Source: Calditrichota bacterium | GTDB taxonomy: Bacteria; Calditrichota; Calditrichia; Calditrichales; J004 | DNA length: 47,384 bases | Assembly (NCBI GenBank): GCA_003696775.1 | Contig: RFFS01000128.1 | Coordinates: forward strand, 1-47,384 | Direction of reading: 5' to 3' | Shown: piece by piece, positions 1 to 47,384 of the stretch | How the letters are laid out: every line of letters begins with the position of its first letter | Position numbering within the stretch: the first letter of the stretch is position 1 | Program-made: the position numbers and the translations under genes | Notes under the pieces: generated by a model | The model's input: only the letters and a program-made list of their open reading frames with translations | Databases searched by the model: none | Told to the model about the DNA's origin: nothing

Positions 1-2694
1 CATCAGGATTTTCTTACGCAGAACATCTTTATTGTTAATCGTGATTTGATACACATAAAAACCGGAGCTGACCTGGTTGCCCAGGGCATCACGGCCGTTC
101 CACACCACCTGATGAATGCCGCCTTCCACGGATTCATTCACCAGAGTTTGTACCCTTTGTCCCAATACGTTATAGATATCCACGCGTACATGGGCCAGTT
201 CGGGAATGGCATAGGTAATGGTCGTGGAAGGGTTGAAGGGGTTCGGATGGTTGCCGGCTAATTTAAAGCCCAGGTCTTTTTCCACCTGTTTGATATCCAC
301 GTTTTTTGCGGCTACGGTTTGCGCGGCGGAAGAGGAGCCATCCGTGCTGGCGCAGGTGACCACATTGGCTGAAGCGTTATAGGTATAACCGGTCTTGGTA
401 ACATTATCCACGCAGAACTGGAAGGTACCGTTGCCGAATACCCAACTGGATACACTATTGGCTTCGCCATTGGCATCGGTGGTGATGGAAACGCTTTGGT
501 TTACGCTACCGCTCCAGGTACCGTCCACCGTGGCATCCGCCACCGGATTACCATTTTGATCCACAATTTTAACCGTGGCGTTACCACGTGTCACGATAAA
601 AAACGACTCCTTCACCACATTAAGCGAGGCCACGTGGGTTTCATCATTGCCCACCGGCGGTTCATTAACGGTGATATAATCGGTTTTGGTTTGTGTATCG
701 CTGCCACAGGCATTGGATGCGGTTAAGGTAACCGTGTAAACACCCGCCGTGGTATAGGTATGCGTCGGATTTTGAGCAGTGGATGTGCCGCCGTCGCCAA
801 AATCCCAGCTCCAGGATGTGGCGCCGGTGGACTGATCGGTAAAGCTGACATCCAGCGGAGCATCGCCAGTGGTCGGCGTGCCGCTGAAATCCGCTGTTAC
901 CGCCGGGTCTTCCACGGTGATATAATCGGTTTTGGTATTGGTGTCACTGCCGCCGGGACCGGTAACGGTTAAGGAAACCGTGTAGGTACCCGGATTGGCG
1001 TAATCATGGGTCGGATTTTGGGCCGTGGAAGTGGCGCCATCGCCAAAATCCCAGCTCCAATCGGTAATATCGCCGGTGGACTGATCCGTAAAATTTACGG
1101 TAAGCGTGGGACATCCGCTGGTTGGCGAACCGCTGAAATCGGCCGTAGGCGCGCCCGGCGTGCCACCGCCGCCGTCATTCACGGCGTTAAAGGCATTCAC
1201 CCGTCCGGCGCCCAGCTTGCCCTGATAGGCACTGTTGCCACTGATGCCGTAAATATCATCCGCGGTATCAAACAAACGCTGCTTCAACTGATCGGCCGTC
1301 CAGTCCGGATGACGGGACCAGATCAACGCGGCAACAGATGCGGTTAAAGGCGTTGCCATGGACGTACCGCTTAAAGTAGCCACATAATCATTTTGCGGAT
1401 CATCATGATCGTGATAGGTGGAAACGATGTCAGTACCCGGCGCGGAGATATCCACAAATGTACCGTAGGTGCTGAAGTCGGACTTCACATCATTCTGATC
1501 GGTGGAGGCAACACCAATCACATCGGAACGATCGAGCATATAATCGGATTGCTCATTGTCGTCGTTACCGGCGGCTTTAAATACCAGGCCGCCACCGGCT
1601 ACAAAATAATCGATGGCGTCACCCAAACCGCCGGAGTTGGAAGAACCCCAGCTACAGGATGCGATCCGGGCGCCGTTGTTTGCGGCGTAGTAAAAAGCGT
1701 CCGCGGCGTGGCCCATATCGATATAGCCTACTTCAAAAATAAAAAACAGTCCCGACCAACCGATGCGCAGGGCCATGATCTTAACCCCGTTGCCATTCGC
1801 AGCCTGAGAGCCGTTTAACCGGCCGCCGGCCACGGAAGATACGGCATAGCCATTATTGTTGATGGCGCTGAGCAAACCGGCCACATGCGTGCCGTGTCCG
1901 TTAAAATCGCGCGGATCGTTATCGGGCACATCGTCATCTTCGTTGCCATATCCGTTCTGATTATCAACAAAATCCCAGCCGATCCAGTCATCCACATAAC
2001 CGTTACCATCATCATCCACACCGTCCACGCCGTTTTTCTCGGCCTCGTTTATCCACATATTACCGGCGGAATTTTCTGGCGTATCATAGGAAGCGTTGGC
2101 GCCGCCGAGGTCTTTGTGAAAATAACGTACACCGGTATCCATATCGGCCACAATAATTTGCGTGCTGCCGTTTTGAATATCCCAGGCTTCCGGGGCATCC
2201 ACATCGGCGTCATTGGACTGATTCAGATGCCATTGATCCGCGAATTTGGGATCGTTTACCGACGCGTAAATACGATGAATACCTATGGGCTGGGCATCGA
2301 TCACGCCATGCAGGCTTTTATAGGCACGCGCCACTTTTTCGGCGTCGATTTCACCTTTGAACGAAACACGGAACCAGCCGCGCGGGTCTATAACGCGTCC
2401 CTGATAAACACGGGGCTGCAATTGCGGATACTTCTGTAAAAGTACTTTAACACCATATTGACGGTTTAAGGCATCCAGGGCAGGAATGCCGGTTATTCCT
2501 CTGGCGGAAAGTGCATTACCGACAATACGATTGACCATATCGTCGTTAAACTTGACAACGATTTCATGGGTATTCCACCCGGCGAAATTCGGTGCTTCCG
2601 TATTATAGGCCACCGTTTTCGATTTTAACCCGGAGGCAAAGGAAAACGATGTGAACAATGCGATAATTAAAACAGATAAAATGGTACGATTCAT
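1..2694 (-). CDS. Secreted subtilisin-like (S8) serine protease with PKD repeats and type IX-style sorting domain, 3' end cut by window
   Basis: The frame is open from an ATG at 2694 to position 1 (898 codons) with no stop, so only the last few residues are missing. A signal peptide (MNRTILSVLIIALF...) is followed by a propeptide-like region. The S8 catalytic domain has Asp186 in MDTG, His267 in HGTHVAG, oxyanion Asn377 in AAGND and Ser445 in GTSMATP, so the triad is intact. Two PKD domains follow (about 513-590 and 598-675, each with WDFGDG), then a beta-rich segment. From about residue 797 there is a type IX (Por)-style C-terminal sorting domain containing NHPNPFNPST, which ends in RKKILM at the edge. 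The expected fate is export and cell-surface attachment or release. No secretion-machinery gene is in the window. An AGGAG ribosome site lies 9 bases upstream. The protease assignment is firm; the substrate is unknown. Confidence 0.93.
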   Translation of the reverse strand, partial: MNRTILSVLIIALFTSFSFASGLKSKTVAYNTEAPNFAGWNTHEIVVKFNDDMVNRIVGNALSARGITGIPALDALNRQYGVKVLLQKYPQLQPRVYQGRVIDPRGWFRVSFKGEIDAEKVARAYKSLHGVIDAQPIGIHRIYASVNDPKFADQWHLNQSNDADVDAPEAWDIQNGSTQIIVADMDTGVRYFHKDLGGANASYDTPENSAGNMWINEAEKNGVDGVDDDGNGYVDDWIGWDFVDNQNGYGNEDDDVPDNDPRDFNGHGTHVAGLLSAINNNGYAVSSVAGGRLNGSQAANGNGVKIMALRIGWSGLFFIFEVGYIDMGHAADAFYYAANNGARIASCSWGSSNSGGLGDAIDYFVAGGGLVFKAAGNDDNEQSDYMLDRSDVIGVASTDQNDVKSDFSTYGTFVDISAPGTDIVSTYHDHDDPQNDYVATLSGTSMATPLTASVAALIWSRHPDWTADQLKQRLFDTADDIYGISGNSAYQGKLGAGRVNAFNAVNDGGGGTPGAPTADFSGSPTSGCPTLTVNFTDQSTGDITDWSWDFGDGATSTAQNPTHDYANPGTYTVSLTVTGPGGSDTNTKTDYITVEDPAVTADFSGTPTTGDAPLDVSFTDQSTGATSWSWDFGDGGTSTAQNPTHTYTTAGVYTVTLTASNACGSDTQTKTDYITVNEPPVGNDETHVASLNVVKESFFIVTRGNATVKIVDQNGNPVADATVDGTWSGSVNQSVSITTDANGEANSVSSWVFGNGTFQFCVDNVTKTGYTYNASANVVTCASTDGSSSAAQTVAAKNVDIKQVEKDLGFKLAGNHPNPFNPSTTITYAIPELAHVRVDIYNVLGQRVQTLVNESVEGGIHQVVWNGRDALGNQVSSGFYVYQITINNKDVLRKKILM

Positions 2695-2737
2695 ACATAT
2701 CTCCTAACATAAAAAATGAGTGAAAGGTCAAAAGTCG

Positions 2738-2800
2738 TCTTTTTCGGGCGGCACCTCCTTTCTGTTATGAGGGGGATACTTTTTTATCTTTTTCGGCCGG
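2738..2800 (-). promoter_or_regulatory. Leader of the protease gene with a duplicated 14-bp motif and an orphan Shine-Dalgarno
   Basis: Within the 175-bp gap ahead of the protease, TCTTTTTCGGGCGG (2738-2751, plus-strand reading) and TCTTTTTCGGCCGG (2787-2800) differ at one base and are spaced 49 bp apart. Between them the minus strand reads AAGGAGGT (2753-2760), a perfect ribosome-binding sequence with no sensible reading frame behind it: a GTG overlapping it would give only eight codons. The repeats could be a regulator-binding pair or part of an RNA leader. This is inference only. Confidence 0.3.
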
Positions 2801-2869
2801 GACAGCAGTATATAATAGAAGTATAAAACCGAACGGCTTATTCCATTGTTCGGTATATCACAAATCACC

Positions 2870-3874
2870 TTAAAATTCTATGGCCGAGAATTCATCGGAT
2901 ACATTCAAAAATTCAGGTTTACGGGCGATTTTCAAAAAAATATCCACCAATGCCGGGTCGAACTGACTCCCGGCGTTTTTTTCTATCTCACGGATGGCAT
3001 TTTCATGCGAACGGGCTTCCGCATATTGCCGGCGCGAAACAATGGCTTCAAAGGAATCCACAATGGTGAGTACGCGCGCCAGATACGGTATCGCCTCACC
3101 CTGTAAATTATCGGGGTAGCCCTGACCATCCCAGCGTTCATGATGATGACGTATAATGGCGGCCACATCATTGAGTTCATCAATGTTACCCACGATTTTA
3201 CTGCCTATAATCACATGCTCCTTGGCTTCGTGATATTCCGAAGCGAGCAAGCTGCTTTTTTTATTGAGGATCGCATCGGGCAGGCCGATTTTTCCAATAT
3301 CATGCAACACGGAGGCAAGTTGCAGGGTAAACCGCTGTTGTTCATCCAGTTTCAATTCCCGGGCCATCAACTGGGCGTAATGAGCCACACGAATGGAATG
3401 GCCGGAGGTATATTTATCTTTGGCTTCCAGTGCGGAAATCAGTGCTTTGATGGTTTTTAACAATACCGTTGTGTTTTTACGGGCATTCTGAATTTGCATG
3501 CGGCGCCGTTCCACATTTCGGGTAATGATGGTGGGCAGATTACTGAGGTTAAAGGGCTTGGAAAGAAAATCGCTGGCGCCTTTGTTTAGAGCTTCCTGCA
3601 ACAGTTTTTTATCTCCGGATGCCGTGATCACCACAAAAGGGACATCCAGCAATAATTGACGGGTCATTTCCAATATTTCAAGTCCGGTACCGTCCGGCAA
3701 ACGCACATCGCTGATGACCACGTCAAAGGAATGGCTTTTCAGATATTGCGTGGCTTCTTTTACCGTTTCGGATTCCGTGTAGGTAAAATGATACTTGTCA
3801 AAAGTCCGGCAGATGGCCTTACGCGTGACCCGTTCATCTTCCACCAATAAAATATTATACGGCTGGCTTATCAT
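2870..3874 (-). CDS. Response regulator with HD-GYP cyclic-di-GMP phosphodiesterase domain
   Basis: This is a 334-residue RpfG-like protein. The N-terminal receiver domain (about 6-120) has the acidic pair near residue 12, phospho-acceptor Asp56 (VISDVRLPDG), Thr84 and Lys106 (SKPF), so it should be phosphorylatable. A linker helix leads to an HD-GYP domain (about 140-320) with SGHSIRVAHYA, the metal-binding HD at 191-192 (HDIGKIG) and HHERWDGQGYP ending near 254, all matching active c-di-GMP phosphodiesterases. No cognate histidine kinase is in the window. Its start overlaps the stop of the upstream acyl-CoA dehydrogenase by 4 bases (ATGA), so the two are translationally coupled. It is the last gene of the five-gene row beginning at 14875. 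Confidence 0.93.
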   Translation of the reverse strand: MISQPYNILLVEDERVTRKAICRTFDKYHFTYTESETVKEATQYLKSHSFDVVISDVRLPDGTGLEILEMTRQLLLDVPFVVITASGDKKLLQEALNKGASDFLSKPFNLSNLPTIITRNVERRRMQIQNARKNTTVLLKTIKALISALEAKDKYTSGHSIRVAHYAQLMARELKLDEQQRFTLQLASVLHDIGKIGLPDAILNKKSSLLASEYHEAKEHVIIGSKIVGNIDELNDVAAIIRHHHERWDGQGYPDNLQGEAIPYLARVLTIVDSFEAIVSRRQYAEARSHENAIREIEKNAGSQFDPALVDIFLKIARKPEFLNVSDEFSAIEF

Positions 3875-5034
3875 TTAAATGCGTTCTCGCCGGTTATTTC
3901 CTGGCCAATTATGAGCGTATGAATTTCGTGGGTACCTTCATAGGTCAACACGGATTCAAGATTCAACATATGGCGTATGGTTTGATATTCATCGGAAATG
4001 CCATTGGCGGCTAAAATCGTACGCGCCGATCGGGCCACATCCAGAGCCATGGCCACATTGTTCCGTTTGGCCATGGATACATGATAATGCCGTGCCTTTC
4101 CGTTGTCTTTCATGCGTCCCAGTTGATATATCAACGTCTGGGCTTTGGTTATTTCCGTGAGCATCTCCACCAGTTTATGCTGGGTGAGCTGAAAACCCGC
4201 GATGGGCCTGTCGAACTGTACGCGTTCCCTGGCATAAGCCAATGCTTCATCATAACAGGCTGACGCGGCGCCGATGGCCCCCCATGCTATGCCATAGCGC
4301 GCTTCGTTAAGGCAGGAGAGCGGACCACGCAAGCCCTTCACGCCCGGCAATCGGTTGCTCTCCGGCACCACACAGTCCTGGAGGCTGAGTTCCGCCGTAA
4401 CGCTGGCGCGCAACGAAAACTTACCTTCCATGGTGCGCGCTTCAAATCCCGGCATGCCCTTTTCCACCAAAAAGCCCTGCACACCCTCTTCCGTTTGGGC
4501 CCATACCACGGCCACATCGGCAATGGATCCGTTGGTGATCCACATCTTGCTGCCGTTGATGACCCATTGGTCACCATCTTTCCGGGCCCGGGTGAGCATC
4601 CCTCCGGGATTCGAGCCGAAATCCGGTTCCGTCAGGCCAAAGCAACCTATTTTTTCTCCGGAAGCCAGCACAGGCAACCATTTTCTTTTTTGTTCTTCCG
4701 AACCGTAGCTGAATATGGGAAACATAACAAGACTGCCCTGCACGGAAGCAAACGATCGCAGTCCGCTGTCGCCACGTTCCAATTCCTGCATCACCAGCCC
4801 GTAAACAAAATGACTGAGCCCCGGCCCGCCGTATTGTTCGGGAATGGTAACGCCCAGAGCGCCGAGTTCGCCTAATCGGGGAATCAATTCCATGGGAAAC
4901 GTGCCCGCTCGGTGATGAGGGACAACGACAGGTAAAAATTGTTCGTCAACAAACTGACGAACGGTCTGAACGATCATTTTTTCCTCTTCCGAGAACAGAT
5001 CACTCAGATGAAAGAAATCAACACCATTGTACAT
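3871..5034 (-). CDS. gcdH: Glutaryl-CoA dehydrogenase (acyl-CoA dehydrogenase family)
   Basis: This 387-residue protein aligns end to end, from memory, with mammalian and bacterial GCDH. Recognisable stretches are the VQGSLVMFPI segment, CFGLTEPDFGSNP, KMWITNGSIAD, the FSLRAS segment and RYGIAWG. The catalytic base region is TYEGTHEIH, with Glu366 in the position of the GCDH catalytic glutamate. GCDH oxidises and decarboxylates glutaryl-CoA to crotonyl-CoA in lysine, tryptophan or aromatic breakdown, using FAD and electron-transfer flavoprotein. Its neighbours are unexpected: an outer-membrane barrel gene 21 bp upstream and an HD-GYP regulator overlapping by 4 bp downstream, with no other glutarate-pathway gene nearby. 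A related short-chain acyl-CoA dehydrogenase is possible but less likely given the motif set. Confidence 0.88.
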   Translation of the reverse strand: MYNGVDFFHLSDLFSEEEKMIVQTVRQFVDEQFLPVVVPHHRAGTFPMELIPRLGELGALGVTIPEQYGGPGLSHFVYGLVMQELERGDSGLRSFASVQGSLVMFPIFSYGSEEQKRKWLPVLASGEKIGCFGLTEPDFGSNPGGMLTRARKDGDQWVINGSKMWITNGSIADVAVVWAQTEEGVQGFLVEKGMPGFEARTMEGKFSLRASVTAELSLQDCVVPESNRLPGVKGLRGPLSCLNEARYGIAWGAIGAASACYDEALAYARERVQFDRPIAGFQLTQHKLVEMLTEITKAQTLIYQLGRMKDNGKARHYHVSMAKRNNVAMALDVARSARTILAANGISDEYQTIRHMLNLESVLTYEGTHEIHTLIIGQEITGENAFK

Positions 5035-5055
5035 TTAGAAATCTAATATAAGGGG

Positions 5056-6798
5056 TTAAAACATCCAGTTAAATTCAAGCCCGTAAATTAGCGCATTATA
5101 GGACTCATTGCCATTAAAAAAGGTGGGATCGGTATCCGGCTCTTCAAGTATTTTGAGCGCTTCATCCACGGTATAGCTCATTTGCCTTTGATTGATGCCG
5201 GCAATCAATTTGGCGGAAAATCCCGGAACAAAGAAATATTCAAAAGACATCTGACCGGCTATTTGCCAATAGTTACTGAGCAAATCTTCATTCCCGCCCC
5301 CTTCGGCGTCGTTTTTGGTAGCCGTTATGTTGCTTTCGAATACCAGTTTAAGCGGTATGATGTCCCAACGATGACTTTCATAGAGATAATAGTTGACATT
5401 ATCCTTACCGTCTGTCAGTTTAAGACGGCTATACACCAGGCCGCCGGATATGAAGAAATTGTTGGTGGGGCGGGTATAGATATTAAACGAACCGATGAGT
5501 TGCGCCGTCCCCAGCGGATCGCTGCCGGTGATTTTACTTTTATCGTCCAAATCGAGATATATGGCGCTAAGTGAATATCGATTAAAACCGATATCCTGGG
5601 ATACACGCCCTTCCATTTTTTTGGATACCTTATTGGTTTTGGTTTCGTTGTTATCGGCATCAAAAACGGAATTACTGATATCATCCCGATACCCTACTCC
5701 CAGGGTAACTTCCGGTCCTTTGCGAATGAATGTCGTAACGTTTAGATTTGCCAGACGTGTACGAGTGGTGGGTATGTTTTCATCTTTGATCAGGTTGTTG
5801 GCATACTGTTCACCATCCATGGCCAATACAACATATTTGGGGAAACGATAGGCGGTTTCAATTTTAAATCCATTGCGGTCGTTAAGCAGAAATGGATAAC
5901 CGGCGCTATAAAAGTTGTACCCGAGACGTTGATAAAAGGCCACCAGCTTAAAAGACTCGTAACGCAGGTCAAACCCACCGCGCAGACTGTAATCCCTGGC
6001 GTCACCCGCGGATATGGTATCTTTTTTGCTAAAAAAGCCCTCGCCAAAAAGTTTAAGGCGTTTTTTCCAAAGCAACCAGTTAAAATCCAATCCGGCGTTG
6101 TGGTTTTGCAACGGCGCGTTCAGAGCGTCATCACTATTCGCATCGGCCTTTATGGAAGAGGAATCATCCCGGGCAAACAGATAGTGCAGCCCTACATCAA
6201 AATTGCCCGACTCGCCCAGACGAAAATCACCGCCGGCCAGAAAACGGCGATAGACACCACTGGTTTCAAATTGTTTATAGAGCCCGACAGCCCGATCACC
6301 AATAGCCAGCTTCTTTTGCGCCAGTCCGCCCAATACGGATACTTCCATAAAAGATCGTGATGACCATATCCGGTTGAATTTAAACACCGCGCGTCCGCCG
6401 CGCATTTCACGGCTTTGCATAAACAGATCGCTGCCGCTTACATAAAAATCGCCGAGGGTAATTTCATGGTTACCGAAACGTACCGCCAGACTCAGGCGGT
6501 CTATGGTATTTTGATTGCTTAAGCTCAACACGTTCCAGCGGTTATTTCGGATATCGCCCAACAGACTGATATCCAGCGTGGAAGTCCGGGCAAACAGGGC
6601 CAGATTCAGGTTTTGACTCAACCCGGGGATAAGCGTTGTTTTGCCGTACGTTTCATCCGAAACGGAATCGGGCTTTATTTGTGAGGTTTCATCATATTGC
6701 GTGTTGAGGGCATTAAGTGAAATCCGTCCGGAGATATCGATCTTTTGTGCCCATAAGACCGATACCGTCGCCATCAAAATAAAAATAATGTTACGCAT
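5056..6798 (-). CDS. Predicted outer-membrane beta-barrel protein, family not recognised
   Basis: The 580-residue protein has a clear signal peptide (MRNIIFILMATVSVLWAQ) and then alternating hydrophobic/polar strands with many aromatic residues and Gly turns, ending in an aromatic C-terminus (LEFNWMF), the usual BAM recognition signature. No enzymatic motif, plug or TonB box is evident. It lies 6 bp downstream of the FecR-domain gene and two genes downstream of the 2206-residue surface protein, so a role as outer-membrane partner of these exported proteins is plausible, but this is inference from position. The barrel call rests on sequence texture, not family recognition. Confidence 0.75.
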   Translation of the reverse strand: MRNIIFILMATVSVLWAQKIDISGRISLNALNTQYDETSQIKPDSVSDETYGKTTLIPGLSQNLNLALFARTSTLDISLLGDIRNNRWNVLSLSNQNTIDRLSLAVRFGNHEITLGDFYVSGSDLFMQSREMRGGRAVFKFNRIWSSRSFMEVSVLGGLAQKKLAIGDRAVGLYKQFETSGVYRRFLAGGDFRLGESGNFDVGLHYLFARDDSSSIKADANSDDALNAPLQNHNAGLDFNWLLWKKRLKLFGEGFFSKKDTISAGDARDYSLRGGFDLRYESFKLVAFYQRLGYNFYSAGYPFLLNDRNGFKIETAYRFPKYVVLAMDGEQYANNLIKDENIPTTRTRLANLNVTTFIRKGPEVTLGVGYRDDISNSVFDADNNETKTNKVSKKMEGRVSQDIGFNRYSLSAIYLDLDDKSKITGSDPLGTAQLIGSFNIYTRPTNNFFISGGLVYSRLKLTDGKDNVNYYLYESHRWDIIPLKLVFESNITATKNDAEGGGNEDLLSNYWQIAGQMSFEYFFVPGFSAKLIAGINQRQMSYTVDEALKILEEPDTDPTFFNGNESYNALIYGLEFNWMF

Positions 6799-6804
6799 GT
6801 TTCT

Positions 6805-8244
6805 CTATCGCACTATAATTCTACGGTTTGCATCACGGGCAATATTACCCGCCAGGTCTTCCACCAGAATAATCAGACGGTTTTCACCGCGCTTTAATAT
6901 AATTTCGGCTTCAAAACTACCATCGGAGTTTGGTTTGATTTCTTTACCATTAACCACAAGACGTTTCAAACCTGACGAGGGGGCCGGATCGATGATTACT
7001 CCACGGACAATTTGAACAAAACGGTTATCGCCTCTTTGTTGCAGCGGCGGCCGGGGCGGTTCCAAACGGATAAAATTGGGCTGCGCCGGCTCCGTAACGG
7101 TGATGACCGGTTTAACGGTGTCCAAAAATATCTGCTCTGTTTTTTCAGAGCTGTTTTTTGATAAATCCTGCGCCACTATCCGAATGGTATTGGCCCCTTC
7201 CTGCAAAATGACGGTTTTGTTAAAACTACCCCGTCCTCGCACATTGGCTACCTCGTCACCGTTAATGGTGACCCGAATCTTATCGAGGGGCGTCTCGTCA
7301 AACACGGCGCCGCTGAGGCTATAGCCGCGTTTATTGACAAAACCCGCCACCAGGGGGGTGGAAAAACGGATATGTGGTTTTTTGGTATTCACATAAACCG
7401 CAATTTTTTGCGAGGCGCTTTGTCCCTGGTAGGTAGCTTTGACATTAAACTTATTCGCGCCTTCCACAACGGATAAACGCCCGCTGATACGCCCATTGGC
7501 ATCCACATTCAACGGTGTGCCGTTGGCGAACACACTGGCGCCGGGCACGGTTTTACCTGTAATATGCAAGCCACCGCTCACCAGCGAGGGGTCCGTGATT
7601 TGTAAGGGCGGCCGGTCAATTTTTAAACTGAGAGAACCGGACGCACCGGAAGCCGTGCCCGTGGAGGACATGGGTGTGGGTTTTTGTGGCGGCTGCCCTT
7701 TTTTAACGATGGTTTGCTGACTGCTGCCCACCAGTACTTCTCCCTTGGCGTCCTTGGAAGTTACGGCCACTTTACCTTCGATAACACTTACCCGCGTGGT
7801 TTGCGCCTTATCCACATTCACCTCTAAAGTGGTACCGCGGATAGCCACAACCGCGCTGGGCGATTCGATGCGGCGCACCTGACGATCGCTGACAATTTTT
7901 TTAAATTTAGCCCAGATATTCCCGGCCCAGACGGAAAAGCTCATTTTATCTTCACCGTCATCCTTGTCGGTTTTTATCTCTTTGATATCAAAGATGCTGT
8001 TTTGATCGATGCGAATGACCGTTTTGTCGGGCATTTCTATTTCCACACGGGCATTTCCCGCCGTGCGGATACGATCACCGCTGTAAATGGAACTATTCAG
8101 TCGCAACTTATCCCATTGGGTTTTATTTTTCTGCTGGCGCTCCACCTTGCCCAGCATAAATTTTACCCGCGCGGTGCTTTCCCAACTGTAGGCCAGGGAC
8201 ACACACATTAACAATATAGCAAAGACTGAATAGACCCGTTGCAT
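6805..8244 (-). CDS. Secreted FecR-domain protein with Ig-like (glucodextranase-B-like) repeats
   Basis: The protein has 479 residues. A signal peptide (MQRVYSVFAILLMCVSLAYS) is followed by a FecR-type domain (about 22-190): VKFMLGKVER, LNSSIYSGDRIRT, IRIDQNSIFDI, AVVAIRGTTLEVNV and VSVIEGKVAV are the usual FecR landmarks. A low-complexity linker (about 190-205) leads to three Ig-like repeats (about 207-479) of the type found in glucodextranase domain B (GANKFNV, GANTIRI, GENRLII each end a repeat). There is no cytoplasmic anti-sigma domain, membrane helix or adjacent sigma factor, so this is not a classical FecR regulator; the whole chain should be periplasmic or surface-exposed. It sits 10 bp after the giant surface protein and 6 bp before the barrel, and is very likely co-transcribed with both. 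Confidence 0.85.
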   Translation of the reverse strand: MQRVYSVFAILLMCVSLAYSWESTARVKFMLGKVERQQKNKTQWDKLRLNSSIYSGDRIRTAGNARVEIEMPDKTVIRIDQNSIFDIKEIKTDKDDGEDKMSFSVWAGNIWAKFKKIVSDRQVRRIESPSAVVAIRGTTLEVNVDKAQTTRVSVIEGKVAVTSKDAKGEVLVGSSQQTIVKKGQPPQKPTPMSSTGTASGASGSLSLKIDRPPLQITDPSLVSGGLHITGKTVPGASVFANGTPLNVDANGRISGRLSVVEGANKFNVKATYQGQSASQKIAVYVNTKKPHIRFSTPLVAGFVNKRGYSLSGAVFDETPLDKIRVTINGDEVANVRGRGSFNKTVILQEGANTIRIVAQDLSKNSSEKTEQIFLDTVKPVITVTEPAQPNFIRLEPPRPPLQQRGDNRFVQIVRGVIIDPAPSSGLKRLVVNGKEIKPNSDGSFEAEIILKRGENRLIILVEDLAGNIARDANRRIIVR

Positions 8245-8254
8245 AAATATACCT

Positions 8255-11200
8255 CTATCTAATTAAGATCATCTTTTTAGAAGCTATGAAATCTTCGGCT
8301 TCAAAACGATAAAAATAAATTCCACTGGCCACTTGTTTGCCTGATCCGTTTTTCCCGTCCCAGGTCAATACCATATTACCGCTGGTCAACAACCCGGAAA
8401 AGAGTTCTTTAACTTCCCGTCCCAGAATATCATATACCACGAGACGCGCCCGGGTTTTATCGGCGAAAAACGGCACATCAATCCGTATGGTTGTAGTGGG
8501 ATTAAAAGGGTTCGGATAGTTTTGTCCCAAACTGAAACGCGTGGGCAATACCCGGGGCGCGAAAGAGGCATCCCGTGTGGCGTAAATTTTAAAATGCTGT
8601 GTTTTGCCCGTGGGAGCAATCGTATAATCCGTACGCCTGGAAACATTAAACCATTCGCCGGTTTCCAGATGGTAAATATAATAATGTATGGCTTCACCTT
8701 TTCGATACAGATTCCAAAGCAGGTTGATTTCACCGGTGGCATCCGACGGTTCCAGCATCACATCCCACACCTGTGTGCTGTCCAGATGACGACTGTTGAT
8801 ATAATCGGAAACATGATTCAGCCCCTGTTTACGGGTAAAAACATGCAGATGTTTTTCCACCGCCGGCGGTTCGATGGCGCCGCGATATATAAATGGGAAA
8901 CGGTTCGCATCATCCAGCACGCTTAAATATATATGGGATGTTTCCGCCCCGGATTGCGCCTGCAACTCCAACACTGCGTCATTTTCCGTAACAAGCTGCT
9001 CGGCGCTTTTACCCAGATTTTCCGTTTCCACGCCGGTATAGGGGGTGGGTGAGACGGATAATTTATTGGCGCGGTAGGCGTAGAGCCAGTAGCCGTTATG
9101 TCTTTCAAGACTTTCATTTTGAAGGGTCAGGTAAGGTTCGGTTTCTTTCGACTTATTATTAAAATAGAACAAGGTACCGTTAATCAGAGAATCGGAGACC
9201 GCCTGATTAAAATCAAGGGTTTGCGTACCGTTTAAAAAGCGGAAATCGTTCAAGGAGATATCCCAGTCCCACGCGCTGCCTATCATGTTCCAGCCTTCAT
9301 TCAGGGAGAGTGTCAGGGAAGTGTCAACCGAAAATTTTTCATAATCATCCGGATGGGCAACCATGCGCTTGTTGCTTACGACCCAATAACTGTTCCCGGG
9401 CCGGAGCGAATCCGGTGCCACATCGATATACTTTGTTTCATTCCAATGCTTTACCGCAAGCAGAGCGTCTGTATCAAGATCACTGTCCGCTGTAATACGG
9501 AATGGCACGCTTACCAACTGCCAACGTTTGGCGCGAATAATAAAGGGGCGCGGCACAACAATAAAAGTTAATTTTTGATCGTTGATACCCAAACCGCCGT
9601 TATCAGCCGTATCGATGGCGGCCACCTGGAACTGATAAATACCGGCGCTCAGGTTGTAAAAAGAAACGTATTGATTTTCCGTGGTATCACGGGCCACTTC
9701 TTCCTTGCCGTTGCGCATCAGGGCATAGGCGTAACGCAGCAAACGGGACGGGGTGCCGATGGAGCTGTTGCTGGTATCGTCTCCGCTGAAGGCAATGGTG
9801 ATTCCCGATTGAAATAATGTATCCGGGTATTGACCGGTGAGCAACGTGCGGGGACGCATTAAATCCCGATAAGAAACCAGCATGCGCACCGGCACGGTTT
9901 GAAGGGAAAGGGCATCATCACGGATTTGGAGACTCACTTCCGTGCTGTAAAGTGAATCTTTTGCCAGTCCGGAGGCGTCAAACCGCAATTGAAAGGCCGC
10001 GGTTTCGGCCACATCCAGGGCTAAGGTATCGGGCGTTATGGTTAACCAGGCAACATCCGGTTGCGTGGCGGTTAAGGTAACCGGAACCGTCCCGGTGTTA
10101 CGAACGGTTAAGGGACGCAACAGCGTATCGCCCTGCCCCAGTTGCACATTTACGTTGGCATTGGGTATCGCAAACGCGCCAAAATCTATCCTGCCGCTTA
10201 TGGCCGGGGAATAACCCATTGTGGCGCCCAGAGTATCCAGAAAAGCCAGACGGTAGTGATAATCCTGACCAAAGACCATGTTACGATCGGTATAACTCAG
10301 GCTATCCTTATGGATAACGGCAACGATATGGGAAGTATCCGGTGTGAACGCGGTTTCCGTAGAGCGCAATACAACCTGACCGGCCCATAAGGCGTCAGCC
10401 TCACCGGAAGGCGCGTCCCAGGTCAGTGTAACACTGGAGTCCCCCTGAGTCAGGTTGAGTTGCGGCAAATCGGCCACCATCCAGGGGAAAGCGAGGTTAC
10501 CATACAAACCGATATCGGATCGCGACAGGGTGCCTTCATTTTGAATCGAGGGCACGCCCTGATCCAGCAACGCCGATCCGGGCGCCAGTTTAAATTTTCC
10601 AAAAGTGTCAAAATGGGTAGCACCCAACGGATTATATTCCGACACGAACAGCGGATCGACCTGCAGATTACCCACGCCCGGCGTGGCGCCGACGACATCC
10701 TGATTATTAGCATAAAAATCGTTATAACGGATTGTGGCGCTGCCATTGGTGGCATCAATCGCAAGGTTGTTACGGATAAATATGGTATTACGTATGTTCC
10801 CGTCACTATTGTTCAACAGGATAACCGCGCCGCCGCCATTTGTACCCAGGGAATCATTGCCGGTAAAAACACAATTGAGGAGGGTACCGCTGCTGTTGCT
10901 TAATTTCAGTCCCGTGTCCGCGTTATCGGCAACCACACTGTTGGTCAATGTCACTTCCGAAGCACCTGTTGCCAATAGCCCGTTCTCTCCGGCGCCGCTT
11001 TCACCTATATATAGGAACCGGCCTTCGAGAGCCGAAGACTTCAGACGAATATTAACTTTACGATTGGAGATTACACGTACCGTATTCAAAAGCGCCGACG
11101 AACCGTTTTCCAGCCATAACCCTCCATCGGTAACCGTGCCGTTCTGCGCGTTATTCAGGATATCCACTTCTTGCAAATCGATATCCGAATTTTGGAATTT

Positions 11201-14200
11201 CAACCCGCTGTTTTGCGAACCGGCAACGGTAGCCCGGACCAAGGTCAGATTCAGTGAATCCGCCTGCATCCCAAAGTTATTGTTTTCAAGATGAATGCCG
11301 TTCATGCGCGCAACGCTGTTTTGCATGCGCATACCGGTATCATATCCGGTTATATCCATATTATCCACAATTAGCGAATCGATGGATAACGCTTCCAGAC
11401 CATTCAAACCGGAGAGGGCCAGATCATTATCCATCCGGAAGTCTTGCAATGTAACTCTGGCGCCGTTTTGCACCTTAATTTGAGCGGTGGCAAATGGATT
11501 GTTTTGATCAGGCAGCAATTCTACCCGGGCAGTATCCCAGGCATACAAACCGATGGCACCGGCAACCGAAACCATTTCCCGATAGGGCGTGCCGCCGCGT
11601 ACATAAATGGAGTCGCCTTCAAAACTGTGTTGCACGGCTTCGTGTATGGTTTGAAAGGGAGCCGCCATCGAACCGTCTCCATTGCCATTCGGTTCACCGG
11701 CATCTACCCACCAGGCGCGGGGAGCGCGGGTCTGATTTTCCAAAATCTGCCAGCTTAAGGTGCTGTTGTCCGGCCCGGAAACCAACACATCTTCATCACC
11801 GTCGCCGTCATAATCGGCCACAACCAGATTATTCGCGCCAAAGCCCACATCTATCTGTTGAACCTGTGTTCCCAATGTACCTGCTTCACTATACCAGACA
11901 TTTAAGGTCGAATCCACGGTTAGAACCAGAATATCGGGATAACCATCCGAGTTGATATCGGCGGATTGAAGATCGTCAATCAGGTTATTAAACGGTTGTG
12001 TGGCAACGATATTCAGGATATTATCCACCCCACGTTCATACACATCCAGTCTTTCCGGGACACCGTTTTTCAATACCGCTGTCGTCCCGCTTACCAAAAC
12101 CTCCTCTTTTTCATCCGTACCACCGGCCTGCCATACATTGCTTACAAGCAAATGGCTTTGCATTTCAAAATATTCGATGCTGGTTTCGCTTAAGGAAAAG
12201 CTGCCGTTGTTATTTATAAGATAGGAAACCGACGAGGCGGTGGACACATTGTTAATCAACAAATCCGGCAGGCCGTCATCGTTGGTATCGATAACTTCCA
12301 GCCAGGACGGGAAACCGCTTATGAAGTTCGTAATGGGATTGGCCAGACTGTAACCGGTCGCCAACTGTCCGGGATAAACATCCACACTGTAACTGGTTCC
12401 GTAATCTCTCAGCAGAGCCATATCCATGACCCCGTCATTGTTTAAATCCACTACGCGGGCGTCTTGCAAAAGAGCACCCGTGTTCACATTTAGATTCGTT
12501 ACGGCGCCAAAGCCATCGGTGATGCTGTATGGTTGAATAACAATGGATATATCGTCGAATAAAACGATTTCGGGCCGGCCGTCATTATCCACATCGGCCG
12601 GCGCCATCGTCACATATCCGTTGATGCTCTGCTGATGCAAAAGCTGATAAGCGCCGTCAACATAGGCCAGCACATTCAGATTCCCCGCCGTCAGTTGCAC
12701 CCATTCCGGTATGCCGTCCCCGTTAAAATCCACGAACATCGATTTTAAATTTTCATTACCCGAAGCAAACATGGAACCGTTACCGGTAGTAATGAGACTG
12801 GCAGAACCCCGCAAGGCGGCAACCCGAAAATGCCATGAATAGCCTTCAAACGGGCTACCGTCTTTTAACTGAAGCTGATTGGTCAGGGTTACGCGGACAT
12901 CTTCACCGGACAGGAAAGCCACATCCGGTTGCATATAAAGCGTATGGGTTGCCTGATCAAAATCTAACTGAGCCGCATGGACACCGGATAAGGAACCGTA
13001 GAGACGAACGGTTGTGTTATTAATACTGTTTAAGTTTAACGTATCCTGAAATTGAACGGAAACAAGCGGCCGGTTGCTTACCTGCGTCGCTTCCGGACGG
13101 GGCAGCACATACAGCCGGGCGTTAACGCCGCCGTTAACCACGCCAACGGTAAACGTTGTTTGTTGCGCGTCGCTGTAATTTACCTGTATAATTTTGCCCT
13201 GATCGGAGACCGTGGTTTCCAGCATATTCCACTGACCGCCGGAGTAATGAAACGCTTTAATCGCGGATGGAAAAGGGTTGCCGAGGTAATTGAGTTCCGC
13301 GCTGTCTAAAATAAAGGTCAATCGTCCCGGAACCTGTGGCAAAAGATTAGTCTGCCAGTTAAAATTATACATTTTGGGCAAAGTCAAATCGGCGCCTTCC
13401 ACGTTAAACGAGGTATCCGGATAGGTTTGGATGATAACGGTGCTGTCCGCGGCGGGTGTAATGCCTGCCCCCTGCCCTGCCAGACTGTAATCCAGATAGC
13501 CGTCCGGAAACCAGATTTTTGATGAAACGTCGCTTAGCTTGATACGCGTATCCGCCGGTGTTGTATCAAATGTGTTCCAGGAGGTATTTATGGATGGTAT
13601 ATCCAGGGTATTGATTATGGATGAGGGGTCTGTGGTGCCCCAGTAATTATGCGCCAGGCTTAAGGTACTGATGGCGGTTCGGGATGTGATATTGTTAATC
13701 TGGGAGGCATCCCGGTTATGGAATAAATTATTCCTTTGGGAATAAGCGTCGCCAACGGATAACTGATCCACATTATCCACATAAATGGCGCCGCCGCGCC
13801 CCATGGCCTTATTGGAGGTAATGGAATTAGACCAAAGGTTGACGGTATTTTGAGTTACATTTTTAAAGTAGAATGCCCCCCCGTCGCCCTGGGAAGTATT
13901 GGAAACAATGGTGTTTTCCTTAAACAGAATGGCCGAAGTGTTCTTAACATAAATGGCGCCGGCATCCACATCGGAATGGTTTTCGGCAAAGGTGTTGCTT
14001 TCAACAACGGAGGAAATCACATCTTTGCCGGTATAGTACAGGGCCCCGCCGGATTTATTGGATTTGTTATTGGTAAAAAAATTGGCCGTAAAGATATTCT
14101 GATTGATGCCCAGAGTTCCTTTCGCGGAAACATACACCGCGCCGCCGCTGTCGGCCACATTGTTATAAAAATGATTATTGTAAATTTTAAGTCCGGCGGA

Positions 14201-14875
14201 TTTTTCAAAATAGGCCGCGCCACCCGACACGCCTGCCGTATTATTACGAAATTGCGTATAACGCATCTCCAAAGCGCTGAGACTGTATAAACCGGCACCT
14301 TGTGGCGCGTTGTTGTTTGTGAACCGACAGTTTTCTATTAAGGGGCGGTTAAGGGAATTATTATTGATCTGAAGACCGCCGCCGGGCGCATCATTGGCAT
14401 TATCACGGAAAACAATATTTCTCAGTATCGGCGTGGCCTGATCCACCAGCATGCCCACGCCCGTTATACTAACATCCGAATGAGACAATACCAGATTTTC
14501 AAAAACCATGGCCCGTCCGGCGGAAGCGGCACCCGGCCGATAGGTTATAACCGGACCGGTCTGATTGCTGATGATATAAACGGTATCAACCGCTGAAGCA
14601 CCGCGGAAAACAAAGGCCGGTTTGTTTTCAATTAAAATACTTTCCGAGTAAACGCCTCCTTTTATCTGCAGGGTATCACCGGCACCGACAAATCCCAGGG
14701 CAAAGCTAATGGTTCGATAGGGCGTGGCAGATGTGCCATTTCCGGACTGATCATCCCCATCCACGGCTACCCAAACCGAAGCCGCCGTTGCCTCTTGCGG
14801 TACTATCAATCCCTGAATGAACATCAAACTGAGCATTCCATAAAAAAAGACACGGATCACGCTCATACTGCGCAT
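8255..14875 (-). CDS. Giant multidomain surface protein: beta-helix, SbsA-type Ig, FG-GAP repeats, second beta-helix, FN3, type IX-style sorting domain
   Basis: The 2206-residue protein starts at the first of two nearby in-frame ATGs (14875; alternative 14866), with GGGGT upstream. After a signal peptide come: a right-handed beta-helix opening with a DUF1565-like WVAVDGDDQSGNG and carrying repeated GGA(I/V/L)Y turns (about 30-440); an SbsA-like Ig domain (about 600-700); a run of FG-GAP/VCBS-type Asp-rich loops such as DFNGDGIPE, DVDNDGRPE, DTNDDGLPD and DYDGDGDED (about 715-1085, probably calcium-binding); a second beta-helix restarting with WWVDAGEPNGNGDGS (about 1100-1450); a fibronectin-III-like domain near 1480-1570; further beta domains; and a C-terminal sorting domain with NYPNPFNPTTTI, ending SKKMILIR. 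Adhesion or carbohydrate interaction is likely, but no catalytic residues were recognised. It heads a tight operon with the FecR-domain and barrel genes. Confidence 0.88.
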   Translation of the reverse strand: MRSMSVIRVFFYGMLSLMFIQGLIVPQEATAASVWVAVDGDDQSGNGTSATPYRTISFALGFVGAGDTLQIKGGVYSESILIENKPAFVFRGASAVDTVYIISNQTGPVITYRPGAASAGRAMVFENLVLSHSDVSITGVGMLVDQATPILRNIVFRDNANDAPGGGLQINNNSLNRPLIENCRFTNNNAPQGAGLYSLSALEMRYTQFRNNTAGVSGGAAYFEKSAGLKIYNNHFYNNVADSGGAVYVSAKGTLGINQNIFTANFFTNNKSNKSGGALYYTGKDVISSVVESNTFAENHSDVDAGAIYVKNTSAILFKENTIVSNTSQGDGGAFYFKNVTQNTVNLWSNSITSNKAMGRGGAIYVDNVDQLSVGDAYSQRNNLFHNRDASQINNITSRTAISTLSLAHNYWGTTDPSSIINTLDIPSINTSWNTFDTTPADTRIKLSDVSSKIWFPDGYLDYSLAGQGAGITPAADSTVIIQTYPDTSFNVEGADLTLPKMYNFNWQTNLLPQVPGRLTFILDSAELNYLGNPFPSAIKAFHYSGGQWNMLETTVSDQGKIIQVNYSDAQQTTFTVGVVNGGVNARLYVLPRPEATQVSNRPLVSVQFQDTLNLNSINNTTVRLYGSLSGVHAAQLDFDQATHTLYMQPDVAFLSGEDVRVTLTNQLQLKDGSPFEGYSWHFRVAALRGSASLITTGNGSMFASGNENLKSMFVDFNGDGIPEWVQLTAGNLNVLAYVDGAYQLLHQQSINGYVTMAPADVDNDGRPEIVLFDDISIVIQPYSITDGFGAVTNLNVNTGALLQDARVVDLNNDGVMDMALLRDYGTSYSVDVYPGQLATGYSLANPITNFISGFPSWLEVIDTNDDGLPDLLINNVSTASSVSYLINNNGSFSLSETSIEYFEMQSHLLVSNVWQAGGTDEKEEVLVSGTTAVLKNGVPERLDVYERGVDNILNIVATQPFNNLIDDLQSADINSDGYPDILVLTVDSTLNVWYSEAGTLGTQVQQIDVGFGANNLVVADYDGDGDEDVLVSGPDNSTLSWQILENQTRAPRAWWVDAGEPNGNGDGSMAAPFQTIHEAVQHSFEGDSIYVRGGTPYREMVSVAGAIGLYAWDTARVELLPDQNNPFATAQIKVQNGARVTLQDFRMDNDLALSGLNGLEALSIDSLIVDNMDITGYDTGMRMQNSVARMNGIHLENNNFGMQADSLNLTLVRATVAGSQNSGLKFQNSDIDLQEVDILNNAQNGTVTDGGLWLENGSSALLNTVRVISNRKVNIRLKSSALEGRFLYIGESGAGENGLLATGASEVTLTNSVVADNADTGLKLSNSSGTLLNCVFTGNDSLGTNGGGAVILLNNSDGNIRNTIFIRNNLAIDATNGSATIRYNDFYANNQDVVGATPGVGNLQVDPLFVSEYNPLGATHFDTFGKFKLAPGSALLDQGVPSIQNEGTLSRSDIGLYGNLAFPWMVADLPQLNLTQGDSSVTLTWDAPSGEADALWAGQVVLRSTETAFTPDTSHIVAVIHKDSLSYTDRNMVFGQDYHYRLAFLDTLGATMGYSPAISGRIDFGAFAIPNANVNVQLGQGDTLLRPLTVRNTGTVPVTLTATQPDVAWLTITPDTLALDVAETAAFQLRFDASGLAKDSLYSTEVSLQIRDDALSLQTVPVRMLVSYRDLMRPRTLLTGQYPDTLFQSGITIAFSGDDTSNSSIGTPSRLLRYAYALMRNGKEEVARDTTENQYVSFYNLSAGIYQFQVAAIDTADNGGLGINDQKLTFIVVPRPFIIRAKRWQLVSVPFRITADSDLDTDALLAVKHWNETKYIDVAPDSLRPGNSYWVVSNKRMVAHPDDYEKFSVDTSLTLSLNEGWNMIGSAWDWDISLNDFRFLNGTQTLDFNQAVSDSLINGTLFYFNNKSKETEPYLTLQNESLERHNGYWLYAYRANKLSVSPTPYTGVETENLGKSAEQLVTENDAVLELQAQSGAETSHIYLSVLDDANRFPFIYRGAIEPPAVEKHLHVFTRKQGLNHVSDYINSRHLDSTQVWDVMLEPSDATGEINLLWNLYRKGEAIHYYIYHLETGEWFNVSRRTDYTIAPTGKTQHFKIYATRDASFAPRVLPTRFSLGQNYPNPFNPTTTIRIDVPFFADKTRARLVVYDILGREVKELFSGLLTSGNMVLTWDGKNGSGKQVASGIYFYRFEAEDFIASKKMILIR

Positions 14876-15021
14876 AATGTTACCCCAACCATTAAAATTG
14901 TTAAATATTGATAAAATATCTATTTATAGCGTTACAAACAAAATGACAATAATCACAAATGGTAAATTAACCGTAACCGGAATTCAGGGTGCTCTGACGT
15001 ATTGATATTACCACAAATCTA

Positions 15022-15768
15022 TTATAAGATTTTTTTATACAACTGATAACGCGCCCAGATACCGGAGACATAGTTCAGAGTTTCGCGAAATCCGTAAAAA
15101 TAACCGTGGCGCGGCACGCCTTCCGGCCATACCTGCAGGTGCAATTCCCAATCACTGCGTTTCAGCATGGTCAGATAAGGCTTAACCACGGGCCATTGAT
15201 TGGTGGGTTGATGAAAATAAGCGGCGATATCCTGTGCATCGAACACACGCCCCGCGCCGGCATTGTAACTGGCCAGCGCCAGGCGGGCCCTGTCCGGAAA
15301 ACGGGCATCCCGGAAGTATTTCATTTGCTTACTTAAATGATAAATCCCCGCCGTAATGTTTTCCCGCGGGTTCTTCATGATATACTGGATATCCAGCTCC
15401 CGGCTGATTTCACGGGCGGTATAGGGCATAATCTGCATAAGACCGCGGGCGCCCACCCGGCTGCGTGCCCGCTCGCGGAAACCCGACTCCTGTACAATCT
15501 GCGCCGCGATGAGCCGCCAATCGAAACCATAACGCTTGGCGTATTTTTTGATAATCGGTTTGTATTTTTTTATGGAACGCCCCACGGGACTGTTCAATAA
15601 TTCCATGCGCAGCCGCGCCAATTCCTGTTTTTCTTCAATTTTTTTTTGAATCCGGACTATCAGGGAATCGTCTGCCCCCCGCATGGCGACGGAATCATCC
15701 TGCGGGGCGCTGCATCCCACCATTAAAAGGAAAAAATTTAACCCGAATAACAAAAGGAACGGACGCAT
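15022..15768 (-). CDS. Lytic transglycosylase lipoprotein (SLT/MltF-type)
   Basis: The 248-residue protein has a lipoprotein signal with lipobox LMVGC (Cys19), so it should be anchored to a membrane on the periplasmic side. After a charged helical stretch (about 35-75) comes an SLT-type lysozyme-like domain with catalytic Glu94 in AQIVQESGF, the GARGLMQIMP motif, NPRENITAGIYHL and LASYNAGAGRV. This enzyme class cleaves peptidoglycan between MurNAc and GlcNAc, forming 1,6-anhydro-MurNAc. No solute-binding domain as in full MltF is present, so the fold is minimal. Its ATG overlaps the stop of the DUF350 gene by one base (TGATG), indicating coupling. Confidence 0.92.
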   Translation of the reverse strand: MRPFLLLFGLNFFLLMVGCSAPQDDSVAMRGADDSLIVRIQKKIEEKQELARLRMELLNSPVGRSIKKYKPIIKKYAKRYGFDWRLIAAQIVQESGFRERARSRVGARGLMQIMPYTAREISRELDIQYIMKNPRENITAGIYHLSKQMKYFRDARFPDRARLALASYNAGAGRVFDAQDIAAYFHQPTNQWPVVKPYLTMLKRSDWELHLQVWPEGVPRHGYFYGFRETLNYVSGIWARYQLYKKIL

Positions 15769-15998
15769 CAGTTGAGGCTCATCCCGATGATCAATCCGAC
15801 AATCAAACCGATCATGATAAATATTCCACCGACCACCATGCCCACAGCCAGATTGCCTTTTTCCAGTTCATTGGGGATATCAAAGCGCGTGGTGGAATTA
15901 AACAACTTATATGTACCCAGGGCGGAAATAATACCGATTAATACACCAAAAAAAGCATAAACAAAATTACGTATCATTATGGCATCATACCATTCCAT
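15768..15998 (-). CDS. DUF350-family small membrane protein
   Basis: The 76-residue protein has two strongly hydrophobic segments (about 8-30 and 50-74) flanking a short polar loop with RFDIPNELEKGNLAVGMVVGG, which matches the conserved loop of the DUF350 family (ELxKGNxAVG). Function is unknown; DUF350 proteins are inner-membrane. The start at 15998 is supported by GGAGGAG about 5 bases upstream. It is translationally coupled to the downstream transglycosylase, which suggests an envelope role. Confidence 0.75.
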   Translation of the reverse strand: MEWYDAIMIRNFVYAFFGVLIGIISALGTYKLFNSTTRFDIPNELEKGNLAVGMVVGGIFIMIGLIVGLIIGMSLN

Positions 15999-16038
15999 AA
16001 ACTCCTCCAGGTCTTGTCAGGCATCCTGATTTTATTTT

Positions 16039-16512
16039 CTAAAGTTCAACAATTTCCCTGACGGGCACATCCATGGTTTCCTTGGCGGTGGAAAGTACAA
16101 TATTGGTTTGCGTGTTTTTCACACCCGGCCAGCCGCGCACCACACCCAAAAAATCGTCCAAATGTTTAATATCCCGCACGCGTACTTTCATAATATGCGA
16201 GCCGGCCCCGGTGATGGAATGGCATTCCTGAACAAACGGATGTTCCCGGGCATTACGGGATATTTCATTGGCTTCCTCGGATAAATCGGTATTAACAAAA
16301 ATAAATGCGGTGACATTCAAACCCAGCCTGCGGGGTTCCAGATGAGTATGAAATCCGGCTATATATCCGTTTTCCTTAAGTTTGCTTATCCGCTCGCTTA
16401 CTGAAGGCAAAGACAACCCGACAATTTCAGCGATTTCATTGCGTTTTGTTCGTGCCTGTTTTTGCAAAATCTCCAAAATGGTAACATCAATCGCATCGAT
16501 TTTATTCCGCAT
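16039..16512 (-). CDS. Lrp/AsnC-family transcriptional regulator
   Basis: The 157-residue protein is typical in size. The N-terminal winged helix-turn-helix (about 5-60) includes ILEILQKQARTKRNEIAEIVGLS and the recognition helix SVSERISKLKENGYI. The C-terminal RAM effector domain (about 65-145) has the GxGSH-like GAGSHIMKVRV segment of the amino-acid-binding site. Family members bind amino acids and form octamers. The start at 16512 has AAAGGAA upstream. No obvious amino-acid operon adjoins it, so its target is not evident; self-regulation is usual for the family. Confidence 0.92.
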   Translation of the reverse strand: MRNKIDAIDVTILEILQKQARTKRNEIAEIVGLSLPSVSERISKLKENGYIAGFHTHLEPRRLGLNVTAFIFVNTDLSEEANEISRNAREHPFVQECHSITGAGSHIMKVRVRDIKHLDDFLGVVRGWPGVKNTQTNIVLSTAKETMDVPVREIVEL

Positions 16513-16818
16513 AAAAATTCCTTTTATAAATATTCACATTGACAAAGATAAGCAAATATAGCAAATCCATCTTGCTTTTTAAACCAATTCAACACTTTTG
16601 CCTGTTTTTATTTCGAAATTTAGTACCGAAGGGTTAATCCGGCAGGCGACTATTTTTCAAATTAAACAAAGATATTACGGGCGTTTAGGGACCTTTATCA
16701 AGGCCCCTGTTGCTCATATGCAATTTATTGATCCGAGCTGGCTAATCTACAAAAATATTAAGCGGAAAACGACCATGGTTTTATATGACCATCTATTTAT
16801 TAAGCGGCGCACATGTGT
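16513..16818. other. 306-bp AT-rich intergenic region, no gene seen
   Basis: It lies between the 3' end of the barrel gene (16819) and the start of the Lrp/AsnC gene (16512), both on the minus strand, so it should hold the regulator promoter and any terminator of the export operon. No strong hairpin with a T-run, no RNA gene and no convincing reading frame was found. The octamer TTAAGCGG occurs twice about 42 bp apart near 16758 and 16800, without a clear meaning. Confidence 0.4.
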
Positions 16819-17997
16819 TTAGAACGTGTATTTTATGCGTAAATACAAACTTTCGCCCAATGACCTGTAACGGCCGGTGTCTGGCCCCCGGCCGATCAGC
16901 GCAATGGTGTCCAGGTCCCAGTTGGCGGCCATGGACCAATTGAATGTGGCCATCCATACCGCGGAACCGTCGTCGGGGTCTTTTATTGTCAACAGAGCCA
17001 CACGAGACAACGGGTGCCATTGCCAGCTCCATTCGGCAAAAAGGGAACATCGCGAAGCGTTTAACATGCCGATGTCCCGCGCGCGATCTGCATAAAACAG
17101 ACTGTTTGCACGCACGCCGAGGTGATTGTACAAGGCTTCCGCGTGTAGGTACATGTTGTTGGGAAACATATAATCATAGGAAAGGACCCATTGCCAGTCG
17201 TTATGTTTACCGTCTGACAACGGTTCTTCCGGTAAAACATTCCAAAACACCCGTTTGTCTTTTTCCGGTGGCGGTGTCCATTTAAATTCCCCGCGCAGGC
17301 CACCGTCCAGTAATGAACCGCTGAAAGCCGCCCCCAGCACCGGCAGGGAACGTTGCCAGGCCGCGAGCACATGCACATCATACGCCCCCGCGCTCCACAG
17401 CATTTTGACGGCCAGAATGCGTTGATCTTTTTTGGGCGCGGGCTGCCAGACCACTTCCACGGATGAGGTCACTCCGGTAAAATACTGGAAACGCAGCACA
17501 TCACTACCCGGTCGTTCCTCATAATCAAAGGCGAGCACGGATTGGGGATTAAAAAGATCGGTGATATTCCAGACCAGAGACGTTCCCCAGGCCACGCGCT
17601 GCCGGCCAAGGGTAAGCTGCCAGTTTTCGGCGTCGTAATTCCAAAACAATCGATCCGGCTGGAGATAGACATACGCTTTATCGGATTGGTATAAAGCCCG
17701 GCCCAAATCCAGATAGGGATAAGTTGTTATCAAGGACTCCTTATATCCGGGCCATTTTTCCAGCAACGAACTGTGCATGGCACGCAGGCGTGTTTCTACC
17801 GTGAAGCTATTATTCTCCAGCCAATATCCGGTAAAATTGAGGCGCCCCTGTATCTCCTGATAACCGCTTCCCGTCACCCCATAAGGTAAATGGCGCATAT
17901 AACCGCTCAGACTTTTGACATAGCCCCCCGTTTCCACATCCTGTGCGGCAAGACTATAAAAGGCGTTGATTCCCAACAACAGAAAGATTAGACGCAT
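16819..17997 (-). CDS. Outer-membrane beta-barrel protein of the export operon (DUF1302-like texture)
   Basis: The 392-residue protein has a signal peptide (MRLIFLLLGINAFYSLAAQ) and strand-rich sequence with many Trp and Tyr residues, ending in YTF, a typical outer-membrane barrel C-terminus. The segment LTLGRQRVAWGTSLVWNITD resembles the G-x-Q-x-x-x-W-G element of DUF1302-like barrels. Its ATG overlaps the stop of the ABC ATPase gene by one base (TAATG), so it is translationally coupled to the transporter. As the last gene of the six-gene operon it is the obvious outer-membrane acceptor or exit component, but that is inferred from position and coupling. Confidence 0.8.
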   Translation of the reverse strand: MRLIFLLLGINAFYSLAAQDVETGGYVKSLSGYMRHLPYGVTGSGYQEIQGRLNFTGYWLENNSFTVETRLRAMHSSLLEKWPGYKESLITTYPYLDLGRALYQSDKAYVYLQPDRLFWNYDAENWQLTLGRQRVAWGTSLVWNITDLFNPQSVLAFDYEERPGSDVLRFQYFTGVTSSVEVVWQPAPKKDQRILAVKMLWSAGAYDVHVLAAWQRSLPVLGAAFSGSLLDGGLRGEFKWTPPPEKDKRVFWNVLPEEPLSDGKHNDWQWVLSYDYMFPNNMYLHAEALYNHLGVRANSLFYADRARDIGMLNASRCSLFAEWSWQWHPLSRVALLTIKDPDDGSAVWMATFNWSMAANWDLDTIALIGRGPDTGRYRSLGESLYLRIKYTF

Positions 17998-18671
17998 TAT
18001 TGTTTTACCTGGCCATCCTGCAGGGTAATCACCCGCCTGGCGCGTTTAATCACCCGTGCGTCATGGGTGGAAAAAATAAATGTCATGCCATACTTTTCAT
18101 TCATTTGCTCCATCAGGTCCAGCAACGCTTCCGCCGAGACCGAGTCCAGGTTTGCCGTGGGCTCATCGGCCAGTACAAAACGCGGCCGGGAAGCCAGGGC
18201 CCGCGCCACGGCCACCCGCTGTTGCTGACCGCCGGAAAGTTGATTGGGGCGGTTATCAACCCGATCCCCCAAACCGACTTCCTTTAATAATTGTACGGCA
18301 CGTTCCCGCCGTTCTTCTTTATCCACACCCTGTAACAGCATGATAAATTCCACATTTTCCCGCGCGGTGAACACCGGAATCAGATTGTAAGCCTGAAAGA
18401 TGAAACCAATATGCCGCAGCCGGAATTCCACCAAATCCGCATCCTTCATGCGGCCCAGGTCCTGACCATCAACAACAACCCGTCCTTCTTCAGGCATATC
18501 CAAACCGCCAAGCACATTAAGCAGCGTCGTTTTACCCGACCCGGAAGGGCCGACGATCGCCGAAAACTCTCCGGGCTCAAAGCACAGACTGACCTTGTTT
18601 AAGGCGCGCACGGGCACCACGCCCCGGCCGTCGTATATCTTTGTTACCGATTCGGTTTCTATAAGCGCCAT
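17997..18671 (-). CDS. ABC transporter ATP-binding protein, LolD/MacB type
   Basis: The 224-residue protein has Walker A GPSGSGKTTLLN (about 39-50), a Q-loop (FIFQAYNLIPV), the ABC signature LSGGQQQRVAVARAL, Walker B FVLADEPTANLD and the H-loop STHD. The LNVLGGLDMPEEG stretch and overall length are those of the LolD/FtsE/MacB branch that powers mechanotransmission rather than substrate translocation across the inner membrane. It is 22 bp downstream of the second FtsX-type permease and overlaps the barrel gene by one base. Catalytic residues look intact. Confidence 0.95.
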   Translation of the reverse strand: MALIETESVTKIYDGRGVVPVRALNKVSLCFEPGEFSAIVGPSGSGKTTLLNVLGGLDMPEEGRVVVDGQDLGRMKDADLVEFRLRHIGFIFQAYNLIPVFTARENVEFIMLLQGVDKEERRERAVQLLKEVGLGDRVDNRPNQLSGGQQQRVAVARALASRPRFVLADEPTANLDSVSAEALLDLMEQMNEKYGMTFIFSTHDARVIKRARRVITLQDGQVKQ

Positions 18672-18693
18672 GGTTTGTCCTTTGTTTATGTGT

Positions 18694-19911
18694 TTAATAG
18701 ATACGCACCGCCCGGGCCGGCTGTAATCGGGCGGCCTTTAATGCCGGCATGATGGCCGCGATGTTCGCCGCCACCAGAATCATGCCCCCCATCATCACAT
18801 ACATATAGCCGGGCAAAAAGGGGTAAAGTATGGAACCGGAACCAAAAGTTTCCAATCCCGTTGCAAACGCGGACAAATCGATGCCGTGCGTGTTATACCA
18901 GCCGATTATCATCGCACCGAGTCCCATGCCCAGCAAGCCGCCGGTTAGGGATAACAAAATACTTTCCAGTATAATCATGATAAACAGGCGTGATTTTTTC
19001 ATCCCCACGGCCATCAGTATGCCCAGTTCATGGGTGCGTTCCACCACAGCCATCAACATGGTGTTGGTAATGCCGAATAACAGGGCAAAAATAATGATGG
19101 CCACAAAAAGATAGGTAAAGGATTCCACGGAAGATGACATAAAGGCCAGTTCCGGGGCCAACTCTTTCCAGTCCGTCACATCCAGGCGGGGAAATTGTTG
19201 TTTTAAACGCGCCTTAAAGGATTTTACAGCGGCGCCGCTTTTCAGACGGATGGCCACTTCATGAATCAGCGGTGCTTCCCCGCCTAAGATTTGTTGCAGC
19301 CTGGTGCGCGGTACATATACGGTCGATTCGTCAAACATGGACGATTCGGTTTTGAATATACCGCTAATCCGCGCCGCCATGTATGTCAGGTCGCCATTAC
19401 GATCCTGAAAAGTGAGTATCAACCTGGATTTAAGATGAAGCTTTAAACGTTCCGCCAGTTTACGCCCGATAACGACCGGTTGACGGTAACGATTACCCAG
19501 AAAGGTTCCCTCCTGCATTTTTTCCGTAATACGGGTGGCCAGTGTTTCCGCCGCGGCTTCCACGCCAACAATGTGCACGCCAAACGAAGCGCCGGCCGAG
19601 GCGGCCATCCCTTCCACCAAAGTACGCGACGAGGCACGTACCGGCTCTTTCTGTCCGGATAAAAACATTTCCACATCATGCCAATTGTTTATCGCGCGGT
19701 TTAAACGGGCATCCGTGCGGTATCCCGGCGCGTGCAGTTCGATATGGCCCAGGTAGCGGTTGATGGCCGAATGGATCATGGATTCACCCATGCCCATCAT
19801 CACAGCGCCGGAAAACAATCCGCCGCTTAACCCCAGGGCGATGCTGATCAGAATTATCGCACTGCGTTTACCGTTACGCCATAAATTCCGCCAGGCCAGT
19901 TGTAAAAGCAT
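18694..19911 (-). CDS. ABC transporter permease, FtsX/LolC-LolE type (second permease)
   Basis: The 405-residue protein has one transmembrane helix near the N-terminus (about 18-38), a large periplasmic MacB-like core (about 40-270), and three C-terminal helices (about 270-295, 315-345, 365-390), the classic LolCE/MacB topology. The conserved cytoplasmic turn ERTHELGILMAVGMKKSRLF matches the FtsX family coupling segment. It follows the first permease by 13 bp. The two permeases differ enough in sequence to form a heterodimer like LolC/LolE. Confidence 0.92.
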   Translation of the reverse strand: MLLQLAWRNLWRNGKRSAIILISIALGLSGGLFSGAVMMGMGESMIHSAINRYLGHIELHAPGYRTDARLNRAINNWHDVEMFLSGQKEPVRASSRTLVEGMAASAGASFGVHIVGVEAAAETLATRITEKMQEGTFLGNRYRQPVVIGRKLAERLKLHLKSRLILTFQDRNGDLTYMAARISGIFKTESSMFDESTVYVPRTRLQQILGGEAPLIHEVAIRLKSGAAVKSFKARLKQQFPRLDVTDWKELAPELAFMSSSVESFTYLFVAIIIFALLFGITNTMLMAVVERTHELGILMAVGMKKSRLFIMIILESILLSLTGGLLGMGLGAMIIGWYNTHGIDLSAFATGLETFGSGSILYPFLPGYMYVMMGGMILVAANIAAIMPALKAARLQPARAVRIY

Positions 19912-19924
19912 TTTTCCCCCGTAC

Positions 19925-21139
19925 TTATTGTCTTAAGGCACGTGTTACGCGCAAACGTGCGATGTAGGTTAACGGATAGATGGCGCAAAGCAAGGCAATC
20001 AGGATGACAACCCAGGTTTGCGCCAGGAAAATATCGGCCTGCGCCGTGAAGGCAAAAACAGGCTCGATGCCCAGTTTTTCATATGAAACGGCCATTTCAC
20101 CGGTAATGTGTATGGGGTTTAATGACAACCAATATATGAGCGGAATGCTGACAACCACGCCTGACACGGCGCCAATCAGCGTAATCATAACGCTTTCCAG
20201 CACAGTGACGATCTGCATCTGTTTTTTGGGCATCCCCACGGCCAACAGCACCCCCCATTCCCGCGTTCGTTCGGCGGTCATCATCATAATCACCCCTAAC
20301 ACGCCAAAGGTTATAACCACATACAGTATAGCCAACATGATGATACCGCTGGCATTATCGATTTGGATGGATTGATGCATTTCCGGCATCAATTCCTTCC
20401 AGTCCACGACCCTGAGCGCGGGGGGAAGTAGCCGGTTGACATCACTTTTAACCACTTCCAGCGCTTCCGGCTCATCTATTAAAAAGGCCAGGGATGTAAC
20501 GCGTCCCGGAGCGCCAAAGACAAAACGGGCGTTTTCCAGACTGATATACACCATGCGGTTGTTCAAAACGGCGATCGGCATATCCACAATCCCTTTTACC
20601 GCTATCATGGCCGCTGCTGTTTGACCGTATAAGCCCATTCCGTACAGAACAAGGGAATCCTCAACCGATACATTCAGTTGGGTTGCCAGCCCGCTGCCGA
20701 TAAGGGCGCCGTCATCCTCACGCGTTAAATAGGCGCCGCTTTCCAGCCAGCGTCCCAGGCGGGTAAATCGTTCTTCCCTTCGGGGGTCAATGCCGGTCAC
20801 GGCCACCGCGCGCGTAACGGAATCCGACGACAACAGGGCATAGGTGACCAGGCGCGGCGCCAGGACGGTCACATGCGGTGTCTGTTCCAAATGGCTCATC
20901 AACACACTATCGGGCACAAAACCGTATTCCAGCGAACGCTGGTCCAAATAGGCGCTGTCCTGCACCTGCAAATAACCGGTTTGCTGACGGGCGGCGGAAT
21001 CGATCATATAACGATACGAACCCAGTTGTGCCGAGCGCATTAAAATGGCGAGAAAGACGGCAAACAACACCGAAGATGACAGAATGACGGTGCGTTTTTT
21101 GTTTCGCCAGATATTTTTCCAGGCCAGTTTAAAAAACAT
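19925..21139 (-). CDS. ABC transporter permease, FtsX/LolC-LolE type (first permease)
   Basis: The 404-residue protein has the same four-helix topology: an N-terminal helix (about 15-35, preceded by WKNIWRNKKRTVIL, the usual FtsX-family start), a periplasmic domain, and three C-terminal helices. The coupling segment is ERTREWGVLLAVGMPKKQMQ. It lies 26 bp after the LolA-like gene and 13 bp before the second permease. Together with the LolD-type ATPase it should form a complex extracting a lipid or lipoprotein from the outer leaflet of the inner membrane. Confidence 0.92.
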   Translation of the reverse strand: MFFKLAWKNIWRNKKRTVILSSSVLFAVFLAILMRSAQLGSYRYMIDSAARQQTGYLQVQDSAYLDQRSLEYGFVPDSVLMSHLEQTPHVTVLAPRLVTYALLSSDSVTRAVAVTGIDPRREERFTRLGRWLESGAYLTREDDGALIGSGLATQLNVSVEDSLVLYGMGLYGQTAAAMIAVKGIVDMPIAVLNNRMVYISLENARFVFGAPGRVTSLAFLIDEPEALEVVKSDVNRLLPPALRVVDWKELMPEMHQSIQIDNASGIIMLAILYVVITFGVLGVIMMMTAERTREWGVLLAVGMPKKQMQIVTVLESVMITLIGAVSGVVVSIPLIYWLSLNPIHITGEMAVSYEKLGIEPVFAFTAQADIFLAQTWVVILIALLCAIYPLTYIARLRVTRALRQ

Positions 21140-21165
21140 GGCAACCCCGACTTTCCTTTATCTTT

Positions 21166-21903
21166 CTACGGATGAATGCGTTTCATATTTTTTCGGGAAA
21201 AGAAGGAGGGTTTTAACGGCGCGTCAAATTGAATATCCAGGTACTCAATCACCGTCTTTTGTCCCGGTTTATCCGTCGGTGTCATTTCCCATAAAGTGGG
21301 CAACACCCGGCCGCCCAGGGATTTGATCTGCGTGCCGCGCATCTCTTTCACCGCTATCCCGTCTTCATCAAAAAAACGGACTTTTAGCTGCATATAGCCT
21401 TTTTGCGTGATCCACATGACCACCTTGCCCCACACCACACCGGCATCGGGTCGGGGCGTCATGATTATGCGATGGCAGAGGCGGCCGTCGATTTCTTCAT
21501 TTCCGTCCAGAGCATGGGTGTAATCTTCGAGGATGGACGATTCCCGCACAAGATCGTCATTGGTAAAATCCGAGCCCATCCAGCTTTGCAGCATCATGGA
21601 AGGAGGAATTTTAATGGTACGACGGACGGATGGCAGATAATTCCAGACTTCTTTATCACGTTTGAGCGTGACGGTTCCGCGATCCCGGGCCGGTGCGGTC
21701 ACCAATACCATGGCGTAGGCCGGCTCAATGGCCCACACTTTCATGTGCATCTCACGTTTCCAGTCGGGCTTTACAATTTCCATGCGTAAAACGGAAATAC
21801 TGCTTTTGGAGCGCAACAGGTCTTCCGATTTTCTCACAATCTCCCGGGCATCCGTTGCCCCGGCCATGTATATGAGTGATAATAACAAGATAAAAATACG
21901 CAT
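21166..21903 (-). CDS. LolA-like outer-membrane lipoprotein-sorting family protein (PF17131-like)
   Basis: The 245-residue protein has a signal peptide (MRIFILLLSLIYMAGATDA) and a single LolA/LppX-like beta-fold. The WMGSDFTNDDLV motif and preceding IPPSMMLQS are hallmarks of the COG2834/PF17131 branch, which is distinct from true LolA. Proteins of this fold shield acyl chains while carrying lipids or lipoproteins across the periplasm. It lies 15 bp downstream of the TetR gene and 26 bp upstream of the first permease, so it is the natural periplasmic carrier for this transporter. The exact cargo is unknown. Confidence 0.88.
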   Translation of the reverse strand: MRIFILLLSLIYMAGATDAREIVRKSEDLLRSKSSISVLRMEIVKPDWKREMHMKVWAIEPAYAMVLVTAPARDRGTVTLKRDKEVWNYLPSVRRTIKIPPSMMLQSWMGSDFTNDDLVRESSILEDYTHALDGNEEIDGRLCHRIIMTPRPDAGVVWGKVVMWITQKGYMQLKVRFFDEDGIAVKEMRGTQIKSLGGRVLPTLWEMTPTDKPGQKTVIEYLDIQFDAPLKPSFFSRKNMKRIHP

Positions 21904-21918
21904 AGGCCCTCTTTTCTA

Positions 21919-22548
21919 TTATTTACGTATGGCATCCCTGAGTATGGCAATGGCCCTCCGGGTGATGGCCGGCATATCCAACCTTTCCGCGTCGAGCACC
22001 CATTGCAACATAATGCCGTCAAAAACGGCCATGATGAGCGAGGCGTGCGCGGCGGCATAGGGCACATGAAAAACATTTTCCCGGACACCTTTTTCCAACA
22101 AGGCGACCAGACGCTGATGATATTGATTGTACAGCTCCTTCATATCCACAATCTCGGCCAGATTGGCATCACGGGTGCGTATGCCCTCGGCCCAAAAGTC
22201 CATCATCACCGTCAACTCCGCGGAACGTTCCGATGAAAATTGTTCCAGGAACACCATAATAAGGCGTTCCAGTTGAATATCCGCCGTGTTATCCCCGGCC
22301 AAAACGGCAGCGAACATATTCTCCATATCTTCCAGAATAAACCTGTAAGCGCTAGCAATCACATCATCCTTGGTGCGGAAGTATTCATAGATGGTGCCCT
22401 TGCCCACACCGGCGGCGCGGGCAATATCGATCATTTTAGTGCGCGCCAGTCCGTTTTGGGCGAATACGCGTATAGCCGCCAGAAGAATCTGCCGGGCTTT
22501 TTCTTCCTTATTGACAATCTTAGGTGCCATTGTATGAAAAAAATCCAT
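21919..22548 (-). CDS. TetR/AcrR-family transcriptional regulator
   Basis: The N-terminal helix-turn-helix (about 10-58 from the chosen start) reads ILLAAIRVFAQNGLARTKMIDIARAAGVGKGTIYEYFRTKDDV, a textbook TetR domain; the C-terminal ligand domain is divergent, as usual. I chose the ATG at 22548 (MDFFHTMAPK). The frame is open upstream to 22602, but that would run through the operator palindrome at 22563-22576 and lacks family sequence; an ATG at 22530 is a weaker alternative. The protein is then 209 residues. It is the first gene of the six-gene export operon and most likely represses it in response to a hydrophobic ligand. Confidence 0.92.
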   Translation of the reverse strand: MDFFHTMAPKIVNKEEKARQILLAAIRVFAQNGLARTKMIDIARAAGVGKGTIYEYFRTKDDVIASAYRFILEDMENMFAAVLAGDNTADIQLERLIMVFLEQFSSERSAELTVMMDFWAEGIRTRDANLAEIVDMKELYNQYHQRLVALLEKGVRENVFHVPYAAAHASLIMAVFDGIMLQWVLDAERLDMPAITRRAIAILRDAIRK

Positions 22549-22562
22549 TTTAAATTTTCTTG

Positions 22563-22576
22563 ACCGACCGGTCGGT
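22563..22576. promoter_or_regulatory. Perfect 14-bp palindrome, probable TetR-family operator
   Basis: ACCGACCGGTCGGT is its own reverse complement. This is a common operator form for TetR/AcrR regulators. It lies 14 bp upstream of the TetR start codon and about 190 bp upstream of the divergent TonB-receptor start. Autoregulation of the export operon is the simplest reading; control of the receptor is possible but it is some distance away. Confidence 0.75.
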
Positions 22577-22765
22577 TTTAATATACGCATTATTCCCGGC
22601 AAGGCAAAATAAAAATCTCATCAAGCCCCTTGATTTTTAATTACGAAGCCTTAATTTATTAGACATTACACGACCCTAAGCTCTTTCGCAAAAACCACCG
22701 GGGCTTAATTTCCTTAATTAATAACAACAGCAACTTTTTTTCACTAACACCTAACAGGAGGTCAT

Positions 22766-25561
22766 ATGAGTAGATTTTCTACCATATCGCGGATATTTTT
22801 ATTCGCAACATTTTTAATTTTTACCGTTAATCCCCTTTGGGCGGCCACGGGCAAGGTAGCCGGTACGGTGACTGACGCCAACAGCGGCGAAGCCCTGGCC
22901 GGGGCCAATGTGGAAGTGCTGGATCATTTTACCGGCGCCGCCACGGATGAAAACGGTGAATTTCTCATCACTCTCGAAGAAGGCACTTACACCCTGCGCG
23001 CTTCGTTTACCGGCTATAAAAGCATGGATAAAACCGTTACGGTTAAAGCCGGTGAAAATACCGAAGTGAATTTTGCTCTCGAAGAAGCCGTTGTGGAACT
23101 CGGCGATGTGGTTGTTGTTCTCGGTTCCCGTGGTAAAAAAGCCCGTACCCAAACCGAAACACCCGTTCCGGTGGATGTATTGGATATCGAGCAACTCGTA
23201 TCCCAGGCGCCTCAGGTAACGGTTAACCAGATTTTGAATTACGCCGCGCCTTCGTTCTCCTCCAATACGCAAACCATCTCCGATGGTACCGACCATATCG
23301 ACCCCGCTTCCCTGCGTGGTTTGGGCCCGGATCAGGTATTGGTATTGATCAACGGTAAACGCCGCCACACTACCTCACTGGTGAATGTTAACGGTACTTT
23401 TGGTCGCGGTAACGTGGGTACCGACCTGAACGCCATTCCTTCCGCCGCGATCAAGCGCATCGAAGTATTGCGTGACGGCGCCGCCGCCCAGTACGGTTCC
23501 GATGCTATCGCCGGTGTGATCAACATCGTGTTGAAAGACCAAACCAACGCATTGACCGCCACCGCCAACACAGGCGCCTACTTTTCCAAGGAATCCGAAG
23601 GAACCTATGACGGCATGGATAAAATTCTCTCCGTTAACTATGGTCTGCCCATCGGAGATCATGGTGGTTTCATCAATTTTACCGGTATGTATGAAGACCG
23701 CGGCCACACCAACCGCATGAAAGAATACACCGGCACGATTTTTAAAGGCTACAATAATCCGGATTACACCGGTGATCCCAACGATGATATCACCGAAAGT
23801 GAACTGCAACGCCGCGGCTTAACCCGTCAGGATTTCAACATGCGCGTCGGTCAGGCAGCGCTGCAATCCGGTCAGGCTTTCATGAACATGGGCGTGCCGA
23901 TTTCCCGCAATTCCGAATTCTACGCTTTTGGCGGCTTGAGTTATCGTCACGGCAATTCTGCCGGTTTTTACCGTTTGCCTTATCAGGAACGGACGGTGAC
24001 CAGCGTGTATCCCAACGGTTTTCTGCCGCAAATCAATTCCCATATCTTTGATAAATCTCTTGCCATGGGTATTAAAGGCAAATTGTACGGCTGGGATGTG
24101 GACTTCAGCAATACCTGGGGCAGCAACAGCTTCACCTTTATTATTGGCAACACGCTGAACGCTTCCCTGGAAGACCGCACCAAAACTACATACAATTCCG
24201 GTGGTTTCTCCTTCCAGCAAAACACCGCCAACTTTGACGCAACCCGTTATTATGATGATATCATGTCCGGTTTAAACATCGCGTTTGGCGCCGAATACCG
24301 CTATGAAAACTATCAAATTCATGCCGGTGAGGAAGGATCTTACGCCAAGTATGATAAAAACGGCGACATCGTTACGCCGAACACGCCGGACTCCCTGCTT
24401 GTTAGAGGCCCGAACGGTGCCGTTCGTCCCGGTGGCGCTCAGGTATTCCCCGGTTTTCGTCCGGCCAACGAAGTGGATGCCAACCGCAACAGCGTGGCTT
24501 TTTACACCGACTTTGAACTGGATTTAACCGACGACCTGTTTGCCGAGGCAGCGTATCGTTTTGAAGATTACAGCGATTTCGGTTCCACCAATAACTTTAA
24601 GTTTGCCGGTCGTTACAAAATCATGGATAACTACTCCATCCGCGGCGCATACAGCACCGGTTTCCGCGCGCCTTCTCTGCATCAGATCAACTTTAATGCC
24701 ACATCCACCCTGTTTGTGGATGGTATTCCCAACGAAGTGGGTACCTTCTCCAACAACAGCCGGGTTGCCAAAATTTTGGGTATTCCCAAGCTGAAGGAAG
24801 AAGATTCCCAGAACCTGACTTTGGGTATCACGGGTAAAATTCCCGAAATGGATTTAACCGCCACGGTTGACCTCTACAGAATCGATATCCAAAACCGCGT
24901 TGTAAAAACAGGTACATTTAAACCTGCTTATGATGACAATGGCAATCCGGCTTCCGCCAAGGATGCCGAACTTGAGCAATTGCTGTCCAGCGTAAACGCT
25001 ACCGGCGCCGCTTTCTTTGCCAATGCCATCGACACCCGCACGGAAGGTATTGACATTGTAGTCACCCATCGTTTGGATGTAACGGACGCAAGCAATCTGC
25101 AAAGCAATATCGCGGCTACGTTTAGTCAGACCAAACAAGTGGGTGATATCCATGCATCGGAACTGCTGTCCGACAAACTGGATACCTACTTTGACGAAAC
25201 CAGCCGCATCTATCTGGAAGCCGCTGTTCCCAGCACCAAAATCAACATCACCGAAACCTATAACACCAACGACTATAATATTATGCTGCGCGGTGTCTAT
25301 TTTGGTGAAGTGGAAGAAGCCACGAACAACCCCGGTAACCATCAGGTGTTCAGCGCCAAATGGATTTTTGACGCCAGTATCGGTTACCGTCTGACGGATA
25401 ATCTGAACATTACCGTTGGCGCCAACAATCTGCTCGACACTTATCCGGACAAAAACATCCCGGCTAACCAAAGCAGCGGACGTTTTCTCTATTCCAGAAG
25501 GTCTCAGCAATTTGGTTTTAACGGACGTTTTCTGTTTACCCGTCTAAGCTTCCAGCTCTAA
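22766..25561 (+). CDS. TonB-dependent outer-membrane receptor with N-terminal carboxypeptidase-regulatory-like domain
   Basis: The 931-residue protein starts behind a strong AGGAGGT (22756-22762). Signal peptide (to about Ala27), then a CarboxypepD_reg-like domain (about 29-112; GKVAGTVTDANSGEALAGANV, GTYTLRASFTGY), a plug domain (about 125-260) with SLRGLGPDQVLVLINGKRR and IEVLRDGAAAQYGSDAIAGVINIVL, and a 22-strand barrel (about 265-931) with the FRAPSLHQ motif. It takes up a large substrate with TonB energy. The substrate cannot be told; no SusD partner, siderophore genes or vitamin genes adjoin. It is divergent from the TetR operon and ends in a strong terminator, so it is probably a single-gene unit. 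Confidence 0.94.
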   Translation: MSRFSTISRIFLFATFLIFTVNPLWAATGKVAGTVTDANSGEALAGANVEVLDHFTGAATDENGEFLITLEEGTYTLRASFTGYKSMDKTVTVKAGENTEVNFALEEAVVELGDVVVVLGSRGKKARTQTETPVPVDVLDIEQLVSQAPQVTVNQILNYAAPSFSSNTQTISDGTDHIDPASLRGLGPDQVLVLINGKRRHTTSLVNVNGTFGRGNVGTDLNAIPSAAIKRIEVLRDGAAAQYGSDAIAGVINIVLKDQTNALTATANTGAYFSKESEGTYDGMDKILSVNYGLPIGDHGGFINFTGMYEDRGHTNRMKEYTGTIFKGYNNPDYTGDPNDDITESELQRRGLTRQDFNMRVGQAALQSGQAFMNMGVPISRNSEFYAFGGLSYRHGNSAGFYRLPYQERTVTSVYPNGFLPQINSHIFDKSLAMGIKGKLYGWDVDFSNTWGSNSFTFIIGNTLNASLEDRTKTTYNSGGFSFQQNTANFDATRYYDDIMSGLNIAFGAEYRYENYQIHAGEEGSYAKYDKNGDIVTPNTPDSLLVRGPNGAVRPGGAQVFPGFRPANEVDANRNSVAFYTDFELDLTDDLFAEAAYRFEDYSDFGSTNNFKFAGRYKIMDNYSIRGAYSTGFRAPSLHQINFNATSTLFVDGIPNEVGTFSNNSRVAKILGIPKLKEEDSQNLTLGITGKIPEMDLTATVDLYRIDIQNRVVKTGTFKPAYDDNGNPASAKDAELEQLLSSVNATGAAFFANAIDTRTEGIDIVVTHRLDVTDASNLQSNIAATFSQTKQVGDIHASELLSDKLDTYFDETSRIYLEAAVPSTKINITETYNTNDYNIMLRGVYFGEVEEATNNPGNHQVFSAKWIFDASIGYRLTDNLNITVGANNLLDTYPDKNIPANQSSGRFLYSRRSQQFGFNGRFLFTRLSFQL

Positions 25562-25586
25562 TAAATCAAAACAGGTTTCAAACCAG

Positions 25587-25611
25587 GCCGCCTCAAAGAG
25601 GCGGCTTTTTT
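25587..25611 (+). terminator. Rho-independent terminator of the TonB receptor gene
   Basis: GCCGCCTC, loop AAA, GAGGCGGC, followed by a run of T (25606-25611). Eight perfect GC-rich pairs, 25 bp after the stop codon. Confidence 0.93.
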
Positions 25612-25943
25612 ATTTTACCCAATTTCCCCGGATCCATTTTATACATGTAATAACACATCTGCCCTAAAGAATCCGTAATCGTAAGATGCCCCGTAAACAA
25701 AGGACTTAATGAGATAGGAAATTATTTCTTTGCGGTCCTTATGCCGTCTGCGGTTTTACTAATTGTTCTAAAGCCTGATTCTATCCGAAAAAACTTTAAT
25801 TTAAGAATGTAAGGGTTTATTAAACCTATTAAATCATGCAGAATTTGCGCCATGCTGAATTAAAGATAAGGCACCCTTAAGAACAACAAAAAGGTCTTAC
25901 AAGGGTAAGAGAATAAACGGCAAGGTACGATGCCTATTGACAA
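25612..25943. other. 332-bp intergenic region between convergent genes
   Basis: It lies between the TonB-receptor terminator (plus) and the trmH stop (minus). I see no reading frame with family character and no tRNA-like structure. The only clear structure is the imperfect hairpin at 25873-25906. Confidence 0.4.
25873..25906 (-). terminator. Imperfect hairpin downstream of trmH, possible terminator
   Basis: ACCCTT-AAGA pairs with TCTT-(AC bulge)-AAGGGT around a 12-base loop. On the minus strand, the direction of trmH, it is followed only by GCCTTATCTTTAA, so the T-tail is poor. It lies 38 bp beyond the trmH stop. Confidence 0.35.
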
Positions 25944-26600
25944 TCAACCTTCCTGTTCAATGATGGCGCCGTTCTCATTCAGCGGCGGATAGGGCACGCC
26001 GCGATCGCGGTATTTTCCGGCCAGTTCAGGATAGCATTTTTCAAACAATAATTGCTCATATTGTTGCGGACTCAGGCGCATGCGTTCATAAAATCCGGCT
26101 TTCTGACGCTGCCGGTGCGCCTCGTACAGGACGACAGCCGTTGCCACGGAAACATTTAAAGATTTCACCATGCCTTCCATGGGGATAAAAACAGCTTTAT
26201 CGCAAAGATGAAGCGCCTCGGGCGAAACACCAAACAATTCCTGCCCCACAATCAGGGCGCTGGGAATGGTGTAATCCACCTGTTTATAATCCACCGCATC
26301 CGCGTCATAGTGGGCCGCTAATATCTGGTAGCCTTCCTTTTTCAGTTTTGCCACAATGCTGCCCGTTTCCGTGTGGGTGTGTAAATCCAGCCAGCGATTA
26401 CTGCCCATGGCCACTCCGCTGCTCAGGGAAATATGCGACAGGTCGGTGATGGCGTGGATATTACTGATGCCCACTGCGTCACAGGTACGGGCAATGGCTG
26501 CCAAATTATGGGTTTTATGCACCCCTTCCATAATCACGGTCAGGTCCGGTTGTCGACGACGCAGCATGGCCGCGATTTTCTGAAAACGTTCGTTGGTCAT
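25944..26600 (-). CDS. trmH: tRNA (guanosine-18-2'-O)-methyltransferase
   Basis: The 218-residue SPOUT methyltransferase has an N-terminus RFQKIAAMLRRRQPDLTVIMEGVHKTHNLAAIARTCDAVG that parallels E. coli TrmH, with motif 1 Asn-Leu-(x)4-Arg. Motif 2 is IVGQELFGVS and motif 3 is IPMEGMVKSLNVSVATAVVLYE, which forms the knot that binds S-adenosylmethionine. It methylates G18 in the D-loop of tRNAs. AGGAAAAT precedes the start. It is divergent from the cNMP-PFK gene with a 114-bp shared upstream region. Confidence 0.93.
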   Translation of the reverse strand: MTNERFQKIAAMLRRRQPDLTVIMEGVHKTHNLAAIARTCDAVGISNIHAITDLSHISLSSGVAMGSNRWLDLHTHTETGSIVAKLKKEGYQILAAHYDADAVDYKQVDYTIPSALIVGQELFGVSPEALHLCDKAVFIPMEGMVKSLNVSVATAVVLYEAHRQRQKAGFYERMRLSPQQYEQLLFEKCYPELAGKYRDRGVPYPPLNENGAIIEQEG

Positions 26601-26714
26601 ATTTTCCTGCCTTTAGTGTACAGGGATAAATATAGAAAAGCGCGATCATATTTGCACCCTGCCTTTGATATGAATAAGTTTTCCTTTACACCGCAAAAAA
26701 CAGAGGAGGTCACC

Positions 26715-28190
26715 ATGGCTCGTCCGGAACAGGAAATATTCAACGCTTTGCGCGCCGTGCCCGGCTTATCAGACCTCAATGATGATGAAATACGGCATAT
26801 TGCGTCCATTTGTCACGTGGTAAAGTATAAAGCACGGGAAACTGTTTTAAAAGAAGGCGAGCCCGGTGATACGGCCTATGTGGTTCTAAACGGTGTATTT
26901 TGCCAGATGCGCTTCGGTCATACTCTCAAACAGTATCATGCTTCCGAGATGTTCGGTGAAGCCGCGCTACTTGATGAACATACCCATACCGCCACCATTG
27001 TTGCCTGGTCCGATGGCGCACTGCTACAACTAAAACGCGCGCAATTGGAAGACGACGCGTTTGTTCCCGCCGATTTACGGGCGCGCATATATAAAATATT
27101 CGCGCATCGGATGAGTCAATATCTGAACCAGGGTGAGGCGCTTTACAACGAAATGGACGTGCTGCTGATCCAGGATGGTGGCTGCGCGCCGGGCTACAAC
27201 TCGGTAACCGCGTTTTTATCGGAATATCTGGAAAAACAGGGCCATCGGGTATTTATTGCCGCCGCCGGATTTCGTTCTCTTGTATCCAACCGTAACGAGG
27301 ATTACCGTTGTCTGATATACGACAGCACCGTTTTTCGTCAACTGGATACCATACGCGGTGTAATTTTTTCGCCTCCCCTTCGGGATGAACGCGGCGCCAA
27401 CTTTCGCAGCGAACGTTTTCCCGATTTCAAAAAAAGCGCCTTACAAAAACAAGCGGCGGAAAATATTCTCAAACGTCATGTAAAAATTGTAGTGGGCATA
27501 GGCGGCAACGGCACCTTTAAGGGCACACGAGCCCTGGCTGCGTATCTGCCGGAAAGCGTCAAAGTCTATTTTATACCGGTAACCATTGACAGCGATGTAT
27601 ATGGCACCAGTTGCATTGGGGAATTTACCGGCGTGGAAGCCGGCGCCGATAAAATCCATTGTTACATGGCCGATTCCCGCACCCATCAACGCTGCTATAT
27701 CATCGAGATGATGGGGGCCCGGGGTGGATTCCATGCCCTGCATTCCTGTCTGGGAGCGGGCGCTCATCTGGCCGTTTTACCCGGATCCACTTACGATCTG
27801 ACCAAAATTGCCGCGGCCGTTAATGCCCGGCGCAACACGGTAATTGTTGTAGCCGAGGGCTATAAAAGGGATATCCGTAAGGCAACGGGTTATCCTGGTA
27901 ACGCGGCTGAATTTTTCCGGGATGAGTTGCGGACACACGGGCTGGATACAAAGCAAAAAGTAGTGTGCGAACCATTCTCGCGTGATATTCGCGGAGCAGC
28001 GCCCAACAACATGGATATCACGCTGGCGCAACGCATGGCCCGGCGCCTGGTTGAAATGATAAACAGCGGTGAAAATCGCGGCATGCCTGCCGTTCAGGCC
28101 GGCAGGGAGACATCCATTCCTTTTGACCGGATTCGCACCGACAATTCCGTGGAATGCCGGCTGGCGGAATTAGCCAACCGGCTCTATTAA
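26715..28190 (+). CDS. Fusion of a cyclic-nucleotide-binding (CRP-like) domain to a 6-phosphofructokinase-family domain
   Basis: The ATG at 26715 is set by GAGGAGGT just upstream; earlier in-frame codons run into trmH. The protein has 491 residues. Residues about 8-140 form a cNMP-binding fold: VVKYKARETVLKEGEPGDTAY, then the phosphate-binding cassette FGEAALLDEHTHTAT, in which the Arg that normally contacts the cyclic phosphate is His91. Residues about 146-485 are a full PFK fold: GGCAPGYN (155-162), SERFPDF with Arg234 (E. coli Arg72), GGNGT (263-267), TIDSD (290-294) with catalytic Asp292 (E. coli Asp127), HQR with Arg326 (Arg162), MGARGG, AEG (380-382) and RGAAP with Arg426 (Arg243). The Mg-binding Asp103 equivalent is Asn265 and the MGR Arg is Ala335. 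Gly266 favours ATP over PPi use. It could be an allosteric kinase or a sugar-phosphate sensor. Confidence 0.9.
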   Translation: MARPEQEIFNALRAVPGLSDLNDDEIRHIASICHVVKYKARETVLKEGEPGDTAYVVLNGVFCQMRFGHTLKQYHASEMFGEAALLDEHTHTATIVAWSDGALLQLKRAQLEDDAFVPADLRARIYKIFAHRMSQYLNQGEALYNEMDVLLIQDGGCAPGYNSVTAFLSEYLEKQGHRVFIAAAGFRSLVSNRNEDYRCLIYDSTVFRQLDTIRGVIFSPPLRDERGANFRSERFPDFKKSALQKQAAENILKRHVKIVVGIGGNGTFKGTRALAAYLPESVKVYFIPVTIDSDVYGTSCIGEFTGVEAGADKIHCYMADSRTHQRCYIIEMMGARGGFHALHSCLGAGAHLAVLPGSTYDLTKIAAAVNARRNTVIVVAEGYKRDIRKATGYPGNAAEFFRDELRTHGLDTKQKVVCEPFSRDIRGAAPNNMDITLAQRMARRLVEMINSGENRGMPAVQAGRETSIPFDRIRTDNSVECRLAELANRLY

Positions 28191-28195
28191 CAATC

Positions 28196-28213
28196 TTACA
28201 TTGAACAATGTAA
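28196..28213. promoter_or_regulatory. Operator-like inverted repeat downstream of the cNMP-PFK gene
   Basis: TTACATTG-AA-CAATGTAA: two perfect 8-base arms around AA, starting 6 bp after the PFK-fusion stop and 141 bp ahead of the aminotransferase start. There is no T-run, so it is not a classical terminator. Its position suits a regulator site for the downstream gene, or mRNA 3'-end protection. Confidence 0.35.
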
Positions 28214-28354
28214 ACACATATCACTCATTTGGCTTATTTTATTAGAGCAATCGGACTGGCTGCCCTATTTTTTTTACATCCGGGCTTAATTTTTCGTTTT
28301 TTTTAACGGATATAATTTTAAATTTAACGCTTTCAAACAAAAAAGGAATGGAAC

Positions 28355-29653
28355 ATGCGCGAACGGGACCAATATGCACCGGCGGTTCACATCAATCTCA
28401 ATGTGCGCGGCAAGCAGCAATCCGCCACTCTGGAAATAAACGAACGGGCGCGTAAGCTCAGGAACGAAGGTCGAACGGTATATAATTTTGGGTTGGGACA
28501 GTCGCCTTTTCCGGTAGCTTCTCCGGTGGTGGAAGAGCTGAAACGTCATGCCCATGAAAAGGACTATCTGCCCGTGCGCGGTCTTCCGGCCTTGCAGGAT
28601 GCGGTGGCCCGGTTCCATAACCGAAAGGAAGGCACCCAATACTCAGCGGAAGATATTATGATCGGTCCCGGTTCCAAGGAATTGATGTTCATATTGCAAC
28701 TGGCTTATTACGGTGATTTACTTATCCCCACCCCGTCGTGGGTATCTTATTCCCCTCAGGCATCGATCATCGGTCGCAATATACACTGGCTGCCCACGCA
28801 TGGTTATCACAACTGGCACCTTATGCCGGAAACCCTGGAAGATTTCTGCAAAAAAGACCCGGAACATCCCCGTTTGCTTATTTTGAACTATCCGGCCAAT
28901 CCCACAGGAAAAACCTATGTTTTGGATGAATTAAAAAAACTGGCACAGATCGCCCGGAAATACCGTATCATCCTGCTTTCCGATGAAATTTACGGTGAGC
29001 TAAACTACAATGGTAAGCATGTATCCATTGCCCGTTTTTATCCGGAAGGCACCATAATCAGCAGTGGCCTGAGCAAATGGTGTGGCGCCGGCGGTTGGCG
29101 GCTGGGTACGTTTGCTTTTCCCAGGGGCTTACGCTGGCTTCGAGACGCCATGGCCGTTATCGCCAGTGAAACCTACACATCCACTTCCGCGCCGATACAG
29201 TTTGCCGCCATACGGGCTTTCGACGGTGGTCCGGAAATAGAGAATTATTTACAACATTCCCGAAAAGTCCTGCGCACACTGGCCCGGCAAATCCATGAAC
29301 GTTTGCAGTCCAACGGTGCAATAGTAACCGAACCAAAAGGCGCGTTTTATATTTTTCCCGATTTTTCGCCTTTTCGGGAATCGCTCAACCGTCGTGGTAT
29401 TTCCACAAGCAAGGAGTTATGTCGCCGGCTGCTGGATGAAACCGGTGTGGCCGCCCTGCCCGGTTCGGCATTCGGCCGCCCGCCGGAAGAGCTGACGGTA
29501 CGCATGGCGTTTGTCGATTTTGACGGCGAGGCCGCGCTCCGGGACAGCGCAGAGCAGAACAACGGACGCGGTCATAACAGAGTGTTTGTCCAAAAGCATT
29601 TCGGACACATCCTGAAAGGCATCGACACAATGAATGAATGGTTACTCGGATAA
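28355..29653 (+). CDS. Class I/II pyridoxal-phosphate aminotransferase (aspartate aminotransferase-like)
   Basis: The 432-residue fold-type I PLP enzyme has NYPANPTG (Asn182), SDEIYGEL (Asp210, Tyr213), Schiff-base Lys241 in SGLSKWCGAGGWRLG, and a C-terminal Arg in VRMAF for the substrate carboxylate. GGAATGG lies ahead of the start at 28355. The N-terminal 35 residues and the C-terminal tail after VDFDG are somewhat longer than in the usual 390-400-residue enzymes. Amino donor and acceptor cannot be assigned: aspartate, aromatic or alanine specificity are all possible. Preceding intergenic DNA is AT-rich with T-runs, so it may have its own promoter. Confidence 0.9.
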   Translation: MRERDQYAPAVHINLNVRGKQQSATLEINERARKLRNEGRTVYNFGLGQSPFPVASPVVEELKRHAHEKDYLPVRGLPALQDAVARFHNRKEGTQYSAEDIMIGPGSKELMFILQLAYYGDLLIPTPSWVSYSPQASIIGRNIHWLPTHGYHNWHLMPETLEDFCKKDPEHPRLLILNYPANPTGKTYVLDELKKLAQIARKYRIILLSDEIYGELNYNGKHVSIARFYPEGTIISSGLSKWCGAGGWRLGTFAFPRGLRWLRDAMAVIASETYTSTSAPIQFAAIRAFDGGPEIENYLQHSRKVLRTLARQIHERLQSNGAIVTEPKGAFYIFPDFSPFRESLNRRGISTSKELCRRLLDETGVAALPGSAFGRPPEELTVRMAFVDFDGEAALRDSAEQNNGRGHNRVFVQKHFGHILKGIDTMNEWLLG

Positions 29654-29663
29654 ATTCAACCGG

Positions 29664-29697
29664 AAAGAGGCCCTGCTTAACAATGTAGGACCTCTTT
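29664..29697 (+). terminator. Hairpin after the aminotransferase gene, probable terminator
   Basis: AAAGAGG-C-CCT pairs with AGG-A-CCTCTTT around a 12-base loop, 10 bp after the stop codon. The 3' arm ends in TTT, but the following run is short (ATAAAA), so efficiency is uncertain. Confidence 0.5.
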
Positions 29698-29756
29698 ATA
29701 AAATTCTGCCAAATTTAATAATCAATCCGGCAAGACTAAACATGTTCGGGATAAGA

Positions 29757-29999
29757 CTACCGGTCGTTATTTTCATCAAAACCGGCAGCAAAAAAAGAAC
29801 CATTGAACCCGTTTAAAATCTCCCGCGCCCTTTCCACCTGATCTTCGATAACTTTCAGCCGGGCGGGCTGCACCATCGGTTCCATAGCGTTAAAATGTTC
29901 CCCGGTAAAACGGTAAACAATCCCTTCCCCGTCCAAAAGGGATTTAATTAGAGCGATATCACCGGGATTGTACGTGTTCAAAATCTCAACAAATTTCAT
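29757..29999 (-). CDS. DUF2007-family small protein (putative signal-transducing)
   Basis: The start is placed at the ATG at 29999 (MKFVEILNTYNPGDIALIKSLL), supported by GGCAGGA upstream; the frame is open a few codons further but lacks family sequence. The 80-residue product matches DUF2007: a beta-alpha-beta fold with the conserved opening and a hydrophobic helix VERAREILNGF, resembling a small regulatory-ACT or PII-like domain. No function is established. It lies on the minus strand 62 bp downstream of the DUF6249 gene and could be co-transcribed. Confidence 0.75.
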   Translation of the reverse strand: MKFVEILNTYNPGDIALIKSLLDGEGIVYRFTGEHFNAMEPMVQPARLKVIEDQVERAREILNGFNGSFFAAGFDENNDR

Positions 30000-30061
30000 A
30001 GATATCCTGCCTGCTTTCATCAAAAGCACGGCAAGTTAGTCTTGTTGAACTTATCAAACAA

Positions 30062-30418
30062 TTATTCCCCTGCGGATTCTTCTTTTCGTTCCACAAAATA
30101 ATACAACAACAACAGGCCCACTCCGGGTAACAAAAACGAAAGGCCTACCGTAAAACTATCTTCAAACGCCGGGCCCAATAAATTCCCGATGAGTAACGCC
30201 AAACCGACGCCAATGGCCACCACACTTATTTTAACACTCACCGGTACAAGCGTGCCCCCTCGTCGATTAACCAGATAATCCAATTGGGTTTGGGAAAGAT
30301 TTTCCTTCCCGATGACCGCCATGCGTTCCTTATAGCGAAAGCGAATCATATAATAGATAACGGTTGCCACCGATATAAAAAAGAAAATTCCCACAAAATG
30401 TTCGCCATCAATCTGCAT
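30062..30418 (-). CDS. DUF6249-like inner-membrane protein
   Basis: The 118-residue protein has three hydrophobic segments (about 8-24, 58-80, 88-108) and the conserved cytoplasmic stretch IRFRYKERMAVIGK between the first two, which recalls DUF6249 proteins. The start at 30418 has AGGAGAATG upstream. Function is unknown. It is divergent from an ECF sigma factor gene, an arrangement seen repeatedly for this family by my recollection, so it may belong to the same stress response. Confidence 0.6.
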   Translation of the reverse strand: MQIDGEHFVGIFFFISVATVIYYMIRFRYKERMAVIGKENLSQTQLDYLVNRRGGTLVPVSVKISVVAIGVGLALLIGNLLGPAFEDSFTVGLSFLLPGVGLLLLYYFVERKEESAGE

Positions 30419-30500
30419 AACATTCTCCTTTTCATGATTGTTTGTCTGTTATGACACAAAAAAAATCATCCGGGTTTCACTTAAAATGATTTTTTTTAAT

Positions 30501-30527
30501 GAAACCTTTCAGCTCGAAGTAGTGTCC
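30501..30527 (+). promoter_or_regulatory. Possible ECF-type promoter ahead of the sigma factor gene
   Basis: GAAAC (30501-30505) and GTCC (30524-30527) are 18 bp apart, close to the GGAAC/GTC pattern of extracytoplasmic sigma promoters. Transcription would then start within a few bases of the proposed start codon, giving a nearly leaderless mRNA, which fits the absence of a ribosome site there. This is suggestive only. Confidence 0.25.
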
Positions 30528-30536
30528 TATAGTAAC

Positions 30537-31085
30537 ATGGAAATGCACCCGGAAACCATTCGCCTAATAAAAAAACGCCATCCGGCGGCCATACGTGAAT
30601 TGGTAGATACATATAAGGATTATATTTATACCCTGGCTTTACGCATGGCCAAAAACAACATGCTTGCGGAGGAAATTACCCAGGATGTGTTTATCAAGGT
30701 GATCCGTCATATCGATACTTTTCAAGCCGGAGCGCGTTTTACCACCTGGCTTTACACCATAACATTCCGTACGGCACTCAACACCCTGCGCGGCTGCCCG
30801 CGTCATGAGCCGCTTACAGCGGAGGAAGAGCCCGTCACAACCTCCAGCGTTACCGATAGCCTGCAAAAGGAGGATCAAAGGCGCCTGCTTAAGGAGGCCA
30901 TGGAACATATACCCTGTAAACAGGCCGCGTGTCTCACCATGTTTTATATACAACAGTTAAGCCTGAAAGAAATCCATACGATAACCGGTTGGCCGGTCAG
31001 CGCCATTAAAACCCATCTTTTCCGCGGTCGAAAAGCATTACAAAAGCTTTTAAATCGCCAATTCAGTCCCGGAGAAATTACATGA
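30537..31085 (+). CDS. ECF-family RNA polymerase sigma factor
   Basis: The 182-residue protein from ATG 30537 (30543 is equally possible; the frame is open upstream but lacks family sequence) has sigma region 2 (about 20-90) with MLAEEITQDVFIKVIRHIDTFQ and FTTWLYTITFRTALNTLR, and region 4 (about 120-175) with HIPCKQAACLTMFYIQQLSLKEIHTITGWPVSAIKTHLFRGRKALQKLL. No ribosome site is obvious at either start. The stop overlaps the anti-sigma ATG (ATGA), so the pair is translationally coupled. It controls an envelope or stress regulon that cannot be named here. Confidence 0.92.
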   Translation: MEMHPETIRLIKKRHPAAIRELVDTYKDYIYTLALRMAKNNMLAEEITQDVFIKVIRHIDTFQAGARFTTWLYTITFRTALNTLRGCPRHEPLTAEEEPVTTSSVTDSLQKEDQRRLLKEAMEHIPCKQAACLTMFYIQQLSLKEIHTITGWPVSAIKTHLFRGRKALQKLLNRQFSPGEIT

Positions 31086-31546
31086 ACCCACATTTAACCG
31101 AAGAAGAAATTTACGCCAGCCTGACAGGCTTTTCATCTCTTGACAAAGAGCAACGGAAACACCTGGAAGCATGTCCCGCGTGCCGACAAAAATGGGAGGC
31201 GTGGCGGGAAACGGAATCCCTGCTCCATACAATGGCAACCGAAACCGCACCCGGACACATGACGGAATATATCATGCAAAAAACAGCACAGCCAGTCGGG
31301 GAAGATATTTCCTTTTGGGTCATGCCGGCCTGGCTGACAACGTCGGTTACATTTATCTATTTTGTAATGCATTATCTGCCGTTTTCCTGGCACCACACTT
31401 TACAAACTCTGATGCCCGATATCCATTTCCCAACCATTCCCCCCTATCTGTATTGGGCCGGCCTGGTCTTTTTATGGTATGGCGTGATCGAATTGTACCG
31501 TTACAAAAAAACATCGTTCCACGGCAAACAGGCCCTTGGGCAATAA
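31082..31546 (+). CDS. Zinc-finger (ZAS/zf-HC2) anti-sigma factor
   Basis: The 154-residue protein has an N-terminal anti-sigma domain with the HxxxCxxC zinc motif (HLEACPACR, about 29-36). The central part is amphipathic, and one or two hydrophobic segments (about 80-100 and 118-138) anchor it in the inner membrane. It should hold the upstream ECF sigma factor inactive until a signal is sensed. The ATG overlaps the sigma stop codon by 4 bases. Confidence 0.88.
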   Translation: MNPHLTEEEIYASLTGFSSLDKEQRKHLEACPACRQKWEAWRETESLLHTMATETAPGHMTEYIMQKTAQPVGEDISFWVMPAWLTTSVTFIYFVMHYLPFSWHHTLQTLMPDIHFPTIPPYLYWAGLVFLWYGVIELYRYKKTSFHGKQALGQ

Positions 31547-31634
31547 ATTCTGAAAAAAGTGTTCAATTCATTATATTTTCAATTCGTTTTTCACGGTATC
31601 GTGTCGATAAAAAAAGAAAAACAGCAGACGGTTT

Positions 31635-32603
31635 ATGAAAAAACGATTGAAAACCGCGTTGGTATTGGGCGGTGGCGGCGCCCGGGGCCTGGCCCACATA
31701 GGCGTTATAAAAGTTTTGCAAAAACATGGCATCCCCATTGATATCGTTACCGGGACAAGCATGGGCGGTATCATCGGCGCGTTGTATGCGTACAAACAAG
31801 ACAGCGCCTGGCTGGAAAAACAAGTACGGCATTTTCTTTCCAGTGAAGCCTTTGAAAAAACCGGCAGTCGTTATTTAAGCAAAATCAGCACATCGGAACC
31901 GGAAGACCTGCTCAGGCAATTGAGCCATGAAATTAAAAAGCGGCTGGTTATTAATCTCGCCGCGCACCGCGTGAGTCTGTTGAAAGGCGAACGCCTGCAA
32001 CTGACCATAGACACACTTATCCCCAATATCGAAATTTCCGAACTGCAAATTCCTTTTGCCTGTTGCGCGGCAGACCTTTATTCCGGACAATGCGTTACTT
32101 TCAGCAAAGGTCATTTACGCAAAGCCTTGCGGGCCAGCGCTTCCATACCCGGTTTCATTCCCCCGCTCGAAACCAACGGCCATCTTTTTATTGACGGCTC
32201 CGTCTGTGAGAATTTTCCCGTTCAGGCCGCGTTGGATATGGGTGCCGAATTCATCATCGGTGTCAATGTTTCCCAAAATATGGAACGCAGCAACGATTAT
32301 GACAACGTAATAGATATCATCATCCGCGCCAACCAGATATCCACTCATAAACTGGATCTTCTGTTGATGGAAAAAATGGATTGCATAATCCGGCCACGCA
32401 CCGGACATATTCATTGGAGTAATTTCGAAGCATTTGATACATTAATCACCATTGGGGCCCGCGCGGCGGAAGAAAGCATGCCGGAAATCAAACGTTGTTT
32501 CACGGAACAGCATACGCTGCGTAAACGTTGGTACCGTAAAATCATCCAATGGATGGCAAACAGCGCCCTGCGCGAAAAAGCCCTTAAACGTAACGATCTC
32601 TGA
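31635..32603 (+). CDS. Patatin-like phospholipase (RssA/YchK type), cytoplasmic
   Basis: The 322-residue protein has no signal peptide. It has the oxyanion loop GGGGARGLAHIGV (12-24), nucleophile Ser42 in GTSMGG and the catalytic dyad Asp187 in DGSVCENFPV, where Ser replaces the more usual Gly/Ala after Asp-Gly. This is the small cytoplasmic branch of bacterial patatins, acyl hydrolases with Ser-Asp dyads. It precedes the first EutN/CcmL-type gene by 27 bp and all are on the same strand, so a shared transcript is likely. It is a separate family branch from the large patatin at 40278. Confidence 0.92.
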   Translation: MKKRLKTALVLGGGGARGLAHIGVIKVLQKHGIPIDIVTGTSMGGIIGALYAYKQDSAWLEKQVRHFLSSEAFEKTGSRYLSKISTSEPEDLLRQLSHEIKKRLVINLAAHRVSLLKGERLQLTIDTLIPNIEISELQIPFACCAADLYSGQCVTFSKGHLRKALRASASIPGFIPPLETNGHLFIDGSVCENFPVQAALDMGAEFIIGVNVSQNMERSNDYDNVIDIIIRANQISTHKLDLLLMEKMDCIIRPRTGHIHWSNFEAFDTLITIGARAAEESMPEIKRCFTEQHTLRKRWYRKIIQWMANSALREKALKRNDL

Positions 32604-32630
32604 CCGCGAACATCAAAAAAAAGGCACAAT

Positions 32631-32900
32631 ATGACATTAGGTAAAGTAATCGGCACCGTATGGGCCACCCGAAAGGATGAAAAGCTAAACGGGCTGAAGC
32701 TGTTGCTGGTACGTCCGGTGGAACTGGACTATACTCTTAAATCCGGCTACGTGGTCGCGGCCGATACGGTTGGCGCCGGTGTGGGTGAAATTGTTATGAT
32801 CACCAGCGGTAGTTCCGCCCGGCAATCACATATGACCGAAGGCAAGCCGGTGGACGCAGTGGTTTCCGCCATCATCGACAAGCTGGATGTGAGTTCCTGA
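32631..32900 (+). CDS. EutN/CcmL-type (BMC-P) microcompartment vertex protein, copy 1
   Basis: The 89-residue protein shows the whole pentamer-forming BMC-P fold: LGKVIGTVWATRKDEKLNGLKLLLVRPV, AADTVGAGVGEIVMITSGSSARQ and a final VSAIIDKLDV strand. The GAGxGE and GSSAR elements are the family signature. In known systems such pentamers cap the vertices of protein-shelled microcompartments. No hexameric shell (BMC-H/T) gene or cargo enzyme cluster lies within this window. Its stop and the next ATG share a base (TGATG), so the two copies are coupled. Confidence 0.92.
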   Translation: MTLGKVIGTVWATRKDEKLNGLKLLLVRPVELDYTLKSGYVVAADTVGAGVGEIVMITSGSSARQSHMTEGKPVDAVVSAIIDKLDVSS

Positions 32901-33181
32901 TGCATCTGGCGAAAGTCATCGGCACCATTTGGGCTACCCGTAAGGACAGCCAGTTGGAGGGCCTGAAGTTGCAACTCATTCAACCGGTCAACATAAAGGG
33001 ACAGGCCCTGGGTTCGCCCCTCATAGCGGCGGACAGCGTTGGCGCCGGGCAGGGTGAAACAGTTTTTTACGTAACCGCCTATGAAGCGGTGATACCGTTG
33101 GAAAAGCAACCTGCGTTGAGCGACGCAACCATTGTCGGCATCGTGGATAAAATCGAATTGGCACATGAGTCTGATCAATAA
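32900..33181 (+). CDS. EutN/CcmL-type (BMC-P) microcompartment vertex protein, copy 2
   Basis: The 93-residue protein is clearly a tandem duplicate of the preceding one (LAKVIGTIWATRKDSQLEGLKLQLIQPV against LGKVIGTVWATRKDEKLNGLKLLLVRPV). It keeps AADSVGAGQGE but replaces the GSSAR signature with a YEAVIPL segment and has a longer middle loop. This suggests the two have diverged to play different positions, for example a hetero-oligomer or the two faces of a stack. The downstream coiled-coil gene starts inside its last codons (17-bp overlap). Confidence 0.9.
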   Translation: MHLAKVIGTIWATRKDSQLEGLKLQLIQPVNIKGQALGSPLIAADSVGAGQGETVFYVTAYEAVIPLEKQPALSDATIVGIVDKIELAHESDQ

Positions 33182-33467
33182 AACCCGAAAAAACCTGTTA
33201 AGCGGACTGCGCAAAACATCCGCTGCCGCCAGTGAATACGCCCGGATCGGTCGTTTAAAGATCGATCTGTTGGCCGTAAAAAAAGAATTGGAGGAAAAGC
33301 TTCTGGAACTGGGCGGCCGGGTTTATCAACTGGCGTTAAAAGAGCCAGACGGCGATATCCGGCAAAATCCGCGTATCGAGCATATTATTACGGAAATAAA
33401 AAAACTGGATGATGAGTTACGTATTATCGAAACCGAATTGAAGAAAAACAGTACAATGAGAAGCTGA
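33165..33467 (+). CDS. Small coiled-coil protein coupled to the BMC-P pair
   Basis: The start at ATG 33165 (MSLINKTRKNLL) is chosen because it begins the helical sequence; it overlaps the upstream gene by 17 bp. The 100-residue product is almost wholly helical: a first amphipathic segment (about 1-25), then RIGRLKIDLLAVKKELEEKLLELGGRVYQLAL, and a second heptad stretch from about 66 to 94 (IITEIKKLDDELRIIETELKK). No family is recognised. It has no signal or membrane helix. Overlap with the vertex proteins makes it a likely physical partner or scaffold, by inference. Confidence 0.75.
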   Translation: MSLINKTRKNLLSGLRKTSAAASEYARIGRLKIDLLAVKKELEEKLLELGGRVYQLALKEPDGDIRQNPRIEHIITEIKKLDDELRIIETELKKNSTMRS

Positions 33468-33553
33468 TCGTCTGTAAAAATAATTGCTTTTTTGCCAAAA
33501 TTACCTTAATGATATAGGCTCAAATTTTTAACAAACAAACCCGGAGAATATTT

Positions 33554-34399
33554 GTGAGCGATTTTTTCATCAGTAAAAATCAATCATTGGAGAATTATCT
33601 CAGAGAAATCGGTGAAGTCAAACTTTTGACACCCGACCAGGAAATCGAATTGGCCAAGCGTATCAAACAAAACGATCAACGGGCGCTGAAACAACTGGTA
33701 AGCGCCAACCTGCGTTTTGTGGTGAGTGTGGCCAAATCCTATCAAAATTACGGATTATCCCTCGAAGACCTGATCAACGAAGGCAACCTGGGGCTGATGA
33801 AAGCCGCTTACCGTTTTGACGAAACACGTGGTTTCAAATTCATCTCCTACGCCGTATGGTGGATTAAACAATCCATTTTGCAGGCCATTGCCGAACAATC
33901 CCGTCTGGTGCGTCTGCCCCTGAACCGCGTGGGTACCCTGACCAAAATAGGTAAGGTGTATAGCATGCTGGAACAGGAATACGAGCGCGAGCCCACCGCC
34001 GAGGAGATCGCCAAGGTTCTCGAAGTGGACAGCGGCGATATCACCGACACCATTAAAATGGCCACCCGCTCCGTATCCATGGACTCTCCGCTACAAAAAA
34101 ACAGCGACAGCCGTCTGATCGACATCCTGCAAAACCAGCAGGATCCCGAGCCGGATTCCGACGTGATGGGTGAATCATTAAAGGAAGAAGTCAATTACAT
34201 TTTATCCACTCTCAGCGCGCGTGAAGCCAAAATTCTCAAACTCTATTTCGGCCTGGATGGTGAAAAACCGCACACCCTGGAAGAAATCGGCGTAAAATTC
34301 AAACTTACCCGTGAACGTGTGCGTCAAATCAAGGAAAAAGCGCTGCGACGCCTGCGCCACAGCTCCCGTAGCAAGGTTTTACGCTATTATTTGGGATAA
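33554..34399 (+). CDS. rpoD: Primary RNA polymerase sigma factor (RpoD/SigA family, short form)
   Basis: It starts with GTG at 33554 behind CCGGAGAA. The 281-residue protein lacks region 1.1, as in Bacteroidota primary sigma factors. Region 1.2 is [27 protein letters not shown]; region 2 is [61 protein letters not shown], the canonical core- and -10-binding block; region 3 is about 118-180; region 4 ends with [28 protein letters not shown], the -35 recognition helix. The symbol is by similarity to the housekeeping form; a close group 2 paralogue is the only alternative. Confidence 0.95.
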
Positions 34400-34427
34400 A
34401 TTCAATAAAAATAATTCCGAAGCCTTC

Positions 34428-34503
34428 TGTGCTCTTGATTAATTTATGATATTTAATTAGATTCATGCTGGTTTTGTATCATAAAAAAGTGATCAAGAGC
34501 ACA
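34428..34503 (+). promoter_or_regulatory. 76-nt two-part hairpin between rpoD and the M23 peptidase gene
   Basis: TGTGCTCTTGAT (34428-34439) pairs perfectly with ATCAAGAGCACA (34492-34503), and inside it TTTATGATA (34443-34451) pairs with TATCATAAA (34477-34485). The 3/6-nt internal loop and 25-nt apical loop complete the structure. The 3' side is followed only by TTTT, so it is weak as an intrinsic terminator. It ends 25 nt before the M23 start codon. It could be a 5' leader element, a poor terminator or a small-RNA module. Confidence 0.55.
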
Positions 34504-34528
34504 TTTTACATTCGGGGTTTGCAGGTTT

Positions 34529-35476
34529 ATGAAAGAAGAGTCGCGCTTAATATTTGTTCCCAGAAATAGTTCGACCGTAAAAGAATATAAAATATCACGT
34601 GTCAAATTAATCACGTATGTTTCCATTTTTTTAATCGTATTTGTTTTCTTAGGAAAAATAAGTCTGGATTTATTGATCGATTTCAGCCACAATTCCAAAA
34701 TCAAAACATTGGAACGTACCAATGTGGTATTGGAAAATCGACTGTTGGAGACAAAAAACCAGATCGAAAACCTGAAAAACCAATTGGCGCTCATCTCTAA
34801 GAAAGACGATGAATTGCGTACGGTGTTGGGTTTGCCGAATGTCAGTTCGGATGTGCGAAATGTGGGTATCGGCGGTGCCGATTACAATTATGACCTTTCC
34901 GATGAAATTTCCGGTTTTGATGATCATATCGGTCTGAAAGACCAGTTATCCCTGCTCAACAAGCTGGAACGGGAAACCAAGCTGGAACTATCCAGTTACA
35001 ATGCTCTCTTATCTACTTTTGAAAAGAAACAGGATTCCCTGCGTTATCTGCCCTCTCTGAAGCCGGTGCTTACCGGTATTATTTCAAGCCGTTTCGGCAT
35101 GCGCAATCATCCCATTTACAAAGTTATGAAGCATCATGAAGGTCTGGATTTTTCCGCGCCTACCGGAACCCCCGTGTATGCCTCCGCCGATGGCGTGGTT
35201 TCCTTTGCCGGGCGTGTCAGCGGCTACGGCAACCTGATTAAGCTTAATCATAAATACGGTTTTGAAACCCGTTACGGCCACCTGTCCAAAATCGTGGTAC
35301 GCCGTGGCCAACAGGTAAAACGCGGTCAGAAAATTGCCGAAGTGGGTAATACCGGTCTTTCCACCGCGCCGCATCTTCATTATGAAGTCCGTCTCGGTGG
35401 CAATCCGATCAATCCCAGAACCTACTATTTTGATGATATCGATTTGAACCGCAGCGTGGTGACAAAAATCAACTAA
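34529..35476 (+). CDS. M23-family (LytM) zinc metallopeptidase, membrane-anchored with coiled coil
   Basis: The 315-residue protein has a short cytoplasmic N-terminus, one transmembrane helix (about 27-46), a coiled coil (about 55-100), a linker with a second helical stretch (about 135-172), and a C-terminal LytM domain (about 180-300). Zinc ligands are His203 and Asp207 (HHEGLD) and His284 (HLHYE), with His251 (RYGHLS) and His282 completing the catalytic site, so it should cleave peptidoglycan cross-links. The layout is that of MepM-like endopeptidases. It ends in a strong terminator. Confidence 0.94.
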   Translation: MKEESRLIFVPRNSSTVKEYKISRVKLITYVSIFLIVFVFLGKISLDLLIDFSHNSKIKTLERTNVVLENRLLETKNQIENLKNQLALISKKDDELRTVLGLPNVSSDVRNVGIGGADYNYDLSDEISGFDDHIGLKDQLSLLNKLERETKLELSSYNALLSTFEKKQDSLRYLPSLKPVLTGIISSRFGMRNHPIYKVMKHHEGLDFSAPTGTPVYASADGVVSFAGRVSGYGNLIKLNHKYGFETRYGHLSKIVVRRGQQVKRGQKIAEVGNTGLSTAPHLHYEVRLGGNPINPRTYYFDDIDLNRSVVTKIN

Positions 35477-35502
35477 ATCGATTTTAACAACCCTGTTTTC
35501 AA

Positions 35503-35527
35503 ACCGCCTGAACAGGCGGTTTTTTTA
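35503..35527 (+). terminator. Rho-independent terminator after the M23 peptidase gene
   Basis: ACCGCCTG, loop AA, CAGGCGGT, then TTTTTTA. The T-run ends 4 bases before the ATG of the next gene, so the terminator occupies that gene's ribosome-binding region. Confidence 0.92.
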
Positions 35528-35530
35528 TTT

Positions 35531-36562
35531 ATGGCACTATTACGTATTCTTATCATTTTAACTTTATGGAACAGCCTGTCAGCCCAGGACAGCACCCGAT
35601 TAACCCTGTACTTTACCGGTGATGTCACCCTGGCCAATCATTTCGCCCACTATGTTAAAGATGACTACGCTTACGCCTCCCGCCATCTATCCATGCTTAA
35701 ACAGGCCGATATCGCCATGGTCAACCTGGAAAATCCCCTGACACGCTCAACGGAAAAAACCGAAAAAAAATTCAATTTTAAGGCCGCTCCCCGCTACGTT
35801 CGTGTTTTGACACAGGCCGGCATCGATATCGTCACCATTGCCAACAACCATATTTATGATTACGGTCAGTCCGGATTATTGGAAACACTGGAAACGCTAC
35901 ACGCGGCACGCATCGATTATACCGGCGCCGGGCGCCATTTTGACGAGGCGCATCACCCCGTCATTTTACGCCGTAAAGGTATTCGGCTCGGTTTTTTTTC
36001 TTATTACGGACTGGGACGTCACAGCAATTCCCATCCGGCCACCGCCGATTCGGCCGGAACGGCCATGCGCCTTTATGAAGGCATTCGCCGCGACATAGAG
36101 CGTTTTACGCCTCTGACGGATGTGATTATTATTAACTTCCATTGGGGAATTGAAAAGGAACATTATCCTCAACCCGAACAAATCCGATTGGCACACCGTG
36201 TTTTAGATGCGGGGGCGGATGTGATTATCGGCCACCATCCGCATGTTTTACAAGGCGTTGAATTATATAAGGGAAAGCCCGTATTTTATTCATTAGGCAA
36301 TTTCATTTTCGGTGGCAACTCACGCACCTATGAACGCTCCGCCATGGCCCGGGTGGATTTGATTAAAAAATCGGGGGGCATTGAAATACACCCCTCCCTG
36401 GTACCGGTGGAAATCGACCATTGGCAGCCGCGTTTGCTTACGGGCAAGCCGGCCCGTGCCGTCATGGATTCGGTTGCCAAATACTCCGAAATTTTCCAAT
36501 CATCCATTTTCAATACAACGGGGGACACATGTCCGTCAACCATGACGATATTAAAAAGATAG
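35531..36562 (+). CDS. CapA-family (poly-gamma-glutamate synthesis type) metallophosphatase-like secreted protein
   Basis: The 343-residue protein has a short signal peptide (MALLRILIILTLWNSLSAQ) and then the CapA fold: LTLYFTGDVTLAN with the first metal aspartate, VNLENPLT, ANNHIYDYG, INFHWGIEKE and GHHPHVLQGVE with YSLGNFIFGG. The fold is that of calcineurin-like phosphoesterases; CapA homologues act in capsule or polyglutamate attachment, and this is a single-gene relative with no capB/capC nearby. The signal peptide fixes the start at 35531 even though a terminator lies immediately upstream. It overlaps gatC by 34 bp. Confidence 0.88.
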   Translation: MALLRILIILTLWNSLSAQDSTRLTLYFTGDVTLANHFAHYVKDDYAYASRHLSMLKQADIAMVNLENPLTRSTEKTEKKFNFKAAPRYVRVLTQAGIDIVTIANNHIYDYGQSGLLETLETLHAARIDYTGAGRHFDEAHHPVILRRKGIRLGFFSYYGLGRHSNSHPATADSAGTAMRLYEGIRRDIERFTPLTDVIIINFHWGIEKEHYPQPEQIRLAHRVLDAGADVIIGHHPHVLQGVELYKGKPVFYSLGNFIFGGNSRTYERSAMARVDLIKKSGGIEIHPSLVPVEIDHWQPRLLTGKPARAVMDSVAKYSEIFQSSIFNTTGDTCPSTMTILKR

Positions 36563-36815
36563 CTTCTCTGGCCCGTCTGGAAATTCCAGAGGATCAATAC
36601 GCTCATTATGCCGGGCAACTAAACCGCATACTGGAATACATGGAAAAACTGAATGAAGTCAACACCGATGATGTGGCACCCATGTACAACAGTCTGGAAC
36701 GTACCAATGTGACACGGCCGGATCAGGTTCGCCCCTCGCTGCCCCAAAACGAGGCTCTGAAAAACGCCCCGTTAAAAGGAGACGGCTTTTTCCGGGTGCC
36801 CAAGGTGGTCAAAAA

Positions 36816-36819
<4 letters not shown>
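36529..36819 (+). CDS. gatC: Aspartyl/glutamyl-tRNA(Asn/Gln) amidotransferase subunit C
   Basis: The 96-residue protein from ATG 36529, with GGGGGA upstream, matches GatC: SVNHDDIKKIASLARLEIPEDQYAHYAGQLNRILEYMEKLNEVNTDDVAPM and a C-terminal LRPD-like VTRPDQVRPSL segment. GatC stabilises GatA in the complex that amidates mischarged Glu-tRNA(Gln) or Asp-tRNA(Asn). gatA and gatB are not in this window. It starts inside the last 34 bases of the CapA gene and its stop overlaps the GTG of kdsB by 4 bases. Confidence 0.93.
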
Positions 36820-39202
<2,383 letters not shown>

Positions 39203-39258
39203 AGTCGGCTTCCATATCTACCGAAATGGGATTAAGTACCTAACAACATCAGGATACT

Positions 39259-40236
39259 ATGACTACCCAGGATAAGCCCCGTATTGTGATTCTTCATCGT
39301 TCCCTGGCGAATGACAATCCCCTGCATGGCTATCTGCAAGATGAAGGTTTTACGATTTGGATTGCCGGATTGTTTGTAGAAATTGCCTCCCGCTTAAAGG
39401 AACAGGAAGCGGTTGCCGTTTTTGCCCCCGTGGATACCGCGGATGATACCAAGGGCATCGATTTATTGCGTTCCACAATGGAATATGACCGTTTTATCCA
39501 ACGGGTGGCGGTAGTTTCGGACAAGGTACCCACTTCCCTGCTCATCAAAGCGGTCAACCGTGCTCATGTGGATTATATGTGGACCATGCCCCGGGATGCA
39601 CAACAGGCCGGGATTATATTACGTAAAGTATTACGCCGGGTGGAGCTACTCCGCCGGCCTTTGGAAAAGTTTTCCGAACTGGCCCAAATTACCGAAGAAC
39701 TTCTGACTCAAAACGAACAATTCCGTACCGAGGCCACCTCCGACCCATTGACTCAATTACTGAATCGACGTTCGTTTAATTCCATGATCCAACGCTTTTG
39801 GGAACGTTGGTTAGATAATTCGGTATCTTTCGCCATGGCCATGATCGACCTGGATCATTTCAAGTCCATTAACGACACCTACGGGCACAGCGCCGGTGAT
39901 GATGTGTTACGCGGCATAGCGAACATATTGCAGCACAATAAGCGCGCGGGGATCGACTTTGCCTTTCGCTACGGTGGCGAAGAATTTGTCGTTGTCTCCT
40001 CTTCCGTCACCCTGGAAGAAATGCGCCTTTATCTGGAACGCCTGTTACGCAATGTGCGTGCAACGCCTTTCACTTTTAAAGATGCCAATGTTACGGTTAC
40101 TTTCTCCTGCGGCATTTGTCATTCCAACCAGGCCACATCTATTCAAAACATGATCAATCGGGCGGATGAAGCTCTTTACAAGGCCAAGGAAAACGGCCGC
40201 AATCAAATCATGCTCTGGCATGAGTCCGACATCTGA
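39259..40236 (+). CDS. Diguanylate cyclase with degenerate receiver domain
   Basis: The 325-residue protein's N-terminal 120 residues have the receiver-like alternating pattern but no convincing phospho-acceptor Asp, and the Lys near the C-terminal end is Met110 (TMPRD), so it is a pseudo-receiver. A helical linker (about 120-158) leads to a GGDEF domain (about 160-320): TSDPLTQLLNRR, Asp197 in MIDLDHFKSIND, GGEEF at 239-243. These suggest an active cyclase producing c-di-GMP. The inhibitory RxxD motif upstream of GGEEF is broken by one residue (RAGID). It lies 56 bp after pyrG and 41 bp before the patatin gene. Confidence 0.92.
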   Translation: MTTQDKPRIVILHRSLANDNPLHGYLQDEGFTIWIAGLFVEIASRLKEQEAVAVFAPVDTADDTKGIDLLRSTMEYDRFIQRVAVVSDKVPTSLLIKAVNRAHVDYMWTMPRDAQQAGIILRKVLRRVELLRRPLEKFSELAQITEELLTQNEQFRTEATSDPLTQLLNRRSFNSMIQRFWERWLDNSVSFAMAMIDLDHFKSINDTYGHSAGDDVLRGIANILQHNKRAGIDFAFRYGGEEFVVVSSSVTLEEMRLYLERLLRNVRATPFTFKDANVTVTFSCGICHSNQATSIQNMINRADEALYKAKENGRNQIMLWHESDI

Positions 40237-40277
40237 TTGCATTGGGTTGTATATTATCTAAAAAAAAACAGCATGCC

Positions 40278-42689
40278 ATGCGTTTGATCTTAGTTCTTCT
40301 CATTTTAGCAGGCGCCTGCTTTCCGGCACCATCGCAAACCGTGTCTATAAGACCCAAAATCGGGTTAGCCTTATCCGGCGGCGGCGCACGGGGCTTTGCC
40401 CATATCGGCGTCTTAAAAGTTCTGGATTCCCTGCATATTCCGGTGGATTACATAGCGGGTACCTCCATGGGGGGCCTTATCGGCGGATTATACGCCATTG
40501 GCTACAGCGCTGTGGAACTGGAAAAAATCGCCCGGGAAACCCAATGGGATATTCTCTTTAACGATCAGCCTTCACGAACCGTTTTACCCTATGCCGAAAA
40601 AAAAGAAACCGGACGTTATCAACTGGTGCTTGGTTTACGGGATCTGGATATTTTATTACCTACGGGATTGATTCGCGGTCAAAAAATCACCCAAATGCTC
40701 TCCCGACTGACTTATGCTTACGCCAATGTAAATAAGTTTGACCGGCTGCCCATCCCTTTCCGCTGCGTGAGTGTGGACCTATTACATGCACGAAAGGTGG
40801 TACACAAAAAAGGCAATCTGGCCCAGGCCCTGCGCGCCACCATGTCACTACCCACCATTTTTTACCCCGTGGAATGGGGCGATTCCCTGCTTATTGACGG
40901 TGGATTGCTGGACAACCTTCCGGTGGATGTGGTTCGCTCCATGGGGGCGGATATCGTTATTGCCGTGGATGTGGGGAAAAAAAGTCAATCCAAAAAAGAC
41001 CTCCAAACCCTGGTGGATATTCTGGAACAGACCTTTTCCCTGGCTAATGTTCCACAACAGGAATGGGCCGAGCAAAACTGTGACCTACTGCTGACGCCGC
41101 CTCTCGGAGATTACAGTCATACCGATTTTGATCCTTCGTCCATCCGCCGTGCCATTCATACAGGTAGCCGTATCGCGCGGGATTCTCTCAAAGCGTTGCT
41201 GCAATTAAGGCATATAACCGACCCGGCTCACATGGCCGACAAACACATCCCAACGGCGGATTCCACACGCTTGCATAGTATCCAGATTGCCGGTAATACC
41301 ACCATCCCTTTTACTCTGATCGACTCCCTGTTAGACTTGAAAAACGGACAATTGTTTAACGAAGACACATTAAAAGCGCATCTGTTCCGTCTGCGCACGA
41401 CGGGGTGGTTTAAACAAATACACACCTCCATAAACGCCATGGACAGCCTGCACTATCGTGTGACGGTTTTTGTGAAGGAAAAAAACAAACCCCGCATCGC
41501 GCGGGTCAACATTCAGGGGCAAAAGCGTCTGTCCTTTACATTTATCTACAATTTACTGGGCATTAAGCCAGGCACTGTGTTTGATCCTTATCTGGTGGAT
41601 GACCGTATTACCCAATTATACAGCCTAGGTTATTTTGAAACCATTTCCTATAACATCGTGCCCGTGTCGCACGATCGCATCGCGCTGAATTTTAAAATAC
41701 AGGAAAAACCCCGACGCGAATTACGCGTTGGATTTCAATACGACAACCTTTACCAACTCACCATGGCGGTTAGCGTTCAGGGTACCAATATTTTTATTCC
41801 GGGTTTACGGATGGAAAACGAACTCATTTTTCCACAAAGGCTGCAATGGCGTTACAAAGCCTTTTATCCCTCCCGTTCGCTTAATTATCCCGTCTATCCT
41901 TTTTTCCAAACAGAATATCGTGATTTTCCGATTAAACTGTTTGATGAACAGGCGCGGGAGGCCGGTCGCTTTTCCTACCGATCTCTTCAATGGGCCGTAG
42001 GGCTGGGTATCCAGACCGGTAAATTCATTAATGCCGAACTGGCATTCAATAATGAATACATGAAGATAGAACCCAACACAGCTATCAGCGACCCGCTTTT
42101 ACTACCCGGTTACAAGCCGTTACTACGTACAGGACGCCTGCATATCAATTTGGATTATCTCGACGATATCCTTCTGCCCACCCGGGGCGTTTGGCTGGAA
42201 GCCCAATATGAAGGCGCTTTTGCAAAACTGCTTAGTAAAGACCGGTATTTCCGTTTTCAGGTCAGCGGGCATCTTTATGGTTCACTTTCTTCCAAACTTA
42301 TTTGGCATGGTTACGGTTTTTACGGACAGATTTCCCGGGATACACCCCTGTATAAAAACTTTTACCTGGGCGGGCCGGATGATTTTGCAGGCCTGGATTA
42401 TCATCAGTTGACCGGGCAAAAAGTCGTTGTTGCCCGCCTTGATGTGCGGCACCAGTGGAGCAAAATATGGCATGGCGGAGTGATTCTGAATACCGCCTAT
42501 GCCGAACTGCAACGCAACAACCAGGCTGTGGCAGGATTTGGAAAATGGATTTACGGCGCCGGGGTCTTTTTGATTTATGCCACACCATTCGGTCCTTTTC
42601 AGGTTACCTATGCCGGAAACTTCAATTCATTCTATCGGAATCAGGCGGGTAAAACATTTTTTTATATCAAAGCGGGTTATCACTTTTAA
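40278..42689 (+). CDS. Type Vd-like autotransporter: patatin phospholipase, two POTRA domains, outer-membrane barrel
   Basis: The ATG at 40278 is preferred because it opens a signal peptide (MRLILVLLILAGACFPAPSQ); an upstream TTG at 40242 would add an unlikely prefix. The 803-residue protein has a patatin domain (about 27-320) with GGGARGFAHIG, Ser63 in GTSMGG and Asp207 in DGGLLDNLP; two POTRA-like units (about 332-400 and 405-478), seen as LHSIQIAGNTTIP and ARVNIQGQKRLS; and a BamA/D15-like barrel (about 480-803) ending in an aromatic strand (GYHF). The layout is that of PlpD of Pseudomonas aeruginosa, which has only one POTRA. It should be secreted to the surface and may release the lipase. 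Confidence 0.92.
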   Translation: MRLILVLLILAGACFPAPSQTVSIRPKIGLALSGGGARGFAHIGVLKVLDSLHIPVDYIAGTSMGGLIGGLYAIGYSAVELEKIARETQWDILFNDQPSRTVLPYAEKKETGRYQLVLGLRDLDILLPTGLIRGQKITQMLSRLTYAYANVNKFDRLPIPFRCVSVDLLHARKVVHKKGNLAQALRATMSLPTIFYPVEWGDSLLIDGGLLDNLPVDVVRSMGADIVIAVDVGKKSQSKKDLQTLVDILEQTFSLANVPQQEWAEQNCDLLLTPPLGDYSHTDFDPSSIRRAIHTGSRIARDSLKALLQLRHITDPAHMADKHIPTADSTRLHSIQIAGNTTIPFTLIDSLLDLKNGQLFNEDTLKAHLFRLRTTGWFKQIHTSINAMDSLHYRVTVFVKEKNKPRIARVNIQGQKRLSFTFIYNLLGIKPGTVFDPYLVDDRITQLYSLGYFETISYNIVPVSHDRIALNFKIQEKPRRELRVGFQYDNLYQLTMAVSVQGTNIFIPGLRMENELIFPQRLQWRYKAFYPSRSLNYPVYPFFQTEYRDFPIKLFDEQAREAGRFSYRSLQWAVGLGIQTGKFINAELAFNNEYMKIEPNTAISDPLLLPGYKPLLRTGRLHINLDYLDDILLPTRGVWLEAQYEGAFAKLLSKDRYFRFQVSGHLYGSLSSKLIWHGYGFYGQISRDTPLYKNFYLGGPDDFAGLDYHQLTGQKVVVARLDVRHQWSKIWHGGVILNTAYAELQRNNQAVAGFGKWIYGAGVFLIYATPFGPFQVTYAGNFNSFYRNQAGKTFFYIKAGYHF

Positions 42690-42758
42690 AACGTGTTTTT
42701 AGTTTGCACCAATGGGACTTTATTTCTATTATAGGTAACCAACTTCCTCAACATACCG

Positions 42759-42775
42759 TCCGGTGTGCCACCGGA
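42759..42775 (+). other. Short GC hairpin in the leader of the unknown secreted protein
   Basis: TCCGGTG, loop TGC, CACCGGA, 41 nt ahead of the ATG at 42817. It has no T-run, so it is not a standard terminator of the upstream gene. It may be structure in a 5' leader or a chance element. Confidence 0.25.
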
Positions 42776-42816
42776 TGCATTACTCCATTTATCAAACAAA
42801 AAACATGGGAGGCCAT

Positions 42817-43812
42817 ATGTTAAAACGTTTGATCACCTGGCTGTTTCTGAGCGTCATCATAAGCGGCATAAACGCTAAAGAATACGGTGTTTACCAGTTT
42901 GTTCTGACCAGGGTACAAGGAGATATAGCCACCATAACCGCGCAATTAAAAAACAACGCCGTAACAGCCGGTTTTACAGTTTTGGCGGATTACGACATTG
43001 GTGTTCCGGAAGATTGCACCTATAAGGGGCATCTTATTTTACTGAACGATTCTTCCTATACGGAGCAAATGATGCGGGCCAACGCCCAAACCGCCCCGTA
43101 TGCCATTGTTGACCGGATCAATATCTTTCAGGATGAAGACGGTACCCATATTGCCGTTGTCAATCCCCACTCCATCAACCGTACTATGCTGATGGATGAC
43201 CAGCAATACGAGACGTTAAGCGAAGCGCATCTAAAAAAAATACGCACATTAATCATGCAATCCACACAGGGCACGCCGTCACGAAAAGAATACGGTCAGT
43301 TCCGGGATGCAGGTTTTATTTCCAAGACAATGGGCGTGATGGCCGGCGGTAAATTCGCCGAAAAGATAGAAGACCTGTTCATTAAGAAAAACGCCTCATG
43401 GCGTACCATCGCAACTCAGGTGATGCAGGCGCTGCGCACACCCGGCCCGGAGTGGGGCATGCATGCCGTTTTTAAACTGGAGCTTGCCGGTTATAATACC
43501 GCCGTGATAGGCGTGACGGGACGGGCCATGGAAGCCAAATCCTTCGATATTGTGGGCGCGGGCGATGATGACGACCGTGACGATTTTGACTGTCCGGGCA
43601 TTGCCGATGCGGGCGCTTATCCGTTTTCTCTGGTGATTAAGCAGGCAGGCAACGATGTAAAAATCCAAATGGTCACCTCCATGTACCGCATGAAGATATT
43701 TTTTGAAGATGCCGGAAAATGGGCCTTTATGAAAAACATGACCATGCCCGGTTCCCTGACTGATGAAATGCACGCGATGATTAAAAAAGGATTATTAAAG
43801 CTTCCGGAATAA
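42817..43812 (+). CDS. Secreted protein of unknown function with weak DUF302-like N-terminal half
   Basis: The start is at ATG 42817, 5 bases after GGGAGG (42807-42812), opening a signal peptide (MLKRLITWLFLSVIISGINA); the frame is open upstream with no signal. The 331-residue protein's first part (about 22-145: VLTRVQGDIATITAQLKNNAVTAGFTVLADYDIG, then NDSSYTEQMMRA and HIAVVNPHS) recalls DUF302, but the match is by eye only. Residues about 170-330 form a second beta-rich half with an acidic cluster GDDDDRDDFDC near residue 250. No catalytic motif is recognised. Next gene on the same strand is a DoxX-like protein 55 bp away. Confidence 0.65.
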   Translation: MLKRLITWLFLSVIISGINAKEYGVYQFVLTRVQGDIATITAQLKNNAVTAGFTVLADYDIGVPEDCTYKGHLILLNDSSYTEQMMRANAQTAPYAIVDRINIFQDEDGTHIAVVNPHSINRTMLMDDQQYETLSEAHLKKIRTLIMQSTQGTPSRKEYGQFRDAGFISKTMGVMAGGKFAEKIEDLFIKKNASWRTIATQVMQALRTPGPEWGMHAVFKLELAGYNTAVIGVTGRAMEAKSFDIVGAGDDDDRDDFDCPGIADAGAYPFSLVIKQAGNDVKIQMVTSMYRMKIFFEDAGKWAFMKNMTMPGSLTDEMHAMIKKGLLKLPE

Positions 43813-43867
43813 ATCCTGCTTAAAATGTGATAGAACACTCATATCTGACTCAAATGGAGGATTTATT

Positions 43868-44227
43868 ATGACTGTTTTAACCGGAACCGTGGCACGCTAC
43901 ATGTTTGCGTTGCCCTTTGCGATTTTCGGATTGTTTCATTTTATGAACGCCGGCGCCATGGCCGGCATGGTGCCCATACCGGGAGGGGTGTTTTGGGTAT
44001 ATTTAACCGGTTTGGCTTTAATACTGGCCAGCGTCAGTATTCTTATCAACAAGCAAGCTAAACTGGCCACCCTGTTACTGGGATGTATGGTTTTATTATT
44101 TGCCCTGCTCATACATCTTCCCGGAGCGATGCATCCGGATACGATGGCTATGTCGATGCCAAACTTTCTTAAAGATACGGCCCTGGCCGGCGCGGCATGG
44201 CTTTATTCGCATCACGCCGAGAATTGA
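43868..44227 (+). CDS. DoxX-family inner-membrane protein
   Basis: The 119-residue protein has four hydrophobic helices (about 8-28, 42-62, 66-87, 100-116), with RYMFALPFAIFGLFHFMNAGAMAG at the first, typical of DoxX/DoxD-like proteins. A good GGAGG lies 8 bases ahead of the start. Function is unclear; homologues are associated with redox or quinone functions but assignments are loose. It is followed by a strong terminator. Confidence 0.8.
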   Translation: MTVLTGTVARYMFALPFAIFGLFHFMNAGAMAGMVPIPGGVFWVYLTGLALILASVSILINKQAKLATLLLGCMVLLFALLIHLPGAMHPDTMAMSMPNFLKDTALAGAAWLYSHHAEN

Positions 44228-44234
44228 TCACATC

Positions 44235-44264
44235 AACCGCGGTTTTTTGCCGCGGTTTTTTTTT
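44235..44264 (+). terminator. Rho-independent terminator after the DoxX-like gene
   Basis: AACCGCGG, loop TTTTTTG, CCGCGGTT followed by a continuous T-run. It separates this unit from the convergent DASS transporter, whose stop lies about 18 bp further. Confidence 0.92.
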
Positions 44265-44281
44265 AACGCCCCTCAAAGCCA

Positions 44282-45736
44282 TTAAAAAAGCCGGGCTGAC
44301 AAGGTGCCCCATAGCCACGGCAGAATAACGAGTACGTAAATCCCCTCCACTCCTATGGATATCAAATTCATACGTAAACCGGTACGCACCATATCGCCCA
44401 TGGTAATTTCTCCCGATCCGAAGACAACCGCATTGGGCGGCGTGGCCACGGGAAGCATAAACGCGCAGGAAGCTGCAATGGTCGCGGCGGCCATCAATTC
44501 CAGCGGCGGACTGCCCATCGCCCGGGCCATGGCGGCCAGCACGGGCAAAATAACGGAGGCCGTGGCCACATTGGAAGTAATTTCGGTAAGAAAATTTACC
44601 GAGGCCACCACAATGAGAATGAGCAGAGCATACGGCAACACGTGCAGGCCATGCATGCGTTCCCCCAGCCAGAGCGCCAGCCCCGATTCTTTAAAACCGG
44701 CCGCCAGCGCCAAACCACCGCCAAATAGCAGAATGATGCCCCAGGGTAATTTGACGGCGTCTTCCCAAAACAGTAAACGATGGCCGCGCCCCTTACCCGA
44801 CGGGATGATGAATAACAACAAAGCACCGTTCAACGCAATGATGGTATCATTTATATCCGGAAACAAAGGGGCCAGGATAAAACTACGCCCCATCCAGGCC
44901 AGCGCGGTTAACGTGAAAACAATAAGTACTTTTTTCTCCTGAACCTTAACGGGCCCCATGGCCTCCAGTCGTGCCCGGATGCGTTCATTCCCACCGCTTA
45001 CCACATCATAACGCAAAGGGAAGGCTACACGTACCAGATACAACCAACCCAGAACCAACAAAAGGACAGAAAGTGGAAATGCAAAAACAAACCAGGAAGC
45101 AAACGTGATTTCATAATTCAGCAGTTGTTTCACCATGGCGGAAAATATGACATTGGTCGGGGTGCCGATCAAAGTGGCCATGCCGCCTATGGACGCCGCG
45201 TAGGCGATGCTGAGCATCAACGCCTTGCCAAACACAGGTTCCACCCCGCCTTTTTTATCGGCTGTTTGCTGTAATTGCCGTACAACGGAAAGGCCGATGG
45301 GCATCATCATCAACGTGGTTGCCGTATTGGATATCCACATGGAAAGCAGGGCCGTGGCCAGCATAAATCCCAAAATAATGCGCGATGTGGCCGTGCCCAT
45401 CCATACAATAATATGCAGGGCTATGCGCCGATGCAGTTGCCAGCGTTCGATGGCCATGGCGATAATAAATCCGCCGATAAACAAAAAAACAAGAGGATTA
45501 CCATATGCCGCCGTGGTAGCGCGGATATTTAATCCACCGCTTAACGGAAACAAGACGATCGGCAACAGCGACGCCACGGCAATGGGCACCGCTTCCGTTA
45601 TCCACCACAGGGCGACCCACACCGTGGAAGCGAGCACCGCCCGTGCCTGGTGCGGAATGATCGTGTCCGGTATAAAAAAATAGATGAACAGAAAAATAAG
45701 CGGCCCGGCTATCAAACCGCTGAAGGGTTTATTCAT
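44282..45736 (-). CDS. DASS/SLC13-family sodium:dicarboxylate (or anion) symporter
   Basis: The 484-residue integral membrane protein has about 11-12 helices and the two conserved Ser-Asn-Thr-type motifs that bind sodium and substrate: SNTATTLMMMP (about 132-142) and TSNVATASVILP (about 392-403). Length and pattern match bacterial VcINDY relatives carrying succinate, malate or fumarate. AGGAGG precedes the ATG at 45736. It lies 82 bp after the aldehyde dehydrogenase start-proximal gene on the same strand; whether they work together is unclear. Confidence 0.93.
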   Translation of the reverse strand: MNKPFSGLIAGPLIFLFIYFFIPDTIIPHQARAVLASTVWVALWWITEAVPIAVASLLPIVLFPLSGGLNIRATTAAYGNPLVFLFIGGFIIAMAIERWQLHRRIALHIIVWMGTATSRIILGFMLATALLSMWISNTATTLMMMPIGLSVVRQLQQTADKKGGVEPVFGKALMLSIAYAASIGGMATLIGTPTNVIFSAMVKQLLNYEITFASWFVFAFPLSVLLLVLGWLYLVRVAFPLRYDVVSGGNERIRARLEAMGPVKVQEKKVLIVFTLTALAWMGRSFILAPLFPDINDTIIALNGALLLFIIPSGKGRGHRLLFWEDAVKLPWGIILLFGGGLALAAGFKESGLALWLGERMHGLHVLPYALLILIVVASVNFLTEITSNVATASVILPVLAAMARAMGSPPLELMAAATIAASCAFMLPVATPPNAVVFGSGEITMGDMVRTGLRMNLISIGVEGIYVLVILPWLWGTLSARLF

Positions 45737-45818
45737 GACGTTTCCTCCTGTGAGAGATGTTCAAAACCCGCATACCATCATATAGCTTAACCAAAGCACG
45801 GCAGCACCCCAAAATCCG

Positions 45819-47240
45819 TTAACCGTTAAGCATGATCATTTTGATATGCGTCATCTCTTCAATGGCAAAACGCGCGCCTTCGCGCCCTAAACCACTCTCC
45901 TTTACCCCTCCATAGGGCATTTGGTCCACGCGGTATGTGGGCACATCGTTTATCATCACACCGCCCACATCAATTTTTTTAATGGCTTGCATGATGTGCG
46001 GATAGTGTTGTGTAAAAACACCGGCTTGCAATCCAAAAACGGAATCATTGACCAAATCGATGGCATGATCAAAGGTTCGAAAGGGTATAATGGAAACCAC
46101 CGGACCAAACACCTCCCGGCACATCACCGCCATATCCGGCCGCACATCGGTTAATACGGTGGGTTCCATGACACTCCCGTGACGCTTTCCGCCACATAGC
46201 AGATGGGCGCCCGCGGCACAGGCTTCCTGAACCCATTTTTCCACCCGCATGGCTTCCTGTTCGGAGATCATCGGCCCGATATCCGTTTGGTCTTCCATCG
46301 GGTTGCCCATTGTCAGGGCCCGTGTTGCCTCCACAAACCGACGGGTAAAACCATCCATGAGATGCTGGTGGACAAAAATACGTTGCACGGAAATACATAC
46401 CTGGCCGGAAAATGCGAAACTTCCCATAACAATGCGCGGTATGGCCGTATCGAGATCGGCGCTTTCGTCCACAATGGTACCGGAATTGGAGCCGAGTTCC
46501 AGCGTAAGCATTTTGAGCCCCGATTTGGAAGAGATATAACGTCCCACGGGTGGCGAACCGGTAAAGGTTACCTTGGCCACGCGTTCATCTTCCACCAACG
46601 CGGCTCCCACGGTAGAACCGTTGCCGTATAACAATTGAATGGCGTGAAATGGCAGACCCGCTTCCAGCAAAATTTTCACCAGTAATTGTGAGGGCCCCGG
46701 TGTATTGGAGGCCGGTTTAAGAACGACGGTATTGCCGGCCGCAATGGCTGGCGCCACCTTATGAATAACAAGATTGAGCGGAAAATTGAATGGCGGTATG
46801 GCTGCCACCACGCCGACCGGTACACGCATCCAAAACCCCAAACGTCCTTCCGAACCAACGGAGGCATCCATGGGTACCGTCTCGCCATGTATATTTTTAC
46901 AGGCCTCCGCGGCGAATTTCAAATTTTCAATACCACGGGTCACTTCCACCGTGGCCCATTTTCGTGTTTTTCCGGATTCCAAAACTATGGACCGGATCAT
47001 ATTTTCCTTTTCTCTTTTTAGGATGCGCGCGGCGTTTTCAAGAATTTCCGCCCTTTTATGAATGGGCAGCTCCGCCATATCCGGCCGGTGGGCGTAGGCA
47101 TCGGCAAGGGCTGTTTCTATCATGGAGGGATAGGCATGGGGTAACATTCCCAGCTCTTCGCCGTTGTACGGATTGATCACTTTTGTGTACTTTTCTGAAG
47201 TGACCCACTCACCCGCTACAAACATCTTATAGTAAATCAT
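45819..47240 (-). CDS. NAD(P)-dependent aldehyde dehydrogenase family protein
   Basis: The 473-residue enzyme has the cofactor-site segment PPFNFPLNLVIHKVAPAIAAGNTVVLKPA, FTGSPPVGRYI, general base Glu in LELGSNSG (an unusual variant of the common LELGGK), nucleophile Cys in FSGQVCISVQR, and the terminal GLGREGARFAIEEMT. All active-site residues are present, and the length is standard. By texture it belongs near the lactaldehyde / succinate-semialdehyde / non-phosphorylating glyceraldehyde-3-phosphate group, but the substrate cannot be fixed. CCGGGGAAA lies ahead of the ATG at 47240. A dicarboxylate transporter gene follows on the same strand. Confidence 0.92.
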   Translation of the reverse strand: MIYYKMFVAGEWVTSEKYTKVINPYNGEELGMLPHAYPSMIETALADAYAHRPDMAELPIHKRAEILENAARILKREKENMIRSIVLESGKTRKWATVEVTRGIENLKFAAEACKNIHGETVPMDASVGSEGRLGFWMRVPVGVVAAIPPFNFPLNLVIHKVAPAIAAGNTVVLKPASNTPGPSQLLVKILLEAGLPFHAIQLLYGNGSTVGAALVEDERVAKVTFTGSPPVGRYISSKSGLKMLTLELGSNSGTIVDESADLDTAIPRIVMGSFAFSGQVCISVQRIFVHQHLMDGFTRRFVEATRALTMGNPMEDQTDIGPMISEQEAMRVEKWVQEACAAGAHLLCGGKRHGSVMEPTVLTDVRPDMAVMCREVFGPVVSIIPFRTFDHAIDLVNDSVFGLQAGVFTQHYPHIMQAIKKIDVGGVMINDVPTYRVDQMPYGGVKESGLGREGARFAIEEMTHIKMIMLNG

Positions 47241-47384
47241 TATTTATTTCCCCGGATTCGTACACTTTTATGTAATATAATCATTTTTTGTGTTTGTTTG
47301 ATACCACCGGTAAGATTTATTCTAAAATTGTTTTTGTGTAACAAAAGGACAATTGATATCATTCTAACAAGAGCTGTGTTCATC

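Follow-up and report, generated by a model that had tools for sequence, protein, structure and literature searches.

A phosphofructokinase joined to a cyclic-nucleotide-binding domain in Calditrichota belongs to a distinct, conserved clade of its superfamily

Background

Phosphofructokinase (PFK) is a standard textbook example of allostery; in the bacterial type known so far, ADP and PEP exert their control through a single site. Here we describe a family, termed CNB-PFK, in which a PFK domain is preceded by a cyclic-nucleotide-binding (CNB) domain. It resembles bacterial ATP-dependent PFK, as represented by E. coli PfkA (TIGR02482), in its fold, in Asp127, Asp129, Thr125 and Arg72, in R162, E222 and R252, and in Gly104 and Gly108. 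Unlike PfkA, it carries the N-terminal CNB domain, has mostly lost the effector residues, and has Asn or Asp for Asp103, mostly Ala for Arg171, Arg for His249 and Val for Gly124. A non-Asp residue at position 103 is also found in PRK14072-type PPi-PFKs, and bacterial PPi-PFKs likewise lack classical allostery (PMC12203962), but CNB-PFK has neither the GGDD aspartate, nor the PKTIDXD lysine, nor the bulky residue at 108 of the PPi-dependent enzymes (NF041103; PRK14072).

Related domain arrangements are known from other proteins. In mycobacterial Pat, an N-terminal CNB domain sits on a catalytic domain and is directly activated by cAMP (PMC5861322). This CNB-GNAT protein is a precedent for direct gating, although its catalytic domain is a GNAT acetyltransferase and not a glycolytic kinase. 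Trypanosome PGKL (PGK-CNB-HTH) combines a glycolytic-enzyme domain with a CNB domain (PMC4106842); unlike CNB-PFK, it is eukaryotic, places PGK first, is apparently inactive and has an HTH-like region. Yeast PFK also bears an extra N-terminal domain, which is glyoxalase-like (PMC12203962), but this added domain differs from CNB and the yeast PFK is tandem-duplicated. A 2025 review of the PFK superfamily gives tandem duplication and the yeast glyoxalase-like domain as its fusions, with CNB not among them (PMC12203962). No description of a CNB-PFK fusion was found in the full-text literature searchable here, outside the coverage of which lie subscription papers and preprints; sequence databases probably already hold the family unremarked.

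Methods

The window is a 47,384-nucleotide stretch of contig RFFS01000128.1 from a Calditrichota bacterium. Residue statistics were drawn from 24 CNB-PFK representatives of at least five phyla, and phylum counts refer to the sampled genomes only. PFK positions are given in the numbering of mature E. coli PfkA, for which the reference sequence was 100% identical to the copy in a deposited genome; residues of the window protein carry their own numbers (Table 1). The AlphaFold2 model of the window protein was built from 24 family members and has a mean pLDDT of 79.

Results and discussion

The gene and its family

The CNB-PFK gene is an open frame running from the ATG at 26715 to the TAA at 28188-28190 (+) and encodes 491 amino acids. 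Its start Met is common to the congeners L015, L016 and L017. A longer mechanical ORF from 26433 was rejected, since it overlaps a divergent SpoU/TrmH gene and the congeners start at 26715. The window protein matches PF00027 (cNMP_binding) at 52.3 bits against a gathering cut-off of 27.5, and PF00365 at 157.6 bits against 30.9, covering profile positions 2-277 of 277. The Pfam profile search of the window protein returned no other significant domain, and the C-terminal HTH that is a trait of CRP/FNR transcription factors was found by Pfam neither in this protein nor in its relatives. A CRP-like domain ahead of a complete PFK in a single frame, as proposed in an earlier sequence-only reading, is confirmed by the Pfam matches, the ORF and the upstream AGGAGG. 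In the AlphaFold2 model, the CNB beta-roll is followed by a helix at 119-136 and then by the PFK core, and the catalytic loops 158-160, 293-296, 334-340 and 422-428 have pLDDT below 50. The closest PDB structures to the model are the bacterial ATP-PFKs 5xz7 and 3u39 (E ~4e-17).

Table 1. Features of the CNB-PFK locus, with positions in the window and residue counts among the 24 representatives
Feature	Position	Strand	Remarks
Shine-Dalgarno AGGAGG	26704..26709	+	5 nt upstream of ATG; sequence
CNB-PFK gene, 491 aa	26715..28190	+	same start in congeners
CNB domain, residues 36-112	26820..27050	+	PF00027, E 5.8e-14
Glu82, phosphate-binding-cassette Glu, kept	26958..26960	+	Glu 17/24
His91 at cassette Arg position	26985..26987	+	Arg 15/24, His 6/24; His in all four congeners
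Interdomain linker with long helix (119-136)	27051..27158	+	AlphaFold2 model
PFK domain, residues 149-449	27159..28061	+	PF00365, E 5.6e-46; fold match to ATP-PFKs
Arg234 = E. coli Arg72	27414..27416	+	24/24
Asn265 at E. coli Asp103 (Mg site)	27507..27509	+	Asn 17/24, Asp 7/24
Gly266 = Gly104, ATP-type donor signature	27510..27512	+	24/24; criterion PMC12203962
Gly270 = Gly108, ATP-type donor signature	27522..27524	+	24/24
Val289 at Gly124 (Lys in PPi-PFK), family-specific	27579..27581	+	Val 23/24, Ala 1/24
Asp292-Ser293-Asp294 = catalytic Asp127, Asn128 to Ser (family-specific), Asp129	27588..27596	+	24/24 each
Arg326 = Arg162 (F6P phosphate)	27690..27692	+	24/24
Ala335 at Arg171	27717..27719	+	Ala 21/24, Arg 3/24
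Arg423 at His249, family-specific	27981..27983	+	Arg 24/24
Arg426 = Arg252	27990..27992	+	24/24

The same domain pair, which the earlier reading had suggested seeking in Calditrichota and their neighbours, was found there and in other phyla too. Full-length relatives occur in 9 of 40 Calditrichota genomes (the window genome included), in 16 of 395 genomes of the phylum of Chlorobiota/Bacteroidota relatives, in the planctomycete Ca. Uabimicrobium, in 1 of 195 Myxococcota genomes and in 4 of 149 genomes of a further phylum represented by rumen bins. A plasmid collection yielded ordinary PFKs only. All 24 representatives match PF00365, and 22 match PF00027 at E<0.01. In a tree of PFK domains, the 24 representatives and two CNB-less relatives form one group (support 100/100) on a long branch, separate from the PFKs of ATP, mixed and PPi type that these genomes also encode. 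The window protein falls below the cut-offs of both the canonical ATP-dependent PfkA model TIGR02482 (112.9 bits; cut-off 371.35) and the PPi-PFK model NF041103 (81.9 bits; cut-off 550). Within the PFK superfamily it belongs to a clade of its own, which is distinct and conserved.

Strong constraint acts on the PFK part (dN/dS ~0.035); the rate of evolution is about fourfold higher in the CNB part (dN ~0.21-0.25 vs 0.05-0.06, with dS near saturation). A recent pseudogene was rejected on the dN/dS of the PFK part; a frame or assembly error was rejected because genomes of several phyla, independent of one another, encode full-length relatives with 46-86% identity.

A proposed role for CNB-PFK

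With about even confidence, we read CNB-PFK as an active, probably ATP-using kinase for an F6P-like sugar phosphate, with the CNB domain as its regulatory input. The enzyme would phosphorylate a fructose-6-phosphate-like sugar phosphate with ATP, and a ligand bound in the CNB beta-roll would act on the PFK core by way of the long linker helix. CNB-PFK would run beside an ordinary PFK, which is PPi-type by signature in many of the hosts, and the cell would gain a switchable ATP-driven step alongside an unregulated one. More tentatively, and in our judgement with the balance against it, a cyclic nucleotide may bind the PFK directly and switch it, and thereby set flux through glycolysis or gluconeogenesis with no need for transcription or phosphorylation, the effector site having been traded away and the clade accepting other inputs (one receiver-like case). 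If true, this would be a new route to direct signal control of bacterial sugar breakdown. A conserved PFK clade of several phyla with a mostly lost effector site and a second-messenger-type sensor would represent a different answer to the same control problem, and the family offers a testable system of members with and without the full cassette, a receiver-like swap and a stand-alone relative.

The CNB domain and its ligand

In the PKA-type phosphate-binding cassette, FGELALIYGTPR, the Glu-to-Arg spacing equals that from Glu82 to His91. The cassette Glu and Arg, which together mark a functional cyclic-nucleotide receptor, are both present in 12 of the 24 representatives and incomplete in the other 12. 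The window protein belongs to the latter, and all four species seen of its genus combine Glu82 with His91; the cassette alignment agrees with the earlier claim that the canonical phosphate-contacting Arg is missing there. Since the cassette Arg is His, binding of cAMP or cGMP is less certain in the window genus than in its relatives, and from the residues seen it is plausible that the ligand there is a non-standard cyclic nucleotide or that none is bound. For the family at large no unusual ligand has to be assumed, because half of its members have both cassette residues.

It is possible, though we think it doubtful, that the kinase is active and its CNB domain serves assembly or another ligand in place of a cyclic nucleotide, as in family 2B encapsulins. 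The incomplete cassettes, those of the window genus included, point in this direction, as does a weak, sub-threshold match of the window protein to the family 2B encapsulin model; the CNB domain of these encapsulins has a divergent cassette and binds no cyclic nucleotides (PMC12407261). The full PKA-like Glu and Arg cassette of 12 members argues the other way. As the preferred reading leaves the ligand open, the two overlap, and the probabilities we attach to the several readings do not sum to one.

The PFK active site

Nine positions are invariant in all 24 representatives (R72, T125, D127, D129, R162, M169, G170, E222 and R252), and each protein has the catalytic TIDxD with both Asp together with the equivalents of R72, R162 and R252. 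Alignment places Arg234, Arg326, Arg426 and Asp292, which the sequence-only reading had listed as kept, at R72, R162, R252 and D127, and agrees that Asn265 and Ala335 stand for the GGDG Asp (D103) and the MGR Arg (R171). The window motifs are GGNG, PVTIDSD and MGA, versus GGDG, PGTIDND and MGR in canonical PfkA. The description of a mutated metal site was correct for Asn265 and over-read in its implication, since this position is Asn in 17 members and Asp in 7. As to conservation, which that reading had left to be checked, Ala335 is widely but not universally shared, Asn265 is found in most members, and His91 occurs in the window genus and a few others. Read from the alignment, Asn265 and Ala335 are clade traits and not decay. 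The three members with Arg171 all have Asp103; the occurrence of Arg335 solely alongside Asp265 (3/3) hints at an ordered loss, in rows that are related and few.

Three donor signatures are listed in PMC12203962, the third being P(G/K)TIDXD. Here the clade has Val (23/24), which fits neither the ATP nor the PPi class. The invariant Gly104 and Gly108 are of the ATP type, consistent with an ATP donor. None of the PPi-PFK signatures (GGDD aspartate, PKTIDXD lysine, non-glycine at 108) is present in the window protein, which has Gly266, Val289 and Gly270, respectively.

Loss of Arg171 in 21 of 24 members and the clade changes at 124, 128 and 249 mean that turnover, donor or acceptor may differ from those of PfkA. 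We consider it unlikely that CNB-PFK is an active kinase for another acceptor or donor, its site retuned by Val289, Ser293, Arg423 and Ala335 for sedoheptulose-7-phosphate, PPi or another donor, for example. The substitutions G124 to Val, N128 to Ser and H249 to Arg are near-uniform in the clade and absent from the other PFKs of the window genome and from E. coli PfkA; the hosts already own another PFK, and activity on sedoheptulose-7-phosphate is known for some PPi-PFKs (PMC12203962). However, the phosphate-contacting R162 and R252 and the sugar-contacting E222 and M169 are unaltered, and Gly104 and Gly108 mismatch the PPi signatures.

Less probable still is a PFK domain without catalytic activity that acts as a sensor of sugar phosphate or ATP and passes its signal to the CNB domain or through it. 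In favor of this, most members have other residues in place of Asp103 and Arg171, a sugar-binding effector site has arisen from the C-terminal half of eukaryotic PFK (PMC12203962), and trypanosome PGKL pairs a degenerate PGK with a CNB domain (PMC4106842, PMC7729029). Against this, the catalytic base Asp127, Asp129, Thr125 and Arg72 are present in every representative, and some members retain both Asp103 and Arg171. Asn265 is no proof of inactivity, because Asn and Asp alternate in the clade and Asn or Gly occurs in PPi-PFKs: a PRK14072-type PPi-PFK (453.6 bits; cut-off 273) has Asn at position 103 (GGNDS) and is encoded at L020:1660-2604 (-) in the Myxococcota genome, ~3.4 kb away from its CNB-PFK, and Gly fills this position in the PPi-PFK structures 3hno and 3k2q. 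An active kinase is favored over a dead sensor because of this alternation at 265 and because the catalytic base and substrate residues are kept throughout. Of the two alternatives first offered, an allosteric PFK under the control of a non-standard nucleotide and a dead sugar-phosphate sensor, the former is thus preferred for its kinase, and its unusual ligand is not needed family-wide.

Effector-site loss and exchange of inputs

Of the ADP/PEP effector residues, R21, R154 and E187 are replaced in all 24 representatives (R21 by Ala in 22), R25 in 23 (one has Arg at 25) and R54 in 18. Gly185 of the effector region is kept, and K213 is mostly Arg. By these residues the classical effector site is mostly lost from the CNB-PFK clade, and the CNB domain would be the obvious replacement input.

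Two relatives carry the same PFK with different inputs. At L082:1138-2631 (+), in genome G604, a PFK of the clade follows a receiver-like (REC) domain and has no CNB; this domain scores E 2.3e-4, below the Pfam cut-off, and visual inspection suggests that its conserved Lys and acidic pair have degenerated. At L083:1441-2565 (-), in genome G468, a stand-alone PFK of the clade has GGNG and MGN and a very long branch. The CNB domain is viewed as an input module because one relative swaps it for a receiver-like domain and another has none, which fits a PFK output with exchangeable input domains, from a single case each.

Companion PFKs and genomic neighborhood

The window genome has a second, canonical ATP-PFK (396 bits; cut-off 371), as the earlier reading had proposed to check, and in addition a PPi-PFK (654 bits; cut-off 550) and a mixed-type PFK at L002:1348-2418 (-) on contig C22 of genome G000. 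The mixed type has GGGG for GGDG and MGH for MGR, as in three congeners. At least one further PFK was present in every other CNB-PFK genome checked, except rumen bin G049. Most of these companions are either of the PPi type (GGDD, PKT) or mixed, the latter carrying a bulky residue at 108, with exceptions in the window genus, G336 and Uabimicrobium, and CNB-PFK is therefore the only PFK with both ATP-type glycines in many hosts. Although nearly all genomes carry at least one other PFK, a regulatory subunit co-assembling with the host's ordinary PFK, in the manner of the paired subunits of yeast PFK, is very improbable, as the class of the partner PFK differs between hosts, even inside one family.

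Genes of carbon metabolism recur beside CNB-PFK outside Calditrichota. Pyruvate, phosphate dikinase (PPDK) lies directly downstream in three Thermochlorobacter-type genomes (L023, L073, L078), GlgA-GlgC is close by in G336 and GTP-PEPCK in G055, the rumen-bin phylum has an aldehyde dehydrogenase as a neighbor, and L082 lies beside a GalT-like gene. The neighbors in the window genus are a TonB receptor, TrmH and an aminotransferase. Local pairs only, and no conserved CNB-PFK operon, were found across phyla; the recurring neighbors support a metabolic role without a single conserved operon.

Four domains of the class III cyclase type are encoded in the window genome along with six CNB domains, and of the latter at least one has a canonical cassette (FGEMALLTGEPRSA). 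Class III cyclases were detected in 21 of 22 genomes examined, among them every CNB-PFK genome examined, and in all 40 Calditrichota; the one genome in which none was detected is G468 (n=1), which has the stand-alone PFK L083. They do not discriminate, because Calditrichota without CNB-PFK also have them. A link between cassette integrity and the presence of class III cyclases was dropped, the cyclases being near-universal in the genomes examined.

Two minor observations were made. Three CNB domains are clustered at positions 11452-15917 of contig C92 of the window genome (L090-L092); in at least one of them the phosphate-binding cassette is fully canonical and a receiver-type domain is attached. 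At L018:7651-13440 (+), a row of paralogous DUF3857/transglutaminase-like genes adjoins CNB-PFK.
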